DNA of 64,000 bases from an uncultured Holophagaceae bacterium (GTDB taxonomy: Bacteria > Acidobacteriota > Holophagae > Holophagales > Holophagaceae), in the NCBI GenBank assembly GCA_903937385.1, contig CAIZZF010000010.1, forward strand, positions 124,001 through 188,000, read 5' to 3'. The notes below the pieces were generated by a model that saw only the letters and a program-made list of their open reading frames with translations, searched no databases and was not told the DNA's origin. Every line of letters starts with the position of its first letter. Within the stretch, counting starts at the first letter, position 1. Shown here in pieces: positions 1 to 64,000 of the stretch. The position numbers were made by a program, and so were the translations under genes.

Positions 1-182
1 AAGTAATAAGAGAAGCCCCCATACATCCCATCCACATCAAACCAGGCTGGCTTCTTCTTGGTAGCTCTGAGGCCATCAAGGTGAGGCAGCTCCTTTGGAG
101 GGGAAACCCGAAACTCAGCTAGCCGCAATTGAATCAGGGAGTGAAACCCCTCCTCAATCTCTCTGAGTTCTGATTCCAACAT
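1..182 (-). CDS. Hypothetical protein, 3' end cut by window edge
   Basis: An open frame starts at an ATG at 182 and stays open for 60 codons to the window edge, so only the N-terminus is visible. The visible part is soluble and ends in an aromatic and Gly-rich stretch (W-F-D-V-D-G-M-Y-G-G-F). I do not recognise the family and assign no function. It lies 33 bp downstream of another small unknown gene on the same strand, so the two may be co-transcribed. Base composition is lower in GC than the core genes from 2714 onward, like its neighbours, which fits an accessory region. Confidence 0.55.
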   Translation of the reverse strand, partial: MLESELREIEEGFHSLIQLRLAEFRVSPPKELPHLDGLRATKKKPAWFDVDGMYGGFSYY

Positions 183-215
183 TGGTGAAACCTCACGGAA
201 AGGGACGCTGGAGCA

Positions 216-584
216 TTAATAGTAGAACTGTTCCAGAAGCTTGAAGCCACCCCGGATGATCAGTTTCCAAACGAACTCATCGGAACACTTGGCGCCGATG
301 TTTGTCGAAGTGCGGGTAATGTTCACCCGATAGCCATCGTAAGCAAAATCATCCCGGATCACCGTTTCAATTAGTGAGATGTTCTCTTCGTTCCAATCGG
401 TCCAATGTTTGTTCTTCGTAGAGAAGCCGAAATGGATTTGACGAGAAGCCTTATCCCAACCAAACATCAGGTTCTCAGCCAAGTCATACCTGTAGGCAGA
501 TGCTTGCCAAAGCCGTTCGCCTCGACCGTTGTAGAAGGAAACTCTCGAATTTGGAGGCCAAGTGACTAGGTGGACAACTGGCAT
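216..584 (-). CDS. Hypothetical protein (122 aa)
   Basis: I chose the ATG at 584 because a GGGAGG ribosome binding site sits about 6 bp upstream; a TTG at 599 would add five residues but lacks a good site. The product is rich in aromatic residues (for example W-D-K, H-F-G-F, H-W-T-D-W-N) with no signal peptide or membrane segment, so it is probably a small cytoplasmic beta-rich protein. I recognise no family. It is followed by the window-edge gene on the same strand, and codon use is more AT-rich than in core genes. The context (unknown small genes beside an integrase) suggests island cargo. Confidence 0.6.
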   Translation of the reverse strand: MPVVHLVTWPPNSRVSFYNGRGERLWQASAYRYDLAENLMFGWDKASRQIHFGFSTKNKHWTDWNEENISLIETVIRDDFAYDGYRVNITRTSTNIGAKCSDEFVWKLIIRGGFKLLEQFYY

Positions 585-699
585 AGGTGGACCTCCCAAA
601 CCAAAACCTCAGAAGGTCAGATTGCCTGAATTTATGTGACAAGGGCTGTCCAACTGAAGGATGGCATTTGAACTCGCAGGAAGAGTGGGCTCCTACTGT

Positions 700-954
700 C
701 TACCCGCCACTCTTCACTGCGGGGAAGTGCATCAGAACCGTCTGCCGCACCTTGTAGGCGAACTCCGATCTGTTTTCCGGAGCCAGGTCCCTTTCGACCT
801 GTCGGAGCAGGTTCGCCATCTGCTCAACCTCATTCAGGAGGCTCCAGGCATCCTCCTGAATTGGGCTGAATGGTTTACCAAGGGTCCAGTGATGCCGGGA
901 CAGGCTGGCGCGAAGGCGATTCCGAAGTTCATAGAATTGACCCGTGTCGGACAC
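700..954 (-). CDS. Hypothetical small helical protein, second gene of a pair
   Basis: The GTG at 954 lies one base after the stop of the upstream gene, with GGGGAG just upstream, so the two genes look translationally coupled; an in-frame TTG at 969 would instead overlap by 14 bp. The 84-residue product is charged and predicted mostly helical (E-L-R-N-R-L-R, L-L-N-E-V-E-Q-M-A-N-L-L-R-Q-V-E). No family recognised. A two-gene cassette of small helical proteins is a layout used by toxin-antitoxin pairs, but no motif supports that here. A competing plus-strand frame (661-1110) was judged less likely. Confidence 0.45.
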   Translation of the reverse strand: MSDTGQFYELRNRLRASLSRHHWTLGKPFSPIQEDAWSLLNEVEQMANLLRQVERDLAPENRSEFAYKVRQTVLMHFPAVKSGG

Positions 955-955
955 T

Positions 956-1219
956 TCACTCCCCGGCAAACAAACCCGGAAGCGCCCAGGCGGGATTCTG
1001 AGCCGGGGTGGGCACTCGTTTGGCTAGAAAGTCTTCAATCTCTTCAGTCCATGCCGCAGAGGGGTGATGGATACCTTGCAGGAGGCGAAGGGCCTCCTCA
1101 AGGTCGTTGAGGGTCTGAGTCGTGATTGTCTGGTGAATCGAGGTCGTCAGGCGTCTATTCCGAAGGTAGCTCCGCAGGGCCTGGCGACTCTCCGGGGTGG
1201 TGTGGGCTTGGACTTCCAT
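956..1219 (-). CDS. Hypothetical small protein, first gene of a pair
   Basis: The start is ATG 1219, preceded by AGGAGG at good spacing, which is the strongest ribosome binding site in this part of the window. The 87-residue product has a basic N-terminal half (S-R-Q-A-L-R-S-Y-L-R-N-R-R-L) and a helical middle (L-N-D-L-E-E-A-L-R-L-L-Q-G-I). No domain recognised. The downstream gene starts immediately after its stop. The intergenic stretch up to the integrase gene (1220-1534) must hold the promoter for this pair. Confidence 0.5.
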   Translation of the reverse strand: MEVQAHTTPESRQALRSYLRNRRLTTSIHQTITTQTLNDLEEALRLLQGIHHPSAAWTEEIEDFLAKRVPTPAQNPAWALPGLFAGE

Positions 1220-1534
1220 GAGCACCTCCTGGACTATCCAGGATGGCGAATAAATAGCGAATGTCAATCCTGGACCCCAGACATTCCAGAGGGCTCTCCG
1301 CCTACTCCTCCGACCGGAGCGGGGATAGTTGCCTGAGGGTAAACGAAAGGGACATTCGGGACAGGGTGATTACCCACCAATGGTTCAGGGACGGTAAGCC
1401 TTTATATATAATTTAACCTCTTATTCAAACCAGCACCTCATTGAGTATTAGCCATGGAGAGTGCAGGTTTCGTCATAATGGCTAAAAAAGTTTACCGTCA
1501 TCTATTTGCGGCTGATATTAATGGCAGAGGTGCC

Positions 1535-2632
1535 ATGAAGAAGCCAAAGACCAAGATAAAGTCAATTGAACCAAATCTATATGTTGATGAATATGGAAAT
1601 TACTATGTTCGCTTGTTCCATAATAAAAGGACATGGCAGAAACTGCTAATCAATACTACGCTCAAGTATGCGAGAGACGAAGCTAGGCAATTTATTCTGG
1701 ATAAAAAGAAGGAAGCTCAGGGAATGCCGACATCCAAGAGCATTCCCAGTGTGGTCGAAGCTATCGAATTATGGGAAAAGGCTAAAAAAGGCGAGGTAAC
1801 AGACAACTACATTACCTATACCGTTAAAATACTCAGAAGGGTTCTCACCAAACCATTAGGCCACATCAAGGCAGATAAAATATCCCAATCAATGCTCAGG
1901 AAGGTCGTTAGAGAATACAACCAGGGAACTTATACAAAGGGTGGAACAGTAAGAAACCACAAACCAACAACAAGTAACAATCTTATTCAGTGTATTAAGT
2001 CCCTCTTTACCTTCTTGGTGAAAGATGACTACATCAAGTTTTCTCCAGCGGCCAAGCTCGAAACCTTTGATGAGCCTGAGTTCAAGCGTAATGTAGTTAA
2101 TTTATGTGAATACACTGCATTTCTTGAGGAAGTTGACAAAATAAACCTACCCCACATTCGATTCCAGCTTAGAGCCATGCTTTACCTTGGCCTGCGCAGT
2201 CAGGAAGCCGTAGATATGAAATGGGCTTCCTGGAATCAGCAGACCGGGCACTACATACCAGGGATGCATGGACTGACGAAGGGGAAGGAAGCGACATCGC
2301 TCAAAGTTCCTGACCCTATGCGCGATTGGCTCCAGATGGCACTAGAGCAGCCGAATAAAAGCTTGACCCACATCTACACCAATCCCAAGACAGGCAAGCC
2401 TTACAACTCAAAGGTTCTCCGCTGGCATCTTCAGAAAATCAGCAACACTCTCAAGGTCAAACTCACTCCCCATTCTCTCAGGGCCTCCTACATCACGGCC
2501 TTGAGTCTTGACCATGACCTAGCCACTGTCTCGAAGCTGGCAAGGCATGAGGACATCGAAACTACGATGCTCTATGTGAAAGTTGACCAAAAGCGTATGG
2601 ATTCCTCCGTCAAAGAAACTTTTTCCGCGTAG
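1535..2632 (+). CDS. Phage-type tyrosine site-specific integrase
   Basis: Tyrosine recombinase of about 365 residues that would catalyse integration and excision of the accessory element at its left. The layout is the usual one: an N-terminal arm-binding segment (Y-V-D-E-Y-G-N-Y-Y-V-R-L near residue 15), a core-binding domain, and a C-terminal catalytic domain. I see the catalytic Arg in L-G-L-R-S-Q-E-A (about residue 220), the H-S-L-R box, R-H-E-D in place of the usual second His box, and the nucleophile Tyr in M-L-Y-V (about 347). ATG 1535 has AGAGG close upstream; upstream in-frame ATGs at 1454 and 1478 lack a clear site but cannot be excluded. The gene is much more AT-rich than the core genes that follow, so it was probably acquired. 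It probably marks the element's right boundary. Confidence 0.9.
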   Translation: MKKPKTKIKSIEPNLYVDEYGNYYVRLFHNKRTWQKLLINTTLKYARDEARQFILDKKKEAQGMPTSKSIPSVVEAIELWEKAKKGEVTDNYITYTVKILRRVLTKPLGHIKADKISQSMLRKVVREYNQGTYTKGGTVRNHKPTTSNNLIQCIKSLFTFLVKDDYIKFSPAAKLETFDEPEFKRNVVNLCEYTAFLEEVDKINLPHIRFQLRAMLYLGLRSQEAVDMKWASWNQQTGHYIPGMHGLTKGKEATSLKVPDPMRDWLQMALEQPNKSLTHIYTNPKTGKPYNSKVLRWHLQKISNTLKVKLTPHSLRASYITALSLDHDLATVSKLARHEDIETTMLYVKVDQKRMDSSVKETFSA

Positions 2633-2713
2633 AATGGACTGCATTGTAGGTGGATTGTAAGTCGACCTTGCAACCACCATTCAAACCATTACAATTGCAG
2701 AGGTTATCAACAT

Positions 2714-3136
2714 ATGAGTAATTACCCCGAAGAAATGGTCGCCCCCATGCGCGAGGAACTCACCCAGGTGGGCTTCCGCCAGCTGATGAGCGCGGCCCAG
2801 GTGGATGAGGCGCTGCAGCGGCCGGGCACCACGCTGGTGCTGGTAAACAGCGTCTGCGGCTGTGCCGCGGCCGGAGCCCGGCCCGGTGTGGTGGCGGCCC
2901 TGGGCGCCATGGGCCTGCGCTTCGATCAGCTGGTCACGGTCTTCGCAGGCATGGAGAAGGAGGCCACGGCCCAGGCCCGCGAGTACTTCGAGGGGGCCAT
3001 GCCGACCAGCCCCCAGGCCGCCATCCTGAAGGACGGCCAGCTGCTGCACCTCATGCAGCGCTCGGATTTCCTGGGCCATAGCCCCGAGGAGATCGCCCTC
3101 ACCCTGGGCAAGGCCTACGAACGCGCCCTGGCCTGA
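2714..3136 (+). CDS. BrxA/BrxB family bacilliredoxin
   Basis: A 140-residue thioredoxin-fold protein of the YphP/YqiW (BrxA/BrxB) family. In this family the CGC motif removes low-molecular-weight thiols from mixed disulfides on cytosolic proteins, or acts as a disulfide reductase. The motif is visible at C48-G-C50 in V-N-S-V-C-G-C-A-A-A, and the rest (R-P-G-V-V-A-A-L, I-L-K-D-G-Q-L-L, the R-S-D-F-L-G-H ending) matches family features and length. This is the first core gene after the integrase, and GC content rises sharply here. Whether the host makes bacillithiol cannot be told from this window. Confidence 0.88.
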   Translation: MSNYPEEMVAPMREELTQVGFRQLMSAAQVDEALQRPGTTLVLVNSVCGCAAAGARPGVVAALGAMGLRFDQLVTVFAGMEKEATAQAREYFEGAMPTSPQAAILKDGQLLHLMQRSDFLGHSPEEIALTLGKAYERALA

Positions 3137-3152
3137 TAACTTGGGGGAGCCC

Positions 3153-4517
3153 ATGAGCTTCCCCCGCCGCCTCTCCATCCTGCTGCTGCTCGCCCTGCCC
3201 CTGGCGGCCCAGGCGCCGCCTCTGCCGGCGCTGGTGGAGGAGCTGGAGTCCTCCAGCCTGGCCCTGCCCATCCGGGTGGACCTGTCCGCGCTGATGAAGC
3301 AGGTCGAGGCCCAGGTGCCACTCTCGCCGCCCAACGTCGAGACCTGGGCCGAGATCAAGGGCAAGCCCCGGTCCTACTTCCGCTTCAACCTGATCCGGGA
3401 GCCCCTGCTGGTGCAGATGAAGGACGCCCAGCTCTCGCTGCGCATGGTGGCCAACTTCGGCATGGATGTGGGCCTGCGGACCCTGGGCAACCGCTACACG
3501 GTGATGGGGTCCTGCGGCCGCAGCCCGGAGCCCCCGCGCCGGGTGCTGCTCGAGCTCAAGACCGAGATCGGGATCCTCCCGGGCTGGGGCGTGGCCCTGC
3601 GCCAGACCGCCTTCGAGGTGACGCCCCTGAACACCTGCGAGATCACCTTCCTCGGCTTCGACATCACCAACCAGGTGACCGCCGGCATGAAGGAGAACCT
3701 CGCGACGGGCACAGAGGCTCTGGCCCAGCTGGTCCGCGAGAACGCCCTGGCCCGCCAGAAGGCCCAGGAGGCCTGGAACCTCTTCAGCCAGCCCATCGAG
3801 CTGCGGAAGGATCTCTACCTGCTGTTCCAGCCCCGGCGCATCCGCATCGCCCCCCTGGTCACCCAGGGCCGGACCCTGGTCATCACCCCGGAGATCGAGG
3901 CCCAGCCCCGGCTGGTGCTGGGCGCGAAGCCCGTGGTCGTGGCCACGCCGCTGCCGGACCTTGAGCCGAACGCCAGTCCCAGGCCCGGGTTTCGGCTCCG
4001 GGTCGAGGCCGAGCTCTCCTACGTCCACGCCACGCAGCAGCTGATCACGGAGGTGGTGGGCAAGACCTTCGACACGGACAAGGGCCGCTTCGAGATCACC
4101 TCGGCCCGCGTCTGGGGGGACCAGGGCCGGGCCCTGCTGGAGATCGGCGTCAAGGGCCGCGTCACGGGCAAGGTGGTCCTGTCGGGACGGCCCATCTCTG
4201 ATCCGGCCACCAGCTCCCTGCGTCTGGCCGACCTGGACTTCACCCTGGACAGCCAGAGCTGGCTGACCCGCATGGGCGTCTGGCTCAACCATTCGGGCCT
4301 GCAGAAGCTGCTGGTGGAGAAGGCCCACTTCCTCATGGACCAGCAGTTCCAGGGCCTGCGGGAAGCCGTCCAGGCCGGCCTCAACCGCCCCCTGGCGCCC
4401 AGCCTCATGCTCAGCGGCAGCCTGAAGGCCTTCAAGGTCGCGGCGCTGACCACGGGGCCCGAGGCCTTCAAGTCCCAGGCCTACCTGGAGGGCGAGGTCC
4501 AGGTGGACATGAAGTAG
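3153..4517 (+). CDS. DUF4403-like exported protein
   Basis: I chose ATG 3153 because GGGGGAG lies just upstream. The 454-residue product begins with a signal peptide (R-R-L-S-I-L-L-L-L-A-L-P-L-A-A-Q-A) and then resembles DUF4403 proteins: repeated beta-rich segments, an early I-R-V-D-L-S-A-L motif, and a late segment with L-A-D-L-D-F-T-L-D. DUF4403 members are predicted periplasmic or outer-membrane-associated proteins of unknown role with a lipid-binding-like fold. It follows the bacilliredoxin gene by 16 bp and precedes a CoA transferase by 19 bp, so the three may be co-transcribed. The family call rests on pattern memory, not on alignment. Confidence 0.6.
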   Translation: MSFPRRLSILLLLALPLAAQAPPLPALVEELESSSLALPIRVDLSALMKQVEAQVPLSPPNVETWAEIKGKPRSYFRFNLIREPLLVQMKDAQLSLRMVANFGMDVGLRTLGNRYTVMGSCGRSPEPPRRVLLELKTEIGILPGWGVALRQTAFEVTPLNTCEITFLGFDITNQVTAGMKENLATGTEALAQLVRENALARQKAQEAWNLFSQPIELRKDLYLLFQPRRIRIAPLVTQGRTLVITPEIEAQPRLVLGAKPVVVATPLPDLEPNASPRPGFRLRVEAELSYVHATQQLITEVVGKTFDTDKGRFEITSARVWGDQGRALLEIGVKGRVTGKVVLSGRPISDPATSSLRLADLDFTLDSQSWLTRMGVWLNHSGLQKLLVEKAHFLMDQQFQGLREAVQAGLNRPLAPSLMLSGSLKAFKVAALTTGPEAFKSQAYLEGEVQVDMK

Positions 4518-4536
4518 GCTGGAGCCGGAGAACCCG

Positions 4537-5655
4537 ATGCTCAACCCCCTTTCCCACTTCAAGGTCGTGGACCTGTCCTGCGTGCTGGCGGGTCCCTTCG
4601 CCACGCAGCTGCTGGCGGACTTCGGGGCCGAGGTGCAGAAGCTGGAGCCCCCGGGCGGCGACCCCACCCGGGGCTGGGGGCCTCCCTTCGAAGACGGCGA
4701 AGAGGGCGAGAGCGCCTACTTCCGCTGCGCCAACCGGGGCAAGCTCAGCCAGACCATCGACCTCCACACCGACGAGGGCCGCGAGGTCCTCTTCGAGCTG
4801 CTGAAGGACGCCGATGTGCTGGTGGAGAACTTCCGCTCAGACTCCGCGGACCGCCTGGGCCTCGGCTGGAAGCGGCTCCATGCGAAGTTTCCCAAGCTGA
4901 TCCTGGCCTCGGTGCGTGGCTTCGCATCGGACGTGACCGCCTCCCGCCGGGCCGGCTACGACTTCATCATCCAGGCGGAGAGCGGCTGGATGGACATCAC
5001 CGGCGAGCCCGAGGGCCGGCCCATGAAGGTGGGCGTGGCCCTGGTCGATGTGCTGGCGGGCCTCTACTGCGCCAACGGCATCCAGGCGGCCCTGCTCCAC
5101 CGCGAGCGCACGGGCGAGGCCATCCACATCGAGGTGCCGCTCATGGAGGCGGCCCTGGCGGGGCTGGTCAACGTCGCCGCCGGCTCGCTGATGACCGGCG
5201 AGCCCCCGCAGCGCTGGGGCAACGCCCATCCCCAGATCGTGCCCTACCAGTCCTTCTGCTGCAGCGACGGGGACGTGGCCATCGGCATCGGGAGCGACCG
5301 GCAGTTCGAGGTGCTGGCCATGTGGCTGGACCTCGACCTGGAGACCCGCCCGGACTGGCGCAAGAACCGCGGCCGGGTGCGGGACCGGGTGGAGCTCGTG
5401 GCCCTCATCGAAGCGCGCACCCAAGGCAGCACCGTGACCGAAGTGCTGGAGATGTGCGCCGCCAACGCCATCCCCGCCAGCCCGGTCCGCAGCGTGGACG
5501 AGGTGCTGTTCCGCAAGGGAGGCGAGCTGCACAACCTGCTGCAGCCCCTCTTCGACTCCGATACCCACACCATGGTCCCCACCCTGGCCTCGCCCATCCT
5601 CCTGAATGGCGAGCGGGCCTGCGCACCCCTGCCCCCGCCCCGGCGGAAGCCGTGA
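4537..5655 (+). CDS. CaiB/BaiF family (class III) CoA transferase
   Basis: A 372-residue family III CoA transferase, which moves CoA between carboxylic acids in the cytoplasm through an aspartyl-CoA intermediate. Seen: the N-terminal signature V-V-D-L-S-C-V-L-A-G-P-F-A-T-Q-L-L-A-D-F-G-A, K-L-E-P-P-G-G-D-P-T-R, the V-L-V-E-N-F-R segment, and G-Y-D-F-I-I-Q-A, which carries the expected catalytic Asp. Substrate cannot be read from sequence; members act on carnitine, bile acids, oxalate, formate or succinate/citramalate. Slightly shorter than many (about 400 aa). Its stop overlaps the start of the next gene by GTGA. Confidence 0.9.
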   Translation: MLNPLSHFKVVDLSCVLAGPFATQLLADFGAEVQKLEPPGGDPTRGWGPPFEDGEEGESAYFRCANRGKLSQTIDLHTDEGREVLFELLKDADVLVENFRSDSADRLGLGWKRLHAKFPKLILASVRGFASDVTASRRAGYDFIIQAESGWMDITGEPEGRPMKVGVALVDVLAGLYCANGIQAALLHRERTGEAIHIEVPLMEAALAGLVNVAAGSLMTGEPPQRWGNAHPQIVPYQSFCCSDGDVAIGIGSDRQFEVLAMWLDLDLETRPDWRKNRGRVRDRVELVALIEARTQGSTVTEVLEMCAANAIPASPVRSVDEVLFRKGGELHNLLQPLFDSDTHTMVPTLASPILLNGERACAPLPPPRRKP

Positions 5656-6047
5656 GGGCCGCCCCGCGCCTGGTGCCCGTGGGGGCCCGGAAGCCGAACC
5701 AGCTGGCCGAGGCCCGCCTGCGGCAGGCCTGGCACTTCGTCATGGGCCCGGCCCTGGCCGACCGCACCCGCCTCCTGCGCGTGGAACGGGAGGTCCTCGT
5801 CATCGGCTGCTGGGAGCTAACCCGTGTCGCGGCCCTGCGGGAGGCCTCCCTCGCCGTCTGGCCCCAGCTGCGGGACCGCATCCAGCGCGCCCTGCGCCTG
5901 TCCCTCCGGGGCATCCAGATCGTGCCCTGTGATCCCCCCGTCCCAACCCCAGCCCTGCCCCAGGATCCCGATCCCCTCCGGCGGGCCCTGCTCCTGCTGG
6001 AAACCCGCCACCAGGAGCGGGTCCGTCTGGGCCTCGAGCCTGAGTAG
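5652..6047 (+). CDS. DUF721 (DciA-like) protein
   Basis: The GTG at 5652 overlaps the upstream stop by four bases, so translation is probably coupled. The 131-residue product has the DUF721 pattern: an early W-x-x-V-M-G-P-A-L-A-D-R-T segment, then L-R-V-E-R-E-V-L-V-I-G-C-W-E-L-T-R-V-A-A-L and a helix ending in R-D-R-I-Q-R-A-L. DciA proteins with this domain help load the replicative helicase in bacteria lacking DnaC, but DUF721 is broad and this short version may have another role. The C-terminal part is Pro-rich. The gene ends 43 bp before tRNA-Pro. Confidence 0.55.
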   Translation: MRAAPRLVPVGARKPNQLAEARLRQAWHFVMGPALADRTRLLRVEREVLVIGCWELTRVAALREASLAVWPQLRDRIQRALRLSLRGIQIVPCDPPVPTPALPQDPDPLRRALLLLETRHQERVRLGLEPE

Positions 6048-6050
6048 CGC

Positions 6051-6079
6051 TGGACCCCACCCAGGGATTCGAGTACAGT
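6051..6079 (+). promoter_or_regulatory. Likely sigma-70-type promoter for tRNA-Pro
   Basis: A TACAGT -10-like hexamer at 6074-6079 lies 12 bp before the tRNA, with a weak TGGACC -35-like hexamer at 6051-6056 and a 17-bp spacer. Position fits, but the -35 match is poor. Confidence 0.4.
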
Positions 6080-6089
6080 CAAACCTTCG

Positions 6090-6233
<144 letters not shown>

Positions 6234-6509
6234 GGAGGCTCCGACTCCGCGCGCGGAGGCGCGCACGGAGTCGGCTCCTGGGGAGCCTGCGTCAGGCGGA
6301 GGCGGCCCGAGGTGCAACCTCCGCCTGATGCGCCCTCCACCGAAGGGCGCTCCCGCTCTTCGCTTCGCTCAGTCGCGGAGTCGGAGCCTCCCGCGTGGTC
6401 AGACCACGGTCCAGGAAATCCCGACACCCGCCGCCGTTTCGTGACCTGCAACTCAAGGTATCCCAAGCTACAATGAGGGGTTCCGCCCGCCGGGCGGGGA
6501 GTTCACTCG
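6234..6509. other. Structured non-coding region with nested inverted repeats
   Basis: No gene is supported between the tRNA-Pro palindrome and cutA. Two nested inverted repeats are present: a 16-bp exact pair (GAGGCTCCGACTCCGC near 6235 and its complement near 6374), and inside it a hairpin of about 14 bp with arms reading TCAGGCGGAGG and CCTCCGCCTGA (about 6293-6333). The cutA promoter and the GGGGAG ribosome binding site lie at the right end. Role unknown. Confidence 0.6.
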
Positions 6510-6836
6510 ATGAGCGACGTCTGCACCATCGTCACCACCTGCGGAAGCGAAGAGACAGCTCTCACCATCGCCGCCGCGCTGGTGGATCAGGCCTATGCTG
6601 CCTGCGTGAACATCATTCCCAGCGTCAAAAGTTACTATTACTTCAAGGGTGAGACCCACCTCGACGAGGAGGTCATGCTGGTCATCAAGACCACCATCGA
6701 GCTCTTTCCCCAGGTGTCCGAAGTGATCACGGACCTGCACACCTACGAAGTGCCCGAGATTCTGATGTTCCCGGTCGAGGCAGGCTCCGAGGCCTTCGTC
6801 GACTGGATCCGCCAGAGCGTCAACCGCCTGGCCTGA
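6510..6836 (+). CDS. cutA: CutA divalent-cation tolerance protein
   Basis: A 108-residue CutA1 protein, full family length. Seen: the N-terminal beta strand [25 protein letters not shown] with the conserved A-C-V-N-I, the Y-Y-Y-F-K-G-E loop (W-W-x-G in many), and the E-V-P-E-I C-terminal motif. CutA forms stable trimers with a PII-like fold; in E. coli it is linked to copper tolerance, but its biochemical role is not settled. It stands before glpX with a 34-bp gap, so read-through into glpX is plausible. Confidence 0.93.
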
Positions 6837-6870
6837 GTTTTACCCACCCCACCTCCCAGGAGCTCACACC

Positions 6871-7851
6871 ATGGAACAGACCCTGTCGCTCGAATTCCTG
6901 AGGGTGGTTGAAGAAGCTGCCATTGCCTGCGCCACGTCCATCGGCCACGGTCGCCGCAAGCACAGTGACAAGCTGGCCGTGGAGGCGATGCGAAAGGCCA
7001 TGGAGTCCGTCCGCATGGACGCCACCATCGTCATCGGCGAGGGCGAGCGTGACGAGGCGCCCATGCTCTACATCGGCGAGAAGGTGGGCATGGGGGCGGA
7101 TCTGGATGGCGACAACCCAGCCGTGGACATCGCCGTGGATCCCCTGGAAGGCACCAACCTCTGCGCCACGGGTGCGCCCAACGCCATCGCGGTGCTGGCG
7201 GCCACGGAACAGGGCGGCCTGCTGCACGCGCCGGACCTCTACATGGAGAAGCTGGTGGTCGGCCCCTCTGCCAAGGGCAAGGTCAGCCTCGACGCGCCGG
7301 TGGGAGACACCCTCTCCATCATCGCCAAGGCCCTCAACCGGCAGGTCTCCGAGATCACCGTCAGCGTGCTGGACCGCGAGCGCCATGCCCAGCTCATCGC
7401 CGACATCCGCAAGGCCGGCGCCCGCATCCAGCTCATCGGCGACGGCGATCTCAGCGCCGCCATCAGCGCCGCGGTCAGCGGCACCGGCATCCACGCAGTC
7501 ATGGGCACGGGCGGCGCTCCCGAGGGCGTGCTCTCCGCTGCCGCGCTGAAGTGCCTCAACGGCGAGATCCAGGGCCGCCTCAAGGTGGACACCAACACCG
7601 CCAGCCGCGAGAAGGCGGAAGCCATGGGCGTGGATTTCGACCGCATCTACTTCACGGACGACCTCTGCCCCGGCAAGCAGATCGTCTTCGCCGCGTGCGG
7701 CGTCACCCACGGCAACCTGCTGAAGGGCGTCATGCACTTCGGCCACGGCGTCCGCACCTCCAGCCTGATCCTCACCTACGGCAGCCGCCAGGTGCGCTTC
7801 ATCGACACGGTCCACATGAAGGAAGGCGAGTTCACCACCGTCCGCTTCTAG
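6871..7851 (+). CDS. glpX: Class II fructose-1,6-bisphosphatase (GlpX)
   Basis: A 326-residue GlpX-type phosphatase that converts fructose 1,6-bisphosphate to fructose 6-phosphate in gluconeogenesis. Seen: [11 protein letters not shown] near residue 56 and D-P-L-E-G-T-N near 90, which together form the metal and phosphate site of the Li-sensitive phosphatase superfamily, and G-D-G-D-L-S-A-A later. Length is normal. An AGGAG site lies before ATG 6871. Gluconeogenesis would be needed for growth on peptides and amino acids, consistent with the next block. Confidence 0.95.
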
Positions 7852-7957
7852 GACAACCCTGCCCGCGCCAGAGCCCAAGCCCCAGGTCGCCAGAGGCGGT
7901 CTCCCGGGGCTGGCTGGCCCTGTGATAATCTTTCTCCCTCATCTTACGAGGTTACCC

Positions 7958-9982
7958 ATGGCTTCCCCCTTTCGCGCCTCCCTGTGCCTCTGCCTCGGCC
8001 TGGCGACCCTGGCCCTGGTGGCCGGCGAAAAACCCGGCGTCGATCCCGTGAACATCGACGCCTCCGTGAAGCCCTGCGAGGACTTCTACACCTACGCCAA
8101 TGGCGGCTGGCTCAAGAGCCACACCCTGCCCGCGGACAAGGCGCGCTACGGCGCCTTCGAGGAAGTGAGCGAGCGAAACCGCGCCATCCTCAAGCAGATC
8201 CTCGAGGAGACCAGCGCGAAGACCACCTGGGCCAAGAGCAGTGTCCAGCAGAAGGTCGGGGACTTCTACGCCGCCGGCATGGACGAGGCCGCCATCGACA
8301 AGCGGGGCCTCGCCCCGCTGAAGCCCATCTTCGCGACCATCGACGGCCTGCAGGACACGAAGCAGCTGCCGGCCCTGCTGGCGAAGCTCCACACCCAGGG
8401 CCTGCCCGGCGGCTTCGGCTTCTTCGTCGGTCAGGACGCCAAGGAATCCACCCGCTACATGGGTAACCTCATGCAGGGCGGCACCGGCCTCCCCGACCGG
8501 GACTATTACCTGAAGGACGATGCCCGCAGCCGCGACATCCGGGCCAAGTACGAGGCCCACGTGGCCAAGATGCTCCAGCTGGCCGGTGACAGCCCGGCCC
8601 TGGCCGCAGTTCGCGCCAAGGTCATCCTGGAGCTCGAGACCCGCATGGCCACGGCCCAGTGGACCCGCGTGGAGCTGCGGAACCCCATGAAGCGCTACAA
8701 CAAGCGCACCCTGGATCAGGTCGCGGCCGAGGCGCCGGGGTTCGACTGGCAGGGCTACTTCCAGGCCCGGGGGGTGGCGGTCAAGGACCTCAACCTCAGC
8801 CAGCCCTCCTACTTCAAGGCCTTCGGCCAGCTGGCCGCGGAGACCCCCGCCACCCAGTGGCGCACCTACCTGCGCTGGCACGCCCTCAATGCGTCCGCCA
8901 ACCTGCTGCCCAAGGCCTTCGGCGAAGAAGCCTTCGCCTTCCAGGGCAAAGTGCTGAACGGGACCCCCGAGCGCGAGCCCCGCGCCAAGCGCATCGAGGC
9001 CCTGACCGACGCCATTCTGGGCGAGGCCCTGGGCCAGCTCTACGTGAAGGTGGCCTTCCCCCCGGAGTCGAAGAAGCGGGTGCTGGACATGGTCGAGAAC
9101 CTGCGGGTGGCCCTGCGGGAGCGCATCACGAACCTGGACTGGATGGGCGCCGAGACCAAGCAGCAGGCCATCACCAAGCACAACGCCTTCGGTGTGAAGA
9201 TCGGCTACCCCGACAAGTGGAAGACCTACGCCTTCGACGTCAAGCGCGACGATGCCTTCGGCAATGTCCGCCGGGCCTCCGCCTTCCGCGTCCAGGAGAA
9301 CCTGGCCAAGCTGGGCAAGGCCATCGACCGCACGGAGTGGGGCATGACCCCGCCCACCGTGAACGCGTATTACAGCGCCTCCATGAACGAGATCGTGTTT
9401 CCCGCCGGCATCCTGCAGCCGCCCTTCTTCGATCCCAAGGCCGATGACGCCGTGAACTACGGCTCCCTGGGCTTCGTGATCGGCCACGAGATGACCCACG
9501 GCTTCGACGACAGCGGCAGCCAGTTCGATGCCCAGGGCAACCTCAAGAACTGGTGGACTGAGGCGGACAAGCAGGCCTACGAGTCCCGCACCGACATGGT
9601 GGTCAAGCAGTACGACGCCTATGAGCCGCTCAAGGGCGAGCATGTGAATGGCAAGCTCACCCTGGGCGAAAACATCGCGGACATCGGTGGCCTCAAGATC
9701 GCCTTCGCGGCCTACCAGAACAGCCTGAAGGGCAAGCCCGTGCCGGCGGCCATCGACGGCTTCACGGGGCCCCAGCGCTTCTTCCTCGGCGCCGCCACGG
9801 TCTGGCGCAACCACATCCGCGAGGCGGCCCTCTCCCTGCGCCTCAAGACGGATCCCCACAGCCCCGGCCGGGAGCGGGTGAACGGCCCCCTGTCCAACCT
9901 GCCCGAGTTCTACGAGGCCTTCGGTTGCTCCGACGGCCAGCCCATGAAGCGTGACGCCAAGGTGCGTCCCGCCATCTGGTAG
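7958..9982 (+). CDS. M13 family (neprilysin/PepO-type) zinc metallopeptidase
   Basis: Starts at ATG 7958; a signal peptide (A-S-L-C-L-C-L-G-L-A-T-L-A-L-V-A-G) suggests periplasmic or outer-surface location. The 674-residue product has the family N-terminus (C-E-D-F-Y-T-Y-A-N-G-G-W), the N-A-Y-Y-S-A-S-M-N-E-I-V-F-P-A-G-I-L substrate-cleft segment, the zinc motif H-E-M-T-H at about 510-514, the third ligand in G-E-N-I-A-D near 571, and a C-terminal F-x-C-S-D-G-x-P-M-K ending close to the family's C-x-x-W. M13 enzymes cleave peptides below about 40 residues on the amino side of hydrophobic residues. It heads a run of peptide-use genes. Confidence 0.94.
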   Translation: MASPFRASLCLCLGLATLALVAGEKPGVDPVNIDASVKPCEDFYTYANGGWLKSHTLPADKARYGAFEEVSERNRAILKQILEETSAKTTWAKSSVQQKVGDFYAAGMDEAAIDKRGLAPLKPIFATIDGLQDTKQLPALLAKLHTQGLPGGFGFFVGQDAKESTRYMGNLMQGGTGLPDRDYYLKDDARSRDIRAKYEAHVAKMLQLAGDSPALAAVRAKVILELETRMATAQWTRVELRNPMKRYNKRTLDQVAAEAPGFDWQGYFQARGVAVKDLNLSQPSYFKAFGQLAAETPATQWRTYLRWHALNASANLLPKAFGEEAFAFQGKVLNGTPEREPRAKRIEALTDAILGEALGQLYVKVAFPPESKKRVLDMVENLRVALRERITNLDWMGAETKQQAITKHNAFGVKIGYPDKWKTYAFDVKRDDAFGNVRRASAFRVQENLAKLGKAIDRTEWGMTPPTVNAYYSASMNEIVFPAGILQPPFFDPKADDAVNYGSLGFVIGHEMTHGFDDSGSQFDAQGNLKNWWTEADKQAYESRTDMVVKQYDAYEPLKGEHVNGKLTLGENIADIGGLKIAFAAYQNSLKGKPVPAAIDGFTGPQRFFLGAATVWRNHIREAALSLRLKTDPHSPGRERVNGPLSNLPEFYEAFGCSDGQPMKRDAKVRPAIW

Positions 9983-10015
9983 CCACCGTCCCCTCCAGAT
10001 CCACCCGAGGTTCCC

Positions 10016-11665
10016 ATGCGCATCCGCCCCCTCGTCCTGCTGGCCTGCCTGCTCACCGCCGGCGCAGCCCTGGACGCCTGCACCAACCTGCTCATCACCA
10101 AGGGCGCGAGCAAGGATGGCTCGACCATGGTGACCTACTCCGCCGACAGCCACACGCTGTACGGGGAGCTCTACTTCAAGGCCGGAGGCCGGCACCTGCC
10201 CGGCGCCCGGCGCGAGATCCGCGAGTGGGACAGCGGCTTCACCTTCGACACCGGCAAGGTGCTGGGCAGCATCCCCGAAGCGCCGATCACCTACACCCGC
10301 GTCGGCAACATGAACGAGCACCAGCTCGCCATCGCGGAAACGACCTTCGGCGGCCGCAAGGACCTGGCCGGCCCCAGCGGCATCCTCGACTACGGCAGCC
10401 TCATCTATCTCGCCCTGGAGCGCGCCAAGACGGCCCGGGAGGCCATCGAAGTGATGACCAGGCTGGTGGAGGAATACGGCTACGCCAGCAGCGGAGAGAG
10501 CTTCTCCCTCGCCGATCCCGACGAGGTCTGGATCCTCGAGATGATCGGCAGGGGCAAGGGCCAGACGGGCGCCCACTGGGTGGCTACCAAGCTCCCGGAT
10601 GGCACCATCAGCGCTCACGCCAACCAGGCCCGCATCCGCCGGTTCCCCCTCAACGATCCCGCCACGACCTTCTATAGCAAGGACCTGATCTCCTTCGCCC
10701 GCGCCAAGGGCTGGTTCAAGGGCGAGGACAAGTCCTTCAGCTTCTCGGATACCTACGCACCTCTCTCCTTCGGCGCCCTGCGGGCCTGCGAGGCCCGCGT
10801 CTGGAGCATCTTCCGCCGCGCCGCGCCCAGCCTCAAGCTGCCCATCGACTTCGTGAAGGCCGAGAAGGGCGCCAAGCCCATGCCGCTGTTCATCAAGCCC
10901 GATGCCAAGCTCGACGTCCGCGACGCCATGGAGCTGATGCGGGACCACTACGAGGGCACCGAGTTCGACATGACCCAGGACGTGGGGGCCGGGGCCTACA
11001 AGCTGCCCTACCGCTGGCGGCCCATGGGCTTCAAGATCGACGGCCAGGACTACATCCACGAGCGGGCCATCAGCACCCAGCAGACCGGCTTCTCCTTCGT
11101 GAGCCAGTCCCGCGGCTGGCTGCCCGGCCCTGTCGGCGGCGTGCTCTGGTTCGGCGTGGATGACACCTTCACCACCGTCTACGTGCCCATCAGCTGCGCC
11201 ATCACCGCGCCGCCCAAGGCCTTCGCCATCGGTACCGGCAACTTCGACGAGTTCAGCTGGGACAGCGCCTTCTGGACCTTCAACTTCGTCTCCAACTACA
11301 CCTACACCCGCTGGAGCGACATGATCGTGGACGTGCAGAAAGTGCAGCGCGAATACGAGGGCCGCTACCTTGCCGGTCAGGCCGAAGTGGACCGCACCGC
11401 CCTGGAGCTCTACCGGAAGGACCCCGCCCAGGCGCAGGCCTACCTCACCCGCTGCGCCGCCCAGGAGACAGACAAGCTCATGGCCCGCTGGAAGAAGCTG
11501 GGCGAGTTCCTGGTCTGGAAGTACCTTGACGGCAACGTGCGTGGTCCCAAGGGCGAAGTCACCCACCCCAAGGCGCCCGAGGACTGGCTCCGCTGCATCG
11601 TCAAGGAACACGGGGACGTCATCAAGGTAAAGAAGGTTGAGGGATTGGCACCTGACGAAGACTGA
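10016..11665 (+). CDS. C69 family dipeptidase (PepD-type, exported)
   Basis: A 549-residue member of peptidase family C69 (Ntn-hydrolase fold). A signal peptide of about 19 residues precedes L-D-A-C-T-N; Cys22 is the expected N-terminal nucleophile after processing, followed by the family D-G-S-T-M and Y-S-A-D-S-H segments and later the E-T-T-F-G-G region. These enzymes release amino acids from dipeptides and small peptides. The signal sequence predicts periplasmic action, so it could finish what the upstream M13 enzyme starts. A strong terminator follows, so the two peptidases may form one unit (33-bp gap). Confidence 0.9.
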   Translation: MRIRPLVLLACLLTAGAALDACTNLLITKGASKDGSTMVTYSADSHTLYGELYFKAGGRHLPGARREIREWDSGFTFDTGKVLGSIPEAPITYTRVGNMNEHQLAIAETTFGGRKDLAGPSGILDYGSLIYLALERAKTAREAIEVMTRLVEEYGYASSGESFSLADPDEVWILEMIGRGKGQTGAHWVATKLPDGTISAHANQARIRRFPLNDPATTFYSKDLISFARAKGWFKGEDKSFSFSDTYAPLSFGALRACEARVWSIFRRAAPSLKLPIDFVKAEKGAKPMPLFIKPDAKLDVRDAMELMRDHYEGTEFDMTQDVGAGAYKLPYRWRPMGFKIDGQDYIHERAISTQQTGFSFVSQSRGWLPGPVGGVLWFGVDDTFTTVYVPISCAITAPPKAFAIGTGNFDEFSWDSAFWTFNFVSNYTYTRWSDMIVDVQKVQREYEGRYLAGQAEVDRTALELYRKDPAQAQAYLTRCAAQETDKLMARWKKLGEFLVWKYLDGNVRGPKGEVTHPKAPEDWLRCIVKEHGDVIKVKKVEGLAPDED

Positions 11666-11710
11666 AAATCTCCGATTTTCAGATACGAGGCCCCGCGAGC
11701 GGGGCCTCGT
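11663..11710. terminator. Terminator after the dipeptidase gene
   Basis: A small hairpin (GAAAATC/GATTTTC, 11663-11680) overlaps the stop, followed by a 12-bp perfect stem ACGAGGCCCCGC/GCGGGGCCTCGT at 11685-11710. The tail is T-poor, so efficiency as an intrinsic terminator is uncertain. Confidence 0.7.
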
Positions 11711-11753
11711 GATTGGTTGAAATGGGTATCATTCTGAGTCTCTCGAGGTCCTT

Positions 11754-13532
11754 ATGCGCCGCCCCGATCCGCACTCCTACTACGACTCTGTGCAGCCCAA
11801 GGCCCGGCGCCTGCAGCTGAAGCTGGGGGTGGACTTCGCCACGAAGCGCATCGACGGAGAGGTGGTGCTGGAGTTCGGCGCGAACGCCACCGGCACGCTG
11901 GACCTCGACACCAAGGGCCTGGAGATCCTGTCGGTGCAGGTGCCGGGGCACGGTCCCATCCCCTGGGAGCTGGGCGAGCCGGACGCCATCCTCGGCAGCC
12001 GCCTGCGCCTGGACCTGCCCGCGGAGACGCAGGAAGTGGCCATCAGCTACCGCACCTCACCGGATGCCATGGCCCTTCAGTGGCTGGAGCCCAGCCAGAC
12101 CGAAGGCAAGGTGGCCCCCTACCTCTTCAGCCAGTGCCAGCAGATCCACGCCCGCACCATGGTGCCCTGCCAGGACACGCCCGTGGTCCGCGTGGCCTAC
12201 AAGGCCGAGGTGACCGTACCCGAGGGCCTCACGGCGGTCATGAGCGCGGGCCCCGCGGGCGATGAACCCACCGGGGACGGTCGCCACACCTTCCGCTTCA
12301 CCATGCCCCAGCCCATTCCCTCCTACCTGCTGGCCCTGGCCGTGGGCCGCCTCGCCTGTCGCGACCTCAGCCCCCGCGCCCGCGTCTGGGCCGAGCCCGA
12401 GACTGTCGAGGCCGCCGCCTGGGAGTTCGCGGGCGTGGAGGACATGATCCTCAAGGCCGAGGGCCTCTTCGGGCCCTACCCCTGGGACCGCTACGACATG
12501 CTCGTGCTGCCGCCCTCCTTCCCCTACGGCGGCATGGAGAACCCGCGCATGACCTTCCTCACGCCCACCCTGCTGGCGGGGGACCGCAGCCTGGTGGATG
12601 TGGTGGCGCATGAGCTGGCTCACAGCTGGACCGGCAACCTGGTCACCAACGCCAGCATGGAGCACTTCTGGCTCAACGAAGGCTTCACCGTCTGGGCCGA
12701 GCGCAAGATCCTCCGCACCCTGCACGGCGACGACGCGGCGGCCCTGGGCTGGGCCATGGGCCAGAAGGCCCTGGAGGACAGCCTGGAGCGCTTCGCCCAT
12801 GAGCCGCACCTGACGGTGCTACGCCTGCACCTGACCGGCATCGATCCCGACGATGCCTTCTCCAGCATCCCCTACGAGAAGGGCGCCCGCCTGGTGGCGG
12901 CCCTGGAGCGCGAGGTGGGCGAGGACCGCTTCCACCGCTTCCTCCGGGAGTACATGGACGCCCATCGCTTCACCTCCATCACCACCGAGCAGTTCTGTTC
13001 CTTCGTAGAGGCCAAGCTGCCCGGCGCCCTGGAGGCCGTGCACGCCCGCGCCTACCTGGATGAGCCGGGCCTGCCCGCCAGCGCCCCGCAGTTCCACAGC
13101 GCCATGCTGGACACCCTCACGACGCTCGCGGAGGGCTGGGCGAAGGGTGACCGGCCCAGCGCCAGCCAGATCGCTTCCTGGAGCACCAACGAGCTGCTGG
13201 TCTACCTCCAGAAGCTGCCACGCCAGATCACGCAGGCGGACTGCGCCTGGCTGGACACCCACTTCCAGCTCATGGGCCGGGGCAACCACGAGATCCTGGT
13301 GGAGTGGCTCACCCTCGCCGCCGCCGCGGACTACGAGCCGGCCTTCCCGAGGCTGCGCGAAGTCCTCCTGCGGGTAGGCCGCATGAAGTACCTCCGGCCC
13401 CTCTACGGCGCCCTGGAGGCCACCCCGCGCACCCGGGCCCTGGCCCGCGAGCTCTACGCCGCCGCCAGCCCCGGCTACCACGGCCTCTCTCGCCGCGTGG
13501 TGCAGGGCATGCTCGACAAGTTCCCCGCCTGA
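11754..13532 (+). CDS. M1 family aminopeptidase (LTA4-hydrolase-like)
   Basis: A 592-residue zinc aminopeptidase. The exopeptidase motif G-G-M-E-N lies at about 259, the zinc site H-E-L-A-H at 286-290, and the third ligand in N-E-G-F about 19 residues further. The L-E-P-S-Q-T and Y-L-F-S-Q-C-Q-Q-I-H segments and a C-terminal helical ARM-like domain match the leukotriene A4 hydrolase/aminopeptidase B subgroup. No signal peptide is seen, so cytoplasmic cleavage of imported peptides is likely, in line with the OPT transporter genes that follow directly. Confidence 0.93.
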   Translation: MRRPDPHSYYDSVQPKARRLQLKLGVDFATKRIDGEVVLEFGANATGTLDLDTKGLEILSVQVPGHGPIPWELGEPDAILGSRLRLDLPAETQEVAISYRTSPDAMALQWLEPSQTEGKVAPYLFSQCQQIHARTMVPCQDTPVVRVAYKAEVTVPEGLTAVMSAGPAGDEPTGDGRHTFRFTMPQPIPSYLLALAVGRLACRDLSPRARVWAEPETVEAAAWEFAGVEDMILKAEGLFGPYPWDRYDMLVLPPSFPYGGMENPRMTFLTPTLLAGDRSLVDVVAHELAHSWTGNLVTNASMEHFWLNEGFTVWAERKILRTLHGDDAAALGWAMGQKALEDSLERFAHEPHLTVLRLHLTGIDPDDAFSSIPYEKGARLVAALEREVGEDRFHRFLREYMDAHRFTSITTEQFCSFVEAKLPGALEAVHARAYLDEPGLPASAPQFHSAMLDTLTTLAEGWAKGDRPSASQIASWSTNELLVYLQKLPRQITQADCAWLDTHFQLMGRGNHEILVEWLTLAAAADYEPAFPRLREVLLRVGRMKYLRPLYGALEATPRTRALARELYAAASPGYHGLSRRVVQGMLDKFPA

Positions 13533-13577
13533 TGGTCCAGCCCGCACGCCCAGCCGTCCATCCCTGCCGGTGCAGCC

Positions 13578-15638
13578 ATGAGCTCTGAACCGAACGGAGA
13601 GGGGCTCCGCCTGCCCGAGAATGCCTTCCGGGAACTCCGCGAAGGCGAGACCTACCAGCCGGTCATCCCGGCCACGGAGCACCCGCCCGAGGTCACCGTG
13701 CGCAGCGTGGTCTCGGGCTTCATCTGGTCCGTGCTGTTCTCCGCCGCCGCCACCTACATCGCCCTGAAGCTGGGCCAGGGCATCGAGAGCGCCATCCCCA
13801 TCTCCATCCTGGCCGTGGGCTTCTCCGTCCTCGCGGTGAAGGTCCTCAAGAGCCGGTCCTCTACCCTGCTCGAGAACGTGAACGTGCTGGCCATCGGCGC
13901 CACCAGCGGGATCATCGCCGGCGGCAGCGTCTTCGTCATGCCCGCCCTGCACATCCTGGAGCTGAAGACGGGTTTCTGGCAGATCTTCCTGGTGCCCCTG
14001 CTGGGCGGCATCCTGGGCGTGTTCTTCCTGGCCCCCTTCCGCCGCTACTTCGTGCGGGACCTGCACGGCCGCCTGCCCTTTCCCGAGGCCACCGCCACTA
14101 CCGAGATCCTCATGGCCGGGAAGCGGGGCGGTCACAGCGCCATCGTGCTGACCTACTCCGCCCTCACCGCCGCCGCCTTCGACTTCGTGGGGCCCGCCAT
14201 GCGCGGCTGGGCCGAGAACTTCAGCACCGCCTCCATCGGCGTGCTGGATGGGTTCACTGGCCGCTTCAAGGCCGTGTTCTCCATGAACACCGCCGCCGCG
14301 GTGCTGGGCCTGGGCTACATCATGGGCATCCAGTACGCGGCCATCATCATGGCGGGCAGCCTGCTGAGCTTCCTGGTGCTGGTGCCCCTCTTTGCGCACC
14401 TGGGCCAGTTCATCCCCGGGGCTATCTCCACCGGCGCCGTCCCGCTGCACACCATGGGCTACGAGGCCATCTTCGCCAATTACGTCCGGCCCGTGGGCAT
14501 CGGCGGCATCTTCGCCGCGGGCCTCATCTCCATCCTGAAGATGTCCCCGGTGATCGCGAAGGCCACGAAGCAGGCCTTCGGCGAGATCGTCCACCTCCTG
14601 AAGGGCGGCGCTCAGCAGACCGAGGACATCCGCACGGACCGCGCGATGCCCATGAGCGTGAACCTGCTGGGCATCGTGGGCGTGGCCCTGGCCATCCTCG
14701 CCTACTTCCGGTTCTCGGTGCTGGCGGGCGAGACCCGGAGCCTGCACCTGGCCCTGGCCGCCACGGCCCTGACCCTGGTCATCACCTTCCTGTTCACCGC
14801 CGTGAGCGCCTGGGCCGTGGCCATGATCAGCACCACCCCCATCAGCGGCATGACCCTGACCACCCTCATCATCACTGCCGCGGCCCTGTCCTCTCTGGGG
14901 CTGGCGGGCCGGAGCGGGATGCTCCAGGTGCTGCTGGTGGGCGGGGTCGTCTGCTCGGCCCTCTCCATGGCCGGCTCCCTGGTCACCCAGTACAAGATCG
15001 GCTACTGGCTGGGCGCCACGCCCCGCACCATCGAGATCAGCAACATTGTCGGCAGCATCGCGGCCTCGGTGGCCACCACCGCCGTGATCCTGCTCATGGC
15101 CAAGGTCTATGGGTTCTCTCCCAGCGCCCTGCACCCCCATCCGCTGCCCGCGCCCCAACCCAACGCCATGGCCGCGGTGCTGCGGGGCGTTTTCGGCGGC
15201 GCTGGCGCCCCCTGGTTCATGTATGGCATCGGCGCCGTCATTGCCGCCTCGGTGGAGATGTGCGGCGTGTCCGGCCTGGCCTTCGCCATGGGGATGTACC
15301 TGCCTATGGAGCTGAACTCCCCGTTGGTCCTGGGGGCGGCCGTGGCCTGGTTCGTGGAGCGCTCCAGCAAGGATGCGACGCTCGCCAAAGCCCGCCACGA
15401 GAAGGGCACCCTGATCGCCTCGGGCTTCATCGCCGGGGGGGCCCTGGTGGGCGTGTTCGCCGCCTTCCTCAAGTTCCTCGAGGACTCCGCCCACGTGCAC
15501 CTCATCCCGGATGTGACCACCTGGGGCGGCTTCGGGGTGTTCGTCGGCGCCTGGGGCAACTGGATCGGCCTGGCCGTGTTCCTGCTCCTGGCCGCGGGCC
15601 TCTACCTGGATGCCTGCCGCGAAAAAGTGGGATCCTGA
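13578..15638 (+). CDS. OPT family oligopeptide transporter (first of two)
   Basis: A 686-residue polytopic inner-membrane protein with many hydrophobic segments. Typical bacterial OPT signatures are visible: the start L-R-E-G-E-T-Y-x-P-V-I-P, K-L-G-Q-G-I-E-S-A-I-P-I-S-I-L-A-V-G, G-A-T-S-G-I-I-A-G-G, P-F-P-E-A-T-A-T-T-E-I-L, and G-M-Y-L-P-M-E-L-N-S-P near the end. OPT proteins import small peptides or metal chelates with protons. It is followed after 48 bp by a paralogue, and preceded by a cytoplasmic aminopeptidase, which supports peptide import. Confidence 0.92.
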   Translation: MSSEPNGEGLRLPENAFRELREGETYQPVIPATEHPPEVTVRSVVSGFIWSVLFSAAATYIALKLGQGIESAIPISILAVGFSVLAVKVLKSRSSTLLENVNVLAIGATSGIIAGGSVFVMPALHILELKTGFWQIFLVPLLGGILGVFFLAPFRRYFVRDLHGRLPFPEATATTEILMAGKRGGHSAIVLTYSALTAAAFDFVGPAMRGWAENFSTASIGVLDGFTGRFKAVFSMNTAAAVLGLGYIMGIQYAAIIMAGSLLSFLVLVPLFAHLGQFIPGAISTGAVPLHTMGYEAIFANYVRPVGIGGIFAAGLISILKMSPVIAKATKQAFGEIVHLLKGGAQQTEDIRTDRAMPMSVNLLGIVGVALAILAYFRFSVLAGETRSLHLALAATALTLVITFLFTAVSAWAVAMISTTPISGMTLTTLIITAAALSSLGLAGRSGMLQVLLVGGVVCSALSMAGSLVTQYKIGYWLGATPRTIEISNIVGSIAASVATTAVILLMAKVYGFSPSALHPHPLPAPQPNAMAAVLRGVFGGAGAPWFMYGIGAVIAASVEMCGVSGLAFAMGMYLPMELNSPLVLGAAVAWFVERSSKDATLAKARHEKGTLIASGFIAGGALVGVFAAFLKFLEDSAHVHLIPDVTTWGGFGVFVGAWGNWIGLAVFLLLAAGLYLDACREKVGS

Positions 15639-15686
15639 AGCACCGATTCTGAACCGCATCTTGCCTATCGTTCTCGAGGAGTCCCC

Positions 15687-17729
15687 ATGTCCCACGAATC
15701 CGAACCCCAGGAGATCAAGGGCCTGCCCCTTAATGCGCGGCGGCCCCTGGACCTGGGCGAAGCCTACGTGCCGCTGGTGCCCCAGGACGGCGTGCCTGAG
15801 GTCACCCCCCGGGCCATCACCATGGGCCTCATCTTCTGCGCGATCTTCAGCATGGCTGCGGCCTACCTGGCCCTCAAGCTGGGCCAGGGCATCGAGGCCG
15901 CCATCCCCATCGCCATCCTGGCTGTGGGCCTCTCCCGCTTCTTCCCGCGCAAGAACACCATCCTCGAGAACGTCATCGTCCAGAGCATCGGCGCCAACAG
16001 CAGCCACGTGGTGAGTGGCGCGGCCTTCACCATCCCCGCCCTCTACATCCTGGCCCAGACTCCGGGCAGCGGCGTGCCCACGCCCACGCTGTGGCAGGTG
16101 GTGATCGTGAGCTTCCTGGGCGGCTGCATCGGCATCCTGTTCCTGGTGCCCCTGCGCCACCACTTCATGGTGGAGAACCACGGCATCTTCCCCTGGCCCG
16201 AGGCCACCGCCACGGCGGAGATCCTGGTCACCGGCGAGAAGGCCGGCAACCAGGCCAAGGAGCTGGCCGTGGCCGCCTTCATCGGCGCGGCCTACGACGG
16301 CATCGTGTCCATCTTCCGGGGCATGGGCGAGTACCTGCGTCTGGAGCACGTCTGGGTGGGCCACGCCCTGCGCGAGAAGTTCATGTCCTTCAACTTCCTG
16401 AACAGCGCCGCCACCCTGGGCATCGGCTACATCATCGGCCTGAAGTACAGCGCCGTGATCGCGGCCGGGTCGTTCTTCAGCATGTTCGTGCTGGTGCCCC
16501 TCTTCCACGCCATCGGCCAGTACGTGCCCATCGTCGTGGCGCCGGGTACCAAGCTCATCGCCAGCATGACGCCGGAGCAGGTGTTCTTCTCCTACATCCG
16601 CATCGTCGGCGTGGGCGCCATCGCCGGTGCCGGCATCATGGGCGTGGCCGCGTCCATGCCCAACATGATCCGCAGCATCATCAGCAACCTGAAGGCGCTG
16701 ATGAACCGGGATGCCGCCGCCGAGGCTGCTGTCACCGTGCGCACGGACCGCACCCTGGCGGGCTCCTGGATCGCTGCGGGCCTGGTCACCTGCGTGGTGG
16801 GCACCCTGGCCTTCCTGAGCTTCGGCCTGGGCATCCGCAACGCCCTGGTGCCGGCCCTGGTGGCCACCAGCGTCGTCATGGTCATCTCGTTCTTCTTCGC
16901 CCCGGTGGCCGCCCGCGCCATCGCCACCATCGGCACCAACCCCATCAGCGGCATGACCATGCTGACCCTGGTCATCACCGGCGTGCTCATGCTCAAGCTG
17001 AACTTCACCGGCGGCTACGGGATGTTCCTCACCATGATGGTGGGCGGCATCGTCTGCACGGCCCTGGCCGCCTCCGGCGCCTTCAGCACGGACCTGAAGA
17101 TCGGCCACTGGATCGGCTCCACCCCCGCGCGGCAGATCGCCTGGAAGTTCGTGGGCACCCTGGTGGCGGCCATCTTCACGGGCATCGCGATGTGGCTCAT
17201 GGCCAAGCAGGTGAACCTGGACGGCACCATGGCCCTGGGCAGCTCCATCCCCGCCCCCCAGGCCAGCGCCATGAAGGCCATCCTCGAAGGCATCTTCGGC
17301 ACCGTGTCCATGCCCCTGCGCTGGTACGCCTTCGGCCTCGGTGTCATGCTCTCCATCGTGCTGCGCATGGTGGAGCTGCCGGCCCTGGGCTTCGCGCTGG
17401 GCATGTACCTGCCCATCGAGCTGAACACCCCCCTCTTCCTGGGCGGCCTCCTGGCCCACTGGGTGAACCGGCCCAAGAGGGGCACCACTGAAGAGGACGC
17501 CAAGGCCCGGGAGAACCGCGGTGTGCTCATCGCCAGCGGCCTCATGGCCGGCGGCGCCATCATGGGTGTCGTGGCAAGCTTCGTGAAGCTCAAGTGGACC
17601 GAGGGCTTCCCGCTCCTCAGCGCCCACGCCGCCGAAGGCGCCCTCGGCGAGTGGCTCGGCCTCATCGCCCTCGTCGCCCTCTGCCTCTACGTCGTCGTCT
17701 ACAGCCGCCAGGCCAAAGCTGAGGCGTAG
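15687..17729 (+). CDS. OPT family oligopeptide transporter (second of two)
   Basis: A 680-residue paralogue of the preceding gene. It shares L-K-L-G-Q-G-I-E-A-A-I-P-I, P-W-P-E-A-T-A-T-A-E-I-L, N-P-I-S-G-M-T and G-M-Y-L-P-I-E-L-N-T-P, but the N-terminal region and several loops differ, so it is an old rather than recent duplication. The pair may transport different peptides or work as a heteromer; both are guesses. GAGGAG lies before ATG 15687. An inverted repeat follows the stop. Confidence 0.92.
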   Translation: MSHESEPQEIKGLPLNARRPLDLGEAYVPLVPQDGVPEVTPRAITMGLIFCAIFSMAAAYLALKLGQGIEAAIPIAILAVGLSRFFPRKNTILENVIVQSIGANSSHVVSGAAFTIPALYILAQTPGSGVPTPTLWQVVIVSFLGGCIGILFLVPLRHHFMVENHGIFPWPEATATAEILVTGEKAGNQAKELAVAAFIGAAYDGIVSIFRGMGEYLRLEHVWVGHALREKFMSFNFLNSAATLGIGYIIGLKYSAVIAAGSFFSMFVLVPLFHAIGQYVPIVVAPGTKLIASMTPEQVFFSYIRIVGVGAIAGAGIMGVAASMPNMIRSIISNLKALMNRDAAAEAAVTVRTDRTLAGSWIAAGLVTCVVGTLAFLSFGLGIRNALVPALVATSVVMVISFFFAPVAARAIATIGTNPISGMTMLTLVITGVLMLKLNFTGGYGMFLTMMVGGIVCTALAASGAFSTDLKIGHWIGSTPARQIAWKFVGTLVAAIFTGIAMWLMAKQVNLDGTMALGSSIPAPQASAMKAILEGIFGTVSMPLRWYAFGLGVMLSIVLRMVELPALGFALGMYLPIELNTPLFLGGLLAHWVNRPKRGTTEEDAKARENRGVLIASGLMAGGAIMGVVASFVKLKWTEGFPLLSAHAAEGALGEWLGLIALVALCLYVVVYSRQAKAEA

Positions 17730-17760
17730 GCTAAAGACACAAGGGCAAAAGCAAACAAAG

Positions 17761-17847
17761 ATCACCACGAAGACACGAAGGCACGAAGAAAAGCAGAAGG
17801 AACACCTCAAGTCCTTCTTCGTGTCTTCGAGTCTTCGTGGTGGATCA
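17761..17847. repeat. Intergenic inverted repeat of CACGAAG units
   Basis: The left arm (17761-17790) is built of CACGAAG units and the right arm (17817-17847) is its near-complement, spanning the gap between two convergent genes. It probably folds as a long hairpin and could terminate both. Similar direct units inside each arm suggest slippage or a dispersed repeat. Confidence 0.7.
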
Positions 17848-17855
17848 GTTGATCC

Positions 17856-18632
17856 TTATCCTCTAAGCGCGTCCAACAGCTCAGGCGCGACGCCTGGTGT
17901 GCCGCTGACGAGGTTGCCGCTCTGGAACCAGTCCTGGCGGCCTTCCCAGTCGGTGAGGACGCCGCCGGCTTCGGTGACGAGGAGGACTCCGGCGGCGATG
18001 TCCCAGGGTTTGAGGCCCAGCTCGAAGAAGCCGTCGTAGATGCCGCAGGCGACGTGGGCCAGATCCAGGGCGGCGCTGCCGGCGCGGCGGAGGCCCTTGG
18101 CGCGGGGGAAGACGCGGCCCAGCGCGGCGTTGAACAGGGGCCAGCGATCGCCCAGCTGATAGGCGAAGCCCGTGGCCAGGAAGGCCCCATCCAGGCCCGG
18201 CTGCCGGGACACGCGCATGGGCTTGCCGTTCCAGCTGGCGCCCTGACCCCGGGCCGCCAGGAAGCAGTCCCCGCGCAGGGGATCCAGCACGCAGCCCACC
18301 ACGGGACCCGCCGCGTCCCACAGGGCCACGGAGACGCACCAGTGGGGGAAGCCCTGGATGAAATTCAGCGTGCCGTCCAGGGGATCCACGATCCAGAGGG
18401 TCTCCGTACTCCCGGAGCCGCCGGATTCCTCCCCGAGAAAGCCATCGTCCGGGAACCGGGCCGCCAGCACGGCGCGGATGGCGGCTTCGGCTTCGCGGTC
18501 GGCGTTGCTCACATAGTCGTTCTTGGTCTTCTCGGTGATGGTGGCGGGATCCAGCTTCCGGAAATACCCCACCAGGACCTCGGCCCCGGCCTGGGCGGCG
18601 CTCAGGCAGGCCTCGCGTTGCGCATCAAGCAT
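17856..18632 (-). CDS. Inositol monophosphatase family phosphatase
   Basis: A 258-residue Li-sensitive, Mg-dependent sugar-phosphate phosphatase (SuhB/IMPase type). Seen: the first metal site G-E-E-S, the central W-I-V-D-P-L-D-G-T-L-N-F, and the C-terminal W-D-I-A-A-G motif with the last catalytic Asp. The likely substrate is myo-inositol 1-phosphate, but family members also act on histidinol phosphate, PAP or fructose bisphosphate. ATG 18632 is preferred because AGGAAAG is correctly spaced; a GTG at 18638 overlaps the upstream stop. Either way it is coupled to the SDR gene upstream. Confidence 0.92.
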   Translation of the reverse strand: MLDAQREACLSAAQAGAEVLVGYFRKLDPATITEKTKNDYVSNADREAEAAIRAVLAARFPDDGFLGEESGGSGSTETLWIVDPLDGTLNFIQGFPHWCVSVALWDAAGPVVGCVLDPLRGDCFLAARGQGASWNGKPMRVSRQPGLDGAFLATGFAYQLGDRWPLFNAALGRVFPRAKGLRRAGSAALDLAHVACGIYDGFFELGLKPWDIAAGVLLVTEAGGVLTDWEGRQDWFQSGNLVSGTPGVAPELLDALRG

Positions 18633-18634
18633 GG

Positions 18635-20119
18635 TCACTTTCCTGTTCCGGCCGCGGCCGCTTCGGCGCGGCGCCTCAAGGTCCGGATCATTCCGGGGAA
18701 GACGAAGAGATGGAAGGGCAGCACCGAGTACCAGTAGATCAGTCCCAGCAGCCCGTGGGGCTCGAAGAACGCGATCTGCTCTAGGCGCGAGCCCTCACCC
18801 TCGGGGCGCACCGTGAACTGCAGCCAGGCGTCGCCGTTGGTCTTCATCTCCGCCCGCAGGCGCAGCAGCCGGTCCTCCTCCACCGCCTCCACCCGCCAGA
18901 AGTCCACGGGGTCACCCACGCGCAGCTCCCGGGGATGCCGCCGGCCCCGGCGCATGCCCACGCCATTGAAGAGGCGATCCAGCATGCCCCGGATCTGCCA
19001 GAGCCAGTTGCCCGCGGGCCAGCCGTTCTCCCCGCCCAGGGCGCAGAACACGCGGAAGACTTCCTGAGGCGGCGCCTTCACGTGGCACTGGTGCCGCTCC
19101 AGCAGCATGCCCTCGTGCGAGCCAAGGGAGGCCCCCTCGGGCTCGCCGGCGAGGCTGGAGGCCCAGGTGGTCTCCACCCCGTCCTCATCCAGGCGCTGCA
19201 GGGCCAGGGTCACGGCCTCCCGGTAGCTCATGGGGCGCACCGCGAAGACCTCCAGGGCGCGGGGATCCCGGACCACCACCTCGGTGCTCATCCCTTCCAC
19301 CAGGGGCCCCGCCAGCACCAGGGGAATGGGGGTCATCAGGTCCACCCAGAGCACCGAGAGGATGGGCAGGGGCACGTTCATGGGAATGATGATCCGGCGC
19401 AGCCCGCGGGCCTCCGCATAACCAAGCATCATGCTGCGGTAGTCGAGCACATCCTGGCCGCCGACCTCGAAGATGCCGGCGACCTCCGGATGCGTCAGGG
19501 CCTCTACGAGATAGGCCAGGATGTCCCGTACGCCGATGGGCTGGCAGCGGGTGTTCACCCAGCGCGGGGTGATCATGAAGGGGAGGCGCTCCGTGAGGTG
19601 GCGGATCATCTCGAAGCTGGCGCTGCCGCTGCCCACGATCACCGCGGCCCGGAACTCCAGCACCGGCACCCCGGCGGAACCCAGGGCCGCTCCGACCTCC
19701 TGCCGGCTGGCCAGGTGGTCACTGCGGTGGCCCGTGGGGTCGCCCAGGCCGCCCAGGTAGAGGATCCGGCGCACCCCGGCCTGGGCGCAGGCGTCGGCAA
19801 AGGTCAGGGCCTGGCGCAGGTCCCGGCCCCGGAAGTCGGGGCTGTCCTCACCCATGGCATGGACCAGGTAGTAGGCCTGGGTGACGCCCTCCAGCGCGGC
19901 GGCCAGGGACTCGGCATTGGAGACATCGCCCTTGACCAGTTCAACCCCGGGCCAGCGCCGGCCCGAGAGCCGGTCCGGGTTCCGCACCAGGCACCGCACC
20001 CGGTGGCCCGCCGCCACCAGGCGTGGCACCAGGCGGCCGCCGATGTAGCCGGTGGCCCCCGTCACCAGGATGAGGGGCCTGCCGGGATCCATGAACACCG
20101 CGCCAATGGGATGGGTCAT
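18635..20119 (-). CDS. NAD(P)-binding SDR protein with DUF2867 C-terminal domain
   Basis: A fusion of about 494 residues. The N-terminal half is an atypical short-chain dehydrogenase (I-L-V-T-G-A-T-G-Y-I-G-G-R-L-V-P-R-L, then R-C-L-V-R-N-P-D-R-L and G-D-V), like NmrA/complex I NDUFA9-type proteins. The C-terminal half matches the DUF2867 arrangement (S-x-E-G-M-L-L-E-R-H-Q, G-V-G-M-R-R-G-R-R-H-P, and F-E-P-H-G-L-L-G-L-I-Y-W-Y). Substrate unknown. Start is uncertain between ATG 20119 and a later ATG at 20092. Divergent from the nfu gene; overlaps the IMPase gene downstream. Confidence 0.85.
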   Translation of the reverse strand: MTHPIGAVFMDPGRPLILVTGATGYIGGRLVPRLVAAGHRVRCLVRNPDRLSGRRWPGVELVKGDVSNAESLAAALEGVTQAYYLVHAMGEDSPDFRGRDLRQALTFADACAQAGVRRILYLGGLGDPTGHRSDHLASRQEVGAALGSAGVPVLEFRAAVIVGSGSASFEMIRHLTERLPFMITPRWVNTRCQPIGVRDILAYLVEALTHPEVAGIFEVGGQDVLDYRSMMLGYAEARGLRRIIIPMNVPLPILSVLWVDLMTPIPLVLAGPLVEGMSTEVVVRDPRALEVFAVRPMSYREAVTLALQRLDEDGVETTWASSLAGEPEGASLGSHEGMLLERHQCHVKAPPQEVFRVFCALGGENGWPAGNWLWQIRGMLDRLFNGVGMRRGRRHPRELRVGDPVDFWRVEAVEEDRLLRLRAEMKTNGDAWLQFTVRPEGEGSRLEQIAFFEPHGLLGLIYWYSVLPFHLFVFPGMIRTLRRRAEAAAAGTGK

Positions 20120-20179
20120 TTGACGATTATGTACCGCCAATTACTTGACGAATTTGGTAAACTTTACTGGGAGCCTGCC

Positions 20180-20725
20180 ATGCCCAAGGTCATCAACATC
20201 GAACCCACCCCCAACCCGGACGCCCTCAAGTTCCTGGTGAACCCGGCCCTGCTCAAGGGGGGATCGCGTTCCTTCAAGGACTTTGGCGCGGCGGTGGGGG
20301 ACCCCTTGGGCTCCTGCCTCTTCGGGCTGGGGAAAATCACCTCGGTGTTCTACATGGACCGCTTCGTCACCGTAAACAAGGAGCCGTCCGCCGTTTGGAG
20401 CGACCTCATCGATCCCATCTGCGACGCCATCGAGGACCTGAAGCTGCCCGAGGATGCCACCGGGGACACGGCTCCCCTCTCCCCGGGCGGCGACGCGGAC
20501 GAGACCCTGGCCCGCATCAACGAGCTGCTGGACACCCGGGTTCGGCCCGGCCTGGCTGGCGACGGCGGCGGCCTCGAAGTCATCTCCTTCGATGGCCAGA
20601 CCCTGCAGATCAGCTATCACGGCGCCTGCGGCTCCTGCCCCTCCTCCACCAGCGGCACCCTGTATTACATTGAGGGACTGCTCCAGTCCGAGATCAGTCC
20701 CTCCCTCCGCGTGGTCAGCTGGTAG
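20180..20725 (+). CDS. Nfu-type iron-sulfur cluster scaffold/carrier
   Basis: A 181-residue protein with an N-terminal Nfu/NifU_N domain (E-P-T-P-N-P-D-A-L-K-F-L at the start, F-G-L-G-K-I-T-S-V-F) and a C-terminal NifU-like domain (R-P-G-L-A-G-D-G-G-G-L-E-V) that carries the cluster-binding C150-G-S-C153. It accepts a [4Fe-4S] cluster and delivers it to apoproteins in the cytoplasm. The N-terminal domain is the same as in mitochondrial NFU1 and many bacterial Nfu proteins. Length is normal. No other isc/suf gene is in the window. Confidence 0.93.
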   Translation: MPKVINIEPTPNPDALKFLVNPALLKGGSRSFKDFGAAVGDPLGSCLFGLGKITSVFYMDRFVTVNKEPSAVWSDLIDPICDAIEDLKLPEDATGDTAPLSPGGDADETLARINELLDTRVRPGLAGDGGGLEVISFDGQTLQISYHGACGSCPSSTSGTLYYIEGLLQSEISPSLRVVSW

Positions 20726-20767
20726 ACCTTGCGCCCCGCTCAAACCCCGGCACCCTAGAGGCACCTA

Positions 20768-21775
20768 TTGGAGATCCCCGAAGTGGTGGCCAACCCCGTC
20801 AAGCGCCGCAGGGGCACTCCTGACCCTCTCGCGGCGTTGTCCGATCTGCTCAAGAAGAGCCGGACGGATCCCGCCAAGCTCTTCGAGCGGGGACTGGCCC
20901 TCCTGGTGCAGTCCCTGGGTGTTGACCGGGCCCTGCTGACCCGGGTCACCGGTCTGGGCTACGAGGTGTTCTGGTGGGCCGTAAGCCCAAAGGGCAACAT
21001 GAACGGGATCTTCGAGGCGCCCGAGCAGGGCTTCTGCCCCTTCGTCCTCACCCATCCCGACCGGCCCCTGGTCATCCGGGACGCCGCCAAGGAGGCCCGG
21101 TGGCGCAGGAGTAGCGGCCACCTGAAGCTGGGCATCCGCGGCTATGCCGGCGTGGCGCTCCAGCTTGAGGACCGCTCCATCGGCACCCTCTGCGTCCAGC
21201 ACCACGGTCCCCGGCCCTTCACCCGGGGGCAGGTCTCCCTGCTCATGACCCTGGGCCAGCTCATGGCCCGGACCATGGAGTCCGAGAACCTCAAGCAGGA
21301 GCTGCACTCCGCCATGGAGGCGCTGGAGCTGAGCAGCGCCATCGTGGAGGACAGCACCCTGCAGAGTGCCCGCTCGGGGCTTCCGAACCGCCGCTTCCTG
21401 GACATCTGGCTCCGGTCCACGCTGTTCATGTCCCGTCGGCGCCGGGAGCCCATGGCGCTCGCGCTCTGGTCCCAGCCGATGAAGGCCGGCACCAAGGGCC
21501 GCCTGACGTCGGCTTCCGCGTATCTCCGGGGCGAGGACCTGCTGGTGGAGCTGTCCGCCGATGAATATCTGCTGCTCATGCCACACACGTCCGAGTCCGG
21601 CGCCGAGGTGCTGGTGGAGCGCCTCCGCAAGCACCTCGGCAACCACCCGACGGGCATGACCCTCTGGTTCCCCGATGGCAAGGACATGACCATGAACGGG
21701 GCGCTGCGGCGCGTCGCAAAGGCCTTCACCGACGCCAACCGCGAGGCCAAGCCCCTGGTGTGGAACCATGGCTGA
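20768..21775 (+). CDS. GAF domain protein with degenerate GGDEF domain
   Basis: A 335-residue signalling protein. A GAF-like sensor spans about residues 35-165 (R-A-L-L-T-R-V, G-I-R-G-Y-A-G-V-A-L, S-I-G-T-L-C-V), then a helical linker, then a GGDEF-like fold: S-G-L-P-N-R-R-F-L near 200 matches the entry motif of diguanylate cyclases, but the active-site loop reads L-S-A-D-E-Y-L-L-L-M instead of G-G-D-E-F. It is therefore probably not a cyclase, and may bind a nucleotide or partner. TTG 20768 has AGAGG upstream. It follows nfu by 42 bp. Confidence 0.75.
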   Translation: MEIPEVVANPVKRRRGTPDPLAALSDLLKKSRTDPAKLFERGLALLVQSLGVDRALLTRVTGLGYEVFWWAVSPKGNMNGIFEAPEQGFCPFVLTHPDRPLVIRDAAKEARWRRSSGHLKLGIRGYAGVALQLEDRSIGTLCVQHHGPRPFTRGQVSLLMTLGQLMARTMESENLKQELHSAMEALELSSAIVEDSTLQSARSGLPNRRFLDIWLRSTLFMSRRRREPMALALWSQPMKAGTKGRLTSASAYLRGEDLLVELSADEYLLLMPHTSESGAEVLVERLRKHLGNHPTGMTLWFPDGKDMTMNGALRRVAKAFTDANREAKPLVWNHG

Positions 21776-21877
21776 GGCTGAAGGCCGGGGTCTGTCCCTA
21801 GGCTGCGCAGGCCCGCTGTGGGATGATGATAGATGTTTGAACAGTATGTTAGGGAAATGGCTCTTTGGAGGTGAAGG

Positions 21878-23938
21878 TTGGCTACTCCGACCCTGGTGAA
21901 GGCGGCCCCGAGCGCCCTGGACGGCCAGGCAGGCCCTAGCCGAGAGGAGCTCTGCCACTGGTACGAGCTCATGCACCTGGGCCGGATCCTGGACAACAAG
22001 GCGCCCAACTACCTCAAGCAGGCCATCGGCTGGTCCTATCACGCCCCCTGCGCCGGCCATGACGGCATCCAGCTGGCCCTGGGCCTGGGCTTCCGGGCGG
22101 GGCAGGACTTTCTGTTCCCCTACTACCGGGACCTCCTGACCTGCCTGGCCGCGGGGGTCACCGCCGAGGAGCTGCTCCTGAACGGCATCTCCAAGGCCTC
22201 GGATGTAGCCGGCGGCGGTCGCCACATGAGCAACCACTTCGCCAAGCCCTCCATCGGCATCCAGAACGTCTCCAGCCTCACGGGCAACCACACCCAGCAC
22301 GCCGTGGGCCTGGGCCGCGCGGTGAAGTACTACGAGCGGGACAGCATCGTCTACTGCAGCCAGGGGGAGTCCTCGCTGTCTGAGGGCTACTGCTTCGAGA
22401 GCATCAACGGCGCGGACCGCGAGCAGCTGCCGGTCATCTTCGTCATCCAGGACAACGGCTACGGCATCTCGGTGCCCAAGCGGGACCAGAGCGCCAACGA
22501 GCACATCTGCGACAACTTCAGCGGCTTCCCGAACCTGAAGATCATCAAGTGCGACGGCCTCGACTTCCCGGACTCCCTGCGCGCCATGGACGCGGCCCGG
22601 GCCTACGTCCGCACGGGCCAGGGCCCCGCCATGGTCTATGCCACCTGCGTCCGCATCGGCAGCCACTCCAACTCGGACCGCCATGAGCTCTACCGGGACG
22701 AGGCCGAGCGCGCCGAGGCCAAGGCCCGGGATCCCCTGCCCCGCTTCCGGGCCTACTGCCTGGAGCAGGGCCTCAACGAGGCCGAGCTGGAGGCCATCGA
22801 GTCCGAGAACCAGGCCCGCTACCTCGCCGCCCACGACCTGGCCATGGCCGCGCCGAATCCCGAGCCCGCCAGCATCCACGACTTCATCATCCCCGAGGCC
22901 TGGGTGTCACCGGACTATCCCGACGGCACCCACCAGGCCGCCGGTGATCCGGTCAGCGTCATCACGGCCCTGAACCAGACCCTCAAGGCCGAGTTCCGCC
23001 ACAACCCCGACACCTTCATCTGGGGCCAGGACATGGCCAACAAGGAGAAGGGCGGCATCTTCAACGTGTCGAAGGGGCTGCAGCAGGAGTTCGGCGAGAA
23101 GCGCGTGTTCAACGGCCCCATCGCCGAGGACTACATCGTGGGCACCGCCAATGGCTTCTCGCGGCTGGACGACAAGATCCGCGTCGTCGTGGAAGGCGCA
23201 GAGTTCGCCGACTACATCTGGCCCGCGGCCGAGCAGATCGTCGAGACCAGCCACGACTACTGGCGCAGCGCCGGCCAGTTCTCCCCCAACGTCACCATCC
23301 GCATCGCCTCCGGCGGCTACATCGGCGGCGGCCTCTACCACTCGCAGAATGTGGAAGGCTGGCTCACCACCTTGCCCGGCATCCGCGTGGTGGTGCCGGC
23401 CTTCGCGGATGACGCGGCGGGCCTGCTGCGCACGGCCATGCGCAGCCGCGGGACCACGCTCTACCTGGAGCCGAAGTTCCTCTACAACTCGAAGCTGGCC
23501 TACACCGTGGTGCCCCCGGACTTCGCCGTGCCCTTCGGCAAGGCCCGCGTCCGCCGCGCAGGCACCGAGCTCACCATCCTCGCCTACGGCACCCCGGTGC
23601 ACTTCGCCCTGGAGGCTGCGGCCCGGCTCGAGAAGGAAGGCCGCTCCGTGGAGGTGGTGGACCTCCGCTGCCTCAGCCCCCTGGACACCGAGGCCATCGT
23701 GCGCTCGGTCCGGAAGACCCACCGGGTGCTCATCGCCCACGAGGACAAGGTCTTCGGCGGCTTCGGCGGCGAGCTGGCGGCCATCGCCGCCTCGGAGTGC
23801 TTCCCCTGGCTCGACGCCCCCGTGGAGCGGGTCGGCAGCGAGTTCACCCCTGTGGGCTTCAACCGCATCCTCGAGCGCGCCACCCTCCCCAACACCGACA
23901 AGGTCCTCGCCGCCGCGAGGAAAGTGCTGGCATTCTGA
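21878..23938 (+). CDS. Fused E1 alpha/beta 2-oxoacid dehydrogenase (TPP-dependent)
   Basis: A 686-residue fusion of the two E1 subunits of a branched-chain or pyruvate-type 2-oxoacid dehydrogenase. The alpha part holds the region R-H-M-S-N-H-F, Q-G-E-S-S-L-S-E-G (TPP-binding), and V-I-Q-D-N-G-Y-G-I-S-V-P. The beta part starts near residue 360 (F-I-W-G-Q-D-M-A-N-K-E-K-G-G-I-F) and contains the Y-I-W-P-A-A-E-Q-I and A-H-E-D-K-V-F-G-G-F motifs. It decarboxylates a 2-oxoacid and acylates a lipoyl E2. TTG 21878 is supported by GGAGG about six bases upstream. No E2 or E3 gene is nearby, so it must use one encoded elsewhere. Confidence 0.9.
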   Translation: MATPTLVKAAPSALDGQAGPSREELCHWYELMHLGRILDNKAPNYLKQAIGWSYHAPCAGHDGIQLALGLGFRAGQDFLFPYYRDLLTCLAAGVTAEELLLNGISKASDVAGGGRHMSNHFAKPSIGIQNVSSLTGNHTQHAVGLGRAVKYYERDSIVYCSQGESSLSEGYCFESINGADREQLPVIFVIQDNGYGISVPKRDQSANEHICDNFSGFPNLKIIKCDGLDFPDSLRAMDAARAYVRTGQGPAMVYATCVRIGSHSNSDRHELYRDEAERAEAKARDPLPRFRAYCLEQGLNEAELEAIESENQARYLAAHDLAMAAPNPEPASIHDFIIPEAWVSPDYPDGTHQAAGDPVSVITALNQTLKAEFRHNPDTFIWGQDMANKEKGGIFNVSKGLQQEFGEKRVFNGPIAEDYIVGTANGFSRLDDKIRVVVEGAEFADYIWPAAEQIVETSHDYWRSAGQFSPNVTIRIASGGYIGGGLYHSQNVEGWLTTLPGIRVVVPAFADDAAGLLRTAMRSRGTTLYLEPKFLYNSKLAYTVVPPDFAVPFGKARVRRAGTELTILAYGTPVHFALEAAARLEKEGRSVEVVDLRCLSPLDTEAIVRSVRKTHRVLIAHEDKVFGGFGGELAAIAASECFPWLDAPVERVGSEFTPVGFNRILERATLPNTDKVLAAARKVLAF

Positions 23939-23966
23939 GCCAAACCCCGCCTTGAAGGAGCACGCC

Positions 23967-24821
23967 ATGCAGTTCGGTCCCTGGGATGTCCAGTTCGTCA
24001 GCGCCGGCAGCTTCCGCCTGGATGGCGGCGCCATGTACGGCACCGTGCCCAAGGCCGTGTGGAACCGCGTGCACCCTGCGGACGCGGACAACCAGATCCT
24101 CATGGACACCCAGTGCCTGCTCATCCGCGGCGAGGTGAACGGCAAGAAGCACGTGATCCTGGTGGAGAACGGCAACGGCGACAAGGAGACCGACGACTTC
24201 ATGGCCCGGTTCAAGCTCGCCGGCCGGGGCATCCTCGATGCCAATCTCGCCAAGGTTGGCGTGAAGCCCGAGGACATCACCCTCTGCATCCTCACGCACC
24301 TGCACTTCGACCACGCGGGCGGCAGCACCCGCCTTGGCCCCGACGGCCAGGCCGTGCCCAGCTTCCCCAACGCCCGCTACCTGGTGCAGGCCCAGGACCT
24401 GGCCGACGCCAGGAAGCCCCACCTGCGGGTGAAGGCCAGCTACCTGCCCCCCAACTGGGAGCCCCTGGAGGCTGCGGGCGTGCTGGACACTGTGAACGGC
24501 GCCGCCGAGGTGCTGCCCGGGATCTCCGTGCGTCCCGCCCCGGGCCACATCAAGGGCCTGCAGATCGTGGTGGTGGAAGGCGGTGGCCGCAAGCTGTTCT
24601 TCGTGTCCGACCTGATCCCCACCTCCCGCCATATCCAGCCCGCCTGGTGCATGGGCTACGACCTGGACGTGGTCACCTGCGTGGATGAGCGCCTGAAGGT
24701 GCTCCAGGAGCTCACGGGCACCAACGACCTCTGCGCCTTCTACCATGACCCCGACACCCTGGCTGGCACCCTCAGCCGCGATGCCAAAGGCAGATACGTC
24801 CTGACACCTGTGGCGGTCTGA
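23967..24821 (+). CDS. Metallo-beta-lactamase fold hydrolase
   Basis: A 284-residue MBL-fold protein. The zinc motif is H111-L-H113-F-D115-H116, followed by further ligands in P-G-H-I-K-G and V-S-D-L, and a C-terminal His in F-Y-H-D. GAAGGAG precedes ATG 23967, 28 bp after the E1 gene, so the two are probably one transcript. The family includes glyoxalase II, lactonases and other hydrolases; N-terminal similarity to N-acyl homoserine lactonase-like proteins exists, but substrate cannot be stated. Confidence 0.88.
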   Translation: MQFGPWDVQFVSAGSFRLDGGAMYGTVPKAVWNRVHPADADNQILMDTQCLLIRGEVNGKKHVILVENGNGDKETDDFMARFKLAGRGILDANLAKVGVKPEDITLCILTHLHFDHAGGSTRLGPDGQAVPSFPNARYLVQAQDLADARKPHLRVKASYLPPNWEPLEAAGVLDTVNGAAEVLPGISVRPAPGHIKGLQIVVVEGGGRKLFFVSDLIPTSRHIQPAWCMGYDLDVVTCVDERLKVLQELTGTNDLCAFYHDPDTLAGTLSRDAKGRYVLTPVAV

Positions 24822-24874
24822 GGGCAGGCAGGTCCACCCACACCGACGAGAACCCGGAAGCAGTGGCTTTTGCT

Positions 24875-25055
24875 GTTATCCCGTTCATCCCCTTCATCCC
24901 TGTTCCAAAGCAGTTTTCACAGGGATACAGGGGATGAAGGGGATAAAGACAAACTGCGTTTTAACCACCGATGAACACCGATAAAGACATGATAAAAACA
25001 GAACCTTGGTGTCCTTGTTTGATCAGCTTTTAATCGGTGTTCATCGGTGGCAAAT
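24875..25055. repeat. Two adjacent intergenic inverted repeats
   Basis: Between convergent genes. The first pair is built of CATCCCCTTCATCCCTGT-type sequence (24875-24905) and its near-complement (24917-24950). The second pair has CCACCGATGAACACCGAT at 24966 and its complement ending near 25053. Both can form long hairpins and may act as terminators. They look like members of dispersed intergenic repeat families. Confidence 0.7.
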
Positions 25056-25104
25056 TTTTTCATTTTTCGGTGGCACTTCTTTCCGGTTCCTCGGGGAAAG
25101 CACC

Positions 25105-25824
25105 CTAGGTCGTAGCGCCGCCCAGGTAGGCCTCTTTCACCCGGGGATCCTTGGCCAGCTCGGCGGCGGGACCTTCGAGGACCATGCGGCCGTTCTCCAG
25201 GACGTAGCCGCGGTGGGCAATCTTGAGGGCCATGTGGGCGTTCTGCTCCACCAGCAGGATGGTCATGCCCTGGGCGTTGATGGCCTGGAGGGCGCGGAAG
25301 ACCTCCTTCACCAGCAGGGGACTCAGCCCCATGGAGGGCTCGTCCAGCAGCATGAGCTGGCAGTCCGTCATGAGGGCGCGACCCACGGCCAGCATCTGCT
25401 GCTCGCCGCCCGAGAGGGTGCCACCCAGCTGGGGGAGGCGCTCCTCCAGCCGGGGGAAGAGGGCAAACACTTTCTCGTAGGAGGCGGCGAGTCGCTGCTT
25501 GTTCTTCTGGGTCCAGGCCGCCAGGGCCAGGTTCTCCTGCACCGTGAGATTGGGGAAGATGCCGCGCCCCTCGGGCACGTGGCCAATGCCCATGGCCACC
25601 AGCTGATGGGCGGGGATCTGCTTCACGCTCTGGTCCCGGTAGAAGATGTCGCCGCCCTGGAGGGGCAGCATCCGGGAGATGGCGCGCAGGGTCGTGGACT
25701 TGCCGGCGCCGTTGGCGCCCAGCAGGGAGACGATCTCGCCTTCCTCGATGGTGAGGTTGATGCCGTGCAGGGCCTTGATGGCGCCGTAGGAGACGGCAAG
25801 GTTTTCCACGCGCAGGAGGGTCAT
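25105..25824 (-). CDS. livF: Branched-chain amino acid ABC transporter ATPase LivF
   Basis: A 239-residue ABC ATPase with Walker A (G-A-N-G-A-G-K-S-T), signature L-S-G-G-E-Q-Q-M, Walker B (L-M-L-L-D-E-P) followed by S-M-G-L-S-P, which is typical of LivF, and the family end K-E-A-Y-L-G-G. It energises uptake of leucine, isoleucine and valine or related substrates. Start ATG 25824 overlaps the stop of livG by ATGA. Last gene of a five-gene set in the order livK-H-M-G-F. Confidence 0.95.
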   Translation of the reverse strand: MTLLRVENLAVSYGAIKALHGINLTIEEGEIVSLLGANGAGKSTTLRAISRMLPLQGGDIFYRDQSVKQIPAHQLVAMGIGHVPEGRGIFPNLTVQENLALAAWTQKNKQRLAASYEKVFALFPRLEERLPQLGGTLSGGEQQMLAVGRALMTDCQLMLLDEPSMGLSPLLVKEVFRALQAINAQGMTILLVEQNAHMALKIAHRGYVLENGRMVLEGPAAELAKDPRVKEAYLGGATT

Positions 25825-26591
25825 GCCGGCGCCTCCTCTTCGCCCAGGTAGGCCTCGATCACCAGGGGATTGCGGACGACCTCCTGGGGAGCGCCACTGG
25901 CGATGGTCTCGCCGAAGTCCAGCACCTGCACCTCGCGGCAGAGCTCCATCACCACCGGGAGCTGGTGTTCGATGAGCAGGATGGCCAGGGAGAAGTCCCG
26001 GTGGACCTGCTGGATGAGCTGGATCAGCTCCTCCACCTCCCGGGGGTTCATGCCCGCGGCGGGTTCGTCCAGCAGCAGCACCTTGGGACCCGTCGCCAGG
26101 GCGCGGGCGATCTCCAGGCGGCGCTGCTCGCCGTAAGGCAGGCTGCCAGCCTGTTCGCGCTGGCGGTCCAGCAGGCCGAAGCGGGCCAGGTGCTCCCGGC
26201 TCTCGGCCAGCAGCCGCGCCTCCTGGCGGAGGAAGTTCCCGGTGCGGAAGGCGGCCTCCCACAGCCCATAGCCCGCCCGGGCGTGGAGGGCCATGGTGAT
26301 GTTGTCCAGCACCGTCATCTGCGCGAAGAGCCGGATGTTCTGGAAGGTGCGGGCGATGCCGGCCCGGGCGATGGCGTCCGAGGGCAGCCCGCTGACCGTG
26401 TGGTCACCCAGCTGGATCTGCCCGCGATCCGGCGCGTAGACCCCGGTGATCAGGTTGAACACCGTGGTCTTGCCCGCGCCGTTGGGGCCAATGATGCCCT
26501 GGAGGTCGCGGTCGCCCAGTTCCAGGTTGAAGCCGGCCACGGCGGTGAGGCCGCCGAAGCACTTGGTGAGGTCCGTGATGCGCAGCCCCAT
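25821..26591 (-). CDS. livG: Branched-chain amino acid ABC transporter ATPase LivG
   Basis: A 256-residue ABC ATPase. Walker A is G-P-N-G-A-G-K-T-T, Walker B is V-L-L-L-D-E-P-A-A-G-M-N-P, the LivG hallmark, and the A-R-T-F-Q-N-I-R-L-F segment is typical of this family. The usual signature L-S-G-G-x-Q is S-L-P-Y-G-E-Q-R-R, which is normal for LivG. ATG 26591 overlaps the livM stop (TGATG), giving translational coupling. Works in the inner membrane complex with LivF, LivH and LivM. Confidence 0.95.
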   Translation of the reverse strand: MGLRITDLTKCFGGLTAVAGFNLELGDRDLQGIIGPNGAGKTTVFNLITGVYAPDRGQIQLGDHTVSGLPSDAIARAGIARTFQNIRLFAQMTVLDNITMALHARAGYGLWEAAFRTGNFLRQEARLLAESREHLARFGLLDRQREQAGSLPYGEQRRLEIARALATGPKVLLLDEPAAGMNPREVEELIQLIQQVHRDFSLAILLIEHQLPVVMELCREVQVLDFGETIASGAPQEVVRNPLVIEAYLGEEEAPA

Positions 26592-27640
26592 CACGCCCCC
26601 TGCCGGGGCCGCAGCCAGCGCCACTCCCGGTTGCCCAGCAGGCCCGTCTGGCGCGTCAGCATGATGATGATCAGGATCAGGGGACTGATGAGCATGCGCC
26701 ACTCCGCCAGCTGCGGGGCGAAGGTGCTCAGCAGGTTCCGCAGCAGCTCCATCAGCAGCGTGTAGGCCACCACGCCCAGGATCGAGCCGCTCAGGCTGGC
26801 CATGCCGCCCAGGTAGAGCATGACCAGGATCTCGGTGGTCTTGATGTAGTCGAAGCTGCGCGGCGTGATGAACTGCTGGTTCTGGGCCCAGAGGCCCCCC
26901 GCCAGCCCGGCGAAGGCCGCGGCGATGGTGAAGGCCCAGTTCTTGGCCCGGGCGATGGAGACGCCCATCAGCTCTGCGGCGATGGCGTTCTCCCGGATGG
27001 ACACCCACACGCGGCCGAAGCTGGACTGGATCAGGTTGCGCAGCAGGCCGAGGGTCAGCAGCGCGCAGACCGCCACGGCCAGGAAGTTGGTGTTCTTGGG
27101 GATGCCCGTGAAGCCCCGGGGGCCGCCGACGAAGTCCATGTTCTGGATGGCGTTGACGATGATCATGTTGAACCCGAGGGTGATGATCGCCAGGTAGTCG
27201 CCCACGGTCTTGAAGGTCACCAGCCCGATGAGGTAGCCGACCCCGGCGGCCATGAGCATGGCCCCACCCAGGGTGACGACGAGGATGATGCAGGTGCCGA
27301 GAACCGGCGGCAGGGCCGCGGCGGAAGGCAGTGCCTTCGTCGCGAGCAGCGCCGCCGTGTAGGCGCCCACGGCCATGAAGCCCGCATGCCCCAGGGCGAA
27401 CTCGCCCAGGTAGCCGTTCAGAAGGTTGAGGCTGGCCACCAGGATGATGTTCATGCCGATGATGGTCAGCAGGTGCAGGTAGTAGGGGTTGAGCACGTCC
27501 GGGAAGAGGCCCGCGTCCACGGAGAGCTGCAGGGGCAGGGCGAGGGCCAGGATCAGGGCGCAGACCATCCAGAAGCGGACCTTGGACTGTCCGGGTTCCG
27601 GGGGAGGCGCGGTGTGCTCCGGCTGGGGCTGAGTGGACAT
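26591..27640 (-). CDS. livM: Branched-chain amino acid ABC transporter permease LivM
   Basis: A 349-residue polytopic permease. The conserved segments L-L-N-G-Y-L-G-E-F-A-L-G-H-A-G-F-M-A-V-G-A-Y, G-D-Y-L-A-I-I-T-L-G-F, and G-R-V-W-V-S-I-R-E-N-A-I-A-A-E-L-M-G are those of LivM. The N-terminus is Pro-rich and cytoplasmic, then about nine or ten membrane segments follow. It lies 7 bp after livH. Confidence 0.95.
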   Translation of the reverse strand: MSTQPQPEHTAPPPEPGQSKVRFWMVCALILALALPLQLSVDAGLFPDVLNPYYLHLLTIIGMNIILVASLNLLNGYLGEFALGHAGFMAVGAYTAALLATKALPSAAALPPVLGTCIILVVTLGGAMLMAAGVGYLIGLVTFKTVGDYLAIITLGFNMIIVNAIQNMDFVGGPRGFTGIPKNTNFLAVAVCALLTLGLLRNLIQSSFGRVWVSIRENAIAAELMGVSIARAKNWAFTIAAAFAGLAGGLWAQNQQFITPRSFDYIKTTEILVMLYLGGMASLSGSILGVVAYTLLMELLRNLLSTFAPQLAEWRMLISPLILIIIMLTRQTGLLGNREWRWLRPRQGA

Positions 27641-27647
27641 CGGCGGT

Positions 27648-28538
27648 CTACACCTTCTTCAGGGTGGGCTTGCCCATGATGCCCCAGGGCCAGACAAGGA
27701 GGAGCAGGATCAGCAGGCCGAAGGCGATGCCGTTCTTCAGGTTCGAGGACAGGTAGGCCACGGTGATGACCTCCACCCCCGCCAGCAGGAAGGAGCCCAG
27801 CACCGCGCCCTCGATGGAGCCGATGCCGCCGATCACTGCGGCGATGAAGGCCTTCCAGCCCAGGTCGATGCCCATGTAGGGATCGATGGAGTAGGCCTGG
27901 CCGTAGAAGATGCCGCCCGCCGCCGCCAGGGCCGAGCCGATGGCGAAGGTGACGGCGATGACCAGGTTGAGGTTCACGCCCATGAGGGGTACCGCGTCCT
28001 TGTTGTCGGCCACGGCCCGCATAGCCGTGCCGATCAGGGTCCGATTCACCACCAGCCAGAGGATCGCCATGAGGGCCAGGGAGATCAGGATGATCAGCAG
28101 CTTGTCCCAGGTGACGAAGGCGCCCAGGTGCTGCTGGAGCCAGACCACCGGCGCCGAGGGCAGGCGGGCGGGGATCTGCCGCGTCTCGGGGCCCACCGTG
28201 AGGCGCACCAGGTTCTCCAGGAAGATGCCCACCCCCAGGGTGGTGATGACCACGGACATGCGCTGCGCGTTCCGCAGCCGGCGGTAGGCCACCCGCTCGA
28301 TGGTGACTCCCACCAGCGCGGTCAGCAGCATGGCCAGGGGCAGCAGCAGGTAGAAGGGCATCCAGCCGAAGCGCGTGGTGAGCAGCAGCCCGATGAAGCC
28401 CCCGAGCATGAAGATGTCACCGTGGGCGAAGTTGATGAGCCGGATGATGCCGTACACCATGCTGTAGCCCAGCGCGATCAGGGCATACACCGCCCCGAGC
28501 TGGGCGGCGTTGAAGAGCTGCTGGATGATGGTGTCCAA
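27648..28538 (-). CDS. livH: Branched-chain amino acid ABC transporter permease LivH
   Basis: A 296-residue permease with the LivH N-terminus (G-A-V-Y-A-L-I-A-L-G-Y-S-M-V-Y-G-I-I-R-L-I-N-F-A-H-G) and G-G-I-G-S-I-E-G-A-V-L-G near the end. The start is a TTG at 28538; the fit to the conserved family N-terminus supports it, though no clear ribosome binding site is seen. It is 18 bp downstream of the binding-protein gene. Confidence 0.94.
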   Translation of the reverse strand: MDTIIQQLFNAAQLGAVYALIALGYSMVYGIIRLINFAHGDIFMLGGFIGLLLTTRFGWMPFYLLLPLAMLLTALVGVTIERVAYRRLRNAQRMSVVITTLGVGIFLENLVRLTVGPETRQIPARLPSAPVVWLQQHLGAFVTWDKLLIILISLALMAILWLVVNRTLIGTAMRAVADNKDAVPLMGVNLNLVIAVTFAIGSALAAAGGIFYGQAYSIDPYMGIDLGWKAFIAAVIGGIGSIEGAVLGSFLLAGVEVITVAYLSSNLKNGIAFGLLILLLLVWPWGIMGKPTLKKV

Positions 28539-28556
28539 GGGCGGGCCGACCCGGGC

Positions 28557-29687
28557 CTAGGGGTTCACGGCGCTGTCGAAGACGAACTTGCCATCCTCGA
28601 CCTTGATGACCACGGCGCCCTTCACGGGATCGCCGCCGCCGCCGTAAGTGATGTTGCCCGTGACGCCCTGGAAGCCGACCGTGGCGGCCAGCGCGTCGCG
28701 GATGGCCTTGGAGTCGGCCTTGCCGGCGGTGGCCACGGCCTTGAGGATCAGGTTGGCGGAGTCATAGGTGAGGGCCGCCGCCGCGTCCGGAACGAGGCCG
28801 AAGCGGGCCTTGTATTTGGCGATGAAGCCCTTGGCGATGGGGTTGTCGATGTCGGGCGAGTAGTGGTTGGAGAAGTAGTTCCCATCCATGACCTTGCCGC
28901 CCAGCTTCACCAGCTCGGGGTTGTCCCAGCCATCCCCGCCCAGCATGACCGCCGTGAGGCCCAGCTTGCGGGCCTGCTGGATCTGGAGGGGGACCTCGTT
29001 GAAGTAGTTGGGGAGGAACAGCACCTCGGGATTCGAGCCCTTGATCTTCGTGAGCTGGGCCGAGAAGTCCGTGTCCTTGGTGTTGTAGGTCTCGAAGCCG
29101 ACGATCTTCCCGCCCATCTTGGTGAACTCGTCGCGGAAGACCTCGGCGATGCCCTTGTTGTAGTCGCTGGCCACGTCGTAGAGCACGGCGCCAGTCTTGG
29201 CCTTGAGCTTGCTGGTGGCGAACTGGGCCACCACGCGGCCCTGGAAGGGATCGATGAAGCAGGCCCGGAAGATGAACTTCCGGCCCTTGGTGACGTTGGG
29301 ATTGGTGGACCAGGGCGAGACCACGGGGATGCCGGAAGCCTCGGCGATGGGGGCGCCGGCGTTCGAGCACTTGCTGGTGTAGGAGCCGACGATGGCCAGC
29401 ACCCTGTCCTGGTTGATGAGCTTCTGGAACACCGTGGCCGTGGACTCAGGCTTGTCCTCGTCGTCCTCAAGGATGAAGCGCACCTTCACCTGCTTGTCGC
29501 CGACCTGGACCCCACCCCCGGCGTTGATCTCGTCCTGGACCAGGGCGATCGCGTTCTTGGCGGACTGCCCGGTGGCGGAGATGCTGCCAGTGGTCGGCGC
29601 CGAGACGCCGATCTTGATCTCCTTGGCGGTCGGTTTGCAGCCCGCGAGGACCAGAAGGGGAAGCAGGGCCAGGGTGCGGAGTTTCAT
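28557..29687 (-). CDS. livK: Branched-chain amino acid ABC transporter substrate-binding lipoprotein
   Basis: A 376-residue periplasmic binding protein of the Leu/Ile/Val (type I) class. The N-terminal signal ends in a lipobox, L-V-L-A-G-C, so the mature protein is probably lipid-anchored. The domain start I-K-I-G-V-S-A-P-T-T-G and A-I-V-G-S-Y-T-S-K-C-S-N-A, which contacts the ligand backbone in this family, are visible. Start ATG 29687. Ligand could be branched-chain or other aliphatic amino acids; sequence alone cannot separate them. It heads the operon, and a divergent exbD gene starts 176 bp away. Confidence 0.93.
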   Translation of the reverse strand: MKLRTLALLPLLVLAGCKPTAKEIKIGVSAPTTGSISATGQSAKNAIALVQDEINAGGGVQVGDKQVKVRFILEDDEDKPESTATVFQKLINQDRVLAIVGSYTSKCSNAGAPIAEASGIPVVSPWSTNPNVTKGRKFIFRACFIDPFQGRVVAQFATSKLKAKTGAVLYDVASDYNKGIAEVFRDEFTKMGGKIVGFETYNTKDTDFSAQLTKIKGSNPEVLFLPNYFNEVPLQIQQARKLGLTAVMLGGDGWDNPELVKLGGKVMDGNYFSNHYSPDIDNPIAKGFIAKYKARFGLVPDAAAALTYDSANLILKAVATAGKADSKAIRDALAATVGFQGVTGNITYGGGGDPVKGAVVIKVEDGKFVFDSAVNP

Positions 29688-29862
29688 GGCAGCGGTCCTC
29701 ATGGGCTGGGGAGCTGCGGCTGCCCCAGGTCTGGAAGGAATGGAAACACATTGGATGAAAGATCTTGGCCCAGGATACCGGGACTTAAGCCGGGATAGGA
29801 GGGGGAGATGGGGCCCGAGCCATCCGCCGCGCTAGACTGGGGACTTCAGCCCCGGGAGCAGC

Positions 29863-30287
<425 letters not shown>

Positions 30288-30291
<4 letters not shown>

Positions 30292-31103
30292 GCCAGGACC
30301 TCCAGGTCTACCTCCGCAGCCGCGCCCACCTGGGCGAGCTGGACTGGACGCGGGGCCTGGCCATCAGCATCGGCTTGCATGTGCTCCTCGGGGCCGTCTT
30401 CTTCTGGCCCCGGGGCAGCGCCACCCCCAGGGCCGAGGACCTGAAGGTCACCTGGGTGAACCTCCCCGCCGCCATGGCCGGGGCCTCTGGAGGGTCTGAA
30501 GCCATGGAGGTGGGCAAGTCCGGCGAGCGCCTCCGGCGCGTGGAGGAGGTGGCTCCCGTGCGGGCCACGGCCCCCTCCGCCACCACGCCAGATCCCTTCG
30601 CCAGCAAGACCACCAAGGCCGCCGCCAAGGGCGACAGCAAGGACACCACCAGCCAGGGCACCGGCACCACCGCCGCCAAGGGCAAGACCGCCACCGCAAA
30701 CCCCGTGGCGGGTGCCGTAGGCACAGGCAATGGCGCCGCCTTCGGAGCCGGCAGCAGCGTGCCCGGCCTGAACCCCAGCTCTGGCGTGCAGGGCGGCGTG
30801 GGCCTGGTGGGGGGCGTGGACGGCGACTTCCCCTTCGTCTGGTATCTGCAGCAGGTTCAGACCCGCATCACCGCCAACTGGAACCGGGTCTCCAACACCC
30901 AGGGCCGGGTGCAGATCTACTTCCGCATCGCCAAGGACGGGAGCCTCGACCGCGTGCGCGTGGAGATTCCCAGCGGCAACTCGGCCATGGATGAGAGCGC
31001 CCGCATGGCAGTCCTCCGAGCCGCCCCCCTGCAGCGCCTGCCCGAGGGCTACGAGGGGCAGTACCTCGGGATCCGGTTCTGGTTCACCTACCTGGGCAAC
31101 TAA
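30288..31103 (+). CDS. TonB/TolA-like energy transducer
   Basis: A 271-residue protein with one N-terminal membrane helix (A-I-S-I-G-L-H-V-L-L-G-A-V-F-F-W), a long Ala/Thr/Lys/Gly-rich periplasmic linker, and a C-terminal domain (Q-T-R-I-T-A-N-W-N-R-V, V-Q-I-Y-F-R-I-A-K-D-G-S-L) matching TonB/TolA C-terminal domains. It would link the ExbD motor to outer-membrane receptors or to envelope constriction. ATG 30288 overlaps the exbD stop. The C-terminal A-N-W pattern is closer to TolA-like C-terminal domains; the choice between TonB and TolA is open. Confidence 0.85.
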
Positions 31104-31227
31104 GCGGGGCGAGGCGGATCCCAGAAGGTTGAATCCAGGTCTTTTCCTGGCGACGCCCTTTCCGGAGGGTGGTTCCGGACCTACATTGAAGGATGCGCAA
31201 GTGCGCCCCAAGGAAAGGGGGAACGCC

Positions 31228-31791
31228 ATGCCAGCGCTCATCAGACTTGAGACCACGCCCCTCACGTGGCAGAGGGCTCCCGGGATTCGCCCGTCCTTCG
31301 CCCTACACGGGAAGGAGGGTGTCGTCGCCACCCTCGCCTTCCAGCCCGGGGACAACACCCTGGCCCGGGTGCAAACCGCCGACGGGGCCTGGACCCTGAA
31401 GCACCGGGGCTTCCCCGCCGACACGGTGACCCTCCGGGAGGTCGACTCCCACGTGGATCTCGCCACCTTCCATCCCCATCCCCTGGGGCACGGGAAGCTG
31501 GTCTTCCTGAGCGGGGACACCTTCGACTGGGTCCGCCTGGAAGGGGTCGAAGGCGGCGGGGCCTTCCTCGACCCGGATGGCATGACCCTCGTCCGCCTCA
31601 CGCTCCGGCCGGACACCTCGCACAAGATGATCCCGGATGAGCCCATCCTGGCGCAGGCGGAGGTGGGCCTGCCCCACCGGATCCAACCGGCGGGACCGGC
31701 GCTCCTGGCCGCCGTGGCCTGGTATCTGCTACGAGTCGAAGCCCTGCTTGAGCACCCAGACCGGGCAGCAGAGACCTGCCTGCGCATGTAG
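31228..31791 (+). CDS. Hypothetical protein (187 aa)
   Basis: GGGGGAA precedes ATG 31228. The product is a soluble, beta-rich protein without signal peptide (W-T-L-K-H-R-G-F, V-T-L-R-E-V-D-S-H-V-D, K-L-V-F-L-S-G-D-T-F-D-W), ending in a short helix (A-A-V-A-W-Y-L-L-R-V). I do not recognise the family. It may be a lipid-binding or tubby-like small beta protein by pattern, but this is weak. It converges with a small minus-strand gene. Confidence 0.65.
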   Translation: MPALIRLETTPLTWQRAPGIRPSFALHGKEGVVATLAFQPGDNTLARVQTADGAWTLKHRGFPADTVTLREVDSHVDLATFHPHPLGHGKLVFLSGDTFDWVRLEGVEGGGAFLDPDGMTLVRLTLRPDTSHKMIPDEPILAQAEVGLPHRIQPAGPALLAAVAWYLLRVEALLEHPDRAAETCLRM

Positions 31792-31817
31792 CTGCTGGCG
31801 GGGCCAAGCCTGGTCGG

Positions 31818-32105
31818 CTAGCTCCGGCCTGGGCCGGGGTCTGGATCGATGGCGAGGCTCACCAGCGGTGAGCGCGAGCCCGCCGGGAAGACCAGCTTGT
31901 AGGTACCGGAAGCCGGGAAGACCTCGGTGGGATGGCCATCTGGATCGATGAGCGTGCAGGGGCGGGAGTCTACCTCGATGGACAGCACCCAGGTCTGGCC
32001 GTTCCGGTGCAGCTCGGTGTCCCACTGGCGATGCTGGATCCTGGCCCCGGGCTTGGCGGGGGTCTTCTTGCGCGGGGCGAGCGTGGAATGCGGAGCCGTA
32101 GCCAT
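31818..32105 (-). CDS. Hypothetical protein (95 aa)
   Basis: ATG 32105 has AGGAG about nine bases upstream. The basic N-terminus (A-P-R-K-K-T-P-A-K-P-G-A-R) is followed by a beta-rich stretch (W-V-L-S-I-E-V-D-S-R-P-C-T-L-I-D-P-D-G) and a Pro/Gly tail. No family recognised. A much longer antisense frame runs through the same strand across the next gene, but the start with a ribosome binding site and the codon pattern limit the real gene to this part. Confidence 0.55.
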   Translation of the reverse strand: MATAPHSTLAPRKKTPAKPGARIQHRQWDTELHRNGQTWVLSIEVDSRPCTLIDPDGHPTEVFPASGTYKLVFPAGSRSPLVSLAIDPDPGPGRS

Positions 32106-32303
32106 TATTCCATCTCCTTTTTCTGACCAGCCCCTGACAAACATCACTGCCAACACGATTGTTTCAAACACATGATCTGTCAAGGGCCACCCCTCCCCCT
32201 GCGGGGTGCGGGAGACGTCCCCCTGGGGGCTCGACCTCATCCTCACCAGGCCAGGGGCAGCAGAGGGGCGCAGGAACCCCGCCACCCAAGGTAGACTCAC
32301 CCC

Positions 32304-33497
32304 ATGCTTCCGCTGCTCGCTCTGACCACGGTCCTCTGCCTCGCCCAGGTCCCATCGCCCTGCACCTTGACTCTGGAGCCCAGCGAGGTCCGACCCGGCG
32401 ACTCGGTGCTGTTGACCTGGTCCTGCACCCAGGTACCCCGCATCCGCCTGGAACCTGGCGGCATGATCCTCCCGGCCCGCTCCCAGGTCACCCTGCGCCC
32501 GGGCTACACCACCACCTACCGCGTCTTCGACGCCCGCCCGAACGGCCTGGAGCTGGGGCACGCCGAGGTGCGTGTCACCCCGGGCCTGCCCCTGGGCGAG
32601 CCCGCCCGCATCTGCGCCTTCGACGCCAGCACCCGGGCCGTGCTGCCGGGTGAGCCGGTGGTGCTCAAGTGGGAGTGCGCCGGCAGCGCCAAGGTCCGCC
32701 TGGAGCCCGGTGGCATGGAGCTCGACGGCAAGAGCGAGGTGACCGTCACGCCCATGGAGAACACCCGCTACACCATCACCGCCAACAACGCCGCCGGGGG
32801 GCAGAGCCGCACCCTGGAAGTCGCGGTCCTGGGTCCCGGGGCGGGTGCGCTGCCCCTGCCCGCGGTGGCTTGCACCTTCACCGCCAGCCGCCAGGTCGTG
32901 AGGCCCGGGGAGCAAGTGGAGCTGCGCTGGTCCTGCCAGGGCAACGCCAAGGTCCACCTGGAACCCGGCGGCCTGGAGCTGGACGGCCAGTCCAGCATCG
33001 CCGTGGTCCCGGACCGGACCACGGTCTACACGCTGAGCGTCAGCAACCTCATGGGCGGCTCCTCCCGCAGCCTGGAAGTCCGCGTGGAGGAACCCCGGAT
33101 CGTCCTCAGCGAGAAGGACCTGAAAGACCCGGAAGAGGCCATCAAGCCCCTGGAAAGCATGGACCTGCCTGAGGCCCTGCACCGAGGGGAGACCCTGAGG
33201 GCCGCCGCCCCTGCGGGCTCCTGGACCACCCGGATGGTGGTCTCCGGCCCGCCCAAGGGGCTGAAGCTCGTGGCCCGCGCCGCCGGCGAAAAGGCTCCCA
33301 TGATCCTGATCCTGCCCTTCCAGCGGAAGGACGGCCTGCGCCTCTGGCAGGCCTGCTACGGCACCTATCCCACCTCCGGCGCGGCCACAAGGGCCTGGCA
33401 GAGTGCCCCGAAGCCCCTCCGACAGGCCTTCAAGGACGCCTTCCCCCAGCGCCTGCCCCTCGCACCCAAGCCCGTGCCGGAGACATCGGCCGACTAA
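32304..33497 (+). CDS. Exported protein with three Ig-like repeats and a C-terminal SPOR-like region
   Basis: A 397-residue product starting with a short signal peptide (L-L-A-L-T-T-V-L-C-L-A-Q-V). Three homologous modules follow at about residues 19-95, 100-178 and 185-262. Each has the order G-x-x-V-x-L-x-W-x-C, then V-x-L-E-P-G-G-x-x-L, then T-x-Y-x-(V/I/L). This is an Ig-like beta-sandwich pattern. The end (L-R-L-W-Q-A-C-Y-G-T-Y-P-T-S-G-A-A-T) resembles SPOR domains, which bind denuded peptidoglycan. Function unknown; an envelope location is inferred. Its stop overlaps that of a convergent gene. Confidence 0.75.
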   Translation: MLPLLALTTVLCLAQVPSPCTLTLEPSEVRPGDSVLLTWSCTQVPRIRLEPGGMILPARSQVTLRPGYTTTYRVFDARPNGLELGHAEVRVTPGLPLGEPARICAFDASTRAVLPGEPVVLKWECAGSAKVRLEPGGMELDGKSEVTVTPMENTRYTITANNAAGGQSRTLEVAVLGPGAGALPLPAVACTFTASRQVVRPGEQVELRWSCQGNAKVHLEPGGLELDGQSSIAVVPDRTTVYTLSVSNLMGGSSRSLEVRVEEPRIVLSEKDLKDPEEAIKPLESMDLPEALHRGETLRAAAPAGSWTTRMVVSGPPKGLKLVARAAGEKAPMILILPFQRKDGLRLWQACYGTYPTSGAATRAWQSAPKPLRQAFKDAFPQRLPLAPKPVPETSAD

Positions 33498-34009
33498 TTG
33501 CGGATGACTTCGACCTCGAACTCCTCGCCCAGCATGTTGGCATCCAGGGTATCGACGATGAAGTAGATGGTTCGGGTCTCCCGCTTCGGATTCTTGTAGC
33601 TGGCCCGGGGTTCCCCACTGGGAATGCGGTTCTGGAGCAGGCCCTCCTCCAGCTCGCCCCAGGCATTCACACCCAGCACCCTGAACCAGGCCCTGCGGCC
33701 CTCCACCACCTGCACCCGCACGCTCTCACCGGCGGGCACCTCGATGGCGTAGGCGCGCCAGCCACTGATGTCGGGGACCTTGTCCTTCACCCGCACGCTG
33801 CCGGTGGGCAGCTGCAGCGCCGGGAGTCCGGCCTGCCGCGCCCGGTGGCGCATGGTGCTGAGCATGCTTCCGTCGACCCCGCGGTCGGGCGCCCGGGGGG
33901 CCAGGGGACCACGGGCCGCGGGCGGCAGGTCCTTGGCGTCCACGACCGGCAGGGGCGCCGCGGCGGGCTGGAGCAACAGCAGGGGGATCGTGCAGAGCCA
34001 GGGGATCAT
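33494..34009 (-). CDS. Hypothetical exported protein (171 aa)
   Basis: The N-terminus is a signal peptide (W-L-C-T-I-P-L-L-L-L-Q-P-A-A-A). The mature part has a disordered Pro-rich start, then a beta-rich domain (Y-A-I-E-V-P-A-G-E-S-V-R-V-Q-V-V, R-A-W-F-R-V-L-G) that could be a small carbohydrate-binding or DUF fold, ending in F-E-V-E-V-I-R-N. I recognise no named family. It converges with the Ig-like repeat gene and lies 43 bp upstream of nothing co-directional except lpxB, which comes before it on the same strand. Confidence 0.65.
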   Translation of the reverse strand: MIPWLCTIPLLLLQPAAAPLPVVDAKDLPPAARGPLAPRAPDRGVDGSMLSTMRHRARQAGLPALQLPTGSVRVKDKVPDISGWRAYAIEVPAGESVRVQVVEGRRAWFRVLGVNAWGELEEGLLQNRIPSGEPRASYKNPKRETRTIYFIVDTLDANMLGEEFEVEVIRN

Positions 34010-34052
34010 GGGAACCTCTTCGCCAGTGAGATGATCTGAACGCGGAATAGGT

Positions 34053-35180
34053 TTACAACTTCCGCAGCAGGTCTTCGACCACCCGGGCGGCCGCCCCGGG
34101 CTCGCCCAGGTGACCCCGGACCTCGGCCAGTCCGGCCCGGAGCCGCCGGGCCTCGTCGGGATCCAGCAGGCGGGTGAGTTCCTGGCCCAGCCGTTCGGGA
34201 TTGACCTCGTCCTGCAGCAGCTCCGGGGCCACCTCCCGCCGGGCCACCACGTTGGCGAGGCCGAAGTGGGGCACTTTCACGAGGCGCTTGGCGATCTGGT
34301 AGGTGAGGGCGTTCAGGCGGTAGACGATCGCGAAGGGGGTGCCGAGCAGGGCGGTCTCCAGGGTCGCGGTCCCGGAGGCGACCAGTGCCGCGTCCGCGTA
34401 GGCCCGGGCGGCGTAGGTGCGCCCCTCCACCAGCACCACCGGGGCGCCCTGGAGGTAGCCCCGCACGAACTCGGTCGCCAGCGTCGGCGCCACCGGAAGC
34501 ACCCACTGCACCTCGGGCCGGGCCTGCTGCCAGCGCCGCACCAGCTCCGCCATGGGGGGCAGCAGGCGCTGGATCTCGCCCTTGCGGCTGCCCGGCAGCA
34601 GGGCCACCAGGGGCCGCTGCGGATCCAGGCCGGTCTCGGCGAAGAAGGCCTCGCGCTCGCACTCGGGATGCACGAGCTCCACCAGCGGATGGCCCACGAA
34701 GCGGGCGTCCACGGGGTAGCCCCGGAACAGCTCCGGCTCGAAGTCGAAGAGGCAGAACAGGGTATCCAGCACCGTGCCCAGCTCGGGGATGCGGCCCTTC
34801 TTCCAGGCCCAGACCTGGGGGCACACGTACTGGTGCAGCCGCACGGCTGGCCGGTCCCGGCGCAGGGCCTTGGCCAGCCGCAGGTTGAAGCCCGGGTAGT
34901 CGATGAGCAGGGCATCGCTGATCGCCTCCTCCTGCGCGGCAGCGAGGATGGCCTTGAACAGCCGGTTCAGCCGGGGCAGGTGGCGGAGGACTTCGACGAA
35001 GCCCACCACAGCGAGGTCCTGCACATCCGCCAGCTTGCGGTCGAGGTAGGGCGTCATGCGCGGCCCGCCCACGCCCACGATGCGCAGATCAGGGCGCCGG
35101 GCCTTCAGCTCCCGCAGCAGCTCCGCGCCATGCAGGTCGCCCGAGTCCTCACCGGCGATCACCAGCAGGGTCGGGCTCAC
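34053..35180 (-). CDS. lpxB: Lipid-A-disaccharide synthase
   Basis: A 375-residue glycosyltransferase (GT19) that joins UDP-2,3-diacylglucosamine and lipid X to make the lipid A disaccharide at the inner membrane. Seen: G-E-D-S-G-D-L-H-G-A near the start, V-G-G-P-R-M, D-Y-P-G-F-N-L-R-L-A, C-P-Q-V-W-A-W-K-K-G-R, and F-V-G-H-P-L. GTG 35180 overlaps the upstream stop by GTGA. It shows a Gram-negative outer membrane with lipid A. No lpxA, lpxD or lpxI is adjacent. Confidence 0.95.
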   Translation of the reverse strand: MSPTLLVIAGEDSGDLHGAELLRELKARRPDLRIVGVGGPRMTPYLDRKLADVQDLAVVGFVEVLRHLPRLNRLFKAILAAAQEEAISDALLIDYPGFNLRLAKALRRDRPAVRLHQYVCPQVWAWKKGRIPELGTVLDTLFCLFDFEPELFRGYPVDARFVGHPLVELVHPECEREAFFAETGLDPQRPLVALLPGSRKGEIQRLLPPMAELVRRWQQARPEVQWVLPVAPTLATEFVRGYLQGAPVVLVEGRTYAARAYADAALVASGTATLETALLGTPFAIVYRLNALTYQIAKRLVKVPHFGLANVVARREVAPELLQDEVNPERLGQELTRLLDPDEARRLRAGLAEVRGHLGEPGAAARVVEDLLRKL

Positions 35181-35863
35181 GGGCGGTCTCCGCTTCCGTC
35201 CCAATGTTTGCCGAAGACGACGCTGTCATCGGGCACCACCGGGCGGCCCAGGGCCGTGGTCGGCATCTCGGCAGGGAACAGCACCGGCGGGTGGGCAGCC
35301 GCCAGCGCCGCCGCCTCCTCCCGGAAGCGCTCCGGCGCCTCGGCGGGCAGGGCCATGTCCCAGCGGTAGCCCAGCGCCTGCAGGGCGCGCAGGTCGGAGC
35401 CGGGCGCGCAGACACCGCACCAGAGGCGGTCCGCCAGAGGCTCGGCATCCACCGTGCCCGGGTGCCAGCAGAAGCCCACGGCCTCCCCCCGGGCCTCGCG
35501 CAGCAGGTCGAGCACAGTCGCCTCGGCGCCCGCCTCCAGACGCAGGGCCAGCTTTACGCCCCGGCCAGAGGTGGCCTCCAGCAGGTACTCGAGCTGCTCG
35601 AGCAGCTTGAAGCCCGCCGCGCGGGACGCCGGCTGGCGCACGGGGAGCACCAGGAAGTCCGCCCCGAGCCCCTGGCGCAGCACCGCCAGACCCTCCTCGG
35701 CGGGCGCCTCGCCCGGCAGGAACACCGCGTGAATGGCCAGCCCCAGCCGCAGGCCCAGGGACCAGCCCCCGTGCAGGAACCCGTCCCACTGCAACATCAA
35801 CGGCGCCAGGGGCACCCAGGGCGCAGGGTCGGAACTGGATGGGACCAGGGGAAGGAACCGCAT
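35177..35863 (-). CDS. Unknown protein translationally coupled to lpxB
   Basis: ATG 35863 opens a 228-residue frame without signal peptide. Alternating hydrophobic strands and helices (L-G-A-D-F-L-V-L-P-V, G-R-G-V-K-L-A-L-R-L, A-V-G-F-C-W-H-P-G-T-V-D) suggest a TIM-barrel-like fold as in sugar isomerase/epimerase proteins, but no family motif is clear. Its stop overlaps the lpxB start, so a role in lipid A or sugar metabolism is possible; in many bacteria lpxI precedes lpxB, but this is not LpxI by sequence. Divergent from the DUF2203 gene, 28 bp away. Confidence 0.65.
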   Translation of the reverse strand: MRFLPLVPSSSDPAPWVPLAPLMLQWDGFLHGGWSLGLRLGLAIHAVFLPGEAPAEEGLAVLRQGLGADFLVLPVRQPASRAAGFKLLEQLEYLLEATSGRGVKLALRLEAGAEATVLDLLREARGEAVGFCWHPGTVDAEPLADRLWCGVCAPGSDLRALQALGYRWDMALPAEAPERFREEAAALAAAHPPVLFPAEMPTTALGRPVVPDDSVVFGKHWDGSGDRP

Positions 35864-35891
35864 GGGTTTATCATGGAGCAACGGAGGCACC

Positions 35892-36254
35892 ATGGGCCGC
35901 ATTTTCACCCTCGAAGAAGCCCGCGCCCTGATGCCGCAGGTGATGGCCACGACGGAACCCGTTTACACCCTGGCGGCCTCGCTCGCCGAGGAGTTGAGCC
36001 AGGCCGAGGACAGTTCCGACGAGGAGCGCGCCAGCGACCTGCGGGAGCGCCTGCAGACTCTGGTGCAGAGCTGGCAGCAGAGCATGCAGGACTTGGAGGC
36101 CGAGGTGAAGGGCCTCTGGCTCGTGGACTTTGATTCGGGCGACGGCTACTGGTGCTGGGCCTACCCCGAGACCGAGCTGGGCCACTGGCACAGCTACGAA
36201 GGCGGCTTCCGCTCCCGCGTCCCCGCCGACCAGCGCCCCGGCGTCCAGGCCTGA
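35892..36254 (+). CDS. DUF2203 family protein
   Basis: A 120-residue protein: R-I-F-T-L-E-E-A-R-A-L-M-P at the start, a helical middle, and the typical end V-K-G-L-W-L-V-D-F-D-S-G-D-G-Y-W-C-W followed by W-H-S-Y-E-G-G-F-R-S-R. This matches DUF2203, a family of unknown function seen in many environmental bacteria. Length is normal. GGAGGC lies before ATG 35892. A repeat-rich gap follows. Confidence 0.8.
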   Translation: MGRIFTLEEARALMPQVMATTEPVYTLAASLAEELSQAEDSSDEERASDLRERLQTLVQSWQQSMQDLEAEVKGLWLVDFDSGDGYWCWAYPETELGHWHSYEGGFRSRVPADQRPGVQA

Positions 36255-36274
36255 GCCCAGCGACCACCGCCGAA

Positions 36275-36505
36275 GGATCAGCCACAAAGGGCACAAAGAA
36301 CACAAAAAAGTGCCAAAAAACCAGGCTCTTCCGGAATTTCGGGGAAGGGCAACTCTCCACGGATTCATCCGGCTCGTGGAGGAAGAGCAACCCCTCTCGC
36401 AGAGGGCGCGGAGAGGGCTGAGGTTCGCAGAGCACAGCGGGTAACCCGCAACCCTCAGCGCTCCTCCGCTCCCCTCGTCCTTTCTCTGCGAGAGTGGTTG
36501 CTTTC
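36275..36505. repeat. Repeat-rich intergenic region
   Basis: No gene is supported here between the DUF2203 gene and the alkyltransferase-like gene. It contains a CACAAAG/CACAAAA-rich stretch (36281-36310) and a structured unit (about 36368-36504) that includes CTCCGCTCCCCTCGTC and GCGAGAGTGGTTG. The second unit recurs between 47150 and 47276, so it is a dispersed repeat that can fold on itself (CTCTCGCAGAG near the left end pairs with CTCTGCGAGAG near the right end). Confidence 0.75.
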
Positions 36506-36603
36506 CCCGGAGCGTGCCGAGAACACCCAGGGTGTGGGGTTGGCGTGTCATGGTGCCTTCCCTGAAATCCCGGATGAACCAAAAATTAGGTAGAGTAGGT
36601 TGC

Positions 36604-36942
36604 ATGCCCAAGCTTGTTGAACCCGAGGCTCCGCCGCCGGATTTCCGCTCGCTGGTGCTGGCGGTGGTAGCGGAGATTCCGAAGGGTCGGCTGGCCTCCT
36701 ACGGGCAGGTGGCGGCTCTGGCGGGCTACCCGCAGCGGCCTCGGCAGGTGGGCATGGTGCTCTCGGGCCTGCCAGAGGGAACCCCCCTCCCCTGGCACCG
36801 CGTGGTGAACACCCGGGGCTACGTGCCCAGCCGGGGCCGCTGGTGGGGCGCCTTCGAGCAGATCGGCCGGCTGCGGGACGAGGGCATCGAGGTGGACGAC
36901 CTGGGCAACCTGGACCTGGAGGCCCATCGCTGGCGGCCCTGA
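36604..36942 (+). CDS. Alkyltransferase-like (ATL) DNA repair protein
   Basis: A 112-residue protein with the DNA-binding domain of O6-alkylguanine-DNA alkyltransferase: I-P-K-G-R-L-A-S-Y-G-Q-V-A-A-L-A-G and R-Q-V-G-M-V-L. The active-site motif, P-C-H-R in true alkyltransferases, is P-W64-H-R-V here. This Cys-to-Trp change defines ATL proteins, which bind alkylated guanine, cannot repair it directly, and hand it to nucleotide excision repair. Start ATG 36604. It precedes purS by 37 bp. Confidence 0.92.
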   Translation: MPKLVEPEAPPPDFRSLVLAVVAEIPKGRLASYGQVAALAGYPQRPRQVGMVLSGLPEGTPLPWHRVVNTRGYVPSRGRWWGAFEQIGRLRDEGIEVDDLGNLDLEAHRWRP

Positions 36943-36979
36943 GCTCAGCGCTCAGATACACTGGACTCTGGAGGACCCC

Positions 36980-37216
36980 ATGAAGGTGCGCGTGTCGGTG
37001 CAGTTGAAGCCCGGGATCCTGGACCCTCAGGGCAAGGCGGTGGAGCAGGGACTGCACGGCTTCGGGTTCGAGGTGGAGCACGTGCGCATCGGCCGACTGA
37101 TCGAGCTGGACGTGCCCGGCACGGACCCGGTCGAAGTGAAGGCCAAGGCCCTCGCCATGTGCGAAAAGCTGCTGGTCAATCCCGTGATGGAGAAGGCCTC
37201 CATCGAGGTCCTGTGA
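36980..37216 (+). CDS. purS: Phosphoribosylformylglycinamidine synthase subunit PurS
   Basis: A 78-residue PurS, full length: V-Q-L-K-P-G-I-L-D-P-Q-G-K-A-V-E near the start and the late C-E-K-L-L-V-N-P-V-M-E segment. It bridges PurQ and PurL in the three-part FGAM synthase of de novo purine synthesis. GGAGG precedes ATG 36980. The purQ start overlaps its stop (TGATG). Confidence 0.95.
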   Translation: MKVRVSVQLKPGILDPQGKAVEQGLHGFGFEVEHVRIGRLIELDVPGTDPVEVKAKALAMCEKLLVNPVMEKASIEVL

Positions 37217-37905
37217 TGCGCGTGGCGGTCCCGGTCTTCCCGGGCTCCAACTGCGATCACGACGCCTTGCACGCCTGCGGCACCGTGATGGGCTGGGAAA
37301 CGATCCCCGTGTGGCACCAGGAGACGCGGCTGCCGGAGAACACCGAGCTGGTCTTCGTGCCCGGCGGCTTCAGCTACGGGGACTACCTGCGCTGCGGCGC
37401 CATCGCCGCCCTGGCGCCCATCATGGCCGACATCAAACGCCACGCCGACAACGGCGGCCTGGTCCTGGGCGTCTGCAACGGCTTCCAGATCCTCTGTGAG
37501 GCCCACCTGCTGCCAGGTGCGCTGCTGCGGAACGAATCCCTGCGCTTCATCCACGCGGACGTCCACCTGCGGGTCGAGCGGGCAGACCTGCCCTTCACCC
37601 GGGCCATGAAGGCCGGCGCGGTCTTCCAGGTTCCCATCGCCCACGCCGAAGGCAACTTCACCCTGGATCCCGCCGAGCTGGCAGACCTGGAAGCCAGGGG
37701 CGGCGTGGCCTTCCGCTACTGCTCGCCGTCCGGGGAGATCGGCGAGGACCATGTGCCCAATGGCTCCATGAACGGCATCGCCGGCATCGTGAACCTCCGG
37801 GGCAACGTGCTGGGGATGATGCCCCACCCCGAGCGGGCCGTGGATCCGAAGCTGGGAGCCACCGGGGGCCTGGGAATTTTCCGGAGTCTCGGGTCCACTG
37901 TCTGA
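37216..37905 (+). CDS. purQ: Phosphoribosylformylglycinamidine synthase glutaminase subunit PurQ
   Basis: A 229-residue class I glutamine amidotransferase. The nucleophile Cys is in G-V-C-N-G-F-Q-I-L (about residue 88) and the His/Glu pair in M-M-P-H-P-E-R. The N-terminal V-A-V-P-V-F-P-G-S-N-C-D is typical. It supplies ammonia from glutamine to PurL for conversion of FGAR to FGAM. Overlaps purS by one base. purL lies about 4 kb away on the other strand. Confidence 0.96.
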   Translation: MRVAVPVFPGSNCDHDALHACGTVMGWETIPVWHQETRLPENTELVFVPGGFSYGDYLRCGAIAALAPIMADIKRHADNGGLVLGVCNGFQILCEAHLLPGALLRNESLRFIHADVHLRVERADLPFTRAMKAGAVFQVPIAHAEGNFTLDPAELADLEARGGVAFRYCSPSGEIGEDHVPNGSMNGIAGIVNLRGNVLGMMPHPERAVDPKLGATGGLGIFRSLGSTV

Positions 37906-38011
37906 CAATGGTCACAACTCACACGGCTGTGAAAATTAAAGGCATGGAGGGGGGTTTTCCTGTCAACCTTCCTGGGACGCCTCGATAGGCATGCCTGGTT
38001 TTTCTTGAGCC

Positions 38012-38875
38012 ATGAGCGAACCCGAAACAAAGAATCTCCAAACCTACACCAGCGGACCGCTCCGCCTCTCCGTGCTGAAGCGCGACCCCGTTCCGGGGAA
38101 GCTGCTGCCCGCCCGGGATGCCTGGACCCTGCTGCAGCCCACCCACGCCGTGCGCGTCTGCACGGGCGAGGATCGGGAAGAAGGCGTCATCCGTTCGGGC
38201 GACCTGGCCCTGCTGCTGCCCGGATTCGGACACACCCTGAAGCGGCACCACCCCAACACGCCCTTCGGCTTCACGGCGCTGTTCATGGAGGGCCCCTTCC
38301 CGGAGCCCCTGCTCAGCTCCCTGCAGCACCCGCCCCGCAAGTGGCAGGAATCCAGCTTCGCCGTGCTGCGCAGCCTCAGCCTCAAGCAGCTCTTCAGCAT
38401 CTTCAGCCAGGAGCTTTCCAATCCGGATGGCGTCCAGCTCATGACCCGCGAGCTGTTCCTCATCCTCCTCGGCGCAGAGCTCTCCCGCCTGACTGAGAAG
38501 GAGGACCGGGGCCGCTTCCCCTACCGCCTGAACCGCTCTACCCTCCAGCTCGTCCTGGACCACATGGAAGTCCACATCGGTGCCAAGAACAGCGTGCCCG
38601 AGCTGGCCACCATGGCCCGCTGCACCCCGGATCACTTCATCCGCCTGTTCCGCGAGGCCACCAGCACCACGCCCCACCAGTACCTCATCGAGCGCCGCCT
38701 CCAGCGGGCCGTGACCCTGCTGGCCAACGGCGAGCGCCCCAGCGACGTGGCGAAGATCCTCGGCTTCTACGACGCCAGCGCCTTCACCCGCGCCTTCAAG
38801 CGCCGCTTCAGCGTGCCGCCCAGCGAATACGCGCAGGAAGCCTACGAGCGGCAGTTCCCCCGCCGGAAGGACTGA
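38012..38875 (+). CDS. AraC-family transcription regulator
   Basis: A 287-residue regulator. The C-terminal 100 residues hold two helix-turn-helix motifs: S-V-P-E-L-A-T-M-A-R-C-T-P-D-H-F-I-R-L-F-R and R-P-S-D-V-A-K-I-L-G-F-Y-D-A-S-A-F-T-R-A-F-K, ending with the P-S-E-Y tail. The N-terminal part (about 1-180) is probably a cupin-like ligand-binding domain. Ligand and targets are unknown; it stands alone with its own 106-bp upstream gap after purQ. Confidence 0.9.
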   Translation: MSEPETKNLQTYTSGPLRLSVLKRDPVPGKLLPARDAWTLLQPTHAVRVCTGEDREEGVIRSGDLALLLPGFGHTLKRHHPNTPFGFTALFMEGPFPEPLLSSLQHPPRKWQESSFAVLRSLSLKQLFSIFSQELSNPDGVQLMTRELFLILLGAELSRLTEKEDRGRFPYRLNRSTLQLVLDHMEVHIGAKNSVPELATMARCTPDHFIRLFREATSTTPHQYLIERRLQRAVTLLANGERPSDVAKILGFYDASAFTRAFKRRFSVPPSEYAQEAYERQFPRRKD

Positions 38876-38890
38876 CCTCCAAGCTGGCCA

Positions 38891-38924
38891 AAGCAAGAGG
38901 GCGCCGCCAGGCGCCCTCTGCTTG
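38891..38924. terminator. Terminator between convergent genes
   Basis: A hairpin with arms AGAGGGCGCC and GGCGCCCTCT, extended by AAGC/GCTT, with a GCCA loop. It lies between the AraC gene and a convergent gene and may serve both; T-tracts are weak. Confidence 0.75.
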
Positions 38925-38936
38925 TGCCGGAGCGGC

Positions 38937-39293
38937 CTACTTGGCCGCCTTCTCCGTGACGGCCTTGGCCTTGGCCGCACCCTTCTCGGTGCCCTGCTTG
39001 GACTTGCCCTTGGCCTTCTCGGTGCCGGCCTTTGCGGCGCCCTCCCCCTTGGCCGTGGCGGCCTTTACCTTGTCGCCGGCCCCAGGCACCGCGCCAGCCT
39101 TGGCATCGGCCTTGGCCTTGGCCGCGGTGGCCTTGGCGTCAGCCTTGGCCTTGCCCTGGTCGACCTTCTCGTCCGCCTTGGCCTTGCCCTTGTCGACGGC
39201 GGCATCGGCCTGGGCCTTGAGGTCGGCCTTGGAGGGAATCTGGGCCGGGGCCGCCAGGGAGGCGGCGAGCAGCAGGGGCAGGAGCAACTTCAT
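38937..39293 (-). CDS. Exported Lys/Ala-rich repetitive protein
   Basis: A signal peptide (L-L-L-P-L-L-L-A-A-S-L-A-A-P-A-Q) precedes about 100 residues made almost only of Lys, Ala, Asp, Glu and Gly in a heptad-like K-A-K-A-D/E-K pattern. It resembles histone H1-like or late-embryogenesis-like low-complexity sequence. ATG 39293 has GAGGTG just upstream. With an export signal it would be a periplasmic helical or disordered polymer, possibly binding polyanions; this is inference. The repeats may make it length-variable. Confidence 0.7.
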   Translation of the reverse strand: MKLLLPLLLAASLAAPAQIPSKADLKAQADAAVDKGKAKADEKVDQGKAKADAKATAAKAKADAKAGAVPGAGDKVKAATAKGEGAAKAGTEKAKGKSKQGTEKGAAKAKAVTEKAAK

Positions 39294-39337
39294 GGGCACC
39301 TCGGTGAAGGGTCAGGTTTGGGAAAAGGGCTTGCCGT

Positions 39338-39640
39338 TCAGGGCTTGCAGACTTTGCAGGCCTTGTAGCCGGCCTTGTCGGCCTCGGCGGCGGAGGCGAA
39401 GGTGGTCTTGTTGGCTTCCTTCATCTTTGCGGCGGTCTTGCAGTCCGACCGGTGGTAGACCTTCGAGTCCTTGTTGGCGACGATGGCGGCGGCCTTCACG
39501 GGCGCCGCAGCCGGGGCGGCCTTGGCCGGCGCTGCAGCCGGAGCGGGGGCGGGCTTGGCGGAGGCCGGCGCGGGCTTGGGAGCCTGGGCCACGGCTGCCA
39601 CCGAGGCTGCCAGAAGGAGGGCGAAGAGGGCGCGCTTCAT
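39338..39640 (-). CDS. Exported Ala/Pro-rich protein with C-terminal Ada-like Cys domain
   Basis: A 100-residue product: signal peptide, an Ala/Pro/Lys-rich spacer (about 20-50), then a domain of about 45 residues with V-Y-H-R-S-D-C, A-A-E-A-D-K-A-G-Y and K-A-C-K-V-C-K-P at the end. The spacing of Cys-x-n-C-x-x-C is that of the metal-binding motif in Ada N-terminal-like domains also found in exported proteins. It may bind zinc in the periplasm. It lies 44 bp upstream of the Lys/Ala-rich gene on the same strand. Confidence 0.7.
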   Translation of the reverse strand: MKRALFALLLAASVAAVAQAPKPAPASAKPAPAPAAAPAKAAPAAAPVKAAAIVANKDSKVYHRSDCKTAAKMKEANKTTFASAAEADKAGYKACKVCKP

Positions 39641-39689
39641 GGAATCTCCTGAGGGAAAGAAGCCAGCGTGAACGGCCTGTCGGAGCCTG

Positions 39690-41294
39690 TCAACGGGTGA
39701 CCACCCCGGTCGCCAGGTACCTGGGCGCCCGCCGGGCGTGGGTGGCCTGCTCGAAGGCGTAGCCCAGCTTCAGCAGGAGCCCTTCCTGCCAGGGGGCGCC
39801 CACGAAGGAGAGGCCCACGGGCAGCCCCGAGGCAAGCCCCGCCGGAACGGTGAGGTGGGGGCAGCCCGCCACCGCCGCGGGCGTGGAGAAGCTGAGGCTG
39901 GAGCTGTCGCCGTTCAGGTGGTCGATGAGCCAGGCGGGTGCGCCGGTGGGCCCCACCAGCGCCTGCAGCTGATGTTGATCGAGCAGAGCCAGGAGCTCCC
40001 GCCGCGCCTGGCCGCAGGTCTCCAGCGCCTTGCGGTAGGCGGGCTCCGAGAGCGGCCCCTTGGCCTGGGTCTGGCTCAGCAGCTCCTGGCCGAAGAAGGG
40101 CATCTCCTCAGCCTTCCGGGCCTCGTTGAAGGCCAGCAGGCTGGCCAGATCCTTCACCTTCCCGCCGCGGCCGCCGAGGTAGGCGTTCAGGCCCGCCTTG
40201 AACTCGAAGAGCAGCACCTCCAGCTCCGCATCCTCGTAGGCGGCGGACTTGAGCTCCACCTCCACCAGGGTGGCGCCCTGGGCCTTGAGCACCTCCAGGG
40301 CCGGCAGCAGCACCGCGTCCACGTGGGCATGCACGCCCAGCAGGTTCTTCACGACCCCGAGCCGCGCCCCCCTCAGCCCATCCCGGACGAGGAAGCGCGT
40401 GTAGTCCTGCGGCGCCGGGGCTCCGGCGGTGGTGGTGTCTCTGGCATCTGCGCCGGTCATGGCCCCCAGCAGGAGGGCGGCGTCCCGCACCGTGCGGGCC
40501 ATGGGTCCGGCGGTGTCCTGGGTGTGCGAGATGGGGATGATGCCGCTCCGGCTCACGAGTCCCACCGTGGGCTTCAGCCCCACCAGGCCGTTGGCGTTGG
40601 CGGGACTCACCACGGAGCCATCGGTCTCGGTGCCCACGGCCACGGCGCAGAGACTCGCCGCCACCGCCGCACCCGAGCCGGAGCTGGAGCCACTGGGGCT
40701 CCGGTCCAGGGCATAGGGGTTCCGGGTCTGGCCGCCGCGCCCGCTCCAGCCGCTGCTGCTGCGGGTGGAGCGCAGGTTCGCCCACTCGCTCAGGTTGGTC
40801 TTGCCCAGGATCACCGCCCCTGCCGCCCGCAGCTGCCGCACGACGAAGGCGTCCTCCTTCGGGGTCGGCGCGTCGGCCAGGGCCAGGGAGCCCGCCGTGG
40901 TGAGCATCCGGTCCGCGGTATCGAGGTTGTCCTTGAGCAGCACGGGAATGCCGTGGAGGGGACCGCGCACTTTCCCCGCCTTGCGCTCGGCATCCAGGGC
41001 GGCGGCGATGGCCGGGGCGTCTGGATTCAGCTGCAGCACCGCCCGGAGCTGCGGCCCCGCCTGATCCAGCGCCCGGATCCGGGCCTGGTACTGGCGCACC
41101 AGGTCCACAGCCGTCCAGCGGCCTGCGGCCATGCCGGCCTGCAGATCCTCCACGGTCGCCTCCTCCAACACCAGGCGGCGGGGGCCCCGGGCGGTCTTCG
41201 GGTCAGCCCCCACCAGGGCCGCCGCACCGGTGGCCAGGGTGACTCCCAGGAAGGCCCGGCGGCCGAAGGCGGTGGAGTCGTCAAGATTGGACAT
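39690..41294 (-). CDS. Tat-exported amidase signature family protein
   Basis: A 534-residue amidase. ATG 41294 leads into a twin-arginine-like signal (G-R-R-A-F-L-G-V-T-L-A). The catalytic Lys is in V-L-L-K-D-N-L-D-T, and the Gly/Ser-rich signature S-P-S-G-S-S-S-G-S-G-A-A-V-A-A carries the cis-Ser and nucleophile Ser of the Ser-cisSer-Lys triad. G-T-E-T-D-G-S is also typical. It hydrolyses amide bonds of an unknown substrate in the periplasm. Not GatA: no gatB/gatC near and an export signal is present. Confidence 0.9.
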   Translation of the reverse strand: MSNLDDSTAFGRRAFLGVTLATGAAALVGADPKTARGPRRLVLEEATVEDLQAGMAAGRWTAVDLVRQYQARIRALDQAGPQLRAVLQLNPDAPAIAAALDAERKAGKVRGPLHGIPVLLKDNLDTADRMLTTAGSLALADAPTPKEDAFVVRQLRAAGAVILGKTNLSEWANLRSTRSSSGWSGRGGQTRNPYALDRSPSGSSSGSGAAVAASLCAVAVGTETDGSVVSPANANGLVGLKPTVGLVSRSGIIPISHTQDTAGPMARTVRDAALLLGAMTGADARDTTTAGAPAPQDYTRFLVRDGLRGARLGVVKNLLGVHAHVDAVLLPALEVLKAQGATLVEVELKSAAYEDAELEVLLFEFKAGLNAYLGGRGGKVKDLASLLAFNEARKAEEMPFFGQELLSQTQAKGPLSEPAYRKALETCGQARRELLALLDQHQLQALVGPTGAPAWLIDHLNGDSSSLSFSTPAAVAGCPHLTVPAGLASGLPVGLSFVGAPWQEGLLLKLGYAFEQATHARRAPRYLATGVVTR

Positions 41295-41418
41295 GAGTGA
41301 CCTCGCGAGGGCGTGCCCTGGATCATACCTCCGGCGCCGACCGGCCCCCCAGGGGCATTGGCCGATTCCCAGCCACCTGCGGGGCACGCAGGAAGGAACC
41401 TGGAAGCGGGAGGCTTCC

Positions 41419-41604
41419 ATGGCCGCGTTCCTGCTCTGGCTCATCCTGCTGCTCGTTTGCTGGCCCCTGGCGCTGCTGGCCCTGGTCCTCTATCCCCTGG
41501 TCTGGCTGCTCCTCCTGCCGCTGCGGCTGCTGGGGTTTGCGGTCGAAGGGGTCTTCGGCCTCATCAAGGGGCTGTTCCTCCTGCCGGGGCGATTGCTGCG
41601 CTAG
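41419..41604 (+). CDS. Small hydrophobic membrane protein
   Basis: A 61-residue product that is nearly all Leu/Val/Ala/Trp, with two predicted membrane segments and an Arg at the end (P-G-R-L-L-R). A GGGAGG ribosome binding site precedes ATG 41419. No family recognised. It is followed after 81 bp by a small soluble gene. Confidence 0.6.
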   Translation: MAAFLLWLILLLVCWPLALLALVLYPLVWLLLLPLRLLGFAVEGVFGLIKGLFLLPGRLLR

Positions 41605-41685
41605 GGTGGCGGGACCCGGGCGAAGACCCGATATTTCCTCCGGACCCGGCCGTCGGGAGTCGAGTGGCCGGGGCAGGAGGTCACC

Positions 41686-41874
41686 ATGGATCTCTACCTT
41701 GATGGCAAGGAAACCGATCTGGTGCAGAGACTGCTCAGCCACAGGCTCGAGGAGCTGCACCACGAAATCCACCACACCGACCGCCGGGCCTTCAAGGCTG
41801 AGCTGAAGGACGAGGAGCTGGTGCTGGAGCGCCTGCTGCAGAAGGTGAAGACACCTTCTGCCATCGGCATCTAG
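41686..41874 (+). CDS. Hypothetical small protein (62 aa)
   Basis: GGAGG lies six bases before ATG 41686. The product is acidic and helical with many His residues in the middle (E-E-L-H-H-E-I-H-H-T-D). Family not recognised; it resembles small conserved hypothetical proteins. The stop is 15 bp from the convergent purL stop. Confidence 0.6.
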   Translation: MDLYLDGKETDLVQRLLSHRLEELHHEIHHTDRRAFKAELKDEELVLERLLQKVKTPSAIGI

Positions 41875-41889
41875 GAAACGGCTGGAGGC

Positions 41890-44190
41890 CTAGGAGAGCG
41901 CCCGCTCCAAGGCCTCGTCGAAGAGCGCCTTCAGCTCGGCGGCGTCCGCGTCGAGCAGGGGCTGGCCGTCCACCGCCAGGGTGACCCTGCGGCCGCCGGA
42001 GGTGCCGATCTTCGTGAGGGGCACCCGGTGGGTGCTGCAGAGGGTCGCCAGGCTGGCCTCGCCTTCGGGATCCACGCTCACCACGATGCGGCCCACAGTC
42101 TCGCCGAAGAGCAGGCTGTCCAGGCGCAGGGAGCCCTGGGTCAGCAGCAGCTGGCAGCCCATGCTCCCGCCGAAGGCGCTCTCCAACACCGTGGTCAGGA
42201 GGCCGCCCTCGCTGGTGTCGTGGGCGCTGCGGATCAGGCCCATGCGGATGCCCTCGCGGACGCAGGCCTGGAGCCGGAGCTCCTCATCCAGCCGCAGCTC
42301 GGGACAGGCGCCCTCCACCTTGCCCGTGCGCAGCTTCAGGTATTCGCTGCCGCCCAGCTCATCGCGGGTTGCCCCGAGCAGGAAGATCCCATCGTGCGCC
42401 GCGCGGAAGCCCGAGCCGCAGATGCGGTTGCCCACGCCGGCCAGGGCCGTAGCGTCCGGTGCATCGACGGCCACCTGCCCTGCGCAGTCCTCCACCAGGC
42501 CCACGGCGGCGATCATGGGCGTCGGGAAGATGCTCTGGCCCTCGGTGTCGTTGTAGAGGCTCACGTTGCCCGACACGATGGGCACATCCAGGGCCAGGCA
42601 GGCCTGGCGGATGCCGAGGCAGCCCTGCTCGAAGGTCCACATGTTCTCGGCCTTCTCGGGATTGCCGTAGTTCAGGCAGTCCGAGAGGCCGATGGGCTCA
42701 GCACCCACGCAGGCCAGGTTGCGGCAGGCCTCGGCCACGGCGTGGGCGGCGCCCCAGAAGGGATCCAGGTAGCAGAAGCGGCTGTTGCAGTCGCTGCTCA
42801 TGGCCACGGCCTTGCCGGTATCCCGGCCCGCCTCATCCTTCACCCGGATGATCCCCGCGTCGCCCCGGCCCATGCCCAGCAGGGTGTTGCTGCGGACCGT
42901 TCCGTCGTACTGCTCGAAGATCCAGTGTTTGCTGGCGATGGTGGGCTGCTGGAGCAGGCGGCGGAGGGTGCCTTCCACCTCGGCGGGCTTCAGGTCCGCG
43001 GGCAGGGGCGCGGCCGTCACGGCCTCCAGGTAGCCAGGCCGCTGCCGGGGGCGGTCGTACTTGGGTGCGGCGTCCACCAGGGGCTGAATGGGCAGGTTGA
43101 TGACAGGCTCGCCGTGCCAGCTGCCAACGAAGCGGCCGCTCTCGGTGACCTCGCCCACCACGCAGGCGTCCAGGCCCCACTTGTGCAGCACCGCCGTGAT
43201 CTTCTCCTCGCAGCCAGGGCGGGCCACCAGCAGCATGCGCTCCTGGCTCTCGCTGAGCAGGAGCTCGAAGGGTGTCATGTGCTCCTCGCGCTGGGGCACC
43301 TGGTCCAGGCGGATCTCCAGGCCCGTGCCGGCGCGGCTGGCCATCTCGAAGCTGCTGGACGTGAGGCCCGCGGCGCCCATGTCCTGGATGCCGATGACCC
43401 AGTCCGTCTGGAAGATCTCGAGGCAGGCCTCCAGCAGCAGCTTCTCCGTGAAGGGATCCCCCACCTGCACCGTGGGCCGCTTCTCCTCGCTGCCCTCGCC
43501 GAACTCCGCCGAGGCCATGCTGGCGCCGTGGATGCCGTCCCGGCCGGTCTTGGAGCCGATGTACATCATCTTGTTGCCCACGCCGGAGGCGAAGCCCTTG
43601 AAGATCCGGTCCGAGCGCAGCACGCCCAGGGTGAACGCATTCACCAGGATGTTGCCGTTGTAGCAGCCGTCGAAGCAGGCATCGCCGCCGAGCATGGGGA
43701 TGCCCATGCAGTTGCCGTAGCCCGAGATGCCCGCGGCGACACCCTTCACCAGGCTCTTCATCCGGGGCGCGTCCAGCTCGCCGAAGCGCAGGGAGTTCAG
43801 GTTGGCCAGAGGCCGGGCGCCCATGGTGAAGACGTCGCGCAGGATGCCGCCCACGCCCGTGGCCGCGCCCTGGTAGGGCTCGATGAAGCTGGGGTGGTTG
43901 TGGCTCTCCATCTTGAAGGCCACGGCCCAGCCGTCGCCGATGTCCACCACGCCCGCGTTCTCGCCCGGCCCCTGGATGACCCGCGGCCCTTCCGTGGGCA
44001 GGTTCTTCAGGTGGAGGCGGCTGGACTTGTAGGAGCAGTGCTCGCTCCACATGGCGCTGAACACGCCCAGCTCCGGATAGGAGGGCAGCCGCCCCTCCAG
44101 GAGCCGCAGGATGACCTGCCACTCGTCCTTCGAGAGCCCCAGCTCCAGGGCCAGGGTTTCAGTGACGGCAGGTTCGTGGGCTGCGGACAT
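41890..44190 (-). CDS. purL: Phosphoribosylformylglycinamidine synthase subunit PurL
   Basis: A 766-residue small-type PurL, the ATP-dependent synthase part of FGAM synthase. Seen: [10 protein letters not shown] near the start, [26 protein letters not shown], and Q-D-M-G-A-A-G-L. Length matches the PurL that needs separate PurS and PurQ, both encoded at 36980-37905. ATG 44190 was chosen; upstream in-frame codons reach into intergenic sequence. Confidence 0.96.
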
Positions 44191-44251
44191 GGAGGCTCCG
44201 GAAGCCTTGATTCTACCGGTTCCAGCCTGCCCCGACGAGGCTTGACCTGCC

Positions 44252-45394
44252 TCAGGGATTCTCGGGCTCCACCGGTGCCATGGGCGACTCGCCCCCTTCG
44301 TAGGTGCGCCGGAGCACCCCCTGCACCAGCCGCTGGAAGAAGGTCCCGCGCTCCGGATTGAACACGATGGACACGGCGGCCCGGAGCTCGCTGCCCAGCT
44401 CCAGGAGCGCCCCGCCATCGATGGCCGTGCCCAGGAGCAGGAAGGGCACCCGGCCCTGGAGGGTCTCCACCATGGGTTTCAGCCGACGGCGGCTGTCCAG
44501 GCTGAGGTTCGGCACGTGGTAGAGCACCAGGGCCGGCTTCTGGTTGTAGGCCTGCTTCAGGGCCGCCATGGTGGGCACGATTCGCGTGAGGGGCTGGAGC
44601 CCGCCGAGCAGGTCCTGGAGGGTGGCCTCCAGAGCCGCGTCCGCCGAGACCAGCACCAGGCCCGTGGGCGGACGACTCACCAGGCGGCCCACCTCAGGGG
44701 CGGCGGCGGCGGTCTCCACGCCCCGCCGGGCGATCCGGTCGAGATCCTCCTCCCGCCGCTCGAACACCCAGCGGGAGAGGGGGTGGAGGATGTGGTCATC
44801 CAGCTGGGGCCGGTATTCGACGCCAAAGGTGCGGTTGCGCACGTGACGCAGCTTGACCTTGGTGTTGATGCGGATCAGGTCGGTAAGCTGGACGGTGATG
44901 GCCATTTCCTCGCCGACCTGGAGCTCACCCTCCCCGAAGTCCCGGGTGCTGAAGATCCGCGCCCCGGTGGTGCTGATGTCCACCAGCGTCCCGGTGACCA
45001 GGTCGTATTTGGGCGTGCTGAAGGTGACCACGACCCGGCCCACCCGGTCCACGCGGTAGGCCCCCCGGTGGTCCTCCTCCTGCAGGGTCGGCGGCAGGGC
45101 GAGCCGCAGGGTCCGCCGGCCGTCGACCATGCCGAAGCCCTTGAGCTGGGTGGCGGCCTCCAGGAAGCTCACCCCGTGGGGGAAGCGGATCTTGAGCTCT
45201 CCGCTGCGGAGCCCGAACACGGCATCTTCCCGGCCCATGGTGGCAGCCACGTGCAGGTCGTCCCCGATGACGCGGAGGAACGAGGACTCGAACCGCAGGT
45301 AGGGCGTCACGAGGATCATCAACTCCCGGCGCTCACAGGCGCGCTGGAAGATCTCCGAGATGGTCTCCGGGTTGCGGATCAGATTGCCGGTCAA
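44252..45394 (-). CDS. PilZ domain protein with C-terminal receiver-like domain
   Basis: A 380-residue protein. The middle has a PilZ pattern: [10 protein letters not shown] (R-x3-R type) followed by D-I-S-T-T-G-A-R-I (D-x-S-x-x-G), near residues 115-145, preceded by a YcgR-like N-terminal domain. PilZ domains bind cyclic di-GMP. The last 120 residues ([27 protein letters not shown]) look like a response-regulator receiver fold, but the usual phospho-accepting Asp is not clear. TTG 45394 has GGGAGG upstream. Confidence 0.8.
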
Positions 45395-45468
45395 TGCGCC
45401 TCCCTGCGGGTTCCTGCTTCCATCATGCTGAGGAGTCCCTAGACTGGGAAGCTCTGGAATTGCGACTC

Positions 45469-47115
45469 ATGCCCCCACCCCAAACGCTTCTTGCCTACAG
45501 CGCCCCCCGCAGCGGCTTCGGGGACGAGTGGATGACCTTCCTTCCCATAGGTCTCGGCTATCTGCAGGCGATGCTTAAGTCCCGGGCCTTTCCCTGTCGT
45601 GTGGCCAATCTGAGCGGCAAGGGGCGGAAGGAGGTCCTGGCCTACCTCCGGAATCTGAACCCCGCGGTGGTGGGCATCTCGATGTTCACGTTCAACCGCA
45701 AGCGCTCGGCAGACCTCCTGGCCTGGGCGCGGGAGGCCTGTCCCGGGGCGATCCTCCTGGCCGGGGGCCCGCACCCCACCCACCTGGCGGAAGAAGTCTT
45801 CGAGGACTGCCCCGCCCTCGACGCCATCGTCCAGGGCGAGGGCGAGCAGACCCTCCTGGGCCTCGTTGAGCGCCTGGCGGCGGCCCCGGGCAGCACCCTC
45901 TGGAAGCACACTCCGGGGCTGATCTTCCGGGATGGCCGCACCCTGCCCCAGGCGCCCCTTGAGGACCTTGATGCCGTGGGGATCCCCGCCGAGCACCTGG
46001 AGGCAGACTTCCTCGACGACGTCGGCCAGCTGGCCTACCTCAGCACCAGCCGCGGCTGTCCCGCCACCTGCAACTTCTGCAACACGCCGGAGTTCTGGGG
46101 CACCTCCATCCGCTTCCGCAGCGCGGCCTCGGTGCTGCGGGAGCTGCGCCTCCTGCGGGAGCGCCACGGCCTCACCTACTTCAGCTTCCGGGATGACACC
46201 TTCACCGCCAACCGGGCGCGCGTGCTGGAGCTCATGGAGGGCATCCAGGCCAGCGGCCTGCATCCGCTCTGGAACTGCCAGAGCCGGGTGAACCTGGTGG
46301 ACGAGGACCGGCTGGTGGCCATGAAGCGGGCCGGCTGCGAGTTCATGCAGTTCGGCGTTGAGCATGGCAGCGAACGGGTGCTGGCCCTGCTGGACAAGGG
46401 CACCAACCTCCGCCATGCCCGCAAGGCCCTGGAGTCCCTCCGCAAGGTAGGGATGAACCTGGGCATCTACCTGATCACCGGCATCCCCGGCGAGACCTGG
46501 GCCGATGTGGAGGAGACCGCCGCCTTCATCCGGGACACCCGGCCCAGCGACTGCCAGATCAGTCCCCTGGCCCTGTATCCGGGCACCCGGATGTTCGACC
46601 AGTATCGCGCCGAGGGCCGCGTCCAGCGGGACTTCTACCGGACCAGCGGCGACGCCGAGATCTTCGCCCGGGTAGATGCCCACACGGAGAAAGCCCTGCA
46701 CCACCTGGACCAGGCGGCCCGCCTGGCCCAGGCCAAGTCCCGGTTCACGGCTGCCGAGTTCGCGCAGCAGAAGGCCTGGCTGGGCTACTGCGCCGTGACC
46801 AACCTGCTCTGCGGCGAGACCGCCGAGGAGGCCGGACGCTGGGTCGAGGCCGAGGCCGATTACGCCGAGATCATCCGGCAGGAGCCCGCGAACCCCTGGG
46901 GCTTCCTGAAGCGCGCCCTCCTGCGGGAGAAGCTGGGCCGGCGGGACGAGGCCCGCGCCGACCTCGCCGAGGTGCTGGCCCTGGCCCCGGGCAACCCCGA
47001 GGCCACCGAGCTCGCCCGCCAGTGGGGCCAGCCCCGGGCCGCGGCCCGGAAGAAGGGCCCCGCCCACGGACCCACCGGCACCATGAAGGGTGGCGAGACC
47101 TACCTCAAGCGTTAG
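45469..47115 (+). CDS. B12-binding radical SAM protein with C-terminal TPR-like region
   Basis: A 548-residue protein. An N-terminal cobalamin-binding Rossmann-like domain (about 1-180: F-L-P-I-G-L-G-Y-L, G-G-P-H-P-T, V-Q-G-E-G-E) is followed by a radical SAM domain with C197-P-A-T-C201-N-F-C204, binding the [4Fe-4S] cluster. The G-I-P-G-E-T segment follows at about 345. The end has a TPR-like helical pair (A-E-A-D-Y-A-E-I-I-R-Q-E-P). Such proteins often methylate unreactive carbons; the substrate here is unknown. Divergent from the PilZ gene. Confidence 0.9.
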   Translation: MPPPQTLLAYSAPRSGFGDEWMTFLPIGLGYLQAMLKSRAFPCRVANLSGKGRKEVLAYLRNLNPAVVGISMFTFNRKRSADLLAWAREACPGAILLAGGPHPTHLAEEVFEDCPALDAIVQGEGEQTLLGLVERLAAAPGSTLWKHTPGLIFRDGRTLPQAPLEDLDAVGIPAEHLEADFLDDVGQLAYLSTSRGCPATCNFCNTPEFWGTSIRFRSAASVLRELRLLRERHGLTYFSFRDDTFTANRARVLELMEGIQASGLHPLWNCQSRVNLVDEDRLVAMKRAGCEFMQFGVEHGSERVLALLDKGTNLRHARKALESLRKVGMNLGIYLITGIPGETWADVEETAAFIRDTRPSDCQISPLALYPGTRMFDQYRAEGRVQRDFYRTSGDAEIFARVDAHTEKALHHLDQAARLAQAKSRFTAAEFAQQKAWLGYCAVTNLLCGETAEEAGRWVEAEADYAEIIRQEPANPWGFLKRALLREKLGRRDEARADLAEVLALAPGNPEATELARQWGQPRAAARKKGPAHGPTGTMKGGETYLKR

Positions 47116-47149
47116 CGGTTCCGATGGTCGGGATCGAAAAGCGCCGGGG

Positions 47150-47276
47150 CCTAGAGCAAAAAACGCTCGCCGAGAGCGCAGAGATGGCTGAGGTCGCCGA
47201 GAAAAGCGGCTAACCCAAAACCCTCCGCGCCCCTCCGCTCCCCTCGTCTTTTCTCCGCGAGAGTGGTTGTTTTTTC
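47150..47276. repeat. Second copy of a dispersed intergenic repeat
   Basis: Shares CTCCGCTCCCCTCGTC, then TTTCT and GCGAGAGTGGTTG with the unit at about 36368-36504, and also has the internal GAGAGCGCAGAGATGGCTGAGG arm. Both copies lie in gaps between genes and can fold. Same family, about 11 kb apart. Confidence 0.75.
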
Positions 47277-47282
47277 TTCAAC

Positions 47283-47858
47283 TCAGGCCACAGCCTCATT
47301 GGGCCGCAGCGCGGCGCGCCACTCTTTCCAGCCCATGAGGCACAGGCCCTGATACACCACGTAGAGGAGGCTAGTGACGTAGAGGCCCTTGAAGATCAGC
47401 AGGCCGACGGAGATGCAGTTGGCCAGGATCCACACGGGCCAGTTCTCGACCCACTTGCGGGTCATCATGAACTGCGCAACCAGGCTGAGAGACGTGATCA
47501 GCGAGTCCAGGACCGGCACGGTGCTGTTCGTATACCGGCGCAGCAGGAAGGTCAGGAGCGCGGTGCTGAGCGCCACCGCGCCCGCCAGCAGCAGGGCCGT
47601 GCCCGGCCTCACCCGGCTCACGGTCAGGGTCCCGTGGTCGCGGCCGCCATGCAGCCAGTGCCACCAGCCGTAGAGGGAGATGGCGATGTAGAAGACCTGC
47701 AGCCCCACATCCGCATAGAGTCCCGTGCGGTTGAACAGCACGATGAAGGTCAGGTTGTTGGCGATGCCCAGAGGCCAGTTCCAGATGTTCTGCCGCACCA
47801 GGAGGGCCACGCAGCCCGCCCCGGTGAGAAAGCCGAACACCTCGGTCCAGTGGGGCAT
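47283..47858 (-). CDS. pnuC: PnuC-type nicotinamide riboside/vitamin transporter
   Basis: A 191-residue polytopic membrane protein with the PnuC pattern: an N-terminal W-N-W-P-L-G-I-A-N-N-L segment, A-D-V-G-L-Q-V-F-Y-I-A-I-S-L-Y-G-W-W-H-W, and a late W-I-L-A-N-C-I-S-V-G segment. PnuC proteins carry nicotinamide riboside by facilitated diffusion; relatives PnuT and PnuX carry thiamine and riboflavin. The ATG overlaps the upstream stop (TGATG), so it is coupled to a pyrF-linked membrane protein gene. Confidence 0.88.
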   Translation of the reverse strand: MPHWTEVFGFLTGAGCVALLVRQNIWNWPLGIANNLTFIVLFNRTGLYADVGLQVFYIAISLYGWWHWLHGGRDHGTLTVSRVRPGTALLLAGAVALSTALLTFLLRRYTNSTVPVLDSLITSLSLVAQFMMTRKWVENWPVWILANCISVGLLIFKGLYVTSLLYVVYQGLCLMGWKEWRAALRPNEAVA

Positions 47859-48400
47859 CAGTCCTCGTGCTTCAAGTTGGCACTGCGTTCCAGGATGGTG
47901 TGGATCAGCCGCTCCAGCTGCTCCACCAGGAGGAACTTCAGCTCTGGATCCGGCTGGCCGCCGTGGGCAGGCTCGGCCCCGCCCTTCAGCACGAAGAAGG
48001 GGCCGGAGCGGGTCAGGCGGGACACGTGCTTCCAGGGCAGCCGCCCCGCCCCGAAGCGGCGAGCCAGGGGCGCCGGGAGGGCATTGTGCTCCACCGAGAT
48101 GCCCAGCTCATCCAGCATCACGCTGGAGCCCTCCACCAGCAGGACGCCTAGGAGCGTGGCCACCAGGAGGACACTGCCGGCGATCACCGCGCCAATGGCA
48201 GCCGTGATGGCGATCCAGAAAGACCAGGTGGGCTCACTGGCCGCCTCGGCCACCTTCAGGGAGGCCCGCAGCACGGGCAGGCGCTCCAGGATCTGGGCCA
48301 GGGCGCGCACGCCCACCAGCCAGGAGCCCGCGAACAGGAGCATGGCCATGGCCCGCTGCGCGAACGAGGGCCGGAAGACGAGAGGCGTGCCGACGGACAT
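47858..48400 (-). CDS. Hypothetical membrane protein between pyrF and pnuC
   Basis: A 180-residue product with two strong membrane segments (A-M-A-M-L-L-F-A-G-S-W-L-V and W-I-A-I-T-A-A-I-G-A-V-I-A-G-S-V-L-L) and a soluble C-terminal half that reads like a PH-like domain (S-S-V-M-L-D-E-L-G-I-S-V-E, L-P-W-K-H-V-S-R-L). Starts and stops overlap pyrF and pnuC as TGATG. Not recognised; the PH-like reading is tentative. Confidence 0.7.
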   Translation of the reverse strand: MSVGTPLVFRPSFAQRAMAMLLFAGSWLVGVRALAQILERLPVLRASLKVAEAASEPTWSFWIAITAAIGAVIAGSVLLVATLLGVLLVEGSSVMLDELGISVEHNALPAPLARRFGAGRLPWKHVSRLTRSGPFFVLKGGAEPAHGGQPDPELKFLLVEQLERLIHTILERSANLKHED

Positions 48401-49125
48401 CAGCCCTGCATCTCGGCCACGATTGCCTCGGCGGCGGCGGCGGGATCGGCAGCGTGGGTGATGGGACGGCCCACCACGAGCCAGGTGGAGCCCTGCTTCA
48501 GCGCCTGGGCCGGCGTCATGACCCGGGCCTGGTCCTGGATGGCGGCCCCGGCGGGCCGGATGCCCGGCGTCAGCCGATGGAAGGCCTCGCCACAGGCATC
48601 GCGGATGGCCGCGGCCTCCCAGGCGGAGCAGACCACGCCGCCGCAGCCGCACTGGTGCGCCAGCTTCGCGTAGGCCAGGGCCAGGTCCTCGGGCTGTCCC
48701 GCGTGGCCCAGGGCCGCCAGGGCCTCCCGGTCCAGGCTGGTGAGCACCGTGACGGCCAGCAGCTCGGTCCGGCCCCCGGCCGCCCGGTGGGCGCGGAGGG
48801 CCTCCACCGCCGCCTCCAGCATGGCCGGACCCCCCTGGGCATGGACGTTCACCAGGAGCGGGTCCAGGCGCAGCACCGCGTCCAGGGCCCGCCGCACGGT
48901 GTTGGGGATGTCGTGCAGCTTGAGATCGAGAAAGACCGGCACCTGCTTCTGCAGCTCCCGCACGAAGGCCGGACCCTCGGCACAGAAGAGCTCGAGACCC
49001 ACCTTGAGCATTCCCACCCGGCCCGACAGCCGCTCGGCCATGGCCAGGGCCTCCTTGGCCGTGGGCACGTCGAGGGCCACCACGAGGCGCTCGCGGGGCG
49101 TCAGAATCAGGGGGGCTGGGGACAA
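48400..49125 (-). CDS. pyrF: Orotidine 5'-phosphate decarboxylase
   Basis: A 241-residue OMP decarboxylase, the last step of UMP synthesis. Seen: V-V-A-L-D-V-P near the start, L-K-V-G-L-E-L-F, the catalytic cluster F-L-D-L-K-L-H-D-I-P-N-T-V, and the late T-P-G-I-R-P and V-V-G-R-P-I-T motifs. The start is TTG 49125 with GGGAG upstream. First gene of a coupled three-gene run with a membrane protein gene and pnuC. Confidence 0.95.
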   Translation of the reverse strand: MSPAPLILTPRERLVVALDVPTAKEALAMAERLSGRVGMLKVGLELFCAEGPAFVRELQKQVPVFLDLKLHDIPNTVRRALDAVLRLDPLLVNVHAQGGPAMLEAAVEALRAHRAAGGRTELLAVTVLTSLDREALAALGHAGQPEDLALAYAKLAHQCGCGGVVCSAWEAAAIRDACGEAFHRLTPGIRPAGAAIQDQARVMTPAQALKQGSTWLVVGRPITHAADPAAAAEAIVAEMQG

Positions 49126-49169
49126 GGGAACTCCCGTATGATGCGGATGACCATTCTAAGCGAGTTTTC

Positions 49170-50132
49170 GTGCCCCTTCTCTCCCAGCCCTCACCCCCCG
49201 CCCTCGTGGCGCCCGCACCCTCAGACTACGCCGAGGCGGAGACTGCGCTGCTGGAGGCCCTCGACTGGGGCTGGACGCAGCCTGCGGCCCCGAACCTCAA
49301 GGGCCCCGCCGCCCTGGACTACCGCTGGCTGCTGGCCGCGGCCAGCTTCAACCCGGACCACGGCCTCCCGGCCAGCCCCTACGCGGGCGGCGCTGAGGCC
49401 CGGGAAGCCCAGGCCCTGCGGAGCCTCCTGCAGGCCCGTCCCGAACACGTGCCATCTCGGCTCAAGACCCTGACCCAGCGCCAGGGCGGCACCAGCCTGG
49501 CCCTCTGGCGCTGGGGCCAGCGCCGGGTGCGGGACGGCGCCTTCCCGCCCCCGCTGCGCCGGGCCTGGGAGGATCGGCTGCTGGCCGCCCGGCCGGGCGT
49601 CCTTCGCGGCTTCGCCCTGCGGCACGCCCTCTGCTGGGCCCTGGCCGAGCAGGATGAGGCACGACTCGCGGCCATCCGGGTCCAGGCGGGCCAAGACGCC
49701 GCCGAGACGATCCAGGGCTTCCAGCGGCTCTTCGGGCTGCTCGGCGGCCCCTCGCCGGACCTGCGTCTCTGGTCCCTGCCCGAGCTCGACTACCGCGATG
49801 CCCGCCTGGACCAGCTGGGCGCCTCCCGCATCTGGATCCATCCCGCCGAGGCGGGACCCCTGCCCGCCCTCCCACCCGGGACCGTCTGGATCATCCCCAG
49901 TCCCTCTGGCAACCACGACGACCGGGAGGCCAGCCTCACCGGCACCGCGCTGGCGGAAGGCCAGACCCTGGCTGACCGGCTTCGGGCCGCGGGCCGCTCG
50001 GCCCACTTCGCCCCCAGCAGCCGGGCCTTCGAACACCTGGGACTGGCGTGGTTCCCCATCCTCATCGAGCTGGACGATCGGGGCCACCTGCGCTCCGTCC
50101 GCATGGGCGACGCCGCCCCCCGGCAGCCCTAG
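49170..50132 (+). CDS. Hypothetical protein (320 aa) with thioredoxin-like C-terminus
   Basis: The N-terminal 200 residues are helical with many Leu, Ala and Arg (R-W-L-L-A-A-A-S-F-N-P, Q-R-L-F-G-L-L-G-G). The last 100 residues (A-S-R-I-W-I-H-P, G-T-V-W-I-I-P, F-P-I-L-I-E-L-D-D-R-G-H-L-R-S-V-R-M-G) look like a thioredoxin fold lacking a CxxC. GTG 49170 is the likely start. The stop overlaps the convergent peptidase stop. Family not recognised. Confidence 0.65.
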   Translation: MPLLSQPSPPALVAPAPSDYAEAETALLEALDWGWTQPAAPNLKGPAALDYRWLLAAASFNPDHGLPASPYAGGAEAREAQALRSLLQARPEHVPSRLKTLTQRQGGTSLALWRWGQRRVRDGAFPPPLRRAWEDRLLAARPGVLRGFALRHALCWALAEQDEARLAAIRVQAGQDAAETIQGFQRLFGLLGGPSPDLRLWSLPELDYRDARLDQLGASRIWIHPAEAGPLPALPPGTVWIIPSPSGNHDDREASLTGTALAEGQTLADRLRAAGRSAHFAPSSRAFEHLGLAWFPILIELDDRGHLRSVRMGDAAPRQP

Positions 50133-52075
50133 CCGATGCCCCCGCCCTGAAGGAAGCCCGCCACGGCGCCCCAGAGCATCTGGGCCCAGTAGTGGAAGCC
50201 GCGGCGCACGGGCTTCTGCGTGTAGCTGGCGTGCAGCCGGTCCTTGAGGAGCGGGTAGTTCCCGTCCGGATCCAGCACCGCCGCAGCCACCGGCGAGTTG
50301 AACTCGTAGGTGATCCAGCGGTCCTGCCCATCCCAGGCCAGGCGCTGCTCCTCCTTGTTCTCCAGGCGCACCCAGAGAGTGATGGGCATCCTCAGGCCGC
50401 CTTTCCGCTCGAGGGTGATGGAGCCCACACGACCCGGGGCTGCGGGCTGCGGCGCGGCGAAGACCGGTGCCTTGTCCGAGAAGAGCCAGCCCCCTTCGGT
50501 AACTTCCTGAGTCTTGACGCCGCTGATGACGTAGTCGAGCGTGTCAGTGCCCTCGATGAAGTCCCGCCAGAACGCACTGAGGTCCCGCCCGGAGACCCGC
50601 TCGGCGATGCGCCGGAAGTCGGCCCGGGTCGGGTGCTTGAAGGCCATCTCCTGGGAGTAGGCGCGCATGACCTGCTCCATCACGGGCCGGCCCAACATGG
50701 CCTCCAGCTGGTTGAGCACCAGGGTGGGCTTGGCATAGGCGGCGATGTGGTAGGTGTTCTCAGTTAACGTCTTGAAGCCGAAGCGCGTGAGGGGATCCGC
50801 CGAGGGCTTGGACCAGTAGTTCGACCACGCATTAAAGTCCGTGGGCCGCTGGAACCGACGGCTGCTGAACAGCGCCTGGTAGCTGCGGGCCATGGCCTTG
50901 TGCGTGAACCAGCTGGTCATGCCCTCGTCCAGCCAGGGTTCCTCGAACTCATTGCTGGCCAGCATCCCATAGAAGAACTGGTGGCCATACTCGTGGACCG
51001 TCAGCTGTTCAGGCAGAACCCGCTGCTTGAGCGGATCGAAGCGCACGGAGCTGGCTGTGATCAGCGTCGGGTATTCCATGCCGTCGGCCCCTGCCGCCTC
51101 CCCGGGCGTGTCGATCACCGTCAGGGTCGGGTAGGGATACTTGAAGTACCACTCCTCGCTCCACCGCAGCGCGTTCTCCACGGCCCGGCGCTGGCGCTGG
51201 AAGTTGCCGCGGTTGACGCCGTTGATGTAGTAGAAGACCTGCACGCCGCGGTACTCGTACATCGCCGGGTGGCGCCAACCCTCCCGGGGCATCACCGCCC
51301 AGGCGAAGTCGTGCACGTCCTCCGCATGCAGGCGCCAGATCACGTTCAGCGGCCGCTTCGGATCCAGCTCAACCTCGGTCACGAAGTTGGTCTGGGTGCC
51401 CGTGTGGGCCAGTCCCAGCGCGTTGGGCAAAGAGAGCGCCACGTCATAGACTCCGAAGTCCGCGAAAAACTCCGTGTTCCCGTGGTAGGCGTGGCAGTTC
51501 CAGCGGTCGCCCTGGTAGACGCCCACCTTGGGGAACCACTGCCCCGACATGAGGAAGTCCTCGGCCCAGCCGCTGCGGGCGAACACCTTTGGATAGCGGT
51601 TCTCCCAGGCGATCTCCACGTGGATGGTCTCCCCCGGCGCCACGGCGCGGGGCAGCTTCAGCCAGCGGACCGTCTCGTCCTCGCCGTCATGCCCCTCCAG
51701 GTCCCGGCCCTCCATGCGGACGCTGGTCAGGCGGCAGTAGCCCCAGGAGGCGGACTCCGCAGGCCGCTCCTGCCGGTCCGGGCCCAGCTGGCCGCCGCTC
51801 TCCTTCATGAAGCGGCTCTGGGGCCCCTTGAAGGCATTCAGATACAGGTGCAGCGGCAGCTCCTGCGTTGGCGCCGTGCCCGTGTTCCGCCACGACAGCG
51901 TCTCCCGGCCCTCCAGTGCCTTGTGCTCGAAGTCCAGCGTCGCCTCGATGCGGTAGTTGGCGATTCGCGGCGACTTGGGCTTCTCGAACCACTTCTCCGT
52001 CGTCCAGGTTCGCGGACCCGCAGCCATCCCCGCCGTGGCGCACATCACCAGCAGAGCCACCCAGCGCAGTCTCAT
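50129..52075 (-). CDS. M1 family metallopeptidase (exported)
   Basis: A 648-residue zinc peptidase. ATG 52075 starts a signal peptide (V-A-L-L-V-M-C-A-T-A-G-M-A-A). The zinc motif reads H-E-Y-G-H-Q and the third ligand lies in W-L-D-E-G-M-T-S-W. The exopeptidase motif G-A-M-E-N is replaced by A-D-G-M-E-Y-P, as in M1 relatives whose aminopeptidase activity is uncertain. A periplasmic location is likely. Divergent from tRNA-fMet. Confidence 0.88.
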   Translation of the reverse strand: MRLRWVALLVMCATAGMAAGPRTWTTEKWFEKPKSPRIANYRIEATLDFEHKALEGRETLSWRNTGTAPTQELPLHLYLNAFKGPQSRFMKESGGQLGPDRQERPAESASWGYCRLTSVRMEGRDLEGHDGEDETVRWLKLPRAVAPGETIHVEIAWENRYPKVFARSGWAEDFLMSGQWFPKVGVYQGDRWNCHAYHGNTEFFADFGVYDVALSLPNALGLAHTGTQTNFVTEVELDPKRPLNVIWRLHAEDVHDFAWAVMPREGWRHPAMYEYRGVQVFYYINGVNRGNFQRQRRAVENALRWSEEWYFKYPYPTLTVIDTPGEAAGADGMEYPTLITASSVRFDPLKQRVLPEQLTVHEYGHQFFYGMLASNEFEEPWLDEGMTSWFTHKAMARSYQALFSSRRFQRPTDFNAWSNYWSKPSADPLTRFGFKTLTENTYHIAAYAKPTLVLNQLEAMLGRPVMEQVMRAYSQEMAFKHPTRADFRRIAERVSGRDLSAFWRDFIEGTDTLDYVISGVKTQEVTEGGWLFSDKAPVFAAPQPAAPGRVGSITLERKGGLRMPITLWVRLENKEEQRLAWDGQDRWITYEFNSPVAAAVLDPDGNYPLLKDRLHASYTQKPVRRGFHYWAQMLWGAVAGFLQGGGIG

Positions 52076-52113
52076 CGAACCTCCGACCCAGGCCACGAGC
52101 ATATCAACTCCCC

Positions 52114-52141
52114 TTGCCATTGCCCCCACCCCTGCTACACT
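52114..52141 (+). promoter_or_regulatory. Sigma-70-type promoter for tRNA-fMet
   Basis: TTGCCA (52114-52119) and TACACT (52136-52141) with a 16-bp spacer; the tRNA begins 12 bp further. Both boxes are close to consensus, and the position is right for a tRNA gene. Confidence 0.65.
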
Positions 52142-52152
52142 CAAGTCCCTAC

Positions 52153-52223
<71 letters not shown>

Positions 52224-52229
<6 letters not shown>

Positions 52230-52511
52230 ACCACGAAGAGGCCCGCCAACACTAGGTTTGCGGGCCTTTTCCCTTATTGCCCAGACGGCGTGGAAGGTGT
52301 CGGAAAATGCTACCGAATGCGACGTGATGATGACGTCGTATAGCAGGCGAAAGTGCCCAAAATTGAAACGGTTCAATTCGGTGTAGAACCGCTCCATGCC
52401 TGCGTTTAGGTGGCTATGCCTTACCTGGTTGGCGTAGCGGCGAAGTGCCCAGAACGATGGCTTCACCACACCAGAATCCTGCCTCTCACGATTCCCTGAT
52501 GGCCGGTTCAC
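52224..52511 (-). CDS. Hypothetical protein (95 aa), last gene of a coupled cassette
   Basis: GTG 52511 overlaps the upstream stop by GTGA. The product has a basic N-terminus (N-R-P-S-G-N-R-E-R-Q) and a central segment of aromatic and Asn residues (M-E-R-F-Y-T-E-L-N-R-F-N-F-G-H-F-R). The stop codon lies inside the 3' end of tRNA-fMet on the opposite strand, so its last codons are the island junction. No family recognised; the C-terminus may have been created by integration. Confidence 0.45.
52240..52270 (+). terminator. Rho-independent terminator after tRNA-fMet
   Basis: Stem GGCCCGC/GCGGGCC with a loop of about 13 nt, then TTTT. It lies inside a small antisense gene, so that gene's last third must read through the complement. 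Confidence 0.75.
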
Positions 52512-52828
52512 AGGGGACTCCTCGTTGAGGTCATCGGGGTTTCTGCGAGAGCTTGGTCTTCCCCCACACGCCGTCTCTCGCGCCACCTGTCCGCCATCAC
52601 AGCAGCGGCCACGACGGGCCATCCGAACTGCGCCCAGGCGAACACAGTGAGGAAACCGTGGGCGGAGGCGAAGAACCGTGTCCTGCGTTCAGATTCGAAG
52701 GCGCTGAGCCCCAGGGCTTCCCGTCGCCACGTATGCCGATCTGGGCTGTAGATCCGGGACATTGACCTGGCCGCCATGATGCCGCCGACGACAAGGTAGG
52801 CCCCGATGAAGATGGCGATTGTGCTCAC
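52508..52828 (-). CDS. Hypothetical membrane protein (106 aa)
   Basis: GTG 52828 overlaps the upstream stop by GTGA. An N-terminal membrane helix (I-A-I-F-I-G-A-Y-L-V-V-G-G-I-M-A-A) is followed by a basic stretch with R-R-E-A-L-G, then a second hydrophobic segment (A-W-A-Q-F-G-W-P-V-V-A-A-A-V-M) and a charged tail. Family unknown. Part of the four-gene cassette beside tRNA-fMet. Confidence 0.6.
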   Translation of the reverse strand: MSTIAIFIGAYLVVGGIMAARSMSRIYSPDRHTWRREALGLSAFESERRTRFFASAHGFLTVFAWAQFGWPVVAAAVMADRWRERRRVGEDQALAETPMTSTRSPL

Positions 52829-53178
52829 CACGTGGGATTCGCAGGGCCGTGGCCGTCTTCGCTGACAACCGGCTCCAGCACCCCCTCCGGCCACCCCAGG
52901 GCGGTTGCTCGCTGCGCCCAGGCGTGTGCTGCGACAGGATCAGCTATCACCCCAACCCCAACCCTGTAGCTGAACCACATTGATACTCCCGCCACCGGCA
53001 GCCCGGCCTTCGCGGACTCCAGGAAGAGCCTGATGGACCCCTGAGTGTCCCCGCGACCCTCAGCCGCCCTGCCTTCCATGAAGGCATCCCAGGGGCCGTG
53101 GACGTCGCGGCAGGAGTGCCTTGGCTGATAGAGCAACTTGATGAGCTTTGCCAAGGAGGCAGTGACCGATGAGATCAT
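52825..53178 (-). CDS. Sel1-like repeat protein (small)
   Basis: ATG 53178 overlaps the upstream stop by ATGA, which fixes the start; the frame upstream is open but would overlap the previous gene. The 117-residue product contains Sel1/TPR-type helical pairs: M-E-G-R-A-A-E-G-R-G-D-T-Q-G-S-I-R-L-F-L-E-S-A and Y-R-V-G-V-G-V-I-A-D-P-V-A-A-H-A-W-A-Q-R-A. Such repeats mediate protein contacts. The role in this cassette is unknown. Confidence 0.65.
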   Translation of the reverse strand: MISSVTASLAKLIKLLYQPRHSCRDVHGPWDAFMEGRAAEGRGDTQGSIRLFLESAKAGLPVAGVSMWFSYRVGVGVIADPVAAHAWAQRATALGWPEGVLEPVVSEDGHGPANPTW

Positions 53179-53399
53179 CCAGGCTCTCCGGTCACCTTCT
53201 CCTGCATGGCTGTGGCCGTGGGATCGAAACACATGATCCCGATCCGGCCCGGATGTTGAGCCCAGAGGCGAGCAGCCTCCTCCCAGGTAGCGTGGACCAT
53301 GTGCGGCCTCCTACCCGCAACGGAGACCTTCAGGCGGCCCTCGCTGTCGATTACGGGGTGATTGCCATCAATGAGGCGGTGAAGTTCGTCTACGTCCAT
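53175..53399 (-). CDS. Hypothetical protein (74 aa), first gene of the cassette
   Basis: ATG 53399 with GGAG about 11 bp upstream. The product is compact: M-D-V-D-E-L-H-R-L-I-D-G, a basic middle (V-S-V-A-G-R-R-P-H-M), then W-E-E-A-A-R-L-W-A-Q-H-P-G-R. No family recognised. The three genes after it overlap by ATGA or GTGA. Its promoter must lie in the gap 53400-53581, which holds no other gene. Confidence 0.55.
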   Translation of the reverse strand: MDVDELHRLIDGNHPVIDSEGRLKVSVAGRRPHMVHATWEEAARLWAQHPGRIGIMCFDPTATAMQEKVTGEPG

Positions 53400-53581
53400 G
53401 GTGATAGAGGCTCCAAGCGATCTTCTGTATTACACGTCAGCTTGTGTAGGCCCTATGTGGAAGTTCTGGCGACATGATTCAAGGAGCGCAGCACCAGGAG
53501 ACCGGTGATGACTGCATTCACATCGGTAAGGCCACCGGCCCCCTGGTGCTCAATGGATCGGGATCACATCGGCCTGACGGC

Positions 53582-54103
53582 CTAGGGGGCGAAGGTCCTG
53601 GCCTCTACCTTCTTCTGACCCTGGTCCCCAGTCGGAGCCGCCACCCGTGGAGAAGAACTCGGCAGGAGTGTTACCTCGCCAACACCGGTCGATAGAATCG
53701 AGAGGGCCATCAGTCTGAACATGGCCAACTGGGCGTCCGCAGCAACGCGGGTTGTAACACCTTCGAGGTCTCCGAGCACCACTTGAACAAGGGGTATCGG
53801 GGAATTGAAGAGATGCCCCTTGTCATAGGAAATCAGGGCTTTCCCAGCATGGACAGAGAGATGGATAGCCCATCCATAAGCCGCGTCGCTGCATCGCCAG
53901 GTAGCAAAGACCATCGGCAGGCCGAGAGGTTGAATACGGGGGTTCCAGGGGTCGTCAAAGGCCTCTCGCACTTGTTCCGCCAACGCTGGGGCCAGTGAAG
54001 GGGTTGATTGCATGGTGTGGTTGAGCAGCCGAGCGATCGTCGCTACGGCCTCTACAGCGACATGCATCCGATCTTGCATCCTGGTCTGAACGAAGTCGCT
54101 CAT
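53582..54103 (-). CDS. Hypothetical protein (173 aa)
   Basis: ATG 54103 lies one base after the stop of the HTH gene, so the two are a unit. The product is mixed helical and beta (M-H-V-A-V-E-A-V-A-T-I-A-R-L-L-N-H, L-V-Q-V-V-L-G-D-L-E-G) with a disordered basic tail. No family recognised, and no signal peptide. Its partner is an excisionase-like DNA-binding protein. Confidence 0.6.
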   Translation of the reverse strand: MSDFVQTRMQDRMHVAVEAVATIARLLNHTMQSTPSLAPALAEQVREAFDDPWNPRIQPLGLPMVFATWRCSDAAYGWAIHLSVHAGKALISYDKGHLFNSPIPLVQVVLGDLEGVTTRVAADAQLAMFRLMALSILSTGVGEVTLLPSSSPRVAAPTGDQGQKKVEARTFAP

Positions 54104-54104
54104 C

Positions 54105-54356
54105 TTATAGCTCCTCGATCTTTTCGGTCTCAGGCTCGGGCTTCGGCGAGTTCAACCAGATGTCGCGGAGATAGTCGTTGATGGCCTCAGAAGGGTAGAG
54201 GACCAACCCCCTGGGTGAAACGCGGATATGAGCTGGGGCCGCTCCCTCCTTGCGGAGCTTGGCCAGTGCCCTCGTGCTGATGCCGAGATACTTGGCACAT
54301 GTCTTCTCTGGAACCCAGAAGTCAAAAATGTAGTCTTCCTCAGGGCTGTTCTGCAT
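54105..54356 (-). CDS. Excisionase/AlpA-like helix-turn-helix protein
   Basis: ATG 54356 has GGAG close upstream. The 83-residue product contains F-W-V-P-E-K-T-C-A-K-Y-L-G-I-S-T-R-A-L-A-K-L-R-K-E-G, a winged-helix/MerR-type HTH as in Xis/AlpA proteins, followed by a wing (I-R-V-S-P-R-G-L-V-L-Y) and a helix with Y-P-S-E-A-I-N-D-Y-L. It would bind island DNA to direct excision or control transcription. The DNA just upstream carries phased repeats that are a plausible binding site. Confidence 0.8.
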   Translation of the reverse strand: MQNSPEEDYIFDFWVPEKTCAKYLGISTRALAKLRKEGAAPAHIRVSPRGLVLYPSEAINDYLRDIWLNSPKPEPETEKIEEL

Positions 54357-54867
54357 GGCTCCTCCGATCGTTGAGGGCGGGGATGTGGGCCGCCTCACGA
54401 TCGGATCTGAAAGTTCGGTTTTAACTTTACTGACCCTGGGCAACCCAATGTCAGCCAGGTGCAGCCAAGGGCACCCCAGCGCAGCCAACTGCGTAGGTGC
54501 GAAGTCAGACAATTGTTTTTTAGAATGTCTCCCCTGGGATTGCTAGCTATCCCAGCCACAGCAGGACCAGAGTGCCTTCCTGCTGTGCGACGCCCCTGCC
54601 TTGACTTGAAGGTCAGAGCGCCACCTGTGGGCATAAGTCTTTGGTCAGTGCCTGTCGCCTTGAGTGATGTATGAAGGGATCATGAAGCCCGCCACCCATG
54701 CTGGCCGGTGCCCTGGTGGTCAAGGAAACCTACCCTGACGGAACCAACCCTGGCCTCAATCACTCTGCTGGAGGGCGGGGATGGCCTGCTAAAATGAACG
54801 AAATTATCGACATACCTGCCCTGTCCCATGGCTCCCAGACACGGAATTAATTGAAAGAGTGCTCTTC
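54357..54867. promoter_or_regulatory. Intergenic control region with phased CAGCCA-type repeats
   Basis: No gene is supported between the HTH gene and hsdM, which diverge. At 54443-54489 five similar units (CAACCCA, CAGCCA, CAGCCA, CACCCCA, CAGCCA) start at about 10-bp steps (54443, 54454, 54464, 54473, 54484), so they lie on one face of the helix. The rest (54500-54840) shows no clear structure. Confidence 0.6.
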
Positions 54868-57132
54868 ATGAAGAACCTCGACACCTTCAAGCAACAGGGC
54901 GACGTCATCTGGGATATCGCCAACCTCCTCCGTGGCCCCTACCGGCCACCGCAATACCGACGGGTGATGATCCCCCTGGTCGTCCTACGCCGCCTGGATT
55001 GTGTGTTGGAAGCCAGCAAGGCTGCTGTCATCACCATGCACAAAAAGCTCAAGGCCGATGGCAAATCGGACGCGGACGCCATCGAGAAGACCATCAACCA
55101 CAAGTTCGGCCTCACCTTCCACAACACCAGCGACTTCACCTTCGACAAGCTCCTGGGCGACCCGGACAAGTTGGCCAGCAACCTGATCAACTACATGGCT
55201 GGGTTCTCCTCCCGTGCCCGGAAGATCATTGAAAAGTTCAAGTTCGAGGAGGAGATCGAGAAACTGGAAGAAGCCAACCGGCTCTTCGAGGTCATCAAGC
55301 GGGTCGCCGCCATCGACCTGCACCCGGATGCGATCCCGAACATCGGCATGGGCTACCTCTTCGAGGATCTGGTCAGGCGCTTCAATGAGCAGGCCAACGA
55401 GGAGGCCGGGGACCACTTCACCCCCCGCGAAGTGATCGGGCTGATGGTCAACCTCCTCTTCACCCATGACGACCTGGTCTACAAGCCAGGCAAGGTCATC
55501 AAAATCTACGATCCCACCTGTGGCACCGGCGGGATGCTGTCGGAGTCCGAGAAGCTCATCAAAGATCCCGAGACAGGCCTGAACCCCACCGCCACCCTTG
55601 GGCTCTTCGGCCAGGAATACAACCCCGAGTCCTTCGCCATCTGCGGGTCCGATCTCATGATCAAGGGCGAGGACGTGAAGAACATCGCCTTCGGGGACAC
55701 CCTGGGCACCGGCAAGACCAAGGACGGCTACGTTGACGGCGATGGTCACCCGGATGAGCAGTTCCACTACATGCTTGCCAACCCTCCCTTCGGGGTCGAG
55801 TGGAAGCCCGAGAAGGATCACGTCACCAAGGAGCACAACGAGTTCGGCTTCAACGGGCGGTTCGGTCCCGGCCTGCCCCGCATCAACGACGGGGCGCTCC
55901 TGTTCCTGTTGCACATGATCTCCAAGATGCGCTCCGCCACCGACGACGAGGGCTCGCGCATTGCCATCGTCTTCAATGGCTCGCCGCTCTTCACCGGCGA
56001 CGCGGGCAGCGGTGAGAGCAACATCCGCCGCTGGATCATCGAGAACGACATGCTGGAGGCCGTCGTTGGGCTCCCCGACCAACTCTTCTACAACACCGGC
56101 ATCTCCACCTACGTGTGGATCGTCACCAACCGCAAACCATCCAACCGCGCCGGGAAGGTCCAGCTCATCAACGGCACCGACTTCGCCTGGAAGATGAAGA
56201 AGAGCCTGGGGGATAAGCGCAAGAAAATCGGCGACGGCGCTGAGGGCTCCCCCAATCACATCGAGGTTCTGACCAAGCTCTACGGTGACTTCCAGGACGG
56301 TGTCCGCATGACCGTGGGGGAGATCCAGACCAACATCGACCCCAAGCGGGACCAGGCCAAGAGCCTCCCAGTCAGCAGGATCTTCGACAATCAGGAGTTC
56401 GGGTTTCTCAAGATCACCGTTGAGCGCCCCCTGCGTCTCAACTTCGCGGTGACCGACGAGCGGATCGACCGCTTCAAGGCGAGCACGTCTTTCATGGCCC
56501 TGGCCATCTCCCGGAAGCGGAAGAACAAGCAGAAGATGGAGGAGGAAGTCCTCGCAGGGGAGGCTGCCCAGGCCGCCATCCTGGAGGTGCTGGATGGGTT
56601 GAAGCCCCGGTTCAACGCCGGGCAGGTGACCAAGAACCGGGAAACCTTCCAGAAGCTGTTGGCCGAGGCATTCAAGAAGGCGGACATCACCATGGACGGG
56701 CCACTCAAGAATGCCCTCCTGGCCTGCGGCAGCCTCGGCGAGAAGGACCCCTCAGCCGACCCTTGCACCGATGCCAAGGGCAAGCCCGAACCCGATGCGG
56801 ACCTGCGGGACACCGAGAACGTGCCCTTGCCTTCCGGCATCGCGCTGCCGTTACCCATCGACTACGAGGGCAAGAAGAACAAGGGGAAGGTAGACGCCAC
56901 CGCCTTGTTGGACTTGGTGCAGGACCACTGCGAAGCCTACCTCAAGGCCGAAGTTTTGCCCTATCGCCCGGATGCCTGGATTGACCACAGCAAGATCAGG
57001 GTCGGCTACGAGATCCCCTTCAATCGGCACTTCTACCAGTATGAGCCCCCACGTCCCCTGGCCAAGATCGAGACCGACATCAAGGACCTGGAGAGGGAGA
57101 TCATGACCATGCTGGAAGCGGTGACCCTGTGA
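54868..57132 (+). CDS. hsdM: Type I restriction-modification DNA methyltransferase subunit HsdM
   Basis: A 754-residue adenine-N6 methyltransferase. The SAM motif is D-P-T-C-G-T-G-G near residue 215 and the catalytic motif N-P-P-F near 305, after an N-terminal helical HsdM_N domain. Longer than many (about 500 aa) because of a C-terminal extension with a basic region. It needs an HsdS subunit for DNA recognition. Start is ATG 54868, with GTG 54859 also possible; the next gene overlaps its stop by GTGA. Confidence 0.94.
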   Translation: MKNLDTFKQQGDVIWDIANLLRGPYRPPQYRRVMIPLVVLRRLDCVLEASKAAVITMHKKLKADGKSDADAIEKTINHKFGLTFHNTSDFTFDKLLGDPDKLASNLINYMAGFSSRARKIIEKFKFEEEIEKLEEANRLFEVIKRVAAIDLHPDAIPNIGMGYLFEDLVRRFNEQANEEAGDHFTPREVIGLMVNLLFTHDDLVYKPGKVIKIYDPTCGTGGMLSESEKLIKDPETGLNPTATLGLFGQEYNPESFAICGSDLMIKGEDVKNIAFGDTLGTGKTKDGYVDGDGHPDEQFHYMLANPPFGVEWKPEKDHVTKEHNEFGFNGRFGPGLPRINDGALLFLLHMISKMRSATDDEGSRIAIVFNGSPLFTGDAGSGESNIRRWIIENDMLEAVVGLPDQLFYNTGISTYVWIVTNRKPSNRAGKVQLINGTDFAWKMKKSLGDKRKKIGDGAEGSPNHIEVLTKLYGDFQDGVRMTVGEIQTNIDPKRDQAKSLPVSRIFDNQEFGFLKITVERPLRLNFAVTDERIDRFKASTSFMALAISRKRKNKQKMEEEVLAGEAAQAAILEVLDGLKPRFNAGQVTKNRETFQKLLAEAFKKADITMDGPLKNALLACGSLGEKDPSADPCTDAKGKPEPDADLRDTENVPLPSGIALPLPIDYEGKKNKGKVDATALLDLVQDHCEAYLKAEVLPYRPDAWIDHSKIRVGYEIPFNRHFYQYEPPRPLAKIETDIKDLEREIMTMLEAVTL

Positions 57133-58127
57133 GCGCCGAGGTCATCCTCTACCGGACGGACGATGGCAAGGCCCTGGTGCAGCTTCGGGCCATGGGGGGG
57201 AGCGTGTGGCTCTCCCAGTCGGAAATCGGTGAACTCTTTGCCACAACCAAGCAGAACGTCAGTCTTCACATCCGCAACATATTCAAAGAAGGCGAGTTGA
57301 CAGCCGATTCAGTGGTCAAGGAATCCTTGACAACTGCCGCTGATGGCAAGAACTACCGCACCCAGTTGTATCGCCTAGAGATGATCCTGGCGGTGGGCTA
57401 CCGGGTGAAGGGTCTACGTGGCACCCAGTTCCGTCAGTGGGCCACCGGTCATCTGGCTGAATACCTCATCAAGGGTTTCGTCATGGACGACGAGCGCCTC
57501 AAGAACCCAGGCGGCTGGGACTACTTCGATGAACTCCTGGCCCGCATTCGGGAGATCCGGGCCTCCGAAAAACGCTTCTATCAGAAGGTCCGCGACCTTT
57601 TCGCCCTCAGTGCCGACTATCAGGCCGACGACCGGAACGCCCAGCTCTTCTTCGCCGAGGTGCAGAACAAGCTCCTGTTCGCCGTGGCCCAGAAGACGGC
57701 TGCCGAGATCGTGGTATCCCGGGCCGACCCCGCCTCTCCCAACATGGCCCTCACCACCTGGAGCGCCACCCGGGTGCGTAAGAGCGACGTCATCATCGCC
57801 AAGAACTACCTGAGTGCCGATGAGGTTGACACCCTGAACCGCCTCGTTGTGATCTTCCTGGAGCAGGCCGAACTCAGGGTCAAGGAGCGCCAGCCCCTCA
57901 CCCTCGACTACTGGCGGCAGAACGTGGACCGCCTGCTGGCGTTCAATGACCGCCCCGTGCTGAGCCACGCCGGGAGCATCAGCAACGACGACATGAAGCT
58001 CATCGCCTACGACCGCTACGAGACCTTCGACCAAAACCGCCGGGGGACGGAAGCCCTTGCCGCCGACGAGGAGGACCTGAAGACCCTCGAAGCCGTCGAG
58101 AAGCAGGCCAAGCGAGGCAGGAAGTGA
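57129..58127 (+). CDS. RhuM-family protein
   Basis: A 332-residue member of the RhuM (virulence_RhuM) family: L-S-Q-S-E-I-G-E-L-F-A-T-T-K-Q-N-V-S-L-H near 30 is a predicted HTH, then Y-R-L-E-M-I-L-A-V-G-Y-R-V-K, Y-L-I-K-G-F-V-M-D-D-E-R-L-K, and a helical C-terminus. RhuM was named from Salmonella but its role is unsettled; relatives occur often inside type I restriction operons. GTG 57129 overlaps the hsdM stop and its own stop overlaps the hsdS remnant, so it is a true operon member. Confidence 0.88.
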   Translation: MSAEVILYRTDDGKALVQLRAMGGSVWLSQSEIGELFATTKQNVSLHIRNIFKEGELTADSVVKESLTTAADGKNYRTQLYRLEMILAVGYRVKGLRGTQFRQWATGHLAEYLIKGFVMDDERLKNPGGWDYFDELLARIREIRASEKRFYQKVRDLFALSADYQADDRNAQLFFAEVQNKLLFAVAQKTAAEIVVSRADPASPNMALTTWSATRVRKSDVIIAKNYLSADEVDTLNRLVVIFLEQAELRVKERQPLTLDYWRQNVDRLLAFNDRPVLSHAGSISNDDMKLIAYDRYETFDQNRRGTEALAADEEDLKTLEAVEKQAKRGRK

Positions 58128-58383
58128 CCTACCGGGCCTACCCTGACTATTGCCCCAGCGGTTCCAATGCGCTCGGCGAGCTTCCTACTACCTGGAAGGC
58201 CAGGCGACTTCGTTTCCTTGTTCATGGGATCGACCAAGGCTGGAGCCCCCGGGCAAGCAACGTGCCTGCCGAGGGGGACGAGTTGGGCGTCCTGAAGCTC
58301 AGCGCCGTGAGCGGCGGCCACTTCGATGCCAGCGAGAACAAGCAACTAGAGGAGATCCCAGAGGGCCAGGTTGTCCTGTCACC
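58124..58383 (+). pseudogene. hsdS: Truncated hsdS (N-terminal remnant)
   Basis: GTG 58124 overlaps the RhuM stop by GTGA, the normal start of an hsdS gene. About 85 residues match the HsdS N-terminus: L-G-E-L-P-T-T-W-K-A-R-R-L-R near the start, and a sequence ending E-I-P-E-G-Q-V-V-L-S, inside the first target-recognition domain. Near 58378-58384 the sequence changes abruptly to hsdR in a different frame. The second half of hsdS is missing, so no functional specificity subunit is made here. Confidence 0.8.
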
Positions 58384-59388
58384 CAGCCCCTGCTGCACAC
58401 CATGTATGTGGACAAGAAGCTCACGGGTCTCCAGGCAGTGCAGACCCTCTCCCGGCTGAACCGGACCACGGTGGGCAAGGAGGACACTTTCATCCTCGAC
58501 TTCCGCAACAAGCCCGAGGAGATATTCAAGGCGTTCAAGCCCTACTACGAGGACACGCCCACGGACCCCCTGACCGACCCGCAGCATCTCTATCGGCTCC
58601 AGCATCAGATCGAAGAGACCAAGCTGATCTTCGAGGAGGAGGTCAAGGCATTCGCCGCTGTCTACTTCAAGCCAACCCGCAAGGAGACCGTCCAGGACAA
58701 CGCCCAGATGAATGGCATCCTGGACCAGGCCGTGGACCGGTTCAAGGAGCGCCCCGAGGACGAGCGCGAGGACGCCAAGGCCCTCCTGGTGAACTTCCGC
58801 AACATGTATGGCTTCCTGTCACAGGTGATCCCCTATCAGGACTCGGACCTGGAGCAGCTCTACACCTACCTGCGGTTCCTGCTCACCAAGTTACCCAAGC
58901 GGGAGACTGGGCCGGGCTACCACCTGGAAGACGAGGTCGAGCTTCAGTATTACCGGCTGCAAAAGATCAGCGAGGGGCAGATCGACCTGACCTCCGGTGA
59001 GGGCAAGCCCTTGAAAGGTCCCAGCGACGTGGGCACCGGCCAGGAAGACTACAAGATCGCCCTGTCCGAACTCATCGACATCCTCAACGAGCGATTCGGC
59101 ACGGACTTCACCCAGGCCGACCAGCTCTTCTTCGATCAGATCCAGGAGGAGGCCATCGAGAGCGACACCCTCCAGAAGGCGGCGGCGGCCAATTCCAAGG
59201 AGGACTTCCGCTACGTCTTCGAGAAGGCGTTCGAGGGCTTGGTCATCGACCGCATGGAAGGCAACGAGGAAATCTTCACCCGGCTCATGGGCGACGGCGA
59301 ATTCAGGAAGCTGGCCCTGGAGCACCTGCTGCATAAAGTCTATGGAGCCTTGAAGCCCCCCAAGGACTTGGCCGTCACCGGGGCCTGA
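58384..59388 (+). pseudogene. hsdR: Truncated hsdR (C-terminal remnant)
   Basis: About 335 residues in a frame other than that of the hsdS remnant match the end of HsdR: Q-P-L-L-H-T-M-Y-V-D-K-K-L, then A-V-Q-T-L-S-R-L-N-R-T (end of the motor domain), and a helical C-terminus with E-A-I-E-S-D-T-L-Q-K and A-F-E-G-L-V-I-D-R-M. The nuclease domain and most of the helicase motor, expected upstream (full length about 1000 aa), are absent. It could only be translated from an internal ATG such as 58402. Confidence 0.85.
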
Positions 59389-59768
59389 TCGCTTTCACTA
59401 GAGACGCCAGGTGCCGCCAGGTAGGTCGGGTTCGCCATCACCCACCAACGGGTTCACCGACACGAGCCACACCAGGCCCCTGCGTTCTGGAGGAGGGTGG
59501 GAGGGTGATAGCAACATCTGTCCTGGTTCACCTAGACCCCAACGCAGTCGCCAGATCAGGGGCAGGTGGTCGGGGCAACCCTTGAACGAACAGGTCGAGA
59601 TGAGAATCATGCGTAGACTCGCGTCAACAGTGGATCCAGGTGCCTACATTTTGAAAACTGGATCAACACTTACGTGTAGACAGGGGCTTCAAAGGCACTT
59701 TCAGACCGCAGGTATATTTTGCAAGTATTGATTTCTGGCTAGTTGCACGTTTTTCCACGTATATTACA

Positions 59769-59792
59769 AGATATAGAAGATGGTAATGCTGC
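59769..59792 (+). repeat. Direct repeat, left copy
   Basis: 24 bp that match 61447-61470 with one mismatch (GATG-G-TAATGCTGC here, GATG-T-TAATGCTGC there). The copies are 1678 bp apart in the same orientation and enclose the end of the non-coding region, the start of the next gene and its RuvC-like domain. Confidence 0.85.
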
Positions 59793-59850
59793 CCTGTGTA
59801 ATCTGTTTTCACTTATAGATGGGTTCAGGGGTGTGGGGGCAAGGGAAGAA

Positions 59851-59990
59851 AGCGGGGCTTTGCCCCTGCACCCCAGGTTCGGCTTCGCCTCACCCTGCAA
59901 CCAAAGCAGCGGGGCTTTGCCCCTGCACCCCAGCTCGGCTTCGCCTCGCCCCTGCCCCCAATAGCGAAGGCTCCGCCTCCCTGCACCCAA
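59851..59990. repeat. Small palindromic repeats (GGGGCTTTGCCCC type)
   Basis: An exact 26-bp unit occurs at 59851-59876 and 59908-59933, 57 bp apart. Each has a GGGGC-TTT-GCCCC hairpin and is followed by TCGGCTTCGCCTC. A partial third unit (GGCTCCGCCTCCCTGCACCC) ends near 59990. Together they form a row of short hairpins. Confidence 0.75.
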
Positions 59991-60478
59991 CAGAACCGTG
60001 GTCGTCGCGACCATGTCCATCCTGTCCCCTGATAGGTATGCCCTCCCTGTTGCACAGGAGATGAGCTGACTGGTCCCCACCAATGGCCTGTTGATGCCGG
60101 AGGGTTCGATGACACCTTGTCTGTCAGCCCTGCCCCCTCCGTCCGCTCCTGGCGCTTCCCTGGGAAGCCAACCCCTCGTTACTGAACGCCAGCAGAAGGG
60201 GGAGGTTCACAGAGGCGATGTCGAATCGTCCCCATTCATGATGCGGAGTCTTCCTGCCTGACCGGACGCCCACGGTGCAGGCACCGCCCAGCACAACCCT
60301 TGGGAACACCCCAGCGGTCACTTCGGAATGCATTCTAGTGGATTTTTTTTGGTGGCGAACAGGAGCCCGAATTGCCCTCTACTCCTATCCTGGTTGATGT
60401 AGACGACAATTTCGTTACGCATGAAATAATTCAACTTAATCATTGACCAAGCTCGCTTGCGGCGCTAGATTTAGGGTC

Positions 60479-62845
60479 ATGTTGGCCCACTCCTCAACTT
60501 CGCGTGTAACTCACGCCCTCACGGATCCGATCCCGGATGCCAAACCTTCACTTCGTCTCTACACGCAGGCGATGAATGCCCTGGTAGGGGTTGACCGGAA
60601 TTGTGGTCATCGCAGTGTGTTCTTCGTGAAGCCCGACGACCAATGTTTTGACCGTGTCCTTGGCGATGCCCGGAAAGATCGAGTTCTCAAACTGGCCAAG
60701 GAGATCATCCCCGCCGCCATCGCCGCATACGACAAGGTCCGCAGGAAGGCCAACGGCCCCCTGCGGCCTAAGAAGCAGCGGGACTCCATGCCCCTGGTGG
60801 TCGAGTCCCAGTTGAAGTTCGCCAAGTCCTACCTGAAGTCCCAGGGCTACGTCGGTGTCCACGACATCGCCATGGCCCACAACGGAACAGCCCTGAACTT
60901 CCTCCACGAGACCCCCAGCGGGACGCCCAAGGGCACCCAGGGGGGCCGGGAGGACTGCCTAGCCATGGTGGCCACCCCTGAGGGCCTCCACCTCGTCCTG
61001 GAGAGCGGCTCGGGCCAGACCGTGGCCACGACGGTGACGCCCGCAACACTACGAGATCCGAAGTTCATCCAACGACTGGCCTACCAGATCGCCCCCAGCA
61101 TCCGGGCTCTGATGGTCTTCGTGGATCCTAAGCTCAAAGGTATTCCTGCGGAAGCTCTCCGTCAGGTCTACCGGCAAGTGAGAAGGCGTGTGGCCGAGAA
61201 TGCCATCGCTTTCAAGAGGGTTGGAGCAGTTGACCGCTCGACCCCGCTCTGCCTGTCCTGCCACCGTCTGGTTCGCCATGTCGGTGATGAATGTGCCTGT
61301 GGGGCAACCCACAGTCAGGGCATCCTCGATGCCCACTCCATTCTTGCGGCGGGCAGGGATTCAATGGGTGCAGTGGCCTACCTCTGCCAAGGTGGCCCTC
61401 ACTCCTTCGACGTCCCCACCGGGGGCGCATCGGTATCAACAACAGCAGATATAGAAGATGTTAATGCTGCGACGGAAGTCACTGGGGAGCCCTCGCGCTC
61501 TCTCAACACTGGTCTGTGCCAGGGCCGCAAGCCGCTCAATGACGCGGTGATAAATCAGGCAGGACGGGATGCTCACAGAGAAGATCAGCATCCTGCACAA
61601 GAGCCGGTAGGGCAGTGTCCGCCTAATGCAGGTGGACACTCCAGGCCGGTAGCAGAACCCTCAGACCCCACCATGCAGTCGGTGGAAACCCAGACTCGCG
61701 GCTTCGTCGGAGCCTCATCCGCATCAAACCTCGTCCCGCAGAAGACTAGTTCTGACAGCCTCGCCGGAGCTACATCCAGCCAACACCCTGGCCAGCATGA
61801 GCCTAATCATGACAGCCCCGCCGAGGCCCATATCGAGCACCCTATGCTCCAACCGTGGTGGAAACGCCTCGGGATGAAAACCCCGCCAACGGAGGAATTC
61901 CTTGTCGAGGACATGCATCAACTCGCCAAGATTCGTCTTCCGGATGAGGTCGATTATTACTTTAGGACCGAAACCCTTTTCGGACTCCCTGTGGAGTGGG
62001 GGCTGCGACGTGCCCCTGACAACTTCCACACAAGGCAGGTGTTACTAGACCATCTGGTTCAGGAGATTTACCCCCTGATCGAAGCGTATAACGACGACCT
62101 CGTCATTGGGATCATTGACGGTTCTAGTCAGCCCCCAGAGGAAGCGTTGGAATTGGTCATTTCCAATTATGCTGGCGAGCGGCCAGAAGACAGCGAACCT
62201 GTCTCCTCACTACAGACACTGGATGTCCAAGCCTGTCGAAGTGCTGAATCCAAATCTGCACACCCGAGGCTTCTGTCGTGGTGGCAGCGCCTTGGACTGG
62301 AAGCCAGACCCACCAAGTGCCTCCTGGCGGAGATGAAGCCCCTGGCCTCATTTCATGCTACCCAGGAAGCTGAAGCCTACTTCAGTTCAAGGACCATGAC
62401 ACTGCTCCCAAGGCGGTGGAAGGTGGCGGATGGTGGGTATAAAGAGACGGTGTTGGAGGGGATGACCCTGCTTCTCTACAAAGACATCCTCGCCAAGATG
62501 AGTAAATCCGGTCGGGTAGTGAAAGCAGCGGATGGCCAGGACGATGGACGGTCCACACCTTCCTCATCTGCCCCAATCCACCCAATGGCCCAGAGTTGGT
62601 GGGAGCGGCTCGGCTCCGATACGAAGCCATCAGTGATGCCGGACATCCACCAGATGAAGGTGCGAATGATGACCTGTGCCGACCGTGAAGCCAGTCATTA
62701 CATCACCAACAATCTTCTGCACCTATTGCCGGATTACTGGCTCGACGACCTCAGTTTGGATTGGAGTGAAAGTGTGTCCAGCCTCACCAAGCTGCTCGCA
62801 GGTGACCTGGAAGGACAGATCGAGGATGACGCCAAGCCAAGCTGA
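60479..62845 (+). CDS. RuvC-like (TnpB/Cas12-type) nuclease-domain protein with three C-terminal repeats
   Basis: A 788-residue protein. Its N-terminal third matches the RuvC/zinc-ribbon order of TnpB/Cas12 proteins: V-G-V-D39-R-N-C-G; a second acidic candidate, either D216 in F-V-D-P-K-L-K-G or E109 in L-V-V-E-S; a four-Cys zinc ribbon at C258, C261, C272, C274; and D284 in I-L-D-A-H-S-I-L-A-A-G. The spacing of D216, zinc ribbon and D284 fits TnpB, but the 177-residue gap after D39 is long, and no wedge or recognition region precedes D39. After a disordered linker come three repeats starting H-P-x4-W-W-x-R-L-G at 454, 595 and 701. ATG 60479 was chosen; TTG 60443 and ATG 60572 are possible. 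No guide RNA or transposon ends are identified. Function not known. Confidence 0.7.
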   Translation: MLAHSSTSRVTHALTDPIPDAKPSLRLYTQAMNALVGVDRNCGHRSVFFVKPDDQCFDRVLGDARKDRVLKLAKEIIPAAIAAYDKVRRKANGPLRPKKQRDSMPLVVESQLKFAKSYLKSQGYVGVHDIAMAHNGTALNFLHETPSGTPKGTQGGREDCLAMVATPEGLHLVLESGSGQTVATTVTPATLRDPKFIQRLAYQIAPSIRALMVFVDPKLKGIPAEALRQVYRQVRRRVAENAIAFKRVGAVDRSTPLCLSCHRLVRHVGDECACGATHSQGILDAHSILAAGRDSMGAVAYLCQGGPHSFDVPTGGASVSTTADIEDVNAATEVTGEPSRSLNTGLCQGRKPLNDAVINQAGRDAHREDQHPAQEPVGQCPPNAGGHSRPVAEPSDPTMQSVETQTRGFVGASSASNLVPQKTSSDSLAGATSSQHPGQHEPNHDSPAEAHIEHPMLQPWWKRLGMKTPPTEEFLVEDMHQLAKIRLPDEVDYYFRTETLFGLPVEWGLRRAPDNFHTRQVLLDHLVQEIYPLIEAYNDDLVIGIIDGSSQPPEEALELVISNYAGERPEDSEPVSSLQTLDVQACRSAESKSAHPRLLSWWQRLGLEARPTKCLLAEMKPLASFHATQEAEAYFSSRTMTLLPRRWKVADGGYKETVLEGMTLLLYKDILAKMSKSGRVVKAADGQDDGRSTPSSSAPIHPMAQSWWERLGSDTKPSVMPDIHQMKVRMMTCADREASHYITNNLLHLLPDYWLDDLSLDWSESVSSLTKLLAGDLEGQIEDDAKPS
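61447..61470 (+). repeat. Direct repeat, right copy
   Basis: Inside the linker of the RuvC-like gene, just after its zinc ribbon/D284 region, encoding D-I-E-D-V-N-A-A. Matches 59769-59792 at 23 of 24 bases. Confidence 0.85.
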
Positions 62846-62904
62846 CGATGCAAGGCGACACCAGACCTTTGACAACGAAATAATGCTGCTACCAGTGTTG
62901 AGGT

Positions 62905-63879
62905 CTACGCCAACACCTTCGGCACGACCTTCCGAAGTTCTCCGAGTTCGAGGTGGTCCAGATACCGCTGAGTTGTGGACACCTGGGCATGACCCAATAG
63001 TTTGGCCACCGCGACGACATTACCGCCTTGCCGTAACGCTGCAATCGCGTAGGTGTGCCGCAGTGCATGTGGACTGACCTTCTTGCCGTGGATGCCACAA
63101 GCCTGAGTCAAGGTGGCGATCAGGAGGCCCAGCGCCCTCGTCGTCATCCGTGCGGGGGGACGCTTACTTCGAGCACGATCATGGGCTAGGAAGAGCGGTC
63201 CATCATCACCGAGAGCCCTCCTGTCCTGGCCAAGGTAGAGATGGAAGCCGTCCACGACTTCCTGGTGGACGGGGACCTGTCGGTCCTTTCTGCCCTTGCC
63301 GTGCACCAACAAGTAATACTCGCCATCGCCATCAAGGCGGACGTCGCGACAATCCAGACCTACCACCTCTGAGACACGAAGACCGGCACCCAACATCACG
63401 AGGAGTATGCCCCGGTCCCGAAGAGTCACTGCCGATTCGACCATCTTTACGATCTCGGCACGGCTGAGAACGTCGTAGGGCCTGATCACCCTGGCCTTGG
63501 GTGCCCGGAGGATGTCTTCGATGTCTTCCACGGAGATCCTGTGGACGGGACGTAGGCACCGCCACTTCATGAAGGTGCGCCAGGCGGCCATGAACTGCCC
63601 CTTGGTGGAAGGCGATGCCTCGGCGTCCATGATCAGCTTCTTCAAGACCAGCAAGTGTCCCAACTTGATCTCCGTGAAGGTGACCACCTGGAGCATCCTG
63701 GCCCCACGCACCAACTGCCCAAGGTAGGCCCTTCTTGTGGCCGGGGAGACGCATTCCGTTTCGACGAACACGCGAGCGACGTGGTCGAAAGTCCAATCAT
63801 GGGAGTTCGTCGTGGTCAGGAGCCCCGCCGAGGCCATACCCCAATCGGTCAGGACACCCGTCTCTGCCTCGCGATTCAT
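62905..63879 (-). CDS. XerC/XerD-like tyrosine recombinase
   Basis: A protein of about 324 residues that would cut and rejoin DNA for integration of this accessory region. Seen: an N-terminal SAM-like domain (A-T-R-R-A-Y-L-G-Q-L), the catalytic Arg in G-A-G-L-R-V-S-E-V-V-G-L-D, the box H-A-L-R-H-T-Y-A, L-L-G-H-A-Q, and the nucleophile Tyr in T-T-Q-R-Y-L-D-H-L. All core residues are present. Starts upstream to 63957 are open; ATG 63879 is preferred but its ribosome binding site is weak. It converges with the RuvC-like gene. Confidence 0.92.
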   Translation of the reverse strand: MNREAETGVLTDWGMASAGLLTTTNSHDWTFDHVARVFVETECVSPATRRAYLGQLVRGARMLQVVTFTEIKLGHLLVLKKLIMDAEASPSTKGQFMAAWRTFMKWRCLRPVHRISVEDIEDILRAPKARVIRPYDVLSRAEIVKMVESAVTLRDRGILLVMLGAGLRVSEVVGLDCRDVRLDGDGEYYLLVHGKGRKDRQVPVHQEVVDGFHLYLGQDRRALGDDGPLFLAHDRARSKRPPARMTTRALGLLIATLTQACGIHGKKVSPHALRHTYAIAALRQGGNVVAVAKLLGHAQVSTTQRYLDHLELGELRKVVPKVLA

Positions 63880-64000
63880 CCGATAACACCCATTATCAGA
63901 ACCTTCCTTCTCCTTACCTACACCCCGAAGAGGGTAGGTCTTAGGGGAACCTCTCAACCGTCCTTATCTACCCGTTAGGTGGTCCGTCATGGCTACACCC

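What the first reader, a model, noticed from the sequence alone, without database searches (positions are those of the whole stretch)
60479..62845. RuvC-like protein without recognition region, fused to three C-terminal repeats
The sequence shows G-V-D-x-N at residue 39, a C-x2-C/C-x-C zinc ribbon at 258-274 and a D-A-x-S-I-L-A-A motif at 284, in the order of TnpB/Cas12 RuvC domains. But nearly nothing precedes the first motif, whereas TnpB and Cas12 have a large N-terminal wedge/recognition region. The second acidic residue is displaced (D216 or E109), and about 500 further residues follow. This could be a new branch of RuvC-type effectors, an RNA-guided or protein-guided nuclease, or a repurposed inactive domain. 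It sits beside a recombinase and a decayed restriction system, as mobile or defence genes do.
Basis: partly seen in the sequence, partly recalled or inferred. Interest (0 to 1): 0.88.

Follow-up and report, generated by a model that had tools for sequence, protein, structure and literature searches.

The report
Orphan RuvC-like zinc-ribbon protein with repeats
A mobile island in a bacterial genome carries a one-of-a-kind protein that probably contains a worn-down nuclease-type fold (RNase H/RuvC-like with a zinc ribbon, as in TnpB) joined to three copies of an unknown module, but its resemblance to RNA-guided nucleases is weak and its cutting site looks broken.

Summary
Three ~85-aa C-terminal repeats are real (16 invariant columns; 34% identity). 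The protein is an orphan: no hit in Pfam, PHROGs, NCBIfam, PADLOC, PDB, phages, plasmids, viral contigs, pattern scans of 84,980 species, or the related genomes searched. Only its first ~40 codons recur, in one congener, where an insertion-sequence-like repeat interrupts it. Single-sequence AlphaFold models are low-confidence, but in both, residues ~159-240 form the b-b-b-a-b-a core of an RNase H-like fold (RuvC, MOC1, integrase, IS110-recombinase matches, Z 5-6). The zinc ribbon lies between that core and the helix with D284, as in TnpB/Cas12. Similarity to diverse TnpB C-terminal halves is marginal (shuffle P about 0.0004-0.01) and was not reproduced with a narrow TnpB set. In this reading GVDxN at residue 39 is not RuvC-I: about 130-160 residues precede the core, and strand 1 lacks the catalytic Asp. 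I favour a degenerate, probably catalytically compromised TnpB-like nucleic-acid-binding domain on a mobile island. RNA guidance is unproven.

The parts
60479..62845 (+). Orphan ORF, 788 aa from ATG 60479 (alternative starts TTG 60443, ATG 60572); residue numbers in this report count from 60479
60443..60471 (+). Promoter-like TTGACC-17-TAGATT just before ATG 60479, also present in the related island of G016; consensus match only
   Evidence: sequences
60479..60949 (+). N-terminal segment, residues 1-157: two short strands around GVDRN (D39) and long helices; no known relative
   Evidence: low-confidence secondary structure
60953..61357 (+). Putative RNase H/RuvC-like core, residues 159-293: strands 159-166, 169-175, 181-186, helix 194-203, strand 208-215 followed by D216, helix 224-240, then zinc ribbon and a helix with D284
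61250..61312 (+). Zinc ribbon C258-x2-C261...C272-x-C274-G-x2-H278
   Evidence: sequence; pattern in 0.07% of shuffles
61328..61357 (+). DAHSILAAGR, candidate RuvC-III helix (D284)
   Evidence: alignment to the last TnpB helix
61358..61837 (+). Linker rich in polar residues, residues 294-453
   Evidence: translation
61838..62107 (+). C-terminal repeat 1
62261..62506 (+). C-terminal repeat 2
62579..62827 (+). C-terminal repeat 3
59769..59792 (+). 24-nt repeat AGATATAGAAGATGGTAATGCTGC, upstream copy (also in G016)
61447..61470 (+). 24-nt repeat AGATATAGAAGATGTTAATGCTGC, copy inside the ORF just after the core
59511..60597 (+). Mostly non-coding island DNA shared with G016 at 85.5% identity; ends where G016 meets a repeated, insertion-sequence-like end at its contig edge
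62905..63957 (-). Tyrosine recombinase (Phage_integrase, E 1.9e-26), convergent with the ORF

Best explanation
A mobile-island protein whose residues ~159-293 are a divergent RNase H/RuvC-like domain with a TnpB/Cas12-style zinc ribbon, preceded by a ~130-160 residue N-terminal region and followed by a linker and three ~85-aa modules. It probably descends from, or resembles, TnpB-type proteins but has lost at least the first catalytic Asp (and has D284 out of place). It therefore most likely binds nucleic acid rather than cuts it, and works as an accessory or regulator of the tRNA-associated island, with the C-terminal modules giving multivalent binding to DNA or a partner. Shown: the ORF, the zinc-ribbon pattern, the repeats, the island setting. 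Inferred: the fold, the lineage, the loss of catalysis, the binding role.
For: Both single-sequence models give b-b-b-a-b-a at residues 159-240. Structural matches are dominated by RNase H-like proteins: RuvC, MOC1, HIV integrase, Tex/Spt6, IS621 recombinase, type III pantothenate kinase, S11, and Cas12g (rank 41); phage RuvCs in the viral library. The zinc ribbon sits between the core and the D284 helix, the TnpB order. Against TnpB C-terminal-half profiles from diverse acidobacterial-phylum TnpBs, 0 to 0.3% of composition shuffles and 0.1-0.8% of shuffles with fixed cysteines score as high, aligned in register from helix 2 through the zinc ribbon to the last helix; an IS110 profile gives P 0.12-0.33. 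In strand 1 (DCLAMVAT) no D/E lies at the position expected for RuvC-I; D216 follows strand 4. Islands with shared segments sit at tRNA-Met here and tRNA-Ala in G016.
Against: Model confidence is low (pLDDT 37 and 51, pTM 0.30 and 0.45); Z 5-7 is within what unrelated models give. The whole-length TnpB profile (P 0.05-0.13) and a narrow viral TnpB profile (P 0.44-0.58) do not support kinship, and some background ORFs score as high as the query. Pfam's TnpB zinc-ribbon model does not find it even at E 10. No homologue is available to test conservation of any residue. The accessory/regulatory role rests on setting alone.
Confidence: 0.36

Rival explanations
1. An active RuvC-type nuclease with a rearranged active site, D39 (or another residue) + D216 + D284, guided by RNA or by its C-terminal modules.
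Against: D39 lies ~120 residues before the modelled strand 1; a GVDxN-type motif is common by chance (17% of shuffles); no strong RNA structure after the core (150-nt window at 61226, z -2.2); no homologues.
Confidence: 0.12
2. An RNase H-like domain of another lineage (DDE/integrase-like or IS110/RuvC-like) in which a zinc ribbon arose independently.
For: Structure hits to retroviral integrase, MOC1, RuvC and IS621/ISCro4 recombinases are as good as or better than those to Cas12; the spacing from strand 1 to D216 (~50) is IS110/RuvC-like rather than TnpB-like (~87; my own knowledge).
Against: IS110 profile gives no signal (P 0.12-0.33); a zinc ribbon at this point of the fold is a TnpB/Cas12 trait.
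Confidence: 0.17
3. An unrelated orphan zinc-ribbon protein (not RNase H-like); the motif order is coincidence.
For: No database hit; marginal scores; low-confidence models.
Against: RNase H-like topology recovered from two separately folded lengths, with consistent library matches.
Confidence: 0.22
4. A decaying or chimeric gene, no longer functional.
For: Neighbouring restriction genes are decayed (only fragments of hsdS and hsdR remain); the G016 copy is interrupted by a repeated element; a stretch of island DNA is repeated inside the ORF.
Against: 800 stop-free codons, gene-like codon composition, three repeats still alike as protein.
Confidence: 0.13

Closest known systems
TnpB (IS200/IS605, IS607) and Cas12 RuvC domains
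   Same: Order of core, zinc ribbon, D-containing last helix ending ILAAG; ~130-160 residues before the core; mobile-element setting
   Different: No long helical insertion between strands 3 and 4; CxC instead of CxxC; first Asp missing from strand 1; ~495-residue C-terminal extension with three repeats; no curated profile hit; no TnpA or transposon ends seen
TldR (TnpB-like nuclease-dead repressors)
   Same: A RuvC site that looks inactivated, on mobile DNA (PMC13418256)
   Different: TldRs are recognisable TnpB relatives with a guide RNA next to the gene; neither is shown here; large C-terminal extension
RuvC/MOC1 resolvases and the IS110 (IS621) recombinase DEDD domain
   Same: Structural matches of Z 5-6 over about 72-106 residues; similar spacing of acidic positions
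   Different: No zinc ribbon in those families (my knowledge); no sequence similarity to IS110

Membership tests
TnpB/Cas12 | Match to a curated TnpB/Cas12 profile (Pfam, NCBIfam, PHROGs) | tested here: not met
TnpB/Cas12 | RuvC fold with zinc ribbon between RuvC-II and RuvC-III | tested here: inconclusive
   low-confidence models match RNase H-like folds; zinc ribbon pattern present; marginal TnpB profile scores
TnpB/Cas12 | Catalytic D-E-D triad (RuvC-I, II, III) | tested here: inconclusive
   strand 1 of the model has no acidic residue at the expected place, D216 in place of E, D284 offset by three in the profile alignment; no homologues to check
TnpB/Cas12 | N-terminal wedge and recognition domains | tested here: inconclusive
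   127-158 residues precede the core, but their fold is unknown
TnpB/Cas12 | Guide RNA from the 3' end of the gene or a CRISPR array | tested here: inconclusive
   no known RNA family apart from a tRNA; no strong local RNA structure just after the core
TldR | Recognisable TnpB with inactivated RuvC plus guide RNA | not testable with these tools
   needs RNA data; the TnpB part is covered in the rows above
IS110 DEDD recombinase | Match to DEDD_Tnp_IS110 | tested here: not met

The most novel reading that the evidence does not exclude
A new branch of TnpB-like proteins, nuclease-dead and fused to a repeated binding module, that is guided by RNA to its own island: the 24-nt sequence lying ~90 nt past the RuvC-like domain in the gene (61447-61470), roughly where a TnpB guide would lie, matches a site upstream of the gene (59769-59792) at 23 of 24 positions.
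Probability: 0.04. Interest if true: 0.85.

Novelty: new variant of a known kind. Interest (0 to 1): 0.42.

Why it matters
If it is a TnpB-lineage domain taken over by an integrative island together with a new repeat module, it adds a further independent exaptation of these nucleases and a test case for what RuvC-zinc-ribbon domains do without catalysis. The repeat family matches nothing in any library searched.

Tried and rejected
Relatives by peptide patterns in genome contigs of 84,980 species and in viral contigs, by a degenerate pattern of the repeat motif (20 stretches, all judged chance) and of the zinc ribbon (chance). Weak hits in G033/G046 overlap a different kind of gene and the G123 hit contains stops. 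A Streptomyces plasmid hit at E 5 was taken as chance. Rfam: a tRNA and sub-threshold noise only. A duplication of the tRNA end marking the island's far end was not found in the held sequence, but the contig ends 1.6 kb past the window. Structure-library searches list few Cas12 rows and no TnpB rows; that is not evidence against them. The abrupt end of similarity to G016 at 60597 was first read as a domain boundary; it is a repeated, insertion-sequence-like end at a contig edge. Caps left no metagenome scan and no further fold job, so the N-terminal segment and the repeats were not folded alone.

Full report
The ORF. All listed motifs are where stated. It is very unlikely to be a chance frame: a stop-free run of this length has probability ~2e-12 at local composition, and the other frames hold 18-32 stops. 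Codon-position G+C is gene-like over the core and repeats, though G+C at third positions (0.52-0.79) is lower than in the neighbouring hsdM (0.88). Three C-terminal segments are alike as protein.

Relatives. No family in Pfam, PHROGs, NCBIfam, PADLOC or PDB sequences matches. No relative was found in plasmids, phages, viral contigs or the pattern scans of genome contigs, nor by whole-genome search of 150 near relatives, 396 genomes of the phylum and 93 of the class. A profile of the repeats found only this gene convincingly. The one exception is a congener, G016. Its contig C55 shares 59511-60597 at 85.5% DNA identity, including the first ~40 codons (10 differences in 155 bp, six at third codon positions). 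There it runs into 137 bp that recur at the edge of another G016 contig, as an insertion sequence at a contig break would. The short reading frame in those 137 bp looked transposase-like to me by eye, which is untested. The rest of the ORF is not detectable in G016.

Setting. The window's tRNA-Met at 52153 is followed by island DNA. The segment 52578-54287 is 83% identical to DNA just after a tRNA-Ala in G016, so related islands sit at different tRNAs. Cargo here is a type I methylase (54859-57132), a RhuM-family gene (57129-58127) and only fragments of hsdS (recognised by eye) and hsdR, then the orphan ORF and, convergent with it, a tyrosine recombinase.

Fold. Two single-sequence AlphaFold runs (residues 32-328 and 145-301 in the 788-aa numbering) are poor overall (mean pLDDT 37 and 51). 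Both give strands 159-166, 169-175, 181-186, a helix starting near 194, a strand at about 208-215 and a helix at about 224-240, which is the RNase H order. Foldseek and VIA-align matches are mostly RNase H-like proteins in the PDB, and phage RuvCs in the viral library. Z never exceeds 7.1, which the tool's own calibration says can be a mere common arrangement. I take this as moderate evidence for the fold. D216 falls just after strand 4, where TnpB has its Glu. The zinc ribbon (258-278) and a helix with D284 follow, as in TnpB/Cas12.

TnpB kinship. TnpB proteins were taken from related genomes. Profiles of the C-terminal half (12 and 20 sequences) score the query's N-terminal third, or the core alone, above all but 0-0.3% of shuffles and above all but 0.1-0.8% of shuffles that keep the cysteines fixed; a mixed set of 29 gives 0.1-0.5% and 0.8-1.1%. 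The query was the best non-TnpB frame in one background set, but in a larger background scored with the mixed set several frames reached scores as high. A first full-length set gave hhalign P 0.0023, another gave 0.077, and a narrow viral set gave nothing. The relation is therefore suggestive only. An IS110 profile built the same way gives no signal. Rearranged but active RuvC sites exist among TnpBs (PMC10278001), and nuclease-dead TnpBs (TldR) act as RNA-guided repressors (PMC13418256), so both an active and an inactive reading have precedent.

A 24-nt repeat. AGATATAGAAGATGNTAATGCTGC occurs at 59769 (non-coding, also in G016) and at 61447 (inside the ORF, ~90 nt after the core) and nowhere else in this genome; no match is seen in 100 shuffles. 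It may be a recombination remnant, a binding site or, most speculatively, a guide-target pair.

Verdict. A real, unique gene on a mobile island, probably carrying a degenerate RNase H/RuvC-like domain with a zinc ribbon and a new repeat module. The claim of a new RNA-guided effector without a recognition region is not supported; D39 as RuvC-I is unlikely.

Noticed in passing
window 59769-59792 and 61447-61470: 24-nt direct repeat with one mismatch, one copy non-coding and conserved in G016, the other inside the ORF; only two copies in the genome.
   Followed up: partly
window 58124-59388: Type I restriction system decayed: a short hsdS-like start and an hsdR C-terminal fragment overlap, next to an intact-looking hsdM and a RhuM gene.
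   Followed up: partly
window 52153-54287 and L011 13540-15973: Related islands at tRNA-Met here and tRNA-Ala in a congener share an 83% identical 1.7-kb segment next to the tRNA.
   Followed up: partly
L078 1-1000: A third congener (G014) carries the recombinase end (96% identical) and the gene beyond it at a contig edge, so the island is probably there too.
   Followed up: partly
window 59851-59951: GC-rich duplicated units (AGCGGGGCTTTGCCCCTGCACCCCAG) in the shared non-coding region; a 36-nt piece of that region also matches G007 and G042.
   Followed up: no
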